This document shows, one piece after another, positions 1 through 64,000 of a stretch of 64,000 nt of DNA. The stretch is taken from NCBI RefSeq assembly GCF_040183065.1, contig NC_091119.1:186317543-186381542 (forward strand). Reading direction: 5' to 3'. Below the pieces are notes generated by a model that had not been told where the DNA came from, ran no database searches, and was given only the letters and a program-made list of their open reading frames with translations. The stretch comes from Periplaneta americana (taxonomy: Eukaryota > Arthropoda > Insecta > Blattodea > Blattidae). The number at the start of each line of letters is the position of its first letter. Within the stretch, counting starts at the first letter, position 1. The position numbers and the translations under genes are program-made.

Positions 1-440
1 TCTCCGCATATGATCCACATATGTTAATGTCGTCTATTATCTGATTTCTTCTGCCCGAACTTTTCTCCCGGTCACCATTCCTTCCAGTGCATCCTGGCAG
101 TTTAATCTCACAGTGACTCAATGAATTCATTTTTCTCTTCCTGATCAGTTTCAGTATCATTCTTTCTTGACTCGCGCTTTCCAACAACCTTCATTTCTTA
201 TTCTGTCTGTCCATTTCAGACGCATCATTATTCTCCATATTCATATTTCAAATGCTTGGAATCTTTTCTCTTCACTTCGTTGTAATGTACATGTTTCTGC
301 TCCATGCAACGTCACATCCTACACAAAGCACTTCACTAGTCTCTTCTTTAGTTCTTTTTCCAGAGTTCCGGAGATTATGCTTCTGTTTCTTTTAAAAACT
401 TCCTTTTCCATTACCATCCTTCTTTTGAATTGCCTGGCAG
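1..440 (-). mobile_element. Decayed family C non-LTR retrotransposon, C-terminal part
   Basis: Read on the minus strand, this matches the family C coding part seen again at 54206-55322. Pieces read as KELKKRLVKCF, then HGAETCTLQRSEEKRF, then KWTDRIR, and lower in the window DALEGMVTGRK. These are post-RT segments of an RTE/CR1-type reverse transcriptase. Several frameshifts and stops break it. The 126-aa frame on the plus strand here is only its shadow. The element runs off the left edge of the window. Confidence 0.7.
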
Positions 441-1109
441 CTGCTCATTTTATAACTTATTGTATTATCTGTTCACTTTCATTAATTATTATTACAAATA
501 AAGATAAGCATGAAGCTCTTTTTAACCTAAGTTACTATCATTACTAGCTTACAATTTCCATCCAATGTAGGCCTACGCTTTTTTTTTACCTCGTTTTGGA
601 CACAAGAGAAAATTTCTGTTTGAAATGAGATATTGAGGTTTATACTGTACATGTAGATACGCAGGAAAAAATCATACAAGCTGCAGCACATTCGAAACAT
701 TGTAAGCATTCACACAGCAGCCACAAACCCACAAAGAGCCAAAGAATCCGACATGTGGAAGCCAAGTATCCCCTGTGTGGGAACATAGACGCAACCCGCG
801 CGGCTTTTTCATCGATGATCTGGTCGCTGCCAGCAAATACAAATCAGGGGCAAGGTATACATAACGCAAAGCAGGGGTCAGCCATAGCCGAGAGTGATAG
901 AATGCAAGGAAGAGGTAAAATCCAGTGGCTGACCTTACCTTTCATCTTTTTTTTATATTATATAAAAAAGTTTTATGGTTGCTATAGTTACGCTCATGTA
1001 CAGAACAACATCATGTTTGGAGTCACTGTTCTTTTCCTTTTTACTTGAATGCAGAATCTATACTGAAAGTAAAACTTAAAGTTTTCTCGTAATTTTCGTT
1101 TTTACGAAA
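441..1109. other. Unassigned stretch
   Basis: No recognisable gene or repeat boundary. Short open frames here (up to 97 aa at 755-1048) have no motif I recognise and read through AT-rich DNA. Confidence 0.5.
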
Positions 1110-1117
1110 ATAATAAG

Positions 1118-1290
1118 TGTTGAAATATATAATGAACTGTCCTGAGACCGAAAATCGCATTTTTGAAAAAAAAATTCAATGTCTGTTTGCTTTTTACCTT
1201 TTCACGCCATAATGATAACCGATTTCTCGAAAATTTATATGTAAAATAATTTAGGTTCTACTTAGATTTTAGGCTATAGGTTAAAGGTTG
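1118..1290 (+). repeat. Helitron-like fragment (copy of the 15539 element)
   Basis: The block starting ataatgaactgtcctgagac and continuing through a run resembling accgaaaatcgc, then a cgataatgg-like segment, parallels the first ~190 bp of the element at 15539-16451. The rest of that element is missing here. The Helitron assignment rests on the other copy and is tentative. Confidence 0.45.
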
Positions 1291-1309
1291 GTAATACTGT
1301 GATACGAGT

Positions 1310-2042
1310 AATATTGTGATATTTCTTTTTGAGAATTTTTACAATTTTACTGAGCGAGAGGAAGGTCGGTTGTATTAAGGGGTTAGGTACAGGTTACAGC
1401 AGCAAAATTTTTGGAAATATTCAACATTTTTTTCCTCCATTATTATACCTTGTACAATAATGAAAATAGGTATGTCCTTCTGCTATATAAAAAAAATATT
1501 TTTGCGATTTAAAAAGAAATATTTATTTATTTTTTTCCAAATTCAAAATGTGCAGTTCACTGTGCAGTGATGGAGCATTTCCCTCCTAACTCATAAACTT
1601 GTTAACTTTTTCATGTCCTCTCTCTTTTATTTTATTGCTGAAACTCATGTTTACAATATGATGCTCTTTTGTAATTACATTCCTTAATAAATATATTCTT
1701 TTTTATTTTGTGTTAAAAGAAAGTACTGATATTTGACCATTTTGTAAAATGAATTTATTTTGTATCAGACAATCTATCAAAGACAGAGAAGTGATCTTGC
1801 ATCATATTGCAGATATGACATGCATAAATACACACAAATTTCATCACAGAGTGTTGGATAGTTTTTGAGTTATGTGGGAAACGCTTCATCACTGCACAGT
1901 GAACTGAATTTTGAAAAAAAAAGAAAAAAAATGTAAATAATTTTTTTTAATCATAAAAAATATTTTTTTCTTATAGCAGAAGGACCGAATTAGTAAGCTC
2001 CGAAAATTGTAATGAATTCTCAAAAAGAACTATTACAATGTT
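1310..2042. repeat. Foldback (long inverted-repeat) MITE-like element
   Basis: The left arm (about 1312-1600) and right arm (about 1800-2042) are reverse complements. Shared blocks include ctttttgagaatt, gtccttctgctata, gttcactgtgcagtgatg and taactcataaac-like sequence. The left arm carries an extra ~85 bp (near 1377-1460) that starts at a TTAA. No coding capacity is visible. It would fold into a hairpin several hundred bases long. Confidence 0.7.
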
Positions 2043-3217
2043 ATGCCCATTTCTGACACCAATTTTTGTTATACTATATCTGACACCAAAATTTATTATT
2101 GAGCTCTATCATATCTGACACCAGTGTTTTGTTGTGCCACTTACCATGACAAGGGCGGATGGCTTATCTTTGAGATAGTCGCGAGTTATAATCTACTATC
2201 AATATAACACAAATGAATCAGACACTGCGTTATACTTCCTAACTCTCTAATATGATTTATAAACTGTACTTGCTTATGGATATGAGGGATTTCTACTTAA
2301 AATGTGATCTCAGGCTTTCGAAATAATCACAAATGCAGAAATTCACTAATACTAAGTTTATTAATAAGATATCAATTTATTACAGATAGAATATTGAGAT
2401 TGAACGATTTAGAAAGTATGAAAATTTCTGTTAATTTTAAAGTACCAAAATGAACTAGTTAAATGTAAAGTCTAAAGATTGAACTGATGATTTTACTCAC
2501 AGTAGATAGTAGGGCGAACCTGGTGCTGTTCGCAGTTGATGCCATTTTCTGAACTTCTTCCTGGACGTCGGGAAGTTACGACCGCTACTGCATGACCGCT
2601 GTCTTGACCAGTAACTAATGACCGCGTTTTGGACGTTTCATGTCCATTTATAAGTTCTGGAACCGCGTCTATTGTGACGTAACAGAGTGACGCTATTTTA
2701 CCCGCGAATCTTCTAAAAAGACGGTATTGCATTCACTAAACACGACGCTTCTGATTCTTAACCATTATTTCAAATCGGCGATTCTGGTCGTCACTTGGAA
2801 CAATACAGACTTAAGGAACTCTCACGACTGAATCTCTGTTTTTGACTTGACCAATGGAAATCCAGAGTTGCGGAATCATCGCCAATTAAAATGTCTCGCG
2901 AGAGACGCTGCATAATCTTTCGTTATATGTCAGCTGTTGCTAAGACTGACTTCGTGCTACGAGTAAAATGCAAGCGTACGCATTTCTACCTTGTTCAAGG
3001 ACTGGACTGTGCTGAGTTGACTAAGCTGTATTGTGTAATCTATCGAAACAGGAAGCGATCTCTGTCGTATGTCAAAACATGTCTGAATGCTGAATATTTT
3101 AATAAGTACGATTTCATTACTTTAAAATAAAGTGAAAATATATTTCTTATGATCATAACAAAGTTATGATTGCTTATCATAATCCTTGGGCACAACAACA
3201 ATATTACTCTATCACAA
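2043..3217. other. Unassigned stretch with two unrecognised short ORFs
   Basis: It holds three copies of a tatctgacacca-like word (2054-2125). A 79-aa minus frame (2732-2493) is followed by an actgtgagtaaa-like splice-donor match. A 79-aa plus frame lies at 2891-3130. Neither protein has a motif I recognise. I see no polyadenylation or promoter support strong enough to call an exon. Confidence 0.35.
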
Positions 3218-3679
3218 TACAGCTAAACCTCTATTATCCGTGGTAATAAAGGGAATGGACCGAATCGAAAAAATCGGATAATCCGTAAATAAAAGATTTT
3301 CATAAATTAAATTACAATTTCGTAATTTCCTCCATACTGTTCTGTAATGAATCAGAACTTCAGTGATTTTAGTATCGTTGTCAACGACGGGTTTTAAGGA
3401 CCAAGGATGGTGGTTGTGTGCAGAAAGATAGGAAAAGTAAAAGTATCGTGTTTCAGATTTACATACTCGTGTTTTGTACAATTTTATTCTTGTATTTTTT
3501 TTTAAATAAATACGCACAGTTGTAACGCCAATCTCGTATTCTGATGCGAACTGAGCCAAAGTTTCTTCCTCAAATCTCTAAGTATTTGTATTTGTTCGAT
3601 AATTAGGACAACAAGTTTTCTTTTGACACCCCTGGAAGACATTTTGCATAAAAGTACACAGTACGGCCACTCGAATGGT

Positions 3680-4088
3680 AAAGGTATAAAGTCAGAGTGG
3701 TACATGGTTTGAAAGTTCTTGGGGTAATTTCGTTGAAAGCATGTAGTGACTATTTTACAAATTGGGGAAAAACACCCCTTCTGTTCCTGTTTCCAGTAAC
3801 GAAAGCATTCCTGCTATATAAGATGTTCTTCCTGTCTAAGTTTTTTCTGAATGGGAAAGAAAGATATTGAATAATATCTTTGATTTTTTTGAAGTTGCTG
3901 AATCTAGATTCAAAGTCCTGAATAACTTCAGCAATCTCATCAACAAATTTTTTTGTTGTTTTTGTTGTTTTTGTGATCTTGTAAGTTTTCGAAATTGTTT
4001 TGTTGAAGGTCACTTATCACCATTTAAAACTGGTTCTGATAAGCAGAAATCAGGCCAATCATGTCACTCACAGTCTTCTCTCTTTTTA
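3680..4088 (-). mobile_element. Insert with hAT-transposase-like reading
   Basis: This stretch interrupts the Tigger sequence: the other copies run straight across this point. On the minus strand (about 3970-3813) it reads EIAEVIQDFESRFSNFKK then YLSFPF. That resembles the conserved segment of ZBED5/GTF2IRD2-type hAT transposases upstream of the catalytic end. Only about 50 residues are convincing and no termini were identified. Confidence 0.4.
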
Positions 4089-4140
4089 CTGTGTAAGGGT
4101 AAAGGTTTATAATAATTAAAAACTCTCTGCACAACAAATA

Positions 4141-5007
4141 CTGCGTGTTGAGTTCAAAGTGTGTCATGGCTCGCTGTATGCCGTCATGTGGCTAGCCGAT
4201 GAGCCTAGAGAATTCAATCTTCCTACACTTCCGCAGAGGTGTATTACCTATCTGCCAGAGAAGTTGCCTAGCAAGTACGGGGTTCGTTCAGAAGAGTACT
4301 TACCGATACGTACGGTAACGCCGGTAAAAGGTAAAAAAAAAGGTAAAGGTATCCCCGTCACATGCCATGAAGGCACTTGGGGGGCATGGAGGTAGAGCTC
4401 CATGCTTTCCATGACCTCGGCACTAGAATGAGGTGGTGTGGTCGGCATCACGCTCTGACCGCCTTTTACCCCCGGGAAAGACCAGGTACTCAATTTTATA
4501 GGAGGCTGAGTGAACCTCGGGGCCGTTCTGAAAGTTTGGAAACGAGAAAAAATCCCGTCACCACCCTGGATCGAACCGCGGACCTTCCAGTCCGTAGTCA
4601 GCCGCTCTACCAATGTGAACTGTTTGGAAACATGTACTGAGGTGAGTTTTTTCTTACTGTCGGGATATGTGGAGAGGGTTAAGACGATTACTTACGTATT
4701 TGTTGACATTAACTTCGACGGTCAACATGGACACGGAGCATCTGATTTGTATTGTGGAATGTTGCCGTACGCAACCGATGTACGACTTGCCTGTGCAAAA
4801 CACAGTTCGAAAGACGTTATGGTAGCACATAGACCGTACAGACCGCCATCTGTTGCTATGACGTTCAAGTTATACCGTACACGTTCTCAAGTTCAGATCG
4901 AACGCCTTGATTAATAGGCAACTTCTCTGACACAAAAGCTGAAACTCGCTTCAAATCGCTGACTCATCAACAGTGACGTCATGACACACTTTGAAATGAA
5001 CACCCAG
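4141..5007. mobile_element. TA-flanked DNA transposon nested in the Tigger
   Basis: It begins ctgcgtgttgagttcaaagt and ends with the counterpart actttgaaatgaacacccag. TA lies on both sides and the Tigger sequence resumes cleanly outside. Both ends also carry a matching subterminal block (cagagaagttgcc-like). A 134-aa open frame at 4510-4914 spans the inner SINE and unrelated sequence and is not a credible gene. The superfamily is unassigned; TA duplication suggests Tc1/mariner/pogo. Confidence 0.7.
4322..4625 (-). mobile_element. tRNA-derived SINE (minus strand)
   Basis: The minus strand carries a tRNA-like head: ggtagagcggctgactacgg then a B box ggttcgatcc (plus-strand ggatcgaacc near 4569). 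A ~200-bp body and a (ggtaaa)n-like 3' end near 4322-4350 follow. It lies inside the 4141-5007 transposon, making it the third nesting level. The 121-aa and 87-aa frames here are by-products of the SINE. Confidence 0.75.
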
Positions 5008-5158
5008 TATATACTAACATAACGTACAGCACTTCATTTGCTCTCTGCAACAAGAAAGGAGTTAGAGAAAGGCAGTCGGATAATCCGCCAATCGGTTAAT
5101 AGGGTGACGGGTAATCGGGGTTTTACTGTATTACCAACTTTACCCTATACTGTTTTCG

Positions 5159-5830
5159 CTGTAAGAAAAATCCTAATGTAAACACAAGCACAAGGCTGTC
5201 ATACCCGTGATTGGCTCCCAGACGAAACACTCACACGACGCAGATAAATATAGTCCGTATTTGAAAACAATCATCTTGTATTATATGAAAATAAAAAATT
5301 AAATTCTAGTTGTTAAATACAATGAAACACATAACTTCACTCATATGTAAAATGATATGTAAAAGAAAAGCTACTTTTATATTTTGTTATGTACTATGAA
5401 CGCGGATGAATACAAACAGTAACAGCGATGTAGTCTGTTCTTGTAACAAGGTGGCGTCACTTGAGCTCGTAGTTGTTCAATTTGTAAGCACGTGGTACTG
5501 AAGTATGGCTTCTGCATCCTCGGTGTGTTTGGTAATTAAACATAAGAGTAGAAACCCTCTCAAAATCGGAGAAAAACAAATAGTCTTAAATGTATATAAT
5601 AAGTTAAATGAGTTTTAATCACAGTAATTATAAAGTAAATGTTTCCTAAGCAAACGAATGCATAGTAGTGAGGTTAGGCCTACTTGATGAGTAACGGGAA
5701 ATGTTTAACATGAAACAGAATGTACAACAGTAGGCGAGAACACGTACTGAGAATCTATGGCGCGTAACAGCGGCCAATGAAGCATCACTTCAGTCACGTG
5801 CTATTGTTTATATTAGGATTTTTCTTACAG
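5159..5830. mobile_element. Terminal-inverted-repeat transposon, family unknown
   Basis: Its ends are ctgtaagaaaaatcctaatg and, inverted, attaggatttttcttacag, enclosing 672 bp with no significant ORF. I could not identify a convincing target-site duplication in the flanks. It lies 30 bp to the right of the Tigger end. Confidence 0.65.
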
Positions 5831-6080
5831 GGAAAAGATTATACTTGTTTTATTCTGTATCTACAGGTTCTACCAGAAGTTTAAGGACACCCCTTCGAAA
5901 GAGACGTTGCACCCCTTTCCTTATAATTATGTGAAATTCCCTGGTGTTTATAAAGGGACCAATGCCTGTGAAAAATTAAGTTTTCTTTTTACTGCAAACC
6001 CAATCTCTCTATCTTTCAAACTGCGAATTGTGTAACAATTTTTCTGTTATGAAAACTTACTGAAAATTACATTTTTTGTA

Positions 6081-6404
6081 GGAATTACTCCGAACAATTT
6101 TAAGTTTTCGTTCTGCAGAAGAATTTTACAAAACCTTGTGCAATGTGACAAATGGAGAAAGCTACACAACACAGAACTGCATGGATTATATTCTTCATCT
6201 GACATAATTAGGAACATTAAATCCAGACGGGTGGCCCTCCAGCTTGGGACGAAGGGCTAACAACCCATCACCGTAAAAAACAGCTTTTTACGAAACCAAA
6301 CAATAATGTGGGAAATGCCTGTTATTATTCGGTTGATAAACTTTTGTCACCTAGTCTGCTGTCAAAAAATCTGAAAGTTAGAATTTATAAAACAGTTATT
6401 TCAA
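6081..6404 (+). pseudogene. Scrambled family A LINE pieces
   Basis: Segment 6152-6231 matches the family A HNAELH...IIRNIKSRR coding stretch. Segment 6304-6404 matches the MGNACYYSVEKLL...VRIYKT stretch, which should lie upstream in an intact element. The order is therefore reversed, in the same orientation. The ~70 bp before 6152 (ccgaacaattttaagttttc) resembles 41075-41145, so this is a mosaic of repeats. Confidence 0.65.
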
Positions 6405-6552
6405 ATTAAAATTTATTCACAATTTACATTTTAAATGAAAACATATGAATAGATTCCTAAAATGAGCATATGCTCGTGCTCGGGTACAGTCCAGTAGTTT
6501 ACATAAATTTTACAGAGATCAATAATAATGTTCATGATAGAAATAATAGTAA

Positions 6553-6553
6553 C

Positions 6554-6588
<35 letters not shown>

Positions 6589-6600
6589 TAATAATAATAT
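6553..6600. repeat. (AAT)n microsatellite
   Basis: About 16 near-perfect AAT units, giving a polyasparagine run in one frame. The 127-aa frame across it is an artefact. From 6605 to 7134 I see nothing assignable. Confidence 0.9.
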
Positions 6601-7134
6601 TAGTAATAAAACAAAAATATTTACAAGAATAAAATATAATATAAAATATATATATATGTGTCGGTCGACTTTCTCGGATGGCACCCTAGTTCTGGACCGA
6701 ACTTACAGACGTCATAAACATGTTTGTAGAGTCACTCTGTATAAGGAAAACGACTTGGGAGTTTCTTACAGTTATCTCCATGGACATCTACTTCGTATTG
6801 ATTATAACATTTTGGGTTGGAGTGACAGGCAGTACGAAACTATGCGTGGTTAATATTGTAACAGCCATCATTCCAAATAACGGACGGGCGGATGTAGCGA
6901 AAATCCTTTGAAAAGTGTAAGCCGGAGAGTGACAGCTGCAAACAATGGGCGCATTAGTTCAATAGAGATATGCTAATCTCAATAGCCAACTCCCAGATAA
7001 TCTGCTCATACAAGCTTTCCAAGAAATGACGGTCCAATCTCTGTATTCCGCTTTACTCGTTCCAAATTGCATTCTGGTTTTGTCTGCTCTCTAATAAACT
7101 TCTGGACGTTTTTCTTGATATAACCACTGCTTTG

Positions 7135-8254
7135 GAAATGTATGACTCGGTTAAGAGAGAAGTTTTATATAATATTCTTATTGAATTTGGTATTCCCAAG
7201 AAACTAGTTTGATTAATTAAAATGTGTCTTAGTGAAACTTACAGCAGAGTCCGTATAGGCCAGTTTCTATCTAATGCTTTTCCAATTCACTGCGGGCTAA
7301 AGCAGGGAGATGCACTATCACCTTTACTTTTTAACTTCGCTCTAGAATATGCCATTAGGAAAGTTCAGGAAAACAGAGAGGGTTTGGGATTGAACGGGTT
7401 ACAACAGCTTCTTGTCTATGCGGATGACGTGAATACAGTATGTTAGGAGAAAATCCATAAACGATTAGGGAAAACGCGGAAATTCTAGTTGAAGCAAGTA
7501 AAACGATAGGGTTGGAAGTAAATCCCGAAAAGACAAAGTATATGATCATGTCTCGTGACCAGAATATTGTACGAAATGGAACTATAAAAATTGGAGATTT
7601 ATCCTTCGAAGAGGTGGAAAAATTCAAATATCTTGGAGCAACAGTAACAAATATAAATGACACTCGGGAGGAAATTAAACGCAGAATAAATATGGGAAAT
7701 GCCTGTTATTATTCGGTTGAGAAGCTTTTATCATCTAGTCTTCTGTCAAAAAATCTGGAAGTTAGAATTTATAAAACAGTTCTATTACCGGTTGTTCTTT
7801 ATGGTTGTGAAACTTGGACTCTCACTTTGAGAGAGGAACAGAGATAAAGGGTGTTTGAGAATAAGGTTCTTGGGAAAATATTTGGGACTAAGAGGGATGA
7901 AGTTACAGGGGAATGGAGAAAGTTACACAACGCAGAGCTGCACGCATTGTATTCTTCACCTGACATAATTAGGAACATAAAATCCAGACGTTTGATATGA
8001 GCAGGACATGTAGCACGTATGGGCGAATCCAGAATTGCATATAGAGTGTTAGTTGGGAGGCCGGAGGGAAAAAGACCTTTAGGGAGACCGAGACGTAGAT
8101 GGGAAGATAATATTAAATGGATTTGAGGGAGGTAGGATATGATGGTAGAGACTGGATTAATCTTCCTCAGAATAGGGACCAATGGCGGGCTTACGTGGGG
8201 GCGCCAATGAACCTACGGGTTCCTTAAAAGCCAGTAAGTAGTAGTAGTAGTATT
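7135..8254 (+). pseudogene. Family A LINE copy (5'-truncated, RT palm to 3' end)
   Basis: This is a non-LTR reverse transcriptase copied through an RNA intermediate by target-primed reverse transcription. In order it reads [41 protein letters not shown], the catalytic LLVYADDVN box, [31 protein letters not shown] and the basic C-terminus with GRP.RRW. It is dead. Stops occur near 7210 and 7846, there is an extra base near 7440, a TGA near 7998, and a deleted base near 8119. The 3' end is agccagtaagtagtagtagt, a variant of the family's (TAAG)n tail. Truncation at about 7135 removes the endonuclease and RT fingers. Confidence 0.85.
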
Positions 8255-8472
8255 AGCATAAAAGTTGTGATAGTTTTAAATAACTTTTAACAAGAATATA
8301 ACTGCAATCTGATCGTGACTTTGGACAGATCAGTTCTATTCAAGTTAAGTCAGTTGTCCCTCTGCTTCACAGACTTCACATAAAGACTGAGTTTTAAAAA
8401 TAATGATTTATTTAAGCAAAGGAACATTCTTCGACAGAAATTGATCGAAATACTTGATAAAATGAGGATATC

Positions 8473-8665
8473 TGCTCTTTTCGGTTGGCTGAGGCGCTTG
8501 CCTGCTGATTCGAAGTTGTGCTCGGACGTACAGTAGGTTCGATTCCCGCTTGGGCTGATTAACTGATTGGGGTTTTTCCCTCGGTTTCCCCCAAACGTAA
8601 GGAGAATGTCAGGTAATCTATGGCGAATCATCGGCCTCATCTCGCCAAATACCATCTCGCTATCA
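8473..8665 (+). mobile_element. tRNA-derived SINE
   Basis: The tRNA-like head is ggttggctgaggcgcttgcc, and the B box ggttcgattcc lies near 8528. A body containing ggggtttttccctcggtttc and aatgtcaggtaatctatggc follows. I recognise this body as a widespread insect SINE core. The 101-aa minus frame is its shadow. Confidence 0.75.
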
Positions 8666-8679
8666 CTAATCTTTTAATA

Positions 8680-8894
8680 CGAGGAAGAGTCAAAAAGTAA
8701 CCTTAATAATTTTTTATCAATTCAATGTATTCAATAAGACTACAAACGCTTCATCACTTTTAACATAGTATAACAGGAACACTTGCATTGGACATAGTTG
8801 GTACTATGTTTAAAATTGATAAAGTGTTTGTAGTCTTATTGTACATATTCAATTAATAAAACTATTATTAAGGTTACTTTTTGCCTCTCCCTCG
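8680..8894. mobile_element. mariner-type MITE
   Basis: A 215-bp foldback has termini cgaggaagagtcaaaaagta and, inverted, tactttttgcctctccctcg, flanked by TA on both sides (8678-8679 and 8895-8896). The arms match for about 100 bp, including aataagactacaaac. There is no ORF. The CAAAAAGTA end motif is typical of mariner elements. Confidence 0.85.
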
Positions 8895-9450
8895 TAACTT
8901 AGTAGTTTATACAGCGTCTTTTTTGCCATTCGTTTTGATTTTCAGAAAAGTCTGTAATATATATAGGAATATTTATTTTTCAATCACTGACTTTACTGCA
9001 TTAACGTTACATGTTTTAAAAATCGTATGAACGTTTTCGTTGTATTATGCCAACATCATCAGATACGTCTTTCATTGTAGCAATAGCATTAGTATCTACA
9101 AATACAATACATATTAAATAGCATAAAGAGTAATAAAAACATATTAAAAACCAACTTTTACTTTTGCCTCTCCCTCGTAACTTAGGAGTTTATACAGCGT
9201 CTTTTTTGCCATTCGTTTTGATTTTCGGAAAAGTCTGTAATATATATTAGGAATATTTATTTTTCAATCACTGACTTTACTGCATTTACGTTACATGTTT
9301 TAAAAATCGTATGAACGTTTTCGTTGTATTATGCCAACATCATCGGATACGTCTTTCATTCTAGCAATATCATTAGTATCTACAAATACAATACATATTA
9401 AATAGCATAAAGAGTAATAAAAACATATTAAAAACCAACATAATTGAGAT
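8885..9450 (+). repeat. Tandem duplication, two ~283-bp units
   Basis: Unit 1 (8885-9167) and unit 2 (9168-9450) start with the same gcctctccctcgtaacttag and run in parallel through ttttgccattcgttttgatt and agcataaagagtaataaaaa. Unit 1 opens with the last bases of the mariner MITE, so the duplication took place after that insertion. Confidence 0.8.
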
Positions 9451-9504
9451 ACAAAACGTCATTCTTGTGTGACTGCCCTTATTGTTAAAATACACGTGTG
9501 AATT

Positions 9505-9510
<6 letters not shown>

Positions 9511-9589
<79 letters not shown>

Positions 9590-9594
9590 GTGTG
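9511..9594. repeat. (TA)n then (TG)n microsatellite
   Basis: The long TA tract sits inside the left foldback arm and ends with a short TG run. It mirrors the CA-TA tract at 10043-10087 in the right arm. Confidence 0.9.
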
Positions 9595-10036
9595 TGTGTT
9601 TGCAAGTCTTCACAAGTAAAATAATAAAAAATAAAATAGAATAAACTGCATTTTGTAAAATGTGAAGAGATGCAATTACAGTATTTGAACTATATTAGGG
9701 AATTTGTTTACGTTCGTGTTCTTATTTCTTATTGATGGACGTCTTTCCATTATCCAGATATGTGTGCATCGTGGTGTATATCTTGTAGGTTTGCCTTGAG
9801 TGCTTGTTCAAAGACATCCATAATAATTTTGAACAAGCACTCAAGGCAAACCTACAAGATATAGACCACGATGCACACATATCTGGATAATGGAAAGACG
9901 TCCATCAATAAGAAATAAGAACACGAACGTAAACAAATTCCCTAATATAGTTCAAATACTGTAATTGTATCTCTTCACATTTTACAATATGCAGTTTATT
10001 CTATTTTATTTTTTATTATTTTACTTGTGAAGACTT

Positions 10037-10087
<51 letters not shown>

Positions 10088-11581
10088 CAGGATGTTTCAA
10101 AAATACGGGGCATAATTTCAGGTATGTATTTCCCACATGTAGACAATCAAAATAGTTCATTACAACATGTGTCCGGAAATGCTTCATTTCCGAGTTATGG
10201 CCTTCACAACACTGAAATTCACCGGAACGTTTTTCTTTCCGCAGGTCGTTGTCATTACAGAATATGTTCAAAATGTCCACCTCCTACTTGAATACAGACC
10301 TCACATCGATGTCTCATTGACCTGCGAACACGATCCCAAACTCCAGGAGTATTGCGTATATCCTCAGAACATGCCACAATTCGATTCCGAAGGGATTCCA
10401 AATCAGGCACCGAGGACGAATAAACCAATGATTTTAAATGGCCCCACAAGTAGAAATCGAGATGGTTCAGATCAAGTGAGCGTGGAGGCCAAGCAATTGG
10501 GCCACCTCTACCTATCCATCGATCCATCCATCAGGAAACCTTCGATCCAAGTACCGGCGAGCCGTACGACTGACGTGTGCAGGAGCGCCATCATGCAAGA
10601 AGTGAATGTGTTGACGATTGATCAGTGGAGTGTCTTCTAAAACATGAGGTATGGTGTTTTGCAGGAAGTTTGTGTACAACTGCCCCGTAAGTCTGTTTAC
10701 AAGTACATGGGGTCCAACTAATCGATCACCAATGATACCGGCCCACATATTGAGGGAGAACCGCACCTAGTTATGAGATGGAACAGTTGCACGTGGGTTT
10801 TCATACGCCCTTACATGCTGATTGTGGGAATTTGTTATTCCATCTCGTGTGAACTGTGCTTCATCTGTAAATAATACTAAGGCAGGAAAGTTCGGATTTA
10901 CACCACACTGCTGCAAGAACCACTGTCAGAACCTAACTCGTGCAGGGTAATCTGCTGGTGACAGGGCCTGTACACGTTGCAAATGATAAGGATACAATTG
11001 ATACTCTTTCAACAGTCTCCAGACAGTCGTATGAGGAACATTGACTTGCAACGCTACCCTTCGTGTGCTGATAGAAGGAGTCATGTTCACAGCCTCCAGA
11101 ATCTCCTCCTGTACTTCTGGAGTTGTAGATCTTGGTCGTCCCCTTCCCAAACCAGGAGAGTTAAATTTTCCATACTCGCACAGACGGTAATGGAGACGTA
11201 CAAATGTCTTCCGATCTGGACATTGTCGCTGTGGGTACCTCTCCTGGTACAAACGACGAGCCAGCGTAGCATTGCCGTCCGCCTTACCGTACATGAAGTG
11301 TATCTCTGCCAGCTCTTGATTTGAATACATGTCGCACAGTCTAACGCCTACACAACACTGAATGTAACCTTCGCCTCGGAATGAACTGTCAGAGTGCCCT
11401 CTTAAAGTCTCCTTTGACGGCAACGACCTGCGGAAAGGAAAACGTTCCGGTGAATTTCAATGTTGTGAAGGCCATAACTCGGAAATAAAGCATTTCCGGA
11501 CACATCTTGTAATGAACTATTTTGATTGTCTACATGTGGGAAATACATACCTGAAATTATACCCCGTAATTTTTAAACAAC

Positions 11582-11584
<3 letters not shown>
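10088..11584 (-). mobile_element. mariner-superfamily transposon, full length
   Basis: This 1497-bp element is inserted at a TA in the foldback's TA tract (10086-10087 and 11585-11586). Its terminal inverted repeats extend about 165 bp (10088-10251 and about 11418-11584). The outer ends read caggatgtttcaaaaatacg and caggttgtttaaaaattacg on the opposite strand. The transposase gene fills the interior on the minus strand. The near-identical long arms suggest fairly recent arrival compared with the other DNA elements here. Confidence 0.92.
10255..11423 (-). pseudogene. mariner transposase (DUF4817 type), broken
   Basis: The enzyme would cut and rejoin the element's ends at TA sites. The N-terminus (from about 11330) reads MYSNQELAEIHFMYGKADGN, a DUF4817/HTH region; a second HTH reads STRRVALQVNVPHTTVWRLL. 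The three acidic catalytic positions are all visible: FTDEAQF (about 10840), HDGAPAH (about 10590) and SLDLNHLDFYLWG (about 10460). Breaks are one TGA after RVRF (about 10924), one TAG near 10768, and a frameshift in a repeated GGAT stretch near 10520. The C-terminus ends GGGHFEHIL. Otherwise about 390 codons are preserved, close to family length. Confidence 0.9.

Positions 11585-11660
<76 letters not shown>
11585..11660. repeat. (TA)n microsatellite
   Basis: Continuation of the foldback's right-arm TA tract on the far side of the mariner. Confidence 0.9.
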
Positions 11661-11663
<3 letters not shown>

Positions 11664-11972
11664 GCCTATATTTATTGTAATTCACACGTGTATTTTAACA
11701 ATAAGGGCAGTCACACAAGAATGACATTTTGTATCTCAATTATGTTGGTTTTTAGTATGTTTTTATTACTCTTTATGCTATTTAATATGCATCGTATTTG
11801 TAGAGACTAATGATATTGCTAGAATGAAAGACGTATCTGATGATGTTGGCATAATCCAACGAAAACGTTCATATGATTTTTAAAACATGCAACGTAAAGG
11901 TTTTGTACCTTACATATTGCAGTAAAGTCAGTGACTGAAAAATAAATATTCCTAATATATTTATACAGCGTC

Positions 11973-12640
11973 GTTAAATAACCAACTAAAAATAAGAGCT
12001 ATTCTTAAAGGGTTATCATAATAATAAAGCCAACAGTACATATGGGCAACAACGCAATGGCTAAAACGTGTGATCTTCAGACCATATTCTTGTATCCCTT
12101 ACTGTAGTTACTGTAGATTTAAGTGCTATTAAAGTTAGGCACTGCTGCAACCAACGCTACTGAAGTAGTGTGCGACATTTTACGTGTTGTTGTACTTAGG
12201 TCTCTTGTATCAGTTTGTTCGCGTTTAATTGTAATGTTTAGCGGTATACCAAAACTTCGTGCCGGGCTATTTTATGCAACATAATGGACATAAATTTAGT
12301 CCTTGAGAGAGAAAATATGTTTGTATTTTCATATAGAGAGAAAGACAGTCTGTCAGCTTTCCAAATAACGGCACTGCCTCATTGGACAAAGCATAACAAA
12401 TACACAAAGTGAAAACAAAAACAGACCACAAAAGAGAAATGTGGAGAACGAACAAAAAAGGGAAATTAAGTACAGATAATAGCATACACATAACAGGCCT
12501 AAACATAGTAAAGAAATAGATTAGACGTTCAAACAAAAGTTCTTCCTTCTTAGGAAACAAAGTACAGGCGGTATTTTAAAATGGCAAGTGATTCTCTGTT
12601 TAGTTATAACTGCATTTTATGGAAAGTAAATCATTAGTTT
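11973..12640. other. Unassigned stretch
   Basis: It begins with gttaaataaccaacta, which looks like the 3' end of an insect SINE. Beyond that I see no element or gene; the 97-aa minus frame (12560-12267) has no recognisable motif. Confidence 0.4.
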
Positions 12641-12659
12641 ATTATATTCACTTTACCCT

Positions 12660-13400
12660 ACGTAAACCTCATCCACCTACTTTTATCTCTTCTCCTATCC
12701 ACTTCACTCCCACATTACTGCCACCTCACCCGCCATTTTTTCTCTATCTCAATCCCATCATTTTCTCTGCCTCTATCCCATTATTTCTTCTCTGTGTGTC
12801 ATTTTTCATGTCTGCCTGAATCCCAATATTCTTGCCTCATGTATATGCAATTATTTTTCTATCCCTATTCCATCTTTTTTCTATATTTCCAGCCCATCAG
12901 ATTTTCTCTATCGCTTCTCTGTCTGTATGCTACTACTTTTATCTATCTCTATCCCATTATTTTTCCCCCATCTGTATCCCATTATTTTTTTCTTCTATCT
13001 CTATCCCATTACTTTCCTCTTTCTGTACCCCATTGTTTTCCTCTCTCTGTACCCCATTATTTTTTTCTGTATCTGGTCTCCATTATTTCTTCTCTTTCTC
13101 TATCCCATTATTTTTTTCTCTATCACTGTCCCATTATTTTTTCTCTATCTCTATCCCATTATTGTTCTCTATCTCTATTTCATTATTTTCTTCTTTATCT
13201 CTTCCTCATTATTCTCTACTCCATTACTTTTTCTCTATCTCTCTCCCATTATTTTCCTTTATCACTTCTCTATTATTTGTCTCTATCTCTATCCCATTAT
13301 TTTTTTCCTCGATTTCTCCCACATAATTTTTTTCTTTATTTCTACCCCATTATTTTTTCTCTATCTCCATCATATTATTTTTCTTCTTACAACTAACACA
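12660..13400 (+). repeat. Pyrimidine-rich minisatellite (tctctatcccattatttttt type)
   Basis: A degenerate unit of about 25-28 bp, built on tctatctctatcccattatt, is repeated some 25 times. All three plus frames stay open because the strand is nearly free of purines; the 164-200-aa FLSLSHYF-like frames are artefacts. The unit returns at 20455-20590. Confidence 0.9.
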
Positions 13401-13404
13401 TTCT

Positions 13405-13636
13405 TAGATTCAGAAAACTAGTCAATTGAAAAAGTATACTTCTGAATAATTCATTATCTATTTGTAGCTTTATCTTTCCCTTAAATCTAAAGAAAGGAGG
13501 TATTTTTTTTAATTCAAATTCCTGTAACTCTGAAAATATTGAGAATACGACACATGTTTATATGACAGTTTTTGCTCAGAATGTCTTCGGAAATAAGCTC
13601 AGTAAATGGCGGTTACTCTTCGTGAATCACCCTATG
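13405..13636. mobile_element. Truncated TA-type MITE (copy of 32531-33259)
   Basis: The right part of the element at 32531-33259 is present: ctgtaactctgaaaatattg, tttttgctcagaatgtctt, then the terminus cgtgaatcacccta. The left end is absent. Confidence 0.7.
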
Positions 13637-13649
13637 TAATAAAATTCTT

Positions 13650-14225
13650 TATGCTCGACAATGCCGAAATGTAATTATACACCTGGTAGCAGTCCTTTAA
13701 TGCATGCCATTAAAGTACACCTGTTCATTAAAGTTCAGGTTTTCGATTATTCTCGGATATGCAATCGAAAGACGAGGGAAACGTCACGGAGGCTGGAAAT
13801 CCAATACTGTCGCATAGGGTTATGTTCTGTTACTATAATAATTAGCGTTAATTGTTAAATAATATTCAAATAAATTCAATTTGTCATCTCGTTTTTCAAT
13901 TCTAAATCAATTTCCAGGTTATACATTCTCTGCATTACTTCAAGGTCAATGACATTATTGTTCCTCGGAAAAAATCAATACTTTCGCGTCTGCGCACATC
14001 TCACAATTCACGGTGAGCTATGAACAAGGTCACTTCCGATCTTCTGTCAGATACAAATAAAATGTATACTTCTGAATAATTTAAAGTTAGAAATATGGTC
14101 GAGCATAAAAAGTCGTATGAAACTTGCCTATAATGGTAATTAAGACGCTCGTATGAAAATTATGAAACTCGCTTGCGCTCGTCTTAATTACTATCATTAT
14201 AGGCTCGTTGCATAATGCACTATTC
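13650..14225. repeat. Dispersed repeat X, copy 1
   Basis: It is nearly colinear with 56326-56950. It starts tttatgctcgacaatgccga and contains an inverted gtcgagcataaa at 14097-14108. Its right part holds a strong hairpin (14131-14205) built from ggtaattaagacgctcg and its complement. There is no credible ORF, although MPK then YTPGSSPLMH reads near the left edge in both copies. The family is unknown to me. Confidence 0.75.
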
Positions 14226-14600
14226 TGTTGTTTTTTCTATGATTTTACCATTGTTTTATTTTTTTTTTTGTTTCCTCTTGCCTTACTTCTCTTTTCACGT
14301 TACTCTTCCTTTTCGCATAGCAATGATTTTACGAACTTTTACTACTCTGGTTTCCATTTCTACGTAGTTAACGTAGGATGAAGTGGATAAGAGATGACGG
14401 GTGAGGTGGATAGGAGAAGGTGTGTGAGGTATGAATAATAAGGGGGATGAGGTGCAGAATAGACATGGTAGAATGAATAAATTGGAAAGGAATAACAAAG
14501 TAACAGATGGGAACGGAAAACACAAGGCACAGAAGAAAGAAGAGAATGTTAAAAAGAAGAATGAGGAAAACAAAAGAAAGGGAAGGAAAGAAAGATACAA
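14226..14600. repeat. Pyrimidine-rich then purine-rich low-complexity DNA
   Basis: A pyrimidine tract (14226-14310) ends in caatgattttacgaactttt, also found at 20688-20707. It is followed by ~200 bp of purine-rich, GGATGAGGT-like sequence. The 105-aa minus frame is low complexity. Confidence 0.6.
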
Positions 14601-15290
14601 ATAGCTAAGCATGGATTTAATTTTAATTGCATCGAAACTCTATGCAAAATACTTCATTCAACCGAACTCGGAATTTTCCGGAGCAAGCAATTAAATTTAA
14701 ATATATATAGATCAGCCCTGCCCACGCTCCTTTAGGCCTACAGGAGTAAATATGTGAATATTTTCTGTGCATGAGTAGTAATATTGGATTCGGTATAATT
14801 AGCTGGGACATATAAATGTCAGTCGATAATAATTTACAATTGACCAACTCTTGAAATTGCAATTGCATTTACGACTAGTCATAACTACGCCAAACACATT
14901 CAACGCGCTTTATTGCATGGTTGTGTGAGTCGAGAACGCCTAGAATGTGGGTTTTACACGCAGGATCCTAATTCATATCTGGACGAGTGCAACAGGCATT
15001 TTAAGTGAGCGAAAACAGGTGTTGGGCCAAGTATATATACAGAGTGTCTCAAGGAGGAAACTTCAGGATAATGTAGTTTGAGTTAACCTACATGGATTTA
15101 ACCTGATATACCTATGTCCGAAGTGTAACGCTTGAGGAGCATTTAAGGGGAGAAATACTGGAACGTCTTATTCAATATTTAAATTAAAAAAGTTATGTAT
15201 ATGGATTTTATAAAAATTGAAAAACTGTACATTCAAATTTATATATTCTTATTGCGTAGTAGGCATAAGACAAATTGTATTATATACTTC
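14601..15290. other. Unassigned stretch with one mariner-like terminus
   Basis: At 15034 a sequence tatatacagagtgtctcaag looks like a mariner-type end after TA, but no partner terminus was found. The 81-aa minus frame at 14868-14623 has no motif I recognise. Confidence 0.35.
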
Positions 15291-15295
15291 TTAAT

Positions 15296-15395
15296 TTCAA
15301 TTTAGGAATCCGCCCCTGAGCACGAGTTCTACTCTTGCAGGGGCGAGCTAAAGTTTTTCTGTTTATATTACATTTTATGTTACAATTATTAGCAA

Positions 15396-15430
<35 letters not shown>

Positions 15431-15480
15431 GTAAGCAAATAAGTAAGCAAATAAGTAAATAAGTAAATAAGTAAATATTA
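15296..15480 (+). mobile_element. LINE 3' end with hairpin and (AAAT)n tail
   Basis: A stem-loop formed by cgcccctgagcacgag and ctcttgcaggggcg is followed by ~70 bp and an AAATA/AAGTA tail. A related hairpin stands at 43436-43490 after a family A tail. Only the 3' untranslated part survives. Confidence 0.55.
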
Positions 15481-15538
15481 ATAATAAATCTGTAGCCGAA
15501 ATTTTTCTGATGATTTTCGATTTTCCAAAAATAATTGG

Positions 15539-16451
15539 TCCTAACATATATAATTAACCGCCCTGAAACCGAAAATCGCTTTTATGAAATTTTTGTTTGT
15601 ATGTCTGTCTGTCTCTCTGGATGTTTGTTACCTTTGCACGCGATAATGGCTGAACCGATTTATACGAAAATTGGAATATAAATTAAGTTCGTTGTAACTT
15701 AGAATTTAGGCTATATGGCATTCAAAATATTTCATTTAAAAGGGGGATTATAAGGGGGTTTGAATTAAATAAATCGAAATATCTCCCTTATTATTAATTA
15801 TCATGGAAAATATTACATAACAAAAGTTTCTTCAAAAATAATTTCCGATAAGTTTTATTCTATGCAAAATTTTGATAGGACTGATATTTAATGAGAGAAA
15901 TGAGTTTCAAAATTACAATAACAACGCCATCTAAGGCGGTGTAATGAAATAAAAACAAATGACTTCGTCTATAAGGGGCCTTGGACAACAACAATCGAAA
16001 GCTATTAAACATAGCCTACAGAGAATGTTTCTGTGTTTGTATGAAGTAATATCGGAAGCTAAATTAACCGATTTGCATAATTAATTATTAATTCACCATT
16101 GGAAAGTGTAGTTTCTCTAGATGGACCTAATGCTATAATGTTATTACAGTAACTTCTGAATGAATCGAGGACAGGTAAGAATAAAATAGCTTCTTATGCA
16201 CAGAAAACTTGATAGGCTATTCTGTACATTCGTTTTCTGTATTTCCTAAAATAATTATGACCAAATGAATGGTCTCTGGATCAAAATGATCGCATTTTAA
16301 TTTTTTAATACAATTTAAATTAAGTAACGTAATAAACAATTTATCCTTCTATCAAACACGAAACTTCCCTGGATCAAATGTCCTATTTTAATTATGTAAT
16401 TACTTTATATTTATTTCTAACGGGTCCAGCGGAGCGCACGGGTACGGCTAG
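15539..16451 (+). mobile_element. Helitron-like element (tentative)
   Basis: It starts TC (tcctaacatatataattaac) and ends CTAG before T, preceded by gcggagcgcacgggtacgg, which can form a short GC hairpin. The internal run accgaaaatcgc, tgtttgttacctttgcacgc and aatggctgaaccgattta resembles sequence I associate with insect Helitrons. There is no Rep/helicase ORF, so it would be non-autonomous. The base before TC is G rather than the expected A, which weakens the call. Confidence 0.5.
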
Positions 16452-16452
16452 T

Positions 16453-17395
16453 AAATAAATAAAATATGGCATTATTATTTGGGGTGAACATATAAAAATT
16501 AATTTTGATCCATTAAATTTACTACAAAACCAATAATTATTTTTTTAAAGAAACGTTTTGATTATCAAACTAGACATTTATTCTGAATTTAATATATTTA
16601 ATATTGAACATATTTATAAATGTACTCCCTTAAAATTTTATCGTTAAAATCGTAATGAATTTGTATTACAGGCACATGATCATGACATAAGACGAAATAA
16701 TAATCCAACATTAGCAGAACCTAAATGTTTCACAACTGTTGGTCTAAAACTCAGCATTTATAACTTTGGCCCTAGATTGCATAATTCTTTAGCTAAATTA
16801 CACCCAGAACTTTTAACATGTAACCCACTAACATATAACATTAAAATTAAAAACGTGTCAATGTTTTCAGTTTGATTAAATAAGTGTATAGCCTATGTGT
16901 ATGAATCAATCGGTTTTTATTATATTTGTATTCTCTAATTTCGATATATACAATACACTGTATAGGCTATTATATGGTTTCTTATTTATTTCCTTTTTTC
17001 TGCATAGATTGTTCTACCTGTTATTGATTGCTAATAAAATTCATGTTCTGTGAATAATAAATTAATTAATTAGTAAAATATTGCTGCAATCGAAAAGTAT
17101 TGGGAATTATTTTACATTTTTACTATGATATCTATACTTAACTCTTTTTAATTTATTTTTATTTGGTATTTTTCATTTATATCTATATCTGTGTCTTTTA
17201 TTTAGGTAGTATCTATTTGTTTTTTTTTTTTAATTTTCAATTTTTATTTGTAATTATACTTGTATCTTGCATTTGTTTCTGTTTTATCTCTTTTTTCATG
17301 TTATATGCAATTTTGTGTTTTTTTAACAAATCCGTACTGTCTATTGCAATTGGGGCTTTGCCCTGTTATAGACATAAATAAATAAAATAAATTTA
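16453..17395 (+). pseudogene. CR1-like LINE, C-terminal remnant and 3' end
   Basis: The coding remnant (about 16470-16875) reads GIIIWGEHIK, then AHDHDIRRNNNPTLAEPKCF, then YNFGPRLHNSLAKLHPELL, the typical distal C-terminus of CR1/jockey-type RTs. It carries stops in the first part. The 3' end (17345-17395) is ggggctttgccctgttatag followed by (AAATA)n. Part of a SINE (17031-17115, continued at 17400-17500) is interleaved with it, so the last ~280 bp appears to be a separate insertion of the same kind of LINE tail. Confidence 0.65.
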
Positions 17396-17505
17396 AATAA
17401 GAACAAAAAGAAATTTGCTTCCAGGCAGGAATCGAACCACGAAAGTCTTAGTTACCAGTCTATCGTACTCTGGAGTGAACAGGGCTCTGAAATCAGCTTT
17501 TTTGT
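17031..17505 (-). mobile_element. tRNA-derived SINE, split by a LINE 3' end
   Basis: The minus strand reads a tRNA-like head at 17500-17417 (B-box gtggttcgattcctgcctgg) and resumes at 17115-17031 (cccaatacttttcgatt, then agaacatgaattt). The same SINE is uninterrupted at 42416-42610. The intervening LINE tail (about 17118-17398, plus strand) therefore jumped into this SINE. Confidence 0.65.
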
Positions 17506-18359
17506 TGCCATTACTGTACGTAACTGTAGGTGAGAACCTGTAACCTGACCGAACTATGGCTAGATTGTAACAATCACAGAAGCAATGACTTTACTAAATG
17601 AAAGCACTAATAACTCTCTCATACTACTAACGATATGGTTGAAACGCATTGCTGTAAATAACAAATTAGGAACTTTGCCCTGTAACGTGATTACTTCACT
17701 TTTTTCTTCCCACGAACATCTCCACGAGATGTTTCTCGTTGGTCCTTAGGTTAAAACGCCTTCCTTGTAATCCACTTGCAGGAAACTGTCCCCTATCGCC
17801 TGTTCTAAGACCCACTGTAATATTTTGGTCCATTTCCCTCTAGTAGGCAATGTTCTCGAGCTGTCCAATATATTCGTGACATTGTCCAGGCTCGCTCTGG
17901 AACAAAACCCACCGGCTTCTCTACTTTAATCAAGTCCCCATTACTTACGAGCAGTCACGTTTCTCTTGGTAACATATAAATGAAAAGAAACTTCCTTTCT
18001 CTTTCTTTGGCTCCAAATAAGTTGCACTGAATTCATAAACATTCTTGTGTAGTAGAAAGCTTCCGCACTTTGTTTTTATCATGTCTCGAGGTCGATTCTA
18101 TTGTTCAGATAGACTACGTTCTCTGCAGAATTTTTATTTTCTTAATTTTTGGATGTAAGCTCTACTACTACTACAAAAATAATATCTACTTTATATTAAC
18201 TCTTTTCATTTCACCATTCTTAATTAGCCTATTCATAATACCTGTCGTCATATCACAGTTACTAGTAATTATTTCTCAATTCTTCACCTGTATTATCTCA
18301 TAATAACTCATAGTCTTTTCCTAGCTTCTATAGATTCCTCTATTCCAGCTATTTTCAAC
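17506..18359. other. Unassigned stretch
   Basis: No recognised gene or element. The 77-aa frame at 18070-18303 is hydrophobic and AT-rich with no family signature. Confidence 0.4.
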
Positions 18360-20363
18360 CGGTGTGCTGCAAATTATCCGCTGGTGTGCCGTGAGGAAAT
18401 AAAAATACTAGAGCTTATCATAGCAAACATTGGAAAAATAAAAGTGTAGAATATCGCACCAACCTTAAAAAATATAACCCGCTGGTTTGGAGCGAGGAAA
18501 TGAAAAATAGTAAACATTGTCGTAGCAAACATTGGTAAAATAAAAATGTGTAGAATATCGCAACCATCTTAAAAAATATGATCCTCTGGTGTGTTGCGAG
18601 AAATTGAAAATAGTAAAGATTGTCGTAGCAAACATTGTAGAATATCGCACCAACCTTAAAAAATATGATCCGTTGGTGTGCCGCGAGGAAATGAAAGATA
18701 GTAAAGATTGTCGTAGCAAACATTGGAAAAATAACAGTGTAGAATATCGCACCAACCTTAAAAATATGATCCGCTGGTATGTCGAGAGATAATGAAAGTA
18801 GTAAAGATTGTCGTAGCAAACATTAGAAAAATAAAAGTGTAGAATATCGCACCAACCTTAAAAATATGATTCCCTGGTGTGCCGCGAGATAATGAAAAAT
18901 AGTAAACATTGTCGTAGCAAACATTGCTAAAATAAAAATGTGTAGTAGAATATCGCACCCATCTTAAAAAATATGATCCTCTGGTGTGTTGCGAGAAATT
19001 GAAAATAGTAAAGATTGTCGTAGCAAACATTGTAGAATAACGCACCAACTTAAAAAAATATGATCCGCTGGTGTGCTGCGAGGAAATGAAAGATAGTAAA
19101 GATTGTCGTAGCAAACATTGGAAAAATAACAGTGTAGAATATCGCACCAACCTTAAAAATATGATCCGCTGGTATGCCGAGAGATAATGAAAGTAGTAAA
19201 GATTGTCGTAGCAAACATTAGAAAAATAAAAGTGTAGAATATCGCACCAACCTTTAAAAATATGATCCTCTGGTGTGCCGCGAGATAATCAAAATAGTAA
19301 AGATTGTCGTAGCAAACATTAGAAAAATAAAAGTGTAGAATATCTCACCAACCTTAAAAAATATGATCCGCTGGTATGCCGCGAGGAAATGAAAAATAGT
19401 AAAGATTGTCGTAGCAAACATTGGAAAAATAAAAGTGTGGAATATCGCACTAACCTTAAAAATATGATCCGCTTGTGTGCCGTGAGATAATGTAAATAGT
19501 AAAGATTGTCGTAGCAAACATTAGAAAAATGAAAGTGTAGAATATCGCACCAACCTTAAAAATATGATCTGCTTGGGTGCCGTGAGATAATGAAAATAGT
19601 AAAGATTGTCGTAGCAAACATTAGAAAAATAAAAGTTTAGAATATCGCACCAACCTTAAAAATATGATCCGCTTGTGTGCCGTGAGGTAATGAAAATAGT
19701 AAAGATTGTCGTAGCAAACATTAGAAAAATAAAAGTTTAGAATATCGCACCAACCTTAAAAATATGATCCGCTTGTGTGCCGTGAGGTAATGAAAATAGT
19801 AAAGATTGTCGTAGCAAACATTAGAAAAATAAAAGTTTAGAATATCGCACCAACCTTAAAAAATATGATCCGCTGGTGTGCCGCGAGGAAATGAAAAATA
19901 GTAAAGATTGTCGTAGCAAACATAGGAAAAATAAAAGTGTTGAATATCGAACCAACCTTAAAAAATATGATCCCCTGGTATGCCGCGAGGAAATGAAAAA
20001 TAGTAACGATTGTCGTAACAAACATTAGAAAAATAAAAGTGTTGAATATCGCACCAGCCTTAAGAAATATCATCCGCTGGTATGCCGCGAGGAATGAAAA
20101 ATAATAAAGATTGTCGTAGCAAACATTGGAAAAATAAAAATGTTGAATATCGCACCAGCTTTAAAAAATATGATCCGCTGGTGTCCCGCGAGGAAGTGAA
20201 AAATAGTAAAGATTGTCGTAGCAAACATTGGAAAAATAAAAGTGTAGAATATCGCACCAACCTTAAAAAATATGATCCGCTAGTGTGCCGCGAGATAATG
20301 AAAATAGTAAAGATTGTCGTAGCAAACATTGGAAAAATAAAAGTGTAGAATATCGCACTACCT
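18360..20363. repeat. ~99-bp satellite array, about 20 units
   Basis: The unit carries tagtaaagattgtcgtagca, ataaaagtgtagaatatcgc, accttaaaaatatgatccgc and tggtgtgccgcgaga. Spacing between successive units is 98-101 bp, with one shorter (88 bp). Because a unit is about 33 codons, several minus-strand frames stay open across units. These 60-130-aa frames are artefacts. The left edge (ttttcaaccggtgtgctgc) resembles transposon termini with repeated GGTGTGCCGCG words, a possible source. Confidence 0.93.
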
Positions 20364-20455
20364 CTTCAAAGGATAAATGTTTAATTTTTATATTTCCATT
20401 TCGTACAATATTCTCGTCACGAGACATAATCATATACCTTGTCTTTTCTCTACCC
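20364..20455 (-). pseudogene. Family A LINE fragment at the satellite edge
   Basis: The minus strand reads KTRYMIMSRDENIVRNGN then LSFEEV, equal to residues around the post-RT segment of family A. It abuts the last satellite unit directly. Confidence 0.8.
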
Positions 20456-20760
20456 AACTATTTTTCTTTATCTCTGTCCTATTATTTTTCTCTGTGTTCC
20501 ATTATTTTTTGTTTATTTCTGTTGAACTATTTTGTTCTGTTTTCTCTGTTCCATTTTTCTCTCTTTCTGTAACCCATTGAAATTTTTTCTCTTGCTTTCT
20601 ACGATTATTTTTGTCCCCTTTTCTTTATTGTCTCTCGTCGATTTTGTCTCTAATATATTTCTTTCTCTTCTGTTCTCATTCTTATCTCAATGATTTTACG
20701 AACTTTTACTGCTCTGTTTTCCTTTTGTTCATCTCCAATTAAAAAAGAGTAATCTTTACT
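20455..20760 (+). repeat. Pyrimidine-rich repeat, same family as 12660-13400
   Basis: Units such as tttatctctgtcctattatt recur, then a segment ending caatgattttacgaactttt. The order matches 12660-14340 once the insertions at 13405-14225 are removed. Confidence 0.7.
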
Positions 20761-20796
20761 GTCAGTTTAATTCACAGAGAACTAACATTAGTTAGT

Positions 20797-20862
<66 letters not shown>
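20797..20862. repeat. (TA)n microsatellite
   Basis: About 32 uninterrupted TA units. Confidence 0.95.
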
Positions 20863-20865
<3 letters not shown>

Positions 20866-21869
20866 TTTCTTTCAATTATTCTCTTCAGGGCCTTGTTTGC
20901 GTGAACGTATGAATTTTAATTTTGAAATAGGCATTACAATTAAACCAACGATACCATACTCGTGAAGTTATTTTGTTCTCAACGAGTGCTACTTGCCTTG
21001 GTAGTAAAGAAACTTCAATTAGTTTTGACGTTTGTGAGAGCACTTTATGTATGACAATTCTCTCCAATTAAATAAGCACTAAATCATACAAATCGCCGCA
21101 AATAGAAGGTTATATGCAACAAAGTGCATTTTTTTACGCTATCAATTATTTTCACTGCAGAATTATGTTATAAATAATCATATTGGACTTCGGTTTGATC
21201 TAAACCCTTTTTATGTTCATGCTCTCATAATTTTTCCATGTAAAAGCAATACTGTTATTCTAACTGTCGAGCAACTTTGTTTTATTGTGTTCAATTGCCA
21301 CGGGTTTGTTGATTATTCCGTCTTCAGCATCGCTAAACTGTGTACTTGTTACTTTATTAAAAAAAAAATGACGTTTGATGCATTGGACTCTGTGACCCAA
21401 TTTCCATAAATGCTAAATGTCACCGCAAAAAGTGCGGACGAATCGGGCATATAACAATGTTCAACCATAGAGCCCTATGTTTATGTCTTTGGAGCGTACG
21501 TCAAATTTCAAATTCCACGTCCGTTGATTATCATTGGCGCTATTCATAATTAATTATAACACAGCTGACGTATTACGCAATCTATTCTATATTTTCATTG
21601 CAGAGCATTTGATATAACAGGCTTCAGATAGGTAATCGCCAGTTATTTCGGAATGTCTTCTAATCGTTCGTTTAGAGTCAAATATATCAATTACTGTGTT
21701 GTATGCCCATAATCAGTGGTGATATTTACAGGGGAAATCATTGGTGATGTTTATATCGAAGTATAAAATCTTACGTGATATGGCGAGTTCAGAATATAGA
21801 CCTACTCCAAACAAAAATATTTTTATGAAACAGACTTTAATGAGGCACATTCTTTCCTATTATTCCCTT
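20863..21869. other. Unassigned stretch
   Basis: AT-rich, without recognisable ORFs or repeat termini. Short frames (60 aa minus at 21067-20885; 119 aa plus at 21741-22100, which runs into the minisatellite) carry no family motif. Confidence 0.4.
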
Positions 21870-22225
21870 CACCTCATCGTCCAACGTCCACCATCTTATC
21901 ATCCATCATCCGCCATCTTACTGCCCATCATCCGCTGTCTTATCGTACGTCATTCGCTATCTCATCATCCGACATCGACCATCTCATCGTCCGTCATCCA
22001 CCATCCCATCGTCCGTCATCTGCCATTTCATCGTCCGTCATCCCCTATATCATCGTTCATCATTCACAATCTCACCGTCCATAATCCATATCTTCCATAA
22101 CCTACAATCTCATCATCCACATAATCTCATCGACCATAATTCACATTCTCATCGTCCTTCATCCACAATCTCATGATCAGTCACCCAAAATCTCATCGTC
22201 AAGCATCCACAACCTCTTCGCTCGT
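21870..22225 (+). repeat. 22-bp minisatellite, left block
   Basis: Degenerate units on the pattern catcgtccataatccacaat with variants ccgtcatccaccatc. The same array resumes at 23735. Between the blocks lie about 60 bp of unique flank, the family B LINE and ~170 bp of flank. Confidence 0.85.
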
Positions 22226-22302
22226 AATTCGATGGTGTTCAGGTAAGAGGGGGTCAGTTTTGTGCAAATGAAGTTTTTTTTCCCCCAGAAGAATATACAA
22301 GT

Positions 22303-23529
22303 GTTATTTCCCTATTCAAGAAAGGTAATAGAAATGACACAGGAAACTATAGAGGAATAACCTTATTAGATGCAGGATATAAAATCTATGGAAAAATTCT
22401 TAATCAAAGATTACAAGCTATTGCTGATGTAGTAATATCAGAGGAACAATCAGGCTTTAGAAAAGGACGCTCATCTAGTGATAATATATTTATAATGAGG
22501 CAGTTTATTGAAAAACGTCGAGAGTTTGGTTTGGAAACCCACTTAGCATTCATTGACTATGAAAAAGCTTTCGATAAAGTGAAAAGACCCCTTTTATGGA
22601 AAATACTGGAAATAAGAGGCTTTCCTAAGCACCTTATTAGTGCCGTTAAGAGTTTATATGTAAATACCAAAATAGTTATTAGCTCAGGTTTTAAAGTGTC
22701 AGAAGCAATTTTAACAAATTTAGGTGTTCGACAAGGGTGCAGTTTATCACCCACTCTGTTTAATTTATATATTGACGATCTAGTTTTGAAGTGGAAAGAT
22801 GAAATACAGACTGCGATTAAAATAGAATCTAACACACCTTTAAATACTTTACTATACGCTGATGATCAAATAATTATCCAGGAAACAGAAGATAACCTAC
22901 AAAGAGCAGTGTATAGATTAAGCCAAAACGCAATATTTTACACTCTAACTATATCTGCAAACAAAACAAAGATAATGGCTTTTAAAGGGAAAAATCCTGT
23001 TGGATCTAAGATAATAGTAAATGGAAACATTTTAGAACAAGTATCCCACTTCAATTATCTAGGATGTGATATTAATTTTAATTATGAGAAAGATATTGAG
23101 AAGAAAGTTAATAGATTTCAGATGATATGTGGAACAATTGGAAGAACTTTAGGAAGAAAAGCGAGAAAAGAAACTCAAATAAAATTTTATAAAGTTATGG
23201 CTGTACCTACTCTTATATATGGCTCTGAATCATGGACAATAACAAAAAAAGAAGAATCACGTATACAATCAGCAGAGATGAAATTTATGAGATACGTAAG
23301 AAGATGCACTAAAGCCGATAAAATAAAAAATGAAACAATAAGATCAGATTTAAATATTTTCTCAGTACACGACATGGTAGAAGAAAATAAAACAAAATGG
23401 AAAGATCATGTTGACAGAATGGCAGAGAATAGGCTACCAAAGAAGATAATGAATTATCGCCCGATCGGGAAAAGGGATCTGGGTAGACCTCGCAAGAGGT
23501 GGCTGGACGATAGAGACCGGAACAGGTGA
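22303..23529 (+). CDS. Reverse transcriptase, partial but uninterrupted (family B)
   Basis: The frame is open from the truncation point, giving about 408 codons; the first ATG inside is at 22495 (344 aa). Domains in order are NYRGITLL (RT motif 1), EEQSGFRKGRSSSDNIF, FIDYEKAFDKVKR (palm A aspartate), LGVRQGCSLSPTLFNLYIDD, LLYADDQIII (catalytic YADD), and NKTKIMAF. A thumb-like segment follows with YGSESWTI and then DHVDRMAENRLPKK, ending GKRDLGRPRKRWLDD. This layout fits RTE/Proto2-like LINEs. The AP endonuclease N-terminus is missing, so the copy cannot jump on its own. Mild AT bias matches the surroundings. Confidence 0.9.
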   Translation, partial: VISLFKKGNRNDTGNYRGITLLDAGYKIYGKILNQRLQAIADVVISEEQSGFRKGRSSSDNIFIMRQFIEKRREFGLETHLAFIDYEKAFDKVKRPLLWKILEIRGFPKHLISAVKSLYVNTKIVISSGFKVSEAILTNLGVRQGCSLSPTLFNLYIDDLVLKWKDEIQTAIKIESNTPLNTLLYADDQIIIQETEDNLQRAVYRLSQNAIFYTLTISANKTKIMAFKGKNPVGSKIIVNGNILEQVSHFNYLGCDINFNYEKDIEKKVNRFQMICGTIGRTLGRKARKETQIKFYKVMAVPTLIYGSESWTITKKEESRIQSAEMKFMRYVRRCTKADKIKNETIRSDLNIFSVHDMVEENKTKWKDHVDRMAENRLPKKIMNYRPIGKRDLGRPRKRWLDDRDRNR

Positions 23530-23559
23530 TATCACCTAAACCTTGAAGGGAGAAGAAGA
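22303..23559 (+). mobile_element. Family B non-LTR retrotransposon, 5'-truncated, recent
   Basis: The boundaries are set by a perfect 16-bp target duplication, agaagaatatacaagt, at 22287-22302 and 23560-23575. The 3' end is a short (GAA)n run after ccttgaaggg. The 5' end is truncated inside the RT fingers, as expected for incomplete target-primed reverse transcription. The reading frame is open to its normal end, unlike every other LINE copy in the window. Confidence 0.92.
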
Positions 23560-23734
23560 AGAAGAATATACAAGTTTAATTCTATAAATGGCTGTGCAAA
23601 AAATAAAAGAATATGTACTAGCATTTGATGTGTTTTTATTTGTGTAGAAAATTATTTGCTGTAAAGGTCCGATGTTTAATTTTCGCTTTTAACTCAAAAC
23701 TCATTTTCATGACATTTTTCCTTTACCCAAACAC

Positions 23735-24370
23735 AATCGAATTCACAACCTCATCGTCCATAATTCACAATATCATCGTTCATAATCCACAATCTCAGAA
23801 TTTATAGTCCAAAATCTCGGCGTAAATAAATCACAAATCACTGCGTCCATAATTCACAACCTCAGCGCCCTTCACTCACAATCTCTCATCGTCCATAATC
23901 TACAATCTCATCGTCCATAATTCACAATATCATCGTTCATAATCCACAATCTCAGAATTTATAATCCAAAATCTCGGCGTAAATAAATCACAAATCACTG
24001 CGTCCATAATTCACAACCTCAGCGCCCTTCACTCACAATCTCTCATCAGCTCTAATTCACAATCTCATCGTCCATAATCTACAATCTCATCGTCCACCAT
24101 CCACAGTCTCATCGTCCGTCATCCACAGTCTCATCGTCCGTCATCCATAATCTCTTCGTCCATAATTCACAATCCCATCGTCCATAATTCACAATCCCAT
24201 CGTCCATAATCTACCATCCCATCGTCCATAATCTACAATCTCATCGTCCGTAATCCATATATCAGAATCTTAGTGTCCATAATCCACAATTTCGGCATCT
24301 ATGATAAAACATTTGAGTCAATCATCCACACTTTCATCGCACACCACTTGCTATTTCATCACACAACTTT
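23735..24370 (+). repeat. 22-bp minisatellite, right block with higher-order copy
   Basis: Units catcgtccataattcacaat and relatives recur. A ~157-bp compound block (from ttcacaatatcatcgttcat through tcactcacaatctctcatc) occurs twice, at about 23764 and 23921. The array therefore grew by higher-order duplication too. Confidence 0.88.
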
Positions 24371-24800
24371 CATGGCCATTTATCATTAATGCACCTACTT
24401 CTACTCCACCAACAATCTACCCGTAATGCTTCCATTCACCGTGGCTTTACCCATCGTCCATACATATTCCTACAATCCATCCATCTTGTGTACACCTGTC
24501 ATCTATCCACTGTACTTTCATCTGCCAAAATACGTTCACCATGAATTCAACCACATCCATCATACAACTACGCAGCACTTACCACCGACCCAGATCTACC
24601 TATTCACCCAAGAGCTATCCACACACTATTCATCTATTCACTCGCCATCCGTCCATTCATCTATCCACCTTCCCTCTCACTATTCACCAATCAGTATTAA
24701 TTTGTAGGCTACACATAACGAATCACCGAACCGACCGACCGATCGACCGATCGACCGACTCATCCATCACTTACCATGCCATCAAACACCACTTGGTTCA
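24371..24800 (+). repeat. Degenerate CCAT/ATCC-rich sequence
   Basis: Loose ccatccatc and tattcacc words continue the minisatellite's base composition. A short ccgaccgatcgaccgatcga run lies at 24728-24757. Open frames of 88-93 aa here are composition artefacts. Confidence 0.6.
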
Positions 24801-26039
24801 GAATTAATTAAAATCATCTCCGACTGCTCACAATAAAATTCTTTCACAATCCTTCATTCAGTTGTAGTAATTTTGAACTTCCTTGTTTCATTACATTCGG
24901 GTCTCTTACTCGTTCTTATACTTTAGCTTGCGTTAAACGTGTTTAGTTCTTTTCTACGAATTTTAATCGTTTCACTGATGTATGTAATGTATAGTTCTTT
25001 CCTTTGTAACCTTGTCACGTTTTCTATCTAGAAATTTCTATCTCGCAGCTCTCCTAAAGAATAGCACTTCCATCGATTCTGTACGCCTTAAACGATTTTC
25101 ATGCAATGAAGTTAAAGCCATCACGATACATTTTCGTGTATGTTCTCTATCTTGCAGATTGTTATTTTATGATGTAGCGTTGCACAGAAAGGTGACTGAT
25201 TTTAATTAGGAACAACTCGACACTCTAAGGAAAGTGTTAATTTTGAGACAAATTTATGTACGTTTTATTCTAATTTTTCCCCAAATATATATGAACATGT
25301 TTTCCGTACATTTCATATATGTGGTACCGATGTGATCATTTATTTTAAAAATATACAAATTGGTGCTGAAGTGTCGACTTCTCCCTTAATGGGGGAGATT
25401 TCGACATAGAATTACAAACATAGGAAACACTTCTAAACCCAACATTTACACCATAAATTTTGCTCCTGAAATGTTTCTAAATACTCCATAATACTACTCG
25501 CGTTGGTCACATGTGAATTTTTCATCGGTGCCATTATCCACATATGCCTCGTGAAACCATTTTTGGCATTTTCCAACATACTGAACACAGAGTTATCTAG
25601 CATTGTCATCGTAAAATATCCACTACAGGTTTTTTTTTTTGGACTGCCAAGCATTAGACTACTTCTGTCTGTAGGAAAGTCTAACTCCTTTTTGTTGTTT
25701 AGAGCCCTTCAACTGTTTCTTATAGTTTTCAGGAATTATTAGTCTGGCAGTTCTTTTTACTCTTTTGCTACCAGATGAAAGTGTTAGCAGCGTAACGGCG
25801 ACAGTCCTTCAAAGGAAATATCAGTAGGTGCGGAATTAAGCAAGCCTAAATGTCCTTGTGCAGATGGTGTCTCTGGAGTTTTGGGAGAGTGGTAATATCT
25901 TTTTTCAACGCGAATTTCACATCAATTTTCGGCTAGAACCAGATCGTAGACTACTTCAAACATATTATTCTGCAGTACGTCAGGATGTAAATTCTCTTAC
26001 GTCATTTCCTGAAACGAATACTTGGAATTGGCAGAAGCA
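24801..26039. other. Unassigned stretch with one unrecognised ORF
   Basis: The minus frame 25654-25433 (73 aa) reads KKTCSGYFTMTMLDNSVFSM then TRHMWIMAPMKNSHVTNAS. It looks protein-like (varied residues, not low complexity) and may be a transposase or reverse-transcriptase remnant, but I cannot assign it. The remainder shows nothing. Confidence 0.35.
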
Positions 26040-27080
26040 CAGCTAACTGCGGGGTTCTAAAGGAGTTTGGGCTTCAAAACGAAGTAATTCATATGCAAGT
26101 TAGGGTGATAAAATACTGGTTAAAATTATATTTGGGGATCAGTCGCTTCTAGGTCGATTTGCTGCAAAGTTCAACAAAGAGAGGGTTGGGAAAAGGGGTG
26201 GGTTTATGAACTGCAGAGAGGGCTGCATCATATAGGAATGGGATGGGTGTGGGAGAAAGGAGAGAATAACAGGAGGAATGTATGGCGTAATGTGAAGATG
26301 CGTTTAATTGATATCGAGAGGCAAGAGATTGAGCTCCAATGTTCGGAAAAGTCCTCACTACATTTACAATCAGATCTCGTGCTTAACTGGGGGAGGTGTG
26401 ACTACATAAACTCTTGTAACAAGAACAGCAGAGCAGGTTTAGCGTGGCTAAGATTGGGGGCATGGAAGGGTAATAAAATTGTCAACAAAGAGGGGGAGCG
26501 TCTTTGTCCGCTTTGCAAAGAAAAGGACTCCTATAAACATATTTTATTACAGTGTGTCGTATTGGAACATGTACGGAGAAAATATCTACCACCCTCGATG
26601 CTAAGTCAGAATAGGAGTTCGCTTGCATGTTTTGACTTCATGGGGAATAGAGAATGGGAACAAAAGATTCGCTTGTTTCTCTTGAAGGCGAAAAAGATTA
26701 GAACTTCAGCTGTTGAAGTTTGTGGCGCGAACTGAGGAAGGGATATAGCATCCACCCAACTGTACACGTTTATGTATTTTATGTTAGGAAATACGAGTAT
26801 TATATAATATGTTTTATTATGCTATTTCCATTTTAATATGTGTGTTCTTTTAGAGAGTAGTTGGATGTAATCATAGGTGGGGGAACCTACAAAGGAGGAC
26901 TTGTTTTGGGTACAAAGCACGTACGGTCAGAAGACCCGTGCATTAGATTTTAGAGAAAATTATGATAATATAAAATCTGTATGTATAATAATATTACTCA
27001 ATAAATACATCTATCTTGTTAATCCATATAGCCTTTACAATCAAGGCGAAGGATATGTCGAACTAATTAATCTTCCATGT
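26040..27080 (+). pseudogene. Zinc-knuckle LINE, C-terminal part and 3' end
   Basis: Near 26050 it reads GVLKEFGLQNEVIHMQVRVI. After a frameshift, the frame 26238-26735 (165 aa) reads SRAGLAWLRLGAWKGNK, then CPLCKEKDSYKHILLQC. That is the CCHC-type zinc-binding motif found downstream of RT in several arthropod LINEs, where it helps bind template RNA. Its last ~330 bp reappear inverted at 33503-33990. Frames are broken at least twice. Confidence 0.75.
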
Positions 27081-27095
27081 TTATATTGAGAGTTA

Positions 27096-27297
27096 AGGCT
27101 GGTTCACAATAAACCGGGAACGGAAACGACAACGAAAACGAGAACGGAAATAACATTAAAATAAATGTATTTACTGTAAATGTGAGCATTCACAACTGAC
27201 TATTGTGAATTCTCGTATTTAAATGCATTTATTTTAACATTCTTTCCGTTCCCGTTCTCGTTATCGTTTCAATTCTCGGTTTATTGTGAACCAGCCT
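27096..27297. mobile_element. PIF/Harbinger-type MITE
   Basis: A 202-bp foldback with ends aggctggttcacaataaacc and its complement is flanked by TTA on both sides (27093-27095 and 27298-27300). Ends and inner words (cgttctcg, gaaacgaga) match the longer element at 49060-49952, which also duplicates a TWA triplet. It has no ORF and depends on a transposase encoded elsewhere. Confidence 0.88.
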
Positions 27298-27389
27298 TTA
27301 TGCCTTTTCCTCAAAATCTGTTTAAAATGCATGTACTGATAAAGATTGACACTACGATGACCTTTCCTACAATTTAAATTATTTGTTCA

Positions 27390-27500
27390 TTCATTTATTT
27401 ATTTTTACTGATACTGGCAGAGTTAAGGCCATGAGGCGCCGTCAACCTAAAACTTGTAGTAGTACTTAATGTTGTGGCCTCCTAGGACAAAATACGGTCC
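27390..27500 (-). mobile_element. CR1-like LINE 3' end
   Basis: On the minus strand the terminal sequence reads ggccttaactctgccagtat then (AAAT)n. It is the same 3' signature as at 31488-31512 (plus) and 51720-51760 (minus). Only the 3' untranslated tip is recognisable; 27500-27940 shows no assignable feature. Confidence 0.65.
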
Positions 27501-27949
27501 CTAGTGATAAATATGCTTAAGAATTTTCGAGGAACGATGGAATTATTGCATACGAAACGTTGGCAGATCGATAATATTCACTCCAAAATGGTCTCTGTCA
27601 ATATTTCTATTTGTACCAGCGGAATTCGATCTCGGTTCTGTAGAGTGGAAATGTGATGTGCTTCATCTTTCCTTACTGAACTTAAACCGGAGACGACCTC
27701 TTTGGCAACCGCTGATGTGATCCAATACGGAGGTCTAAGAAATAAAATAATGTGAACTCTTCTGCGACATCTGGTGTAAAATTCAATTGTTAGCGCATGC
27801 ATGAAAGTAGTGATAGTCTTTGATGTTCTTTTTAGACGTGCGTTTTAACATCCTGCCATTTCTCTTTCTCACTAAAAACCCATGAATTTTTAATGAGAAC
27901 GATTCTACCGTGGACTTCTTTCCATTGCAAGAGTACTGTATGTGCCGAA

Positions 27950-29470
27950 ATTTGAATATACCTTTCCCCGCATCACCTTTCAGTTCCTTCTCCTAATTTT
28001 TCCTCTCCACTATATCTGCTTACCATTTTCTTTCTCTTTTATCCATCTTCACCATTTCTTCTCCGTATTTCTCCTCCTCTACTCCTATGTCTTATCTTGC
28101 CATTCATTTTCCTTCTCGTCATATATCTTCATCTAATTTTTTCCCTCTGTTCTTTCTTCTTTGCTCTCTGTTCTCGCATCTTACCTCTCTGCTCTATCTT
28201 CTTTACTCTCTATTCTCTTTTCTTTGCTCTGTTCTCTCTTCTTTACTCTCTCTTCTCTCTTCTTTACTCTCTGTTATCTCTTCCTTACTCTGTTCTCTTC
28301 TTTACTCTGTTCTCTCGTCTTTACTCTGTTCTCTCGTCTTTACTCTGTACTCTCTTCTTTACTCTGTTCTCTCTTCTTTACTCTATATTCTCTTTTCTTT
28401 GCTCTGATCTCTCTTCTTTACTCTCTATTCTCTTTTTTTGCTCTGCTTTCTTTTCTTTACTCTCTGTTCTCTTCTTTACTCTGTTCTCTTATTTACTCTG
28501 CTCTCTCTCTTCTTTACTCTGTTCTCTTCTTTACTCTGTTCTCTTCTTTACTCTGTTCTCTTCTTTACTCTGTTCTCTCTTCTTTACTCTGTTCTGTCTT
28601 CTTTACTCTGTTCTGTCTTCTTTACTCTGTTCTCTCTTCTTTACTCTCTGTTCTCTTCTTTACTCTGTTCTCTCTCCTTCACTCTCTGTTCTCTCTGCTT
28701 TACTCTATATTCTCTTCTTTACTCTCTGTTCTCTCTTTACTCTCTGTTCTCTCTTTACTCTCTGTTCTCTTCTTTACTCCGTTCTCTTCTTTACTCTGTT
28801 CTCTCTTCTTTACTCTGTTCTCTCTTCTTTACTCTCTGTTCTCTCTTCTTTACTCTATATTCTCTTTTCTTTGCTCTGATCTCTCTTCTTGAATTTCTGT
28901 TCTCTTTTTATTTGCTCTGCTCTCTTTGCTTTACTCCCTGTTCTCTTCTTTACTCTGTTCTCCATACTTTACTCTCTGTTCTCTCTTCTTTACTCTCTGT
29001 TATCTCCTCTTTGCTCTGCTCTCTCTTCTTTGCTCTCTGTTCTCTCTTCTTTGCTCTCTGTTCTCTCTTCTTTGCTCTCTGTTCTCTCTTCTTTGCTCTC
29101 TGTTCTCTCTTCTTTGCTCTCTGTTCTCTTTTCTTTGCTCTGCTCTGTCTTCTTTGCTCTCTGTTCTCTGTTCTTTGCTCTCTGTTCTCTTTTCTTTGCT
29201 CTCTGTTCTCTTTTCTTTGCTCTCTGTTCTCTTTTCTTTGCTCTCTGTTCTCTTTTCTTTGCTCTGTGTTCTCTTTTCTTTGCTCTCTGTTCTCTTCGCT
29301 TTCTGTTCTCTTATCTGTGCTCTTTTTCTCTCTTCTTTGGCCTTTGTTCTTTCTTCTTCGCTCTCTGTTCTCTCTTATTTCCTCTTTGTTTTCTCTTCTT
29401 TGCTCTCATTTCTTTTTTGCTCTTTGTTTTCTCCTCTTTGCTCTTTCTTTTGCTCTTTCTTTTGAATTGC
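27950..29470 (+). repeat. CTCT-rich minisatellite, ~1.4 kb
   Basis: Units of about 17-21 bp on the themes tctttactctgttctctct and tctttgctctctgttctct are repeated roughly 70 times. The two variants (TTTACTC early, TTTGCTC late) are partly segregated along the array. All plus frames are open (up to 359 aa, SLLYSVLF-like) and are artefacts. A near-pure pyrimidine strand of this length can adopt triplex (H-DNA) structure. Confidence 0.95.
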
Positions 29471-30370
29471 CTGTCCTTACGTGCACCCTTATAAACACTA
29501 TCTTTCTTCTCCCTTAGACCCACGTGACATACATAAATGTAATCTTCGAAATTCTATCAGCCTTTATGTTTACTCCAAATGAAGCATTGTATTTGGAATA
29601 TCCTCTTTAAATCTGCAGCATACAGCGAACGGTTTTTAATAATATCGCAGAAGTGGAAATTTTGCAGTAAAATAAATAAGCTCTATCGTTATTAGTTTGT
29701 AAGTTGGACTGAAGTCCGTAATCATGTGGAAAATTTAATAGTAAGGAAGATGAGACATTTCGAGGGAAAAAATCTTTATTGTTTTTTTTTTCCGACTCCA
29801 TATTAAATTAAGAAGCGGGATGCTGTTTTCATGTGGAACTTTTATTGCAAGCTGTTAGTCCAGAACAATAACTGACTTTAGCAGGACCGTGGCGTCGTCC
29901 GCTGTTATAAATTCCGTTAATTAAAACTTGTTCGTCCAGTAGTTGGACTCAGCGATAACAAAGTTTTCTTTGTACCTTTCTATGCGAATTGGCGTTGTAA
30001 TGTTTGTGGACATTTGAATGCTCTTTTACCTCATTAGACAGTTCTGCGGTCTTGTGGTTACAATCAGAGGTTCGGCGTTCGAATCTCAAAGTCAGGAATC
30101 CCTTTTGTGGTCGCCAGCATCCTCCACAATCCCTTTGCTCGAACATCCCAAAGGGCTCGGTCATTCCTGGGCTCCTTGTGTGCGTTATGTTTCCTTTGAT
30201 ATGAAGCATTACAGATTAATGGCTAGAGGTCTGTACGTAATACAAACGTATCTAACAGGTCTTCATACACTTCTGAATATGCACAATATCGTTTAGATGA
30301 AACAAATGGATGTAAGCATTTTATTATAAGTTTTAATTTCTAACTGAGGATTAGTTCCGAACTGTTTTGA
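29471..30370. other. Mostly unassigned, with a possible SINE fragment
   Basis: At about 30038-30180 gcggtcttgtggttacaatc then ggttcggcgttcgaatctc looks like a decayed tRNA-like head with a B box. The remainder shows nothing recognisable. Confidence 0.35.
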
Positions 30371-30374
30371 TCAA

Positions 30375-31513
30375 GTAATTGTATATATTATTTTAATGTA
30401 CCGAAGTTTTCGGACTCGCACTTAACCCAAGTAAGACTCAAGCTATAATTATTGGACATAAGCGTTTAGTTAACTCCCTTAATAACAGCAATCTTTCAGT
30501 TGTTACCCTTATCAACACGCTAATCCCTTATTCATCTGTCGTAAAAAATCTTGGCTTCTTTTTTGATAATAATCTAAGTTGGAATTTTCAAGTTAAACAA
30601 ACGATAAAAAAAAAAAATCTGTTCCTCCATTCACTGTTTGAGTCGCTTGAGAAACTTCTTGCCCCAGCAATTAAAACTTACTTTAGTACAAACCCTAGTA
30701 ATGCCGCACTTCGATTATTGTGACGCTTTGTTAAGTGATCTAAGTTCTGAACTGTCAGTCAAGTTACAGCGAGCTCAGAATATGTGCGTCAGATACGTGT
30801 GCAACATCCGACGATATGACCACATATCACTGTCCTTCGCAAGTCTTTCGTGGCTCCGACTTAAAGAACGCAGAACTTTACATTCTTTGTCTTTACTCTT
30901 TCGAATTCTGCACACCTTAACACCAAATTACCTTTCATCTTGTTTCTTTTATCTATACTCTAACCACGACGTAAATACCAGATCACTTATCTGTGGCACG
31001 CTAAGTATACCTCTTCATAGAACATCTTGTTATTCATCATCTTTTACAGTATCCACCTCGCGTCAATGGAATTCCTTGTCACAAAGTATTAGGGGCTGCA
31101 AGACAATAAACACCTTTAAGAACAGCTTAAAAGATAACCTTATTAGCATTTCACTCCAATCATATTGATTTAAACTATCACTGACTACATTGTTACTTCT
31201 TTCTTTTAGACATCATCCTGATTGTGCTGTACTTTCAAAATTGTCTCATAATAATCTCTTTCTATTATCTAATATTATTTGAAATATATTAACAACATTC
31301 TATGTATTTTAGCTTAATTCTGCTACACAGTTTATTTCAGTGTTTAATTAATAGTTCATAGTATTTTGTTGTTTAATTCGTAAATAACTCTTGTATACAT
31401 GTAACTCTAATCTAAATCAAATTGTTGAATTCTTTGTAAGTTCATGCATATGAATATACTCTTTTTGCTGGTTGAGTGGAAGAGAAGGCCTTAACTCTGC
31501 CAGCTAAAATAAA

Positions 31514-31550
<37 letters not shown>
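30375..31550 (+). pseudogene. CR1/jockey-like LINE, RT C-terminus and 3' end
   Basis: The reading NPSKTQAIIIGHKR, then KNLGFFFDNNLSWNFQV, then PHFDYCDALLSDLSSELSVK, then LQRAQNMCVRYVCNIRRYDH, then WLRLKERRTLHSLSLLFRIL is a textbook CR1/jockey RT thumb and tail. The frame 30638-31168 gives its last 176 aa intact. A frameshift at the poly-A run near 30610 breaks it from the upstream part. The 3' end is ggccttaactctgccagcta then (ATT)n at 31513-31550. Confidence 0.85.
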
Positions 31551-31553
<3 letters not shown>

Positions 31554-31555
31554 TA

Positions 31556-32215
31556 CATATGATATTTCCATGCAGATATTCTGCGTCATCATACGATGAA
31601 AGAGAAATGGAACGGAGAAAAATTCTCTCCGGCGCCGGGATTTGAACCCGGGTTTTCAGCTCTACGTGCTGACGCTTTATCCACTAAGCCACACCGGATT
31701 CCACTCCGGCGTCGGAAGAATCGTCTCAGTTTTAAGTTCCATCTCTTGGGTTCCCTCTAGTGGCCGCCCTCTGCACTACGTCATAGATATCTATGAACCT
31801 AGGATCGAAGTCCGTTCCATTACTCTTTCATCGTATGATGACGCAGAATATCTGCATAGAAATATCATATGTACTTCGGTACATTAAAATAATATATATG
31901 ATATGCGTAAATCACTTCGTGATTTAAGACGGCGTTTATTCCGTCGGATCCCGGCCAACTAGTCACTCATTACGAGTGCACCTCAGCACATGTGTGGACT
32001 TCGGTCCTAGGTTCATAGATATCTATGACGTAGTGCAGAGGGCGGCCACTAGAGGGAACCAAAGAGTTTGAACTTAAAACTGAGACGATTCTTCCGACGC
32101 CGGGGTGGAATCCGGTGTGGCTTAGTGGATAAAGCGTCAGCACGTAGAGCTGAAAACCCGGGTTCAAATCCCGGCGCGGAGAGAATTTTTCTCCGTTCCA
32201 TTACTCTTTCAAGTA
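31556..32215. mobile_element. tRNA-like foldback retroposon, locus 1
   Basis: Two inverted copies of one ~205-bp arm (31611-31814 and 31988-32191) each end in a tRNA-like cloverleaf. The plus-strand one (about 32114-32179) reads ccggtgtggcttagtggata at its start and agcacgtagagct in the anticodon arm (GTA, with C instead of U at position 33). The acceptor, D, anticodon and T stems all pair, including ccggg ttcaaat cccgg. The word ccattactctttca follows each arm in direct orientation (31818, about 32190). The core at 31946-31971 holds cccggccaactagtcactca and a cactc...gagtg hairpin. The left edge is the complement of 31824-31871. Confidence 0.75.
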
Positions 32216-32530
32216 ATTGTAGCCTATGCGACAAAGGTAGGTTTTCTTAGCATTCTTCAGGTTCTTCTTTCCCAACGATTCTGTGTTTATTCGTAAGTTA
32301 TAAATCATTTTCATACACTACTGGTAGCTAAATACTCTTTATTTCGTAGTTCTTGTAACCTAACAATGACTTCATCCTTACCAGTGAATTAAAAATCGAA
32401 GTTTACTGTTACAAATATTACACCACTGTCTCCTTGACAACAAACACATTATTTCTAACATCCATTCATTTACACTTCTTCGCAATCAATACATTACCAA
32501 GAATAGGCATAAAATTTAAATTTTCTTATA

Positions 32531-33259
32531 CGGGGTGATTTACGAAGACATTCTGAGCACAAAATGTCATGTAAAGATGTGTCCTAATCTCAATACTTTC
32601 AGAGTTACAATAATTTGAAGTTGTTATTAAAATACCTTTTTTTCTTCAGTGTTAAAGGTAAAAGAATATTGCAAATAGAGAATGAACAATTCAGAAGTAT
32701 AATTTCTTTAATTGGCTTGTGTTCTAAAGATAATAATGTGTTATTACTTGCTTTATATAAGCTTAGATTTTGTTTTTCAATTCTTAACTAAAAATTACAT
32801 TATTCTTACGCACTTATCAAAAAAACTGTTACAATCATACGACTTTAGGTACTTGATTCTTTAAAGTTTAATTATGCGTTCTAATGTCCAGTCTTTAAGA
32901 ATTTACAAGAGTAACGTGATTTGTAACAATTGTTGTGATAAATGCGTAAAAAAAATGTAATTTTGTAGTTAAAAATCGAAAAAAAAATTCTACACGAAGC
33001 AACTATGGAATTCACAACACACTTTTAGCTTCAGAATACTAGCTAATTAAAGAAATGATATTCCTGAATAATTAATGCTTTATCTATAATATTATTTTAC
33101 TCTTAAAACTTAAAAATAATGGCAGTTGACAAACAACTTCAAATTAGTGTAACTTTGAAAATATTGAGATTAGGATACAAGTTTATATGACACTTTTTGC
33201 TCAGAATGTCTTAGGACATTAGCTCTGTAAGTGGCGGTAAATCCTCGTGAATCACTGTG
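32531..33259. mobile_element. TA-type MITE with long inverted repeats
   Basis: It is flanked by TA (32529-32530 and 33260-33261). Ends are cggggtgatttacgaagaca and, inverted, ctcgtgaatcactgtg. Arms match for about 120 bp through gacattctgagca and cctaatctcaata, with a ~30-bp gap in the left arm. It is 729 bp, with no ORF. A truncated relative lies at 13405-13636. Confidence 0.85.
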
Positions 33260-33410
33260 TATAATCTGGTTTATATGCTAGTAACACATTAAATATTGTA
33301 TGCAACGATAGAGCAAATAGCTTTCATACTCTCGTGGAAATTATGACCCCTTGTTACTGAAAAATTTTGAACTGAAAAATAAAATCCTGCTTTACTCTTT
33401 GTACTATAAA

Positions 33411-33495
33411 TTAAGTACCTCCGTGGAAAAAGATTGGATGTAATATGTTGCCTAAGTGTTATATCCAACCTTATTCCACGAAGGTACTCAATGTA
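33411..33495. repeat. Short hairpin palindrome
   Basis: taagtacctccgtggaaaaa pairs with a downstream tccacgaaggtactcaatg, and ttggatgtaata pairs with gttatatccaac. The whole is 85 bp, resembling a very small MITE or a transcription-terminator-like stem. Confidence 0.6.
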
Positions 33496-33502
33496 TAAAA
33501 AG

Positions 33503-33990
33503 TAGATAGATGGATTTATTGAGTAATATTATACATACAGATGTTGTATTATCGTAATTTTCTCTAAAATCCAGTGCACGGGTCTTCTGACCGTACGTGC
33601 TTTGTACCTAACACAAGTCCTACTTTGTAGGTCTCACTCCCCTCAACTATGATTATTTCCAACCACTCTCTAAGAGAACATACGTATTAAAATGAAAATG
33701 GCATAACAAAACACATTATATAATATATCCTAACCTAAAACAGACATAAATGTGTATAATTGGGTAGATACCATTATCCCTTCGTCAGTTCGTATCACAA
33801 ACTTCAACAGCTGGACTTCTAATCTGTCTCGACTTCAAGAGAAACAATCCAGTCTTTTGTTCGTATTCTCTATTCCCCATGAGGTCAAGACATGCAAGCG
33901 AACTCCTATTCTGACTTAGCATCGAGGGTGGTAGATATTTTCTCCGTACTTGTTCCAATTCGACACACTGTAATAAAATATGTCTGTAGG
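33503..33990 (-). pseudogene. Zinc-knuckle LINE, 3' part, second copy
   Basis: This is the reverse complement of 26520-27030. Shared words include tccagtgcacgggtcttctg and tcgagggtggtagatatttt. Only the region downstream of the zinc knuckle is present. Confidence 0.8.
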
Positions 33991-34139
33991 AGTCAATAAC
34001 ATAAAAGCAGTAGGCCTATACTATGTCCGAAATGAAAGTAGCCAATAAAGATATGGAATAACATGTCTACATTCTCATTACATACGGTCAGTTTACTCTA
34101 AGATAGAGCAAAATTCAAACAAATTTTTTGGCTATAAAG

Positions 34140-34335
34140 TTAGTAAATTAATAAATAAATGAATAAAGGAAATAAGGAAATTAGGAAATGAATGAAGAAA
34201 TTAGGAAATTAATAATAAATAATGAAACGAATAATTAAATAAAGAAATGAATAAGTAAACAATGAATATATATAAATAGTTAATAAAATAAGTATACAAA
34301 ATAAATAAATAAACGAGTATATAAAAGAATGAATT
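34140..34335. repeat. AAAT/AATG-rich simple sequence
   Basis: Degenerate aaataa/gaaatt/gaataa words, probably a decayed LINE tail. Confidence 0.7.
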
Positions 34336-34359
34336 CCAAACAGTCATTATTAGCAATAC

Positions 34360-35440
34360 AAAACTTTGGTCTTTATTTCTAAAGCTTCATAGTTTTTTTG
34401 AATTATTAATATCTGTGAAAAGAGCTGTGTTTGATTTTTTCCTTAATTTTTGTAGACTAGTTCTACGTTGTCTAAGAATATGGGGCAATAGTTCATATTG
34501 CGATGAAATATTTAAATTACAAAAAGAATCTCTTAGAATAATCTGTCAGGAATCTTATTTAGCTCTGTGCAAGCCATTGTTTTTCAAATTAGGAGTAATG
34601 ACTATTCCAATTCTTCCTATATTTTATTTACTTTTAATTGTAAGGAAAGGCAATGATAGGCCTACCTTTATAATATAATACTCATCATAGTCATTATACC
34701 AGAAAAATGAAGATACAAGAAAGAAATTTTATCAATTTAGTGTATCTCAAAAGAATTGGTATTTTATATCGGTTACATTTTATAAGCTTAATACATTGTT
34801 TATCCTATAATAAGTACACCGTTGTGGCTGAGGGGTTACCTAGTCTAACTCCGAACCCAGCGGTCCCGGCTTCGATTCCCGGTCAGGACGAGTTGCCTGG
34901 GTGAGGTTTTTTCGAGGTTTTTCCTCACTCCTATGAATGAATATCAGGTAACTTTATCAGGCGATTGGAACCCCACTTATCTTCTCCACTTCCTTTCCTC
35001 CCCAATCATCCTTTCCTCATCATCCCGTCTCTTGTTTTCCAGATCACTCTACAGGCGGCCTCCCGAAGCTGCTGACTCTCTCGACCGGCCTCCGTGGAAT
35101 GTAGTTCAGCGATGTTGGATGGCTTCTGCAATGGCACCCGAGGCGGACCTACTCGGGGGATCCATATCGAGGGTTATCGCAATAGATCTTAATAGGTCGC
35201 AATGCTGGGCCATCCGTGGCCCCCTCAGTTAAATTCCATTACATTCCATTACCTCATAATATGAGATGTTTGCCTAATAATGTGTTTAAAAGTGAAATTC
35301 AGTCTATTTTAACACAGGGATGTCTGTATAATATTAATGATTTTTAATATACTCGTACATCTTAATATATATGTTTGACTATGCCTGCATGTTTTGTGTT
35401 TTATGGCAATAAAGCAATATCAATATCAATATCAGTATCA
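34360..35440 (+). pseudogene. CR1-like LINE remnant interrupted by a SINE
   Basis: It reads LRIWGNSSYCDEIFKLQKES, then LCKPLFFKLGVMTIPILPIF, a conserved RT tail. After the SINE (34812-35262) it resumes as HNMRCLPNNVFKSEIQSIL. The tail is ggcaataaagcaatatcaat with (ATCAAT)n at 35403-35440. The SINE split the codon run between YNK and LPHNM-like sequence. Confidence 0.78.
34812..35262 (+). mobile_element. tRNA-derived SINE with CATTC-repeat tail
   Basis: The tRNA-like head is ccgttgtggctgaggggtta, with the B box gcttcgattcccgg near 34870. A body containing gaggttttttcgaggttttt, related to the SINE at 8473, follows. The 3' end is attccattacattccattac. The 99-aa frame inside is not a gene. Confidence 0.78.
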
Positions 35441-35486
35441 ATATTTTAGCGTTTTTTTATTGTTTTCACACGTAATTACACATCTA

Positions 35487-36213
35487 CAGAATGTTTCCGA
35501 GGTGGTGTTACAAACTTTCAGGGGTGATGGCGAAGGGCACATGTATCAATTTGAGATCAGGAACCATGGTCCGGAAATGACTGAGTCGAAAGTTATAGGC
35601 AAAAATAGTTGTGTGGAAATGGAATTGTAATTTGACATCACGTGCCCTCCTTCCCTTAACCTTTCGAACAGTCGTGGAAAGATGGTATGGGCCGGATGTC
35701 TCCTACGTGGGTACTTGCACCGATACAATCTGAAAGCTTGTCTACTGTTCCCATTGGCTCATCCGTATTCGAAAATCAGGTCTGCTTATTCCGCTCTCGT
35801 GTACTCCTCCATTTCACTAGGACTGATCGACTGGACACTGCAACTTGTACACATACACTGCTGTCTACAGACGTGCATATCAGGACCGACCATGTCCGTT
35901 AAACATTACGCTATCTGCATTGCTTTAGTGTAGTTTCCTGTCCCCATCCCTCAGACAGCGCACTGAATGGAATACTGTAAGTAGACAACGTAAACAACGT
36001 GAGATTATTACAGTATGTGTAAGATGTATAGATAAATACACATACAGTAAATAAAGTGTACAGAGGAATAAAATTATTTCATTCCCACAGAACTATTTTT
36101 GCCTGTAACTTTCGACTCGATCATTTCCGGACCAGGGTTCCTTATCTCAAATTGATACATGTGCCTTCGCCATCATCCATGAAAGTTTGTAACACCACCT
36201 CGGAAACACCCTG
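35487..36213. mobile_element. mariner-type non-autonomous transposon
   Basis: It is flanked by TA (35485-35486, 36214-36215). Ends are cagaatgtttccgaggtggt and, inverted, accacctcggaaacaccctg. The inverted repeats continue about 150 bp, through gtatcaatttgagat and ttataggcaaaaatag. The CAGRRTGTTTC end resembles that of the mariner at 10088. Several 70-80-aa frames inside have no transposase motif. Confidence 0.83.
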
Positions 36214-36215
36214 TA

Positions 36216-36440
36216 TATATGTATTTATTTACACTGCAAGTGGGCAAGCACCCGGTGGCAGTGGTATACACAATTAAACAATACACAATAAAATTACAAT
36301 ACACAATTCAATTATACAATGCACAATACAGTTATATACACAATACAATAAGAATACACAATACAATTTAACACAATAATTACAATTAATAATAAAACAT
36401 AAAATAACCTAATTTTACAATACAACCTAAATATGTATAG
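36216..36440 (-). mobile_element. LINE 3' end (CCACCGGGTG signature)
   Basis: On the minus strand the sequence ends with cactgccaccgggtgcttgc then tgcagtgtaaataaa. The same signature terminates the LINE at 46575-47247 (plus) and a fragment at 39754-39830 (minus). Confidence 0.65.
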
Positions 36441-36489
36441 GTCCTACATAAGTTTCAATAGTCAAACTCTCATCTCACTCACTGTAGTG

Positions 36490-36615
36490 GCACTATGACG
36501 CATTTCACTGACACTTTAGTACACATTTCACCGACACTTTATAACACATTTCACCGACACTTTATAACACATTTCAACTGACACTATAGAACACATTTCA
36601 TTGACGCTATAAATT
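36490..36615. repeat. ~22-bp tandem repeat, about 5 units
   Basis: Unit acacatttcaccgacacttt and close variants. From 36620 to 37484 there is only AT-rich sequence with AAAT-type simple repeats (about 36950-37080) and a ggcaggcaggcagccagaca run near 37100. Confidence 0.75.
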
Positions 36616-37484
36616 ATCACTGATCGGAACTATTTACTGCACTGTAAAACCATAACTTCACTGACTCACCTCGCTTCACTGATACAACAGTTCAAATAAG
36701 ACAAATAATTACACCCTTATGCATACTTATAAACAGAACTACATTTAAGCTAAACATTTCTAGTCTTACACGCTATTTTTAAATAATTTACAATTCAAAC
36801 CAAGGGAGTAACTCGTCATGCTAAATAAATACATGTCACCTTAAAAAATATGAAATGTTAAATGTCACCTTAATTTTAATTTGCACTTTATAAACAACTT
36901 TTTAAGTTATGCTTGAATATCCTTATATTGATGTTTTAATTGGTTTTAGTAAATAAATAGAAAAATAAAGAAATTAAAAATATGAATGAATAAATTTAAA
37001 TAAATTAAATAAATAAACAAAATAAATAAATACATAAAGAAAGAAATAAGAAAGCAATCAAATAGATAAAAATAAATGAATGCATACTAAGGTACGAGGC
37101 AGGCAGGCAGCCAGACAGAGACAGATAGATAAATAACGTATACTAGTTGTTATTATTAAACATATAAAAAGGGAGGTGTTGGTGTTTAAAGCAGCTTCGC
37201 TTTTTGTATTGCTAACATCCATGAAGAAAATTATATTTTATTTATCGAATTTTCAATTTCGTTAAGTTTTAAAAACTATATTTTACTTTTTCTGGGCATT
37301 TGACACATTTATTATCGTTTTTGCACTAAATTACACGATTTTGTTGATTTTGTAATTATTGGTTTCAACACTACGAAAGGAGAACCATCCGTTGTGTTCA
37401 ATATCGCCTGTCAACAAGCTTCATTACTCGATTTTCTTCCGCTTTCTTGTTTTTAATCCCCGGAAATATTTCTAAAACCGAACA

Positions 37485-37898
37485 ATGAAAGTGGGATCCG
37501 CGTACAAAAGTTATTTGAAATCGCTAATGTGGGATACGGCATGCGTGGATACCTTAGCTCCATCCCACTTGCCATCAACTTCTAAAATCGCAAGCTCTGC
37601 AGCAGAATCTGCCGTACTTAGTAAACGTCGTAAATACATACAACTAGTAGACAATTACATCTTCATCTTCTTCGCTGTCGAAACAATAGGCTCCTGGTGT
37701 AAAGAAGTAAAATACCTAGTTTCCGAAATTGGTAGAAGTTTGGTGACTGTTACTGGAGACCCTCACTGCACCAATTATCTATGGCAACGAATAGCAATAG
37801 CCATCCAACATGGAAACGCAGCCAGCATTTTGGGAACCTTTCCAGACGCCAATTCTCTGGAGCAAGGCAAAGGTGAAGTACGAAGCCCTGTAGAATGA
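37485..37898 (+). pseudogene. Retroelement C-terminal domain fragment
   Basis: The 137-aa frame reads KRRKYIQLVDNYIFIFFAVE, then IGSWCKEVKYLVSEIGRSLV, then QRIAIAIQHGNAASILGTFP. I recognise this pattern (F.P.A.ET.G, E.G, QR.S.A.QRGNA.S.LG) as the C-terminus attached to many RT-containing retroelement polyproteins. No RT lies upstream, so it is an isolated fragment. The last ~20 residues run into a tRNA-like SINE piece (near 37925, aatcgaaccacggaccgc on plus). Confidence 0.6.
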
Positions 37899-38021
37899 AG
37901 ATAAAACTCCACTCTCGGCAAGAATCGAACCACGGACCGCTTCGTTGGAAAACACACGCACTATGTACAGAGAAATAGTGACAGACCATAAATTCAACCG
38001 TTACGAACTGTATATTTTATG

Positions 38022-39098
38022 CAGGGATATCATTTTATTTTTACTTCAATTTTTATTGTACCTGAGTTTTTTAATGTACTTCACTCCCACCCATTCTACT
38101 AATGAAGTTCAACCGTCCTCCACACAAATCCAAGACCGCATGTATTGTCATAGTAGCCTTACAGTCATAGTGAACAGTCCGTTCCAAAAATATGTTCGCG
38201 TTTTCCAGTAACGAAAGAGCTTTCAATATTGAATCATTTTCGCACAGGTACTGTCGTCCATTTGCCTACGTCGTATCCCGGTTTCCCTCACCAGCTTTTA
38301 TTCGCCAGCTAGAGGCTGGGCTGTCTTAGCTCTTTTCTGAGAACATTAATTTCTGTTAGGAATCGGACGTCTACGTAATATTATACGACTGTTTAAAAGA
38401 AATAAATAAAAGGGCCTCGTTAAGTAATTACCTGTCACGTGATTTCCTCCCTGTCTACGACCCTACGACATAACCACTTGGACGGACAGTAGATAGAATG
38501 TCTGAGTAATTTTATCTTTTCGGATCGGGTAGAAGTGAAGATTGAATTTACAGTACGTAAGGTACTCTTTTATAGATTAGGTACAGAATTATTTCAACAT
38601 GAGTTACTGGTACGAAGAACGAAACTGGTAATTGGGATTAGGTACAATAGTCTATAGTGCGATAATATGCACATTAGAACTGAACCCTGTATCGAAATGA
38701 ACGGCCAACATTTAAAAAATGTGTTTAAATATCCATATTATGATTATTTTTTAATTTAACTTCATTCTCTATATTGTATGCTAATGTGCTGTAGACAGTA
38801 TAATATACACTGCATAATGAATACGTCCACATGGACAGCTCAGTTCGTGAATAAAAACACTCATTGTTAATAACTTACTGTACTGTATTTTGATTAAACA
38901 AAAACCTAATGAAAATGATCAAACTCAAAAGCGTAATATTTCCTAGTTTACGTAAATGGGTGAACTATTTTTCTTCCCTCCTATACCTAGTAAAGTGATT
39001 TGTTTGTATATTACACCAGTATCATCGATCTCCAGTCGTGGAAGAGGTATAGCCAAGTTAATATTAAAAATGTTAGTAAAAATAAAATGATGTCCCTG
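38022..39098. mobile_element. TA-type DNA transposon, copy 1
   Basis: Ends are cagggatatcattttatttt and, inverted, aaaataaaatgatgtccctg. TA follows the right end; the left TA has mutated to TG. The whole 1077 bp aligns inverted with 53103-54203. No ORF above 60 aa fits a transposase, so it is non-autonomous. The two copies share the internal blocks ggacggacagtagatag and ctcctatacctagtaaagtg. Confidence 0.85.
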
Positions 39099-40769
39099 TA
39101 TAAATTATATTGTATTTACTGTAAGGTCTCAATAAAATTACTATTGTGAAATAGTAACAAAACGAATTTAAAATCTTTTTCTATTTTCTTCTACCTCAAA
39201 AACTTTAATTACCCTTGTTGCTACGTACTATAAAGGTGGAACCTGTTTCTAAGAAGATTATATGTGGCACAGTTTAAAGGAGAAAAACCTTACAAAAGAC
39301 GACGTAAGTACAGCGGGAGGTTCAGAATCCTCCAAGCGTCAAATCCCCATTCCATAAGCCGTGTAGTAGAGCGTCTACACACGTTGTGTTACCTGGACCC
39401 TATCTGCTGCCACGTAACTGTTAAGACCCGTGCAAATGGAAGTTCTCTTACAACGACGTGTTATCAAATGCAGGGGTGCCCAGACATTTGCATGCATACG
39501 TGCTATTCCATCTCAAATCGACCGAAAGACCTTGCAATTTTTAAATACAATGAAACTTTTTCTGTCCGTAGACAACTATGATACAATGCTTTGTGCTAAG
39601 TTTGAGGCATCAGAACTTCATAGTGTTTAAATTAAAAATATTTTAATTTATCGTATTTTCATAAAATTAGCAACTTTAAACAGTTGTGGCTCCGAAACCC
39701 TTTCACCCAATGATCAAAATCATGGTTTATATTGATACTGAAACATATGTATGTATGTATGTATGTATGTATTCACACTGCAATGGGTATATACCCGGTG
39801 GCAGTGGTAACTAGTTACAGTCAATAAAGTTTATATTGACATGTAAACAGTTTTTCTTACATTTTATGGAAATGGAGAAATTTAGATTTTTCTTAATTAA
39901 GACAACTTTGCCCACGAAAAAATATGTTTAAAATATATGGTTAGATTTTTCATTGAAAGTACAAATAAACACGTATTTTTTACTGGTGCAACGTTAATAA
40001 GAAAGTAGTGAAAAATCAAATAAAGATAAACAGTACGCGCGTGAGCTAACCAGCTGACTTTGAGGCGGGAGCTAGCCTAGGCAAGCAAGGCCAGGAGACA
40101 TAAACACGTGATGTTTCGTCTAGTAGCGCATAGCTGGGCTAGCTTTAGCACAGGTTTTCATAAACACAGGAGTAAAATGACGCCCAAAGCTCGCTTATCT
40201 TCATCTCTCGGCCAGTGCTTGCTGTGTTGCGCCTTTCAAGTCTAAGCGTGTGAAAATAATTTATTTATTATCCCCGAAAGTTATTGCCGTGACACTAAGC
40301 AAACAATCCCGAATCCCTCTTAATATAATTCAAGGTATTTACTCAATATTTTTTTACATTTTAACAAATGGGCAAAAAGCCTAAAAATAAGTAAAATCAG
40401 ATTATCTGTCTCTCTGTATACAATAAAAACAAGGATTACTTCTTATCATAACCTACCAAATGTCAGCTTCAAAATGAGCTCTTGGTCAATGTTCTGCAGT
40501 AAATGGTACAAGAATTCTGAGCGCTGAAAAAGGACTGTTTTTATAAAATACGCTAAATTTGTCGCTCAACAATACGAAAACCGTTTGACTTTCGATAGCA
40601 TATTTTTGCAAAAGCACTCTGCTCAGCACCTTGTATAAATAGGGAAAAATTAGAGTATAGAAAATGCGAGATTTTATACTGATCGATTTCATATGGAATA
40701 GCCCATACGGATCATGTATGATAAAACACGAATTTATAAAAATCAATAAAAGGTAACCGAGATCATTTA
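39099..40769. other. Mostly unassigned; short LINE 3' end inside
   Basis: A (ATGT)n run and the cccggtggcagtggtaacta end (39747-39830, minus-strand LINE tail) are recognisable. The 105-aa frame 39264-39581 and the 86-aa minus frame 40746-40486 have no motif I recognise. GC rises at 40030-40210 (gaggcgggagctagcctag), but I see no ORF there. Confidence 0.4.
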
Positions 40770-41250
40770 GTAGTGGCGTAAAACAAGATTCCCCTTTATC
40801 AAACTCTCTTTTTAATTTGTTTATACAGGATGAACAGAAAGTAATGTCATTAATTTCTGGGGGTTATTCTTTGAGATACTTCAAGCAAAAATGTTTAATA
40901 CAAATTTGCTCGTTTTTTCTTCCTTTTTTGAGAAAAAAAATCTTATGAAACATTTCATAGCGTATTTTGGAAATCGTATTGAATTAATTCCCAATATGCT
41001 TAATTAATTTAAGAGAGCAGAGTATTATGAAAATAGATGATTGAAAGAATTTTAGTTTTGTCCTTTAAATGTGCAGGAATTTGATCCGAACAAATGTAAG
41101 TTTTCATTCGGCAAAGGAATTTTAAAACGTGATGCAATCTGACAACGCTGTAAAGATTATTGCCTGAAGAGATACAGCTCGCGTATGCGAGGAATGAGTT
41201 AGATAAAGAGAAATGTAAACATAACACAATTGTTTTTAAAGATGGTTAGG
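40770..41250 (+). pseudogene. RT fragment followed by a mariner-like terminus
   Basis: 40770-40825 reads SGVKQDSPLSNSLFNLF, the RT motif between palm A and YADD of a LINE. It breaks at a TA followed by caggatgaacagaaagtaat, a mariner-type end for which no partner is visible. Sequence at 41075-41145 recurs at 6081-6150. Confidence 0.55.
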
Positions 41251-41388
41251 GAGATTTGTTTTCTTGTATGTAAGTTTATCGCACTACGTCGAAAAATTAA
41301 AGTTGGAGGGAAGTATTTCTAATTCGCTGAGAAGTACGACAAACAGGTTTTTTAATCATTAATTAGATTTGAATAAGATAAAATACAG

Positions 41389-41709
41389 GGGGCTACTACC
41401 TGAAAGCTAGATTTGTATAATACATTCGATACTGGAGATACGTTAACAGAAAGCCACAATTTAAAGTCACACAAGTATTGTGTGCACTCACAGTTGAGTT
41501 CTGGCGTCTTGTCAGCTCATGTGAGTTGTGTGGATATAAAAGGAAAAATTGTGACGGTGTCGTGTATAGTTCCTGGGGTAGCTCAGTCGGTAGAGCGTTC
41601 GCGCGCTAAGCGAAGGGTCCCGGGATCGATACCCGGCTCCGGAACACTTTTTCCTTGAAATTATTCAAACCTGCTTTACAGGGAGCTACTACTTGAAAGC
41701 TAGACTTGT
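41389..41709 (+). mobile_element. tRNA-bearing retroposon with terminal direct repeats
   Basis: This 321-bp unit is flanked by a perfect 14-bp target duplication, aagataaaatacag (41375-41388 and 41710-41723). Its two ends are direct repeats of about 30 bp (ggggctactacctgaaagct and gggagctactacttgaaagc). Between them lies a tRNA-like cloverleaf at 41569-41645. No ORF longer than 80 aa. The layout is that of a miniature terminal-repeat element rather than an ordinary SINE, whose tRNA part would lie at the 5' end. Confidence 0.75.
41569..41645 (+). other. tRNA-like sequence (anticodon position reads GCT)
   Basis: A 77-nt cloverleaf: acceptor gttcctg/ccggaac with one mismatch, D arm gctcagtcggtagagc, anticodon stem ttcgc/gcgaa with loop gcgctaa, and T stem ccggg/cccgg with loop atcgata. 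Position 33 is C, not U. It also lacks the long variable arm expected for tRNA-Ser(GCU), so I regard it as a repeat-borne tRNA-like sequence rather than a working tRNA gene. Confidence 0.7.
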
Positions 41710-42114
41710 AAGATAAAATACAGTTTTATTAATGTCTGTTTTCACCGAATATTTAATTAGAATTAAATAAAAATGTTTGAAAATTTTTTTTTGTTCCTTA
41801 CTTTAACGTAAAAACGTATTTTTTCTTTAGAGTTTTTAATGTTTTAACATTATAACGTGAAATAAGCATAATAATTATTGTTTACGAACTCTAGAAAATT
41901 CAATCGAAATGGGAGTGTACAGATATTTGTTAATCTTTTCACTTTAATTTGAAATAAGTGTGTCTTATTGTCTGTGTTTTCTGAACAATTAATTAAAATT
42001 TGGTTCTAGAGTTTATTTTCAATTTTCCAAGATTTTCTTTTACGTGAAATGGGTTTGTTCATTCTTCGTTCTCTTACACAGTTTAAATACAAAAATGAAA
42101 CGGTATATCATCTG

Positions 42115-42330
42115 TATTTTTTCTTGTTTGTTGTTTAGTCAACTGTCCGAAGACAGGACTGAATCTCACAAGTGATACCAAGAAGGCACCACTTATGAGG
42201 CAATTACATCAGGAGATAATGTTGTAGGGTGGCCTTTCCTTTCCCCCTCCATTGCATACATCGCCGACTAGCTACATATTAAACTAGTCAGACTTCAGAA
42301 TCAGATACATACATACAATTGTCCTTTCTC
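42115..42330 (+). mobile_element. Dispersed retroelement 3' segment
   Basis: The sequence ccgaagacaggactgaatct, then aggagataatgttgtagggt, then catcgccgactagctacata is a repeat I associate with Blattodea/Orthoptera genomes. A second copy lies inverted at 43832-44005. Confidence 0.55.
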
Positions 42331-42415
42331 TGACACATATGGTCAAGCGAGACGTACTGACTGATAATAGATGTACAGTAGCGGCAAAAAAAAAAAAAAA
42401 ACCGGACCGTTCCTT

Positions 42416-42610
42416 GTAGCTGATTTCAGAGCCTTGTTTACTCCAGAGCCACGATAGACTGGTAACTAAGACTTTCGTGGTTCGAATCCTGCCTGGGAAG
42501 AAAACTTTTTTTTTTGTTCCTTGTTAAAATTTATTCCCAATACTTTTCGATTGGAGCGACATTTTACTACTTAATTAACTTATTATTCCCAGAACATGAA
42601 TTTACCAATT
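42416..42610 (+). mobile_element. tRNA-derived SINE
   Basis: The head reads ccagagccacgatagactgg then cgtggttcgaatcctgcctg (B box). A T-rich run follows, then cccaatacttttcgattgg and cagaacatgaattt. The split copy at 17031-17505 has the same order. Confidence 0.7.
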
Positions 42611-42795
42611 TATTTTCTAATGGCTTTCGAAATGGGCTACGTCAGCAGTCGAAACTACAACAATTTCAATAGATTACTCGCTATCTTGTGAATGCGGGCG
42701 TGGCATGCGCAGTGGCTCATTTCGGGGACTTTGATTATTCCGTCAGTCCGGTGTTTTTTGCCACTATACATGTTAACCAGAACTTCAATCAGAGG

Positions 42796-42798
<3 letters not shown>

Positions 42799-42831
<33 letters not shown>

Positions 42832-43434
42832 TTATAAATGACACTCGGAAGGAAATTAAACGCAGAATAAATATGGGAAATGCGTGTTATTATTCGGCTG
42901 AGAAGCTCTTATCATCCAGTCTTCTGTCAAAAAATCTGAAAGTTAGAATTTATAAAACAGTTATATTACCGGTTCTTCTGTATGGTTGTGAAACTTGGAC
43001 TCTCACTCTGAGAGAGGAACATAGGTTAAGGGTGTTTGAGAATATGGTGCTTAGGAAAATATTTGGGGCTAAGCGGGATGAAGTTACAGGAGTATGGAGA
43101 AAGTTACACAACGCAGAACTGCACGCATTGTATTCTTCTCCTGACATAATTAGGAACATTAAATCCAGACGTTTGAGATGGGCAGGACATGTAGCACGTA
43201 TGGGCGAATCCAGAAATGCATATAGAGTGTTAGTTGGGAAACCGGAGGGCAAAAGACCTTTAGGGAGGCCGAGACGTAGATGGGAGGATAATATTAAAAT
43301 GGATTTGAGGGAGGTGGGATATGATGATAGAGACTGGATTGGTCTCGCACAGGATAGGGACCGATGGCGGGCCTATGTGAGGGCGGCAATGAACCTTCGG
43401 GTTCCTTAAAAGCCAGTAAGTAAGTAAGTAAGTA
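42799..43434 (+). pseudogene. Family A LINE copy (3' 600 bp) after an (ATT)n tract
   Basis: The C-terminal 178 codons (42873-43409) are open from MGNACYYSAEKLL to MNLRVP, with YGCETWTLTLREEHR, GHVARMGESRNAY and LGRPRRRWEDNIKMDL. The frame is truncated before the RT catalytic box. The 3' tail is (AAGT)n at 43411-43434. The upstream (ATT)n at 42799-42830 directly abuts the truncation point. Confidence 0.88.
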
Positions 43435-43435
43435 T

Positions 43436-43500
43436 TGGAATCCCCTCCTGAGCATGAGTGTTATTCATTCAGGAGTGGACTAGTTCATATTATAATTAAC
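43436..43500 (+). mobile_element. LINE 3' hairpin fragment
   Basis: ggaatcccctcctgagcatg pairs loosely with a following cattcaggagtggactag, as in the LINE end at 15296. Confidence 0.5.
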
Positions 43501-43502
43501 GT

Positions 43503-43735
43503 CGACCTTGTTGGCGAGGTGGTATAGCGCTGGCCTTCTATGTCCAAGGTTGCGGGTTCGATCCCTGGCCAGGTCGATGGCATTTAACTGTGCTTAAATG
43601 CGACAGGCTCATGTCAGTAGGTTTACTGGCATGTAAAAGAACTCCTGCGGGACAAAAGTCCGGCACATCCGGCGACGCTAATTTGACCTCGGCAGTTGCG
43701 AGAGTAATTAAATAAATAATATTTATATTACATTA
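43503..43735 (+). mobile_element. tRNA-derived SINE with conserved core
   Basis: The head reads ttggcgaggtggtatagcgc then gcgggttcgatccctggcca (A and B boxes). The core reads aaagaactcctgcgggacaa then ccggcacatccggcgacgc, which I recall from several insect genomes. The tail is gagagtaattaaataaataa. Confidence 0.85.
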
Positions 43736-43831
43736 ACTTGTATTCGTTTGAATCTTACTAGGAGTAAAATAAATAAATAGATAAATGAATGAATAAATAA
43801 GTGATTAAATGAATAAATAAATAAATCTCAA

Positions 43832-44005
43832 GCCTGATTAGTGCAACATCTAGCTAATCGGCGATGTTTGCAATGCAGGAGGAAAGAAACTCGCCACTCT
43901 ACCCCATTATCTCCTGGCGTAGTTGCTAGTTGCATCATAAGTGGTACTTTTGCTATCACTTGTGAGGTTCAGACCTGTCTTCGGCCAGTTGACAGTTTAA
44001 AAATA
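43832..44005 (-). mobile_element. Dispersed retroelement 3' segment, inverted copy
   Basis: Reverse complement of the repeat at 42115-42330 (ccgaagacaggtctgaacct, then aggagataatggggtagagt). Confidence 0.55.
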
Positions 44006-44442
44006 ATGTAAGTTACATGGCAATGACTTTCAACAGGCCAGGTGAAGGGGTTGTTAAGAGCAACACAACTGAATATGTACGCCCTGCTGATTGCAGCGTT
44101 GAACAATCTCATAAATCATGCATTTTAAAATGCACGTTTTTATGCAAAACTGTGCAAAACATAGTAAAATAATGTGACATTTTAGTTGCTTTTACTTAAG
44201 GAATCGTTCATCAGACTTAATGATATTACTTACGGTTCACCTGTAAAGATAACGTAGTCAGAGTTAGGAAAATTAATGTGAAAGGAGGAGTTAATTTTGC
44301 AGGAACAATAATTAAAACTATGATGTTCGCATGCGATCAATGTCAGTTTAAATTCTCAATATCATTGTCCTTTGTTAGTTGTACTAATATTTGATTAGAT
44401 TTCGTGCAGTGTCTAATTTCACTGGAATAGCTCCTGAAATAC

Positions 44443-45701
44443 TCCATATGTAGATGAAATTATTGGGGATCATCAGTGCGGTTTTAGGAGTAATAGATCG
44501 ACTATTGATTAGATATTTTGTATTCGACAGATATTGGAGAAAAAATGGGAATATAAAGGTACAGTACATCAATTATTCATAAAGTTCAAAAAAGCGTATG
44601 ACTCGGTTAAGAGAGAAGTTTTATATAATATTCTTATTGAATTTGGCATTCCCAAGAAACTAGTTCGGTTAATTAAAATGTGTCTGAGTGAAACATAAAG
44701 CAGAGTCCGTATAGGCCAGTTTCTATCTGATGCTTTTCCAATTGACTGCGGGCTAACGCAGGGAGCTGCACTATCACCTTTACTTTTTAACTTTGCTCTA
44801 GAATATGCCAATAAGAAAGTTTAGGATGGCAGACAGGGTTTGGAATTGAACGGGTTACATCAGCTGCTTGTCTATGCGGATGACGTGAATGTGTTAGGAG
44901 AAAATCCAGGAACAATTAGGGAAAACACGGAAATTTTACTTGAAGCAAGCGAAGCGATAGGTTTGGAAGTGAACCCCGAAAAGACAAAGTATATGATTAT
45001 GTCTCGTGACCAGAATATTGTACGAAATGGAAATATAAAAATTGGAGGTTTATCCTTCGAAGAGGTGGAAAAATTCAAATATCTTGGAGGAACAGTAACA
45101 AATATGAATGACACTCGGAGGAAATTAAACGCAGAATAAATATGGGAAATGACTGTTATTATTCGATTGAGAAGTTTTGTCATCTAGTCTGCTGTCAAAA
45201 AATCTGAAAGTTAGGATTTATAAAACAGTTATATTACCGGTTCTTCTATACGGTTGTGAAACTCGGACTCACACTTTGAGAGAGGAACAGAGATTAAAGG
45301 TCTTTGAGAATAAGGTACTTAGGAAAATATATGGGGCTAAGAGGGAAGAAGTTACAGGAGAATGGAGAAAGTTACACAACGTAGAACTGCACGCATTGTA
45401 TTCTTCACCTGACATTATTACCAACATAAAATCCAGACGTTTGAGATGGGCAGGGCATGTAGCACGTATGGGCGAATCCAGAAATGCATATACAGTGTTA
45501 GTTGGGAGGCCGGAGGGAAAAAGATCTTTGGGGAGGCCGAGACGTAGATGGGAGGACATTATTAAAATGGATTTGAGGGAGGTGGGTTATGATGATAGAG
45601 AGTGGCTTAATCTTGCACAGGATAGGGACCGATGGCGGGCTTATGTGAGGGCGGCAATGAACCTTCGGGTTCCTTAAAAGCCATTTGTAAGTAAGTAAGT
45701 A
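44443..45701 (+). pseudogene. Family A LINE copy with target-site duplication
   Basis: A 14-bp duplication, agctcctgaaatac, at 44429-44442 and 45702-45715 fixes both ends. The reading begins at the DEIIG..QCG RT segment, then YDSVKREVLYNIL, then [18 protein letters not shown] with the catalytic [20 protein letters not shown] and the full C-terminus to MNLRVP follow. The tail is gtaagtaagtaag. Frameshifts or stops near 44580, 44696, 44822, 45115 and 45175 make it non-functional, although the last 166 codons (45177-45677) are open. Confidence 0.92.
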
Positions 45702-45715
45702 AGCTCCTGAAATAC

Positions 45716-46344
45716 GGAAAGTTTCCCATGGTAGCCTATTTGATGAAGACGTTTTCTTATTGTGAAGTTCAATATTTTAGTGACGGGCACGAAAAAAATC
45801 AATATATCGTAGGTCTAGACATTTTTACGAGTTCAAAACACTTACATGTAAGGTTCTGTAGCTTTTGTTTCACTTATTTACACTCAATCGATATTTGTAG
45901 AGCGACTGTGTTTTCTTGTCAAGTGCAACAAACCGCCATTTTCCCACGAGACACGTTGCAGAAGGCAATCTGAAACTATTCCCACAGTTTGGCAGCCATG
46001 TGTGTAAGTTTTTTTAAACCTTTTAACGTTATTGGTTGGTAACACTAGCAACTTTCACTTTCAGAGTGTTACATGCGGTAGCTAAACGTATTTTAAAGCT
46101 GAAGTTAAGTATTCTAATTTTGCATAGCCTTCTTGCGTTTTTATTCCGTGTTCGCTTTATAAATGTTGTTTTAAGGAGGGATTGGATTTTTAATATGCTC
46201 ACCTTCCAAGATAAAAAAATGAAGGAAGACTAAAAAAAAAGTGGCTGAAAAGAAAGTGAAGAGAAGACTTACGATAATAATTAGAAATATTGTTGAAATG
46301 CCTTTTTTAATTAACTTATGCCGCATTTTAAACATTAATTTATA
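45716..46344. other. Unassigned stretch
   Basis: No element ends or recognisable protein. The 81-aa frame at 45728-45973 has no family signature. Confidence 0.4.
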
Positions 46345-47338
46345 CTGTGGTTGTTGAATTTAGTTAACTTGTAATTTGCTATTTATTTTAGAAATTTATT
46401 TACACTGATATTAATTTAGTTAGCTATTTATTTTGGGAATTTATTTACGCTAATATTAATTTAGTTAACTTGTAATTTGCTATTTACTCGTATTTTGGGA
46501 ATTTATTTCACTGATATTATTATGGTTGGCTTGTAATTTGCTATTTATTTTGGGAATTTATTTACATCGCATTTTTTAAGGCATAAATGGGACACAAAGC
46601 ATGGACCGACATCAATGCTAGATTAGCAACACCATCATACTTAGGCAGGGCAGATCACATTAGGAAGTTTAAATGTAGAAAACAGAGAACGGACGTGGCA
46701 AAATTTTCCTTTGTTAACCGCACAATAGTAGGCTGGAACAGTTTACCTGCGGCAATCTTTCAGGGTGGACCTCTCAAATCAATACATTTAAGGGAAGGTT
46801 GAGAAGATTAGACTGAAGATGTAATTGTAGGGCATGGTAATTATCTAAGTTGTGTCATGTAATTAAATGAGTTGATATGTAATTAATTAAGATGATATGT
46901 AATTTAGTTGGCATGTAAATAAATTAAGGTGATATGTAATTACTTAAATTGGTAATAGTTGGGTGAAATAGAAGTGCTTATAAGTTAGGTTTACGTTTGC
47001 TTATTGTAGGCGTTATTATAGAATAGTTTTTATTTATAGTCCTAGGTTTATTGCATCTATTTATTTATAGTTAGAAATAAAATTTAGGTTTATTTTATTT
47101 TATTTATTTGTTTATTTATTTATTTTTCTTTTATTGCTGTAATTATTGTATAACTGTAATGGTATTATTGTATATTATATATCACTGCCACCGGGTGTAT
47201 ACCAAATTGTAGTGTTAATACATGCATGCATACATACATACATATATACCAATTTTGTTACCTTGTAATTTGCTATTTATTTTGGCAATTTATTTACACT
47301 GATATTAATTTAGTTAGCTTGTAATTTTGTGTTTACTT
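46345..47338 (+). repeat. ~57-bp tandem repeat split by a LINE
   Basis: Units reading acttgtaatttgctatttat then ttgggaatttatttacactg occur about four times at 46345-46570 and again at 47255-47335. The LINE at 46575-47247 separates the blocks. Confidence 0.7.
46575..47247 (+). pseudogene. CR1/jockey-like LINE, last coding segment and 3' end
   Basis: 46587-46802 reads LGRADHIRKFKCRKQRTDVA then KFSFVNRTIVGWNSLPAAIF, a recognisable RT tail in which WNSLPA is the usual closing motif. The 3' end carries cactgccaccgggtgtatac and a (CATA)n tail at 47222-47247. Confidence 0.78.
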
Positions 47339-47339
47339 A

Positions 47340-47978
47340 CAAAATTCAAATTCCTTGGCGCAACAGTAACAAATATATATGACACTCGAGAGGAAATTAA
47401 ACGCAGAATAAATATGGGAAATGTCTGCTATTATTCGGTTGAGAAGTTTTTATTATCCAATCTGCCCTCGAAAAAGCTGAACGTTAGAATTTATAAAACA
47501 GTTATATTACCGGTTGTTCTGTATTGTTGTGAAACTTGGACTCTCACTTTGAGGGAGGAACAGAGGTTAAGGATGTTCGAGAATAAGGTGCTTAGGAAAA
47601 TATTTGGGGCTAAGAGGGATGAAGTTACAGGAGAATGGAGGAAGTTACACAACGCAGAACTGCACGCAATGTATTCTTTACCTAATTAACATAATTAGAA
47701 AATTTAAATCCAGACGTTTAAGATGGGCAGGGCATGTAGCACGTATAGTTGAATCTAAAAATACATATAGAGTGTTAGTTGGAAGATCTGAGGGAAGAAG
47801 GTCTTTGGGGAGGTTAAGGCGTAGATGGGAGGATAATATTAATATACATTTGAAGGCGGTGGGAAGTGATGGTAGGGACTGGATTAGTGTTGCTCAGGAT
47901 AGGGACCGCAGGCGGGCTTGTGTGAGTGTGGCAATGAACCTCCGGGTGCCTTAAAAGCTATTTGTAAGTAAGTAAGTT
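47340..47978 (+). pseudogene. Family A LINE copy (3' 640 bp)
   Basis: Reads FKFLGATVTNIYDTREEIKR, MGNVCYYSVEKFL, YCCETWTLTLREEQR and then, after a frameshift near 47690, RLRWAGHVARIVESKNTY and MNLRVP. It is more diverged than the copies at 42.8 and 51.9 kb. The tail is (GTAA)n near 47965. Confidence 0.88.
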
Positions 47979-48737
47979 ATATTATTGTATTGATTTTATT
48001 GCTGTATCTTATTTATATGTCCTGAGCAGTGTAATCTGTGTAATGACAAACGTACTTAAAAATAATGAATATTTCTAATCGAGAATTGAACCAAGAAAAC
48101 ATTGACAAAGACGATACTACAGTAGAACTCCGATTTTCCGTCACCCTATTAACCGATTGGTGGATTATCCGACTCTCTTTCTATCTCGCTCTTTTTTTTC
48201 TGCAGAAAAAATATGAAGTATTCTACATTATATTAGGACGAATTTTTTCTACAGAGTGTTTTTGTACAAACCTTTACTCTTACACAGTATGATCTACTCT
48301 TCGAGTGGCCGTACCGTCTAACTTCTATGCAAAATGTCTTCCACAGGTGTCAAAAGAAAATGTGATGTGCTACGAAAAAGTAATAGTGGTTTGTGAAAAG
48401 AATGTGGTTCACGTCGCATCAGAATATGAGATAGGCATTACAATTGTGCGCGATTTAATGAAAAACATATATACTTTATATAAGTATGTAATTCTACTAC
48501 ATGAGACCTGTACTATTCCTATCTTTCCACAGACAGCCGTCATAAGGAATTTCCTTGGCCATTAAAAACTGGTCGTTGAAAACCAGACTTAAAGTAGTGA
48601 ACTTCTAATCCACTACCTAGCGTATTAAAACAAAAGACCACGGAGAAAATTACGAAACTGTATTATGCACTTAATTTATGAAAACCTTTCATGGTACGGA
48701 TTATCCGATTTTTTCGATTAACCGTTCACTTAACCCC

Positions 48738-48779
<42 letters not shown>

Positions 48780-49059
48780 GGCTTTTAAGGAACCCGAAGG
48801 TTCATTGCCGCCCTCACATAAGCCCGCCATTGGTCCCTATCCTGAGCAAGATTAATTCAGTCTCTATCATCATATCCAACCTCCCTCAAATCCATTTTAA
48901 TATTATCTTGCCATCTACGTCTCGGTCTCCCCAACTAACACTCTACATGCATTTCTGGATTCGCCCATACGTGCTACATGCCCATCTGAAACGTCTGGAT
49001 TTAATGTTCCTAATTATGTCAGGTGAAGGATATAATGCGTGCAGCTCTGCGTTGTGTAA

Positions 49060-49952
49060 AGGCTGGTTCACAATAAACCGGAAACGAGAATCGGAACGAA
49101 ACCGAAAACGGTAAAATTGTTAAAATGTGTACATTTAAATGTGAGCATTTACAATTAACGAAAAGCTTGCCGGAGCCCGGGATCGGGAATGGAGAGTTGG
49201 CCAAGTTTCAACTTTGGCGTTCACGTTTCCGATCACAGCCCACTAGATTCATTATATTGCCATCTAAAAGCTATTTTGTCGTCGTATATTTTGTAGCAAG
49301 AAGACCGTGACATAACCTATGCATTATTTTGTTCTGTGCTGTGCATCATGGAGCAAGTTGTATTTGATGAGATTCTAATATTGAGTGCTGAGGAAAATCC
49401 TCACGTTTACGATAAGCGGCACGCCTCGTATAAAGATGAGACAATGAAGGAGAATACGTGGCTTTCAATAGTTGCATCTTTGAACACCGATCGGAAGCGA
49501 ATCATATTTTATTACTGTATTGGTTGTATTGCACACTACATATTCACGCTTCAATTCAATAACTACTGTTGTGTTCATTTTTGTTCTATTACAGATGTTT
49601 CTTCTCTAATTATTTTACGTTATGGTAGACTTAAAATAGGTTGTGATAATAAAGATGCATGGGCATATTTATAGTACCGTACATAATGAAATGTTTCAGT
49701 TGAAATTTCGAAGTTGGTTAACCTGTGTTTATGTTGGCTGCCTTGTACTCATGAGAGAACGCTATTGGTCAATTATACATAAATAACATCAGAATGCGTA
49801 ATATCGACTTTACATATCGTTATTGACATACATATCGATATGCATAGTCGTCTACGTTCTCGGTTTATTGTGAATCAAAAATGTTCATATTCACGTCCTC
49901 TGCTTCTCGTTTTCATCCTGGTTCTCGTTCCCGGTTTATTGTGAACCAGCCT
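49060..49952. mobile_element. PIF/Harbinger-type transposon (893 bp)
   Basis: Ends aggctggttcacaataaacc and their complement are flanked by TAA (49057-49059, 49953-49955). The interrupted LINE reads gttgtgtaactttctcc across the junction when the element and one TAA are removed. Inside is a MADF-like reading frame. It is the longer relative of the MITE at 27096-27297. Confidence 0.9.
49348..49674 (+). CDS. MADF-domain protein fragment of a Harbinger element
   Basis: The frame from the start at 49348 (in an ORF opening at 49336) reads FDEILILSAEENPHVYDKRH, then SYKDETMKENTWLSIVASLN. This is the first half of a MADF (Myb/SANT-like) DNA-binding domain: the E..P.LYD..H..Y.D....N.W..I pattern is clear. 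PIF/Harbinger elements encode such a partner protein beside the transposase. After about residue 55 the frame runs through AT-rich sequence and seems to be read-through of an intron or deletion junction. No transposase is present. Confidence 0.65.
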   Translation: MEQVVFDEILILSAEENPHVYDKRHASYKDETMKENTWLSIVASLNTDRKRIIFYYCIGCIAHYIFTLQFNNYCCVHFCSITDVSSLIILRYGRLKIGCDNKDAWAYL

Positions 49953-50195
49953 TAACTTTCTCCATTCTCCTGTAACTTCATCCCTTTTAGCCCCAAATAT
50001 TTTCCTAAGAACCTTATTCTCAAAAACCCTCAATTCTCTGTTCCTCTCTCAAAGTGATAGTCCATGTTTCACAGCCATACAGAACAACCGGTAATATAAC
50101 TGTTTTATAAATTCTAATTTTCAGATTTTTTGACAGCAGACTAGATGACAAACGCTCCACCCCCTTCATTACCACGGATAATAGAGGTTCTACTG

Positions 50196-50649
50196 TATTT
50201 GTGTTACTTTAACTAGAATGTAGCAGAGGAACGCTATGACAATTTTGTTAAAATTTCTGACGGTGGTTTCAGTAACGTTCACGGGAAAGCTCGTGTCCAG
50301 CATTTACTTTTTTTAGGCTGTAACATGGCAACGGCGGATGCGAACTATTTCCTGAATGTTCCTTGCTCTGCCCACCGTCTTTATGTAGGAATCCTTTCCC
50401 AGATTGAGCACGTGGCTGAGCGAGTCCACGCACATTCTCACTGTACATAATGGCCATTATGCAGCGGCGGTTTATCAACACCGTGGCCTGTCTGCTACTG
50501 ATAGCCTGCCAGCAGTGAGGTCAGGTAGACGATGGTTGTTTTCACGCCGAGATGGAAATGGGTTTGCTCCCAGGGATGCACAAAATTCTTCTAAATCAGA
50601 TGAACTCATTTCTGTAGCTTTGCCTGGCTTAAGAGCAAAGGAAGAGAAA
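50196..50649. other. Unassigned stretch
   Basis: GC-richer than its surroundings at 50320-50560. The 82-aa plus and 70-aa minus frames have no motif I recognise. Confidence 0.35.
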
Positions 50650-50785
50650 TAAAATAGTCACAGTGTGTATATTAGAAGAATTCAAAGTCAGGATAAGAGA
50701 AGAAATGTCAGAGGGAAGTGGAACACGGAGAGAAGTACGACAAAGATACCCCTTATCACCGAGTTTGTTCAACATCTACTTGGAG

Positions 50786-51512
50786 TAATTTCATGTTGTA
50801 TGGTTTATCCATGTCCAGCCATTGTACGTAAGCTCAATTCAATGGATTTAACCATCAGCATATTCAATCAAATACGTAACAACTATATTTTATGTTCGCA
50901 GTGGAAAGGCTTGACTGATAATCGGACGGTGACAACCATGAATATGTAATAATCCAACCACGGCAAACCGAAGGAAAACAATAGCCAGGTATCAATGTAA
51001 CTTATATTACGCACCACATTCGATCATGGTAAAGTGCTCCAATATGTGAAAGTGAACAAAAAACAAGGAACCTTGGTGCAATAACAATTGAATTAACATA
51101 AAGAATTTTAACATATTAACAGTTAGTATCTCAGTGTAAGTTTATAACATTTTAAGTAATTGAATAACTGCATTTGACTACATAATACGTGAAGATAACC
51201 CCAGTGTTCCACCAAATGATGGATAATTGCAGCAGAAAAACAAAACAGATTTAAATGTTAGTAATAAGTGTGTGTTTTTAATTTTAATTATTTAATTATC
51301 TACATATAGATTGTTTTATATGTGATATGAGATCATCAAGGGTACACATTATATGTTTTCATTCACACAGTTCATGTGCATCTATTTGAACATGTAATTA
51401 GGCAAATTTTCATACATTTGAAAATGGCACATTAGTGCCGAAAACGTTTATGTTATAATCAATCATACAAAAACTAGATAGCATAGACGGTATATTTCAA
51501 TTTTAACATTGT
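50786..51512. mobile_element. Unknown insertion with 12-bp target duplication
   Basis: atctacttggag occurs at 50774-50785 and 51513-51524 and the LINE reading continues from one to the other. The 727-bp insert has no recognisable ORF or terminal inverted repeat. A 12-bp duplication suggests retroposition. Confidence 0.65.
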
Positions 51513-51682
51513 ATCTACTTGGAGGATTTAATTAAGAACTGTTCGTAGAACAAAGGAGGGGTGAGAGTAGAAGGAAGAAGAATAAAGTGCATAAGATTTG
51601 CTGATGATATGGCGTCGTTGGAGAAGAGAAGATGATACTAAGGAATATGCTATTGAAGCTAAATGACAGTTGTGAGCAGTAT

Positions 51683-51683
<1 letters not shown>

Positions 51684-51725
<42 letters not shown>

Positions 51726-52985
51726 TTCTGGTGTAGTTAAGGCCATCAGGCCTCCTCTTCCACAACACAAGGAATACAAATACAATAATAGAAATAAACT
51801 GAGAAAAAAATATACTATATACAAAATAAAGCCACACAAAAAATAAAGAGAGGAAAAAACTTACTTACTTACAAATGGCTTTTAAGGAACCCGAAGGTTC
51901 ATTGCCGCCCTCAAATAAGCCCGCCATCGGTCCCTATCCTGTGCAAGATTAATCCAGTCTCTATCATCACACCCCACCTCCCTCAAATCCATTTTAATAT
52001 TATCCTCCCATCTACGTCTCGGCCTCCCTAAAGGTCTTTTTCCCTCCGGTCTCCCAACTAACACACTATATGCATTTCTGGATTCGCCCATACGTGCTAC
52101 ATGCCCTGCCCATCTCAAACGTCTGGATTTTAAGTTCCTAATTATGTTAGGTGAAGAATACAATGCGTGCAGTTCTGTGTTGTGTAATTTTCTCCATTCT
52201 CCTGTAACTTCATCCCGCTTAGCCCCAAATATTTTCCTAAGCACCTTATTCTCAAACACCCTTAACCTATGTTCCTCTCTCAGAGTGAGAGTCCAAGTTT
52301 CACAACCATACAGAAGAACCGGTAATATAACTGTTTTATAAATTCTAACTTTCAGATTTTTGGACAGCAGACTGGATGATAAAAGAAACACTATAAACAA
52401 AGTAAAGCCTCACAAAATATACACAGGTTTAAATTAGTGACTAAGTATCATAATTAATTGTATCCTAACTAATTAACTAACATAAACAAGAAACTTACAA
52501 TTTTAATCTAGATTAAAAAGAAAAAGAAAGGAAAAAAAAAACACAGATCAATACTTTTAGCAATACCTAAAAACATTAACTAAGACAAAATTTTTCAATT
52601 TAATTTTGAATTGTGATAAGTCCGGCAGTCCCTGACATTATTAGGTAACGAATTCCAGAGGCGAGGTATTTCTACAGTATAGGAAGATAAGTATAAAGAC
52701 GTTCTATGATGAGGGATAGAAAGAAGTGCTTGATGTCGGTTTCGAAGAGTTGTAAGAAATTGAAAGCGCGATGGGATGAAGATAAATGAAACACGATGAA
52801 AACCATGGTTATCGGAAGAAAAATAATGAAGGTAAATATGTGAATTCGAAATGATACAGTAGAACAGTGGTCGGGAAAGATTACGTCATATAAAATGTAG
52901 CACACAGTACACAGAAAAGGGGAAAGCAGGTGGGGAAGGATACCCAAATTGCTTAACGTTGAATGAACAAGTGATAGCTGAAGGT
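51684..52985 (-). pseudogene. CR1-like LINE within the family C copy
   Basis: The plus strand begins with (ATTT)n (51684-51727), then the complement of the ggccttaacta 3' signature. The minus strand reads VEIPRLWNSLPNNVRDCRTY near 52680-52610, a CR1 RT tail. It is split by the family A piece at 51860-52383. Its right boundary (near 52985) is estimated from where family C resumes. Confidence 0.7.
51860..52383 (-). pseudogene. Family A LINE copy (3' 520 bp, open frame)
   Basis: The minus frame 52400-51882 is open for the whole C-terminus: SSSLLSKNLKVRIYKTVIL, YGCETWTLTLREEHR, KRDEVTGEWRKLHNTEL, GHVARMGESRNAY, LGRPRRRWEDNIKMDL, MNLRVP. The (CTTA) tail is at its left edge (51860-51871). It lies inside the CR1-like LINE, so it is the third level here. 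Confidence 0.9.
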
Positions 52986-53102
52986 CAGATCATGCCTTAC
53001 CTCTCCACCCTGTTTTTGTATTAAGGGATTGACTCGCGAGTCAACAAATGCAGAACGCTGTAGTAGAACAAGTGGACAGCTTCAGTTACTTGGAGTGTAC
53101 TA

Positions 53103-54203
53103 CAGGGACATCATTTTATTTTTACTAACATTTTTAATATTAACCTGGCTATACCTTTGGATCAACGATTAAGAACCGGAAACACCGTTTGCTACCTCCT
53201 CCCACGACTGGAGTTCGATGATACTGGAGTAATATACAAACAAATCACTTTACTAGGTATAGGAGGGACGAAAAGTAGTTCATCCATTTACGTAAACTAG
53301 GAAATATCGCGATTTTGAGTGTGATAATTTTCATTAAGTTTCTGTTTAATCAAAGTACAGTACAGTATTAACAATGAGCGTTTTTACTCACGAACTGAGC
53401 TGTCCATTCAAACGTATTCATTATGCAGTGTATATTATACTGTCTACAGCACATTAACGTACAATATAGAGAATGAAGTTAAATTTAAAAATAATCATAA
53501 TATGGATATTTAAACACCTTTTTTAAAATGCTGGCCGTTCATTTCGATACAGTCTTCAGTTCAAATGTGTATATTATCGCACGATAGACTATTGTATCTA
53601 ATTGCAATTACCAGGTTCGTACTTCGTATCGGTAACTAATGTTGAAATAATTCTGTACTCTCTATAAAAGAGTACCTTACGTACTGTAAATTCAATCTAC
53701 ACTTCTACCCGATCCGAAAAAATAAATTATTCAGACATGCTATCTACTGTCCGTCCAAGTGGTTACGTCGCAGGGTCGTAGAAAGGGAGGAAATCACGTG
53801 ACAGTTAATTACTTAACGAGGTCCTTTTATTTAAGTTATTTTAAACAGTTGTGTGAGTATAATATTACGTAGACGTCCAATTCCTAAAAGAAATTAATGT
53901 TCTCAGAAAAGAGCTAAGACAGCCCAGCCACAGAGAGGCGAATAGAAGCAGGTGGGGGAAACCGGGATGCGACGTAGGGAAATGGAAAATTATTCAATAT
54001 TGAAAGCTCTTTCGTCACTGAAGAACGCGAACATATTTTGGAACGTATTGTTTACTATGACCGTAAGGCTACTATGACTGTATATGCAGTCTTGGATCTC
54101 TGTGGAGGACTGTTGAACTTCATTAATAGAAGGGGTGGGAGTGAAGTACACTCAAAAACTCAGGTACAATAAAAATTGAAGTTAAAATAAAATGATGTCC
54201 CTG
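53103..54203. mobile_element. TA-type DNA transposon, copy 2 (inverted relative to 38022)
   Basis: Ends cagggacatcattttatttt and complement, with TA on both sides (53101-53102, 54204-54205). Inserted in the family C codons after the SYLECT reading. It is the reverse complement of 38022-39098 along its full length and has no credible ORF. Confidence 0.9.
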
Positions 54204-54555
54204 TATAAGCAGTAACGTGAGCTGCTGCCAGGAAGTCAAAAGGAGGATAGCAATGGCAAAAGAAGCTTGTAACAGAAAAGAAAGAACATCTTCTGCGGAC
54301 CTCTGAAAAAAGAACTAAGGATGAGACTAGTGAAGAGCTTTCTATGGGGCAGAAACATGAACATTACGACGAAGTGAAGTGAAATGACTAGAAGTGCAGT
54401 ATTTGAAATGTGGATATGGGAAGAATGGAGCATGTGAAATGGACTGACAATAAGAAATGCAGCTCCTGTAACAAGAGTAGGTGATGAATGAATAATGCTG
54501 AATCTGATTAAAGGAAGAAAAAGAAATAAGTTGGGCCACTGGCTAAGAAGAAACT

Positions 54556-55122
54556 TAATATTTGAGGAGAAAAATTCGCTCCAGCGCCGAGGATCCAACC
54601 CAGGTCCTTGGTTCTACGTACCAAGCGCTCTGACCACTGAGCTACGCCGAATTCAATCCACAGCATCGGATCGAACCTTCCTCCTTCAGTGTTTCCCTTT
54701 GTGGCCTGACGCCAAGTTAGGCATATTAATTATTAATTGTCAACATTACAGAGATTATTCTATAGGACATATTAATAAATCCATAATATTCTCTTAGCTA
54801 GCAGTGCATCATAACTGCGGAATCCCGGCCAAACAAGTCACTCAATTGAGTGCGCTCCTAGTATAATGGCAGTTGACACTAGACATATACGTCAACATAT
54901 ATATGCCTAACTTGGAGTCAGGCCACAAAGGGAAACATTGATGGAGGAGAGTTCGATCCGGTGCTGTGGATTGAATTCGGCGTAGCTCAGTGGTCAGAGC
55001 GCTTGGTACGTAGAACCAAGGACCCGGGTTCGATCCCCGGCGCCGGAGCGAATATTTCTCCTCAAATATTAATTGTCAACATTACAGAGATTATTCTGTA
55101 GGACACATTAATAAATCCATAA
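54556..55122. mobile_element. tRNA-like foldback retroposon, locus 2
   Basis: A perfect 12-bp duplication, taagaagaaact, flanks it (54544-54555 and 55123-55134) within the family C coding sequence. Two inverted ~170-bp arms (54556-54726 and 54900-55072) each carry a tRNA-like cloverleaf. A ~50-bp block starting attgtcaacattacagagat follows each arm in direct orientation (about 54736 and 55072). The core holds cccggccaaacaagtcactc and the perfect palindrome cactcaattgagtg. No ORF. Confidence 0.85.
54976..55048 (+). other. tRNA-like sequence (anticodon position reads GTA)
   Basis: The cloverleaf is fully paired: acceptor ttcggcg/cgccgga, D arm gctcagtggtcagagc, anticodon stem ttggt/accaa with loop acgtaga, T stem ccggg/cccgg with loop ttcgatc. 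The loop acgtaga is identical to that of the locus-1 cloverleaf (near 32114-32179). C at position 33 and no intron argue against a working tRNA-Tyr gene. The inverted partner is at about 54572-54650. Confidence 0.75.
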
Positions 55123-55319
55123 TAAGAAGAAACTGCCTACTGAAGGATGTACTGGAAGGAATTGTAAACGGGAGAAGAGTTTGGGGCAATAGAAGATATC
55201 AGGTGATGGACAACATTAAGATACGTAGATCGTATGGGGAATGCGGAAAATAGGGAAGATTGGAGAATGCTGGATGGATGGAATGTAAATACATTAGGGG
55301 TCAAATCATACCGGATGTA

Positions 55320-55510
55320 AACCAATGTAAATATATTGGAAACTCTTTCAGCAGCAGTCTCTATGGTGAAAGGAATTTAGAGCGTTAGATTTTGTGATGA
55401 GGGTACTAAGAAAAGGTTAATAAAGTAAGAAGAGAATGCATACAAATCGCTGGTGCAACTAATATTGGAGTACGGGCTGCAAGTTCCGTATAGAGTAGAA
55501 CGTACTAATA
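55320..55510 (+). pseudogene. CR1/jockey-like LINE fragment
   Basis: Reads KYIGNSFSSSLYGERNLE, then, after frame breaks, FVMRVLRKRLIK and AYKSLVQLILEYG. The AYKSLV.PILEYG pattern is a standard RT thumb motif. Downstream to 56114 I see only AT-rich DNA. Confidence 0.6.
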
Positions 55511-56114
55511 CTTTTATATGAGATCCAAAAACGGACGCTTGCCTTTTGTAAATAAACAAATAATTAATGTTGCTGTAAAAATTAACGGTACTGTATATGC
55601 AATTTATTTTTATGTATCATGGAGTTGAGTGAAATGTAGGATATCATAACCATAACGTATATAGAATACGTGCTTTCTATTAAATTATTTTGACATATTT
55701 AAAAATTTACATTCAGTATACGAGTACATTTTCGAGAAATTATAGACTATACGTCTCCACATGCGGGTTTATAAATTATCTAAACACTGAGAAATGAAGT
55801 TTAAATTTTTATTTATAATCAGAAAGTCCATTACGAACCTTCAATTTAGAAATATGACTTATTAAATGAAATACGCCATTGCAGGTCTCCCACAGTAAAC
55901 AACAATTTCATACGCTTGATAACATCCATTCTAATAATGTGATAACTTGCCGACGCAGTCGAAACTTGATTTCACTTAATGATACAAAATAAATGGTGAT
56001 TTGATATATTATTAACTTTATAAATAACATACTTTTAGTGAAATTGACGAATTGTGTGCTATATTTTTAATATCTTACTAATCAGTAACTATACTCGAAT
56101 AAATCCAAAGAAAA

Positions 56115-56200
56115 AATTGTTCCGGGACCGGGTATCGATTTCGGGTCCTTAGCTTCACAGGGAGCTTTACCTGAAAGCTAGATTTGCATAGTAACTATAC
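56115..56200. mobile_element. Fragment of the 41389-type tRNA retroposon
   Basis: A complement of the tRNA-like 3' half (ttgttccgggaccgggtatc) is joined directly to the family's terminal direct repeat (agggagctttacctgaaagc). This inverted tRNA half plus repeat junction is the same arrangement seen at loci 1 and 2. Confidence 0.6.
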
Positions 56201-56325
56201 TGTAATCTGGAAACATACAAATACCTTATAAAATTATCAGGAACGCATTTATAGGGACTAGAAATGTATGAAATATGTAAATGAATCGCAGTTTGTTAAA
56301 AGGGCAGATGTCATTTTTTTTTATG

Positions 56326-56950
56326 CTCGACCATGCCGAAATGTAGTAATTATACACCTGGTAGCAGTCCTTTAATGCATGTCATTAAAGTACACCTACT
56401 CATTAAAGTACAGGTGTTTTCAGCTAATGACAACTCAGCTTACAGGTGTTCAGCCAATGACAAGTCAGCTTTGTACCATTATAAAACCGCAAGTATCGAT
56501 TATTCTCGGATATGCAATCGAAAGAGAATTAGCGAAAAGTCACGGAGGCTGGAAATCCAATACTGTCGCAGGGTTAATTGTTAATAATATTCAAATAAAT
56601 TCAATTTGTCATCTCGGTTTTCAATGTCGAATTCAATAATCAAGGTTATACCAAGTTTAACGTGATTACACAAGGTCAATGACATTATTGTTCCTCGGAA
56701 AAAATCAATACTTTCGCGTCTGCGCACATCTCACAATTCACGACCTAGAACAAGGTCACTTCCGATCTTGTCAGATACAAATAAAATGTATACATCTGAA
56801 TAATTTCAAGTTAGAAATATGGTCGAGCATAAATAGTCGTATGAAACTCACCTATAATGGTAATTAAGAAGCTCGTATGAAAATTATGAAACTCGCTTGC
56901 GCTCGTTTCTTAATTACTATCATTATAGGCTCGTTGCATAATGTACTATT
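56326..56950. repeat. Dispersed repeat X, copy 2
   Basis: Colinear with 13650-14225, with an extra ~70 bp (about 56413-56490) containing a short duplicated caggtgtt...cagc(c/t)aatgacaa word. The terminal hairpin (ggtaattaagaagctcg and complement) is conserved at 56860-56935. Confidence 0.75.
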
Positions 56951-57354
56951 ACAATTCAGTCTTTTATTGAAATGTGTTCTCTTACCATAGACGCATCGAT
57001 TTATGTTAAAAGGACGATAAAAAAAACCTAGTAAAAACGATTAAGTTGGAACATAACATTTTATAATTTATGTTAAAAGGGCGGATATCCTGGACAGTTT
57101 TTTTTGTCTCTTCTGCAAAATTTCTATTTTTGGACTTCTGCCCTTCTAACAAATAGCCATTCAAATACATATGTATTTTTTATCAAAATATGGAATGAAA
57201 CATAGACTTAAATTATAAAAACATTGACTACGTTAAATATTAGCACACTTTAATCAAACTAAACAAAGAACATAATGGACATACCTAATCTTTCATTGTA
57301 CTATTTTGTTATGTGAACTTCAAACAAAACACAATTTTTATTGCCTGTTACCAT
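56951..57354. other. Unassigned stretch
   Basis: AT-rich. The word gttaaaagggcrgatrtc occurs at 57068 and, just before repeat X, at 56296; its meaning is unclear. Confidence 0.4.
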
Positions 57355-57550
57355 GGCAATAGGTTACAAACATTTTTTTCAAGTGCTGAAAAGTGAATCT
57401 TCTTCTATTGTCTTTGAGAACAGATTTATACTGACAAACTGCGTTCAACATCAGAAGTAGTATTCGAGTATTCGGTGTATATTTCAATTTCACAATGTCT
57501 GCTGGAGATAAGTCCAAGTTCATCTTCACTGTTGAATCACCACTCATCAC
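57338..57550 (-). pseudogene. hAT transposase C-terminal relic
   Basis: The minus frame reads LSPADIVKLKYTPNTR and later YKSVLKDNRRRFTFQHLKKM then FVTYCHGN. Between them a second frame reads TTSDVERSLSVY. Joined by the obvious frameshifts this is the hAT C-terminal dimerisation region, whose hallmark is DVERSFS.YK. Nothing upstream of it was recognised. Confidence 0.6.
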
Positions 57551-57734
57551 AGCAATAACTTATTATTTTGCATTATAAAAAGTTTTTCTCACTTTCCAAA
57601 TAAAATTTGTCTGTTGAATGATGCCCTTTTAAAAATATACAATTCATTTGTAAACTCTTTGTACATATATACTTTTTTCACTAGCAATAAATAAAATTTC
57701 AATTCAATTAATAAATATCCTTGGCTTCTGCTCC

Positions 57735-58220
57735 TATAGTGAGGCCCTTCGCAACATCCGTCACCATGCTGTCCGTTCTATGCTGGCCGAGGCACTGAAG
57801 GAAGTAGGGTTTACAGTCCATCAAGAGGTGCAGGGACTAGCCACACAAGGAAGTGTTCGGCGAATTGATATCATTGCCATTAAGAACAACTCGGCATACA
57901 TTCTCGATCCCACCATCAGATTTGAGACACATGCAGATCAACCGCATGAGGTGGACAGTGAAAAGAAACGGATCTATGAACCAACAATCCCGTTCTATAA
58001 AGATAAATATAGCCTGTCCCACTTTGATGTAATAGGTCTTATGGTGGGAGCACGAGGTACCATACCCTCCTTCTTTGCCAACAAATGTAAAAACCTGGGG
58101 CTAACACACAGCATTGTGAAGGAAATAGCCATTAGTGCCCTCAAAGTATCTGTTCAGATATTGAGGAATCATTTGTATGGGAGTGATAATGGAAATTTCA
58201 AGTTAACCGATGGCTGTTGA
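57735..58220 (+). pseudogene. R2-type LINE C-terminus (restriction-like endonuclease)
   Basis: The frame is open from about 57722; the first ATG is 57780 (146 aa). It reads NIRHHAVRSMLAEALKEVGF, then RRIDIIAIKNNSAYILDPTI, then EVDSEKKRIYEPTIPFYKDK, then GLMVGARGTIPSFFANKCK, then ISALKVSVQILRNHLYG. The RIDIIAI ... DPTIRFE layout fits the PD-(D/E)XK endonuclease that nicks the target in R2/R4-type LINEs. The RT and N-terminal zinc fingers are missing, so this is a severely 5'-truncated copy. The ORF end is natural. Confidence 0.75.
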
Positions 58221-58483
58221 TTGGTTTAGATATCAATGCCAATAAATCCGTACTATTATTTTTTTCGCGGTATATGGCATTCCGATCATTCTAACCTATC
58301 TGATGATATTTTTCCCCTCCTTTCTTAACTGTAAATGAGCACAAACGCTACTTAGGTGTAAATTTTTCTGACATTTTGTATATTCGATTCTCTAACCGTT
58401 TCAAATGTATGTCATTTTACCTTTTAGGTGTGTTTCCAAATTATATGTAATACGCTTTGTCAAATCTGGCAACCTTTTGTTAA

Positions 58484-58688
58484 GGGGAGGTTGTAAGCTG
58501 ATTTGGATCAAAATTAACATTTTTTGGTTTTTAGCTGAACTAATAAATTAAGAAAAAGTCGGTAGGTTAAGGAAGACTACAACTACAGGTGTGCAAATTT
58601 TCATAGATGTAGATTGAATAGTTTTTGAGATAAGTGTACCTGAAGTTGCTAAATTTAACACGGCGAGGATAGGGCTTACAACCTCCCC
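58484..58688. mobile_element. piggyBac-type MITE
   Basis: A 205-bp element with ends ggggaggttgtaagc and gcttacaacctcccc is flanked on both sides by TTAA (58480-58483 and 58689-58692). No ORF. TTAA duplication is diagnostic for the piggyBac superfamily. Confidence 0.85.
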
Positions 58689-58699
58689 TTAAGGGAAGC

Positions 58700-60547
58700 T
58701 AAATTTATATTATATATTTCCAAACTTGACCGCTTTATCAGTTCAGATTTTGAGGATTGAACTGCTTAACTCTCGAACTGCAGTGGGTAACGTTTCGATT
58801 TACCCAGTCACCACTCTAGTGTTACGTAATATAAATGTAAATATATTTTTCGTATTTTTGTAAGCGCCTTCTAGCGAAAGATAGCATTAAACAAATACGG
58901 TATGCAGCAACACTGAACATTGTCATCATTTGGATTATGACTTGTATCTTTTGCATTTCATGACTACAGACAACATCCTTGTGAATGTAACAATCTTTCA
59001 GTTCGTTACATAGAAGGTCTCTTACGTCATAATACTCACAATGGATAACATTTTAGCAAAGGGAAGGAACCCCTTCAATAAATTGGGTTTTCCATACCGT
59101 ACGCTCATTACTTTTTGTTGCGTTGGCAACCAGCTCTTATCCACAAAAGAATACTAAACTACAATTTTACGATTCTGCGCTCAGAGACATAAAAACAAAT
59201 GGAGCTGATGTAATATCTGTGAATGACACAGGCCACCGTAGAGGTAAATCATATCAGATTCAACAAGGTGCGAAGGACACATCAGCACCTTGCCTCGTGC
59301 AAAGCCAGGGTTCAAACCATCAAATAATGGGAATAATGAAGGCCGTGGTGATGTCTGCCGTTTACGACCGTCCACTTTTTCACTGGTGGTCACGAGGAAA
59401 GATGGTTGACCTGCTTCAACATTACTGGCCACTCGAAGGTAGAGATTTAACTGCTCCTTTATTTCTCAGGACCTTTTCTGAATTATGGTGATTTTACAAT
59501 CTCACTTGAAATCATAATAAGACCCAACCACTTGGCGACGTCTATTATATGGTTATCACCGACTGTAAAAGGGCAATAGATATTGTAATGTTTCGAAATA
59601 ATTTATACATTGTGTCCCAGAGATGCTGTCCATTTCTTGAAATTATACTATAATATGACATATATTGACATATTGATTTATTGATATAGTTCACAGGTAC
59701 AAAACTTAATAATATAACAAAAGATCTATAAACAAATGTAGTTCTACATACTAAATATACAATTTCCTAGACTCATTATTTTATCGCAAATCTCAATAAT
59801 GTATTGGTTCAAACTTGCACTTACATCTGGTTTTAGTTCATGTTTAAACCAATCGTGATAACCATTAAGACATTAAACCTTATTTTATCTGCTCCTTTTC
59901 ACAATTTAATTGTAATTATTTAGGTCTTATTTTAATAACTTATTATTCCAATTAGGTGATCAGATGTCGACATACTGTAAGTCATGAACCTGAATTAGCT
60001 GACTCGATACATTCTATATGTAGGTTGTCTTTATTTCTTACAATAGTTCCTTGTCAGCAGAAACGTTTGCGTAACTTCAATGAAGACTACCGCATACCTG
60101 CTTAAAAGCAAACTTGACAAGTTGCTTACATAATCAACCTCAATTTAGTTTCATTATTGTGTCGCATGTACTCATTATCAATTCATTACTATTATAATGC
60201 CTACTAAATTTATTATAAATGCATTATTATTGAAATTAAGACATATTAGTAAAGCAATTTATAAAGTCAAAATTATCTTCTGAACCTTTACTAAATAATA
60301 TAGCTATCTGAATACATTAATAACTGCCTTAATTCTCCATTTTCAATTTTTATTATTTTAAAACCTTGACGTAATACTATCTTATTTTCAAAACCTGTCT
60401 GCTTATCTAATTTAATTAATAATAAGTGTTTCTAATTTTAGGAAAATTTAGTCTTTGCTGATGCCTATCTCTTAGTAGGTAGTTTCGTTCAGTATCTATA
60501 GTTTTAATTGAATCTACTTTATTTCTGATAGAGTTTCTATAATATGA
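58700..60547. other. Unassigned stretch with one orphan ORF
   Basis: The 122-aa frame 59123-59491 (MATSSYPQKNTKLQFYDSAL...) has varied composition but no motif I recognise. No element ends were found in the rest. Confidence 0.35.
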
Positions 60548-61940
60548 CATATAAGAATTGGAAATTTATCTCTTGAAGAGGTGGAAAAATTCAAATACCT
60601 GGGAGCAACAGTAACAAATATAAATGATACTCGGGAGGAAATTAGCTAAACACAGAATAAATATGGGAAATGGCTGTTATTATTCGGTTGAGAAGCTTTT
60701 ATCATCCAGTCCGTTGTCAAAAAATCTGAACGTTTGAATTTATAAAACAGTTATACAGTAAAACTCCGATTATCCGTCAGCCTATTAACCGATTGGTGGA
60801 TTATCCGTCTGTCTTTCTTGCTCGCAGAAAAAAATATGAAATATTGTACATTATATTAGTACGAATTTTTTATACAGAGTGTTTTATAAACCTTTACCCT
60901 TACGCATTATGACCTACTCTTCGAGTGTCCGTACTGTTTAACTTCTATGCAAAATGTCTTCTACAAGTGTCAAAAGAAAACATGTTGTACTACAGAAAAA
61001 AGTGCAATTAATTGAGTGGTTTGGGAAAAGAGAAAATGTGGTTCATCTCACATCACAATACGAGATATGAATTACAACTGTAAGCGATTTAGGCTAATGA
61101 AAATTAAAATATAAACTGTATACAATTTGTAAATCTACAACATGAGACCTATACTATTCCTATCCTTCCACAGACAGTCGTTATAAGTTTTCTTGGCCTT
61201 AAAAACCCGTCGTTGAAAACCAGACATAAGTATAATAAATAATGTTTCAATGACTGACTTATCGGAAAATCAAACACGTTATAGTAAAAAAAAAAAACAG
61301 ACTTAAATTAGTAAACTTCTGATCCACTACCTAGCATATTAAAAGAAAAGACCATGGAGGAAATTACGAAAATATTATTTACTTAGTTTATGAAAACATT
61401 TTATGGTAGAGATTATTCGATTTTTCGATTAACCGTTCACTCCACCCCCTTCATTACCACGGATAATAGAGATTCTACTGTATTACCGGTTGTTCTTTAT
61501 GGTTGTGAAACTTGGACTCTCACTTGAGAGAGGAACATAGATTAAGGGTGTTTGAGAATAAGGTGCTTAGAAAAATATTTGGGGCAAAGAGGGATGAAGT
61601 TACAGGAGAATGGAGAAAGTTACATAACACAGAACTGCACCCATTGTATTCTTCACCTGACATAATTAGGAACACTAAATCCAGACGTTTGAGATGGGCA
61701 GGGCATGTAGCACGTATGGGCGAATCCAGAAATGCATATAGAGTGTTGGGAGGCCTGAGGGAAAAATACATTTGGGGAGGCTGAGACGTAGATGGGAAGA
61801 TAATATTCAAATGCATTTGAGGGAGCTGGGATATGATGATAGAGACTGGATTAATTTTGCTCAGGATAGGGACCAATGGCGGGCTTATGTGAGGGCGGCA
61901 ATGAACCTCCGGGTTCCTTAAAAGCCAGTAAATAAGTATA
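60548..61940 (+). pseudogene. Family A LINE copy interrupted by a Tigger
   Basis: Pieces 60551-60755 ([29 protein letters not shown]-like) and 61483-61940 (YGCETWTLT, GAKRDEVTGEWRKLHNTEL, GHVARMGESRNAY, MNLRVP-like end) are colinear. The tail is agccagtaaataagta. Stops near 60650 and 60740 and frameshifts near 61526 and 61755 kill the frame. Confidence 0.9.
60756..61480 (+). mobile_element. Tigger/pogo element, 725 bp
   Basis: Ends cagtaaaactccgattatcc and, inverted, ggataatagagattctactg, with TA on both sides (60754-60755, 61481-61482). The N-terminal HTH reads MSSTSVKRKHVVLQKKVQLI then TSQYEI before stops. No catalytic domain, so this is a short internally deleted copy. The nesting is the reverse of that at 48120. 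Confidence 0.92.
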
Positions 61941-62179
61941 CTACAATATACTCTAATGGCTTATATGTCATGATGGATGCATTTTAAAGAAACATCAGAG
62001 GAGGTGAGAGTTATATTCAATTAAGGTTTATTTTGTTTTAAGTATTAAAAGTCCTTAAACCAGCATGTTTACCCATTGCTGATACAGGGATTTGGGTTTC
62101 CTATTCGAATACTGCATGTGGCGTTTCTGGGACATCTTGTATAATAATTATCTTTTCTTTGAATCAGAATCTTAACTGC

Positions 62180-63800
62180 ACAATATTGTAATAGTATCTT
62201 CTTTCTCTCTTTTATTCTAATATTTCTCTTACTTTCCTTTTCTCCTGCTTCTCCATTTTTATTTTCTTTCCGATTCATCTCCCAGCTTCTTTCTACCCAA
62301 CAATTCAAGCTTACTTCTCCTCAACATCTCGCTATTTCTCAATCTCCTGTTTCCCTCTTCCTCTTTGTTACGGATCCTGATATTTTCTCATCCTGATTTT
62401 TCTTCAACCTCTCATTTTTTCTCCACTTTCCATTTTCGGGAAGCCCTACTTCTCTCCTTTTCGCTCACTTTTCCTTTTCCTACCACCCTATTTTCGCCTT
62501 ATCTCATTTCCCTTAATTTACACATCTGAATTTTATTATCACAATTTTCTCTTTATTCTATCATTCTCCACCGCCCTATTTTCCACCACTGTCCCATTTT
62601 CCCCCACCGTTCCATTTTCTCCCAACGCCTTATTCGCCCCCCCCCCACACCGTCGCATTCTCGCCACTGCCTCATTTTCCCCACAGTCTCATATTCCTCC
62701 ACTGTTCCATTTTCCTCCACCGTCCCATGTTACCCCCACCGTCGCATTTTACTCCCACACAGTCGCATCCCTCCGCATTGTCCCATTTCTCTTCACAGTG
62801 TCGCATTTTCCTCTATACCGGCCCAATTTCCACCACCATTTTTACTCTCCCTGCCATTTTTCCGCACCCCCATTATCTCATTTTACCCATCGTTACATTT
62901 TATCAGTCCAATTTTTTTCGATTGTTGCATTTTCCCTTTCATCGCTTATTTTCAGTCACCCTACTTTTGTCCGTAATCCCACTTTTGACCATCTCCTCAC
63001 TTCTGACCATCTTTCCACCTTTGACCATCTTTCCACCTTTGACCATCTTTCCACCTTTGACCATCTTTCCACCTTTGACCATCTTTCCACCTTTGACCAT
63101 CTTCCCACCTTTCACCATCTTCCCACCTTTCACCATCTCCCCACGTTCGATCATCTCCTTCATATCCGACCATCTTCCTACATTAGACCACTTTCCCACC
63201 TTTGAAGATCTTCCTATTTCTCCACATCTTATATTTTTTCATGCTATTTTTCATTACCACTGTCCTTACAGTATGTCGTTGTTCTTTCCTTTTATCTTCT
63301 TAGTTTCGACCATAATCCTACCTTTAACCATCTCCCACGTTAGATCATCTTCTCTATATTCGAACACCTTCCTACATTCGACAATCTTCCCATCTTTGAC
63401 ATCTTCCTATTTCTCCACATCTTATATTTTCTCATCCAATTTTTCAGTAGGCTATCACTGCCCTTATGTGGTTGTTCTTTCCTTCTATCTTCCCACCTTC
63501 CAACATATTCGCACGGTCGATTATCTCCTCCATATTCGACCTTGTTGCTGTATTCGACCACCTTCCCACCTTTGATCATCTTCCTATTTTTCCATATCTT
63601 ATATTTTCTCATACTATTTTTCAATACCGCTCTCCTTTCTTTCATGATGCTTTGCATCTTGTTACAGTCGTTTTTCCTCTTATGCCACCTGTTTTTGTCC
63701 TTGTTTTGACCCATCACCCCCTTCTTCTTCGTCTTATCTCTTTCTTAGATTTCTTTTCTTCTCTTCATCGATCACATTATTCTTTCTGCCTTCTATCAGA
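62180..63800 (+). repeat. Pyrimidine-rich degenerate minisatellites
   Basis: Up to about 62770 the theme is ccaccgtcccattttccccc. At 62985-63130 a clean 18-bp unit, catctttccacctttgac, repeats about seven times (hexapeptide STFDHL in one frame). A larger block, from the ttcgaccatcttccta-like words to tatattttctcatactattt, recurs about three times at 63190-63640. The 282-aa and 135-aa frames here are artefacts. The last 200 bp of the window show nothing assignable. Confidence 0.85.
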
Positions 63801-64000
63801 GTTCCAACATTAAAAATAAACAGGTAATGTATGTATTATTTTGCACTATCACTTAGATCTATATTTAACATTCCAGTACTTTTTTAGGTGTTCCAATTTT
63901 TTGGCTGATAATTTCATCCACTCATTTTTAATATCATACGAGTATTTAATATCACATATAGAGATATCGGAATATAATTTGTTGTTTAACATTTAACATT

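Follow-up and report, generated by a model that had tools for sequence, protein, structure and literature searches.

A tRNA-like, probably Penelope-mobilised, non-autonomous element with inverted and sense pieces in the genome of Periplaneta americana

The insertion at 54556–55122 and its parts

The window (the whole 64,000-nucleotide stretch of Periplaneta americana DNA analysed) contained an insertion at 54556–55122, bounded by a perfect 12-bp target-site duplication TAAGAAGAAACT. Both copies of the duplication (54544–54555 and 55123–55134) were identified by duplication analysis and inspection of the flanks. The left part of the insertion was an inverted arm (A′, 54556–54726, minus strand), whose outer end is called S1 below and whose alignment included position 54555, a base common to the duplication. 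The inverted and sense pieces met at an inner joint at 54727, where the alignments stopped at 54726 and resumed at 54728. The sense piece, all on the plus strand, comprised an internal copy of a tail (R, 54734–54787; repeat, segment map and folding), a core region (C, 54788–54900; segment map), a sense arm (A, 54901–55072; arm alignment and segment map) and a terminal copy of the tail (55070–55122; repeat, segment map and end mapping), which ended at the second outer end, S2. The inverted arms (54555–54726, minus strand, and 54901–55072, plus strand) were 93.6% identical over 172 nt. A direct repeat behind each arm, taken in the initial annotation as 16 nt long, was present but extended over ~61 nt at 95% identity.

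A mirrored cloverleaf had been proposed from the letters of the sequence, and tRNA-Tyr(gta) models were indeed placed in both arms, at 54578–54651 (minus strand, 34.7 bits) and 54976–55049 (plus strand, 49.1 bits), each exceeding the Rfam tRNA gathering score of 29. Box-like sequences lay within 54976–55049, the starts of what we take to be an A-box-like and a B-box-like motif being at 54983 and 55027, and a run of five T followed the tRNA-like domain in the family consensus and in a second family of the window (locus 1, described below). Such a run may stop RNA polymerase III. The domain could serve as a polymerase III promoter, or as a processing or binding signal.

The core cccggccaa...agtcactc was present as described, and a conserved motif, CCCGGCCAA..AGTCACTC..GAGTG, common to locus 1, lay at 54824–54852 on the plus strand. 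A perfect palindrome, CACTCAATTGAGTG, was found at 54839–54852 of this copy but was not the state of the family: the consensus carries AACT at its centre and is therefore better interpreted as a looped hairpin. None of 15 predicted core pairs was changed on both sides among five sequences, and covariation therefore did not support a core structure.

The flank of the insertion was a LINE coding remnant. When the flanks were joined, a single frame read LGHWLRRNCLLKDVLEGIVNGRRVWG across the insertion point, with the 12-bp duplication TAAGAAGAAACT on both sides of the insert, as annotated. Alignment to the joined flanks also revealed a LINE copy without the insert at 3–460 (minus strand), a paralogous empty site, which was continuous past the insertion point (72% identical across 480 aligned columns, with a few small gaps close to it). 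The duplication, the continuous LINE frame and the insert-free copy indicated that a single insertion event brought in the whole mirrored unit, bearing out the initial reading. Another family member (L018, 943–2667) was flanked on both sides by portions of a LINE akin to the interrupted one in the window. Its insertion point was a different one, so this LINE family has received the element at least twice.

The repeat family, its outer ends and its target sites

The genome (3,231,669,367 bases in 91 contigs) was searched with a 567-nt query of layout A′-R-C-A-R. The family was abundant: a first look gave 5927 candidates, 40 of these were scored, and 30 loci were retrieved; L029 and L030 overlapped L019 and L024, giving 28 independent loci including the insertion at 54556–55122 (L001). 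All copies came from this one search and the sample leans to the layout of the query, so that the top matches share A′-R-C-A. The consensus unit was 334 nt long, non-coding and arranged head to tail as tail R, core C and tRNA-Tyr-like arm A. Insertions at the mapped loci spanned about 1.3 to 4.1 unit lengths, a partial tandem (pseudo-LTR) organisation. The sum of the two arm lengths was nearly constant and, like the distance between inner-joint positions, striking, but both were discarded as products of the 567-nt query of this layout.

Both orientations were detected by alignment within 27 of the 28 independent loci. In the remaining one, L028, the second, inverted piece was 9 nt long and seen by eye only. 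The five loci retrieved through R-C-A-R alone (L024–L028) all carried an inverted piece (L028 by eye), in differing layouts. The inner junctions varied among copies, and the mirror is no fixed design in this family. The idea that the inverted arm is always present and ends at the same base thus held, in this sample, for its presence, and nearly so for its outer end, but not for its inner end.

Both outer ends were mapped in 25 of the 28 loci. As read on the unit, S1 lay at position ~5, after ...CTCAAATATTAA, and S2 54 nt downstream at position ~59, after ...CCATAATATT. With a cut at unit position 20 dividing the two, each of the 25 mapped insertions had one S1 end and one S2 end; the S1 ends were at positions 1–12 and the S2 ends at 54–64 in all but one copy, L020, whose second end, at position 42, failed to reach S2 by 17 nt. 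By eye, L028, outside these 25, also fitted the pattern, whereas L019 and L027 were exceptions, in which one end was at S2 but the opposite end matched neither site. Since the two outer ends of an insertion fall near different sites, S1 and S2, only one of them carries the tail, and no copy with the tail on both ends, or on neither, was seen among the fetched loci. In the query search a two-tailed copy would score at least as high as those recovered, and a tail-less copy would match the score of seven recovered without a right-hand tail (L004, L012, L014, L015, L017, L018 and L021). No poly(A) or simple-repeat 3′ end was present at the outer ends inspected.

A duplication was detected in 24 of the 25 mapped copies, L005 being the one with none at its ends. 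Fourteen duplications were of 12 bp (two with one mismatch) and the others of 9–16 bp. A duplication score of at least 9 was reached by 22 of the 25 copies as against 10 of 476 shuffled flank pairs, exceeding the chance expectation. From 32 columns inspected in the 14 copies with 12-bp duplications, a target motif was drawn, with RRC ahead of the duplication and mostly GYY behind it. Oriented by the S1 end, the columns had a purine at −2 (13/14) and C at −1 (10/14), T as the first (9/14) and A as the last base of the duplication (7/14), and then G (8/14) and a pyrimidine (14/14). This motif nearly matches its own reverse complement and so is palindromic, in keeping with cleavage of both strands by a single enzyme.

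The stretch between S1 and S2 of this family was predicted to fold as a stem-loop (−12.4 kcal/mol, z −3.76, equalled by no shuffle). The corresponding fold of the locus-1 tail was weak (−10.5 kcal/mol, z −1.05), being equalled by 30 of 200 shuffles.

Locus 1 (31554–32211, plus strand) belonged to a second family of the same plan. It too carried a tRNA-Tyr model, the mirrored architecture, the core motif (downstream of S2 in both families) and a one-sided outer extension, the left outer piece running 43 nt past the stop point of the right one; the claim of two loci with one plan was therefore confirmed. Their unrelated look was confirmed only in part, since the arms were different but the tRNA-like parts were 72–76% alike and the core motif was common to both. 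No duplication was found by eye in the flanks of locus 1. On its left this locus adjoins a (TTA)n microsatellite (window 31510–31560), which may have erased the duplication. When 169,372 bases were scanned for motifs and with ARAGORN, the element bodies of the loci being set aside, no third family of this plan was seen. Matches to the core motif in two IMG/VR contigs (L031 and L032) were dismissed as chance; the contigs were very similar to each other and the L031 match lay within a 671-aa frame.

No hammerhead was detected in Rfam scans down to E 10, and CTGANGA was absent from the sense strand of the consensus and of the locus-1 unit. A hammerhead is usual in Penelope-like elements (PLEs), in the pseudo-LTR, and is not part of the definition by an autonomous ORF. 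PLEs are further marked by a telomerase-like RT and, in canonical members, a GIY-YIG endonuclease, encoded by the element or provided by a partner. Another ribozyme was likewise rejected, as no ribozyme family was among the Rfam matches down to E 10. Matches to MIR7533 and MIR6217 fell on the inverted repeat, far under their gathering scores.

Inner joints and a model of integration

Inner joints were analysed at 24 loci, leaving out L008 (ambiguous overlap), L019, L027 and L028. The pieces joined at scattered unit positions. Overlap of at least 1 nt was found at 18 of the 24 joints and of at least 3 nt at nine, compared with 43% and 5% of random joins of the consensus, an excess that is somewhat flattered because gapped alignments underlie the observed values whereas the null counts perfect matches. 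The other six joints had 1–8 extra bases rather than overlap. The inner joints thus favour microhomology.

The A-arms within an insertion shared rare variants (those in at most 5 of 61 copies) 34 times, against a mean of 4.9 when labels were permuted, none of 2000 permutations being as high; for all variants the figures were 69 and, under shuffled labels, 22. This sharing indicated that a single template, or a small number of them, supplied all the pieces of an insertion, which would fit an RNA circle or a homogeneous multimer, and subfamilies may explain some of it. In one locus four units long (L024, 1198–2562), the second and fourth A copies shared four variants and other pairs none or one, a hint that its template held more than one kind of unit, as if two types alternated.

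We consider it fairly probable that this is a non-autonomous element with a 334-nt unit, moved by a PLE, in which both target strands prime on a multi-unit RNA at S1 and S2. A symmetric, probably dimeric endonuclease would cut the two strands with a stagger of 12 nt, each at the same short motif, and each freed 3′ end would prime reverse transcription inside the RNA (a multimer or an RNA circle), S1 being used by one strand and S2 by its opposite, with the tail stem-loop between these sites. At 54556–55122, arm A′ would be the S1-primed piece. The two cDNAs would then extend upstream to unequal lengths and join internally, often through microhomology, and the product would be an inverted and a sense piece with a one-ended tail and the duplication outside. 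Priming at the target is favoured because the outer ends are the fixed points. Since synthesis would start upstream of the core, a copy holding the core together with S1 and S2 needs more than one unit, and this need could explain the tandem state. In Anolis, PLE activity required template RNA downstream of the start sites (PMC11167929), and it is from this that we guess at a part for the core in binding. Several observations weigh against the model: the missing hammerhead, the ends of L019, L020 and L027, the lack of a duplication at L005 and of a visible one at locus 1, the weak fold of the locus-1 tail, the six joints with extra bases, and the origin of all copies in a single search by a query of this layout.

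The initial annotation had attributed the shared plan to a mechanism rather than to chance or later rearrangement, and a mirror that arrived as one insertion, in two families with a common plan, agrees with that. The mechanism it offered as an example, template switching on a self-priming RNA, was not supported: it predicts an internal hairpin turn and leaves the fixed spacing of 54 nt between the outer ends unexplained. More broadly, the RNA or the first cDNA might fold back and be copied into an inverted repeat, as inverted repeats with junction palindromes were interpreted in rotifer PLEs (PMC3846280), but neither the two outer ends, each beside a duplication, nor joints linking distant unit positions (distances affected by the query and so unused as a test) are predicted by self-priming, which we hold to be very unlikely. 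Inheritance by copying from a master element already mirrored, or from a foldback or terminal-inverted-repeat DNA transposon, is the least likely of the readings weighed. The layout is broadly similar in most fetched copies, as such a master would give, but that similarity is selected by the 567-nt query; the inner joints differ in detail, L024–L028, found only through R-C-A-R, have other layouts, and the two ends are unlike, the tail being on one. A terminal-inverted-repeat or MITE DNA transposon was rejected in its own right, since the tail at a single end and arm lengths that vary among copies leave no matching terminal inverted repeats.

Twin priming yields a similar inverted-plus-sense layout, in a minority of cases and with a second priming point that varies. 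The family could accordingly be a SINE driven by a LINE, a tRNA-headed multimer in which the inversion is an occasional 5′ inversion of the L1 type. The tRNA-like domain, the duplications of 9–16 bp and the microhomology at the inner joints would suit such an origin, but nearly every mapped copy has its two outer ends at fixed points within the unit, the ends inspected lack a poly(A) or simple-repeat 3′ terminus and the target motif is symmetric; on balance we think it unlikely. Two-strand priming is preferred because it explains together where the outer ends lie, why only one of them has the tail, why the inner joint varies and why the target motif is palindromic.

Relation to known elements

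The anatomy of the copies, taken with published biochemistry, suggests that the element is probably a tRNA-like, Penelope-mobilised, non-autonomous one. Partial tandems with an inverted terminal piece, a tail on one inverted end, short duplications and two internal start sites bounding the tail are all features of PLEs, such as PAc of Anolis and the Pen families of rotifers (PMC11167929, PMC3846280). In vitro, the Anolis protein cuts and extends both strands, starting at two adjacent internal sites that bound the tail; in the data presented the strands were alike in start site, neither showing nor excluding pairing (PMC11167929). In rotifer PLEs a pseudo-LTR is inverted, one of the two pseudo-LTRs may carry a tail and the duplications measure 8–10 bp; the inversion was attributed there to self-priming, with a call for experiments (PMC3846280). 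The cockroach unit, unlike PLEs, is non-coding, 334 nt long and equipped with a tRNA-like domain, with no hammerhead found, and the element has a symmetric target motif and mostly 12-bp duplications.

Metazoan non-LTR retrozymes resemble it in being non-coding tandem repeats of ~300 nt for which RNA circles were proposed (PMC7229834). Theirs are type I hammerheads, whereas none was found in the cockroach unit, which is therefore not a retrozyme. A tRNA-like head, high copy number and duplications are shared with tRNA-derived SINEs, e.g. those of Blattella germanica (PMC9191728), from which the element differs by its inverted piece and by ends that, where seen, had no poly(A) or short-tandem-repeat tail. 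Judged by their position at S1 and S2, inside the tandem unit, the outer ends are not of the SINE type (an RNA-like 5′ head and a LINE-type or A-rich 3′ tail). Helenus, a tRNA-bearing TRIM, likewise has a tRNA-like domain within its terminal repeat, but its LTRs are direct, with a primer-binding site and duplications of 4–5 bp (PMC10886601), as against inverted ends and mostly 12 bp in the cockroach. Short non-autonomous Penelope elements were mentioned in butterflies (PMC6685494). No tRNA-like, ribozyme-free element with Penelope-type ends was found in the literature searched; an unnamed entry may exist in Repbase or Dfam.

The origin of inverted, tailed PLE insertions is not settled by the papers on rotifer and Anolis PLEs, the later steps of Anolis PLE integration having been left for validation (PMC3846280, PMC11167929). 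The many short copies with clean duplications in a single assembled genome are a natural record of the priming strand and site, of the length of cDNA runs and of joining. If a PLE enzyme is the source of the activity, a non-coding RNA of 334 nt on which two start sites are defined would make a compact substrate for tests, and the tRNA-like domain would supply a Penelope counterpart of SINEs and of tRNA-bearing TRIMs. We give an even chance to a stronger proposal, that these are very abundant ribozyme-free, tRNA-like satellites of PLEs with obligate pairing, in which a symmetric dimer primes one target strand at each of the two sites beside the RNA stem-loop. If pairing is obligate, the inverted structure of PLE insertions would arise as the ordinary outcome of two-ended integration rather than by accidental self-priming.

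Other repeats were noted in passing. Models of tRNA-Ser(gct) at window 41572–41645 and at 3088–3161 of L006 possibly represent a separate tRNA-Ser-headed repeat family, and the long low-complexity open frames of the window (12638–13421, 27956–29517 and 62381–63575) are probably tandem DNA repeats rather than genes.
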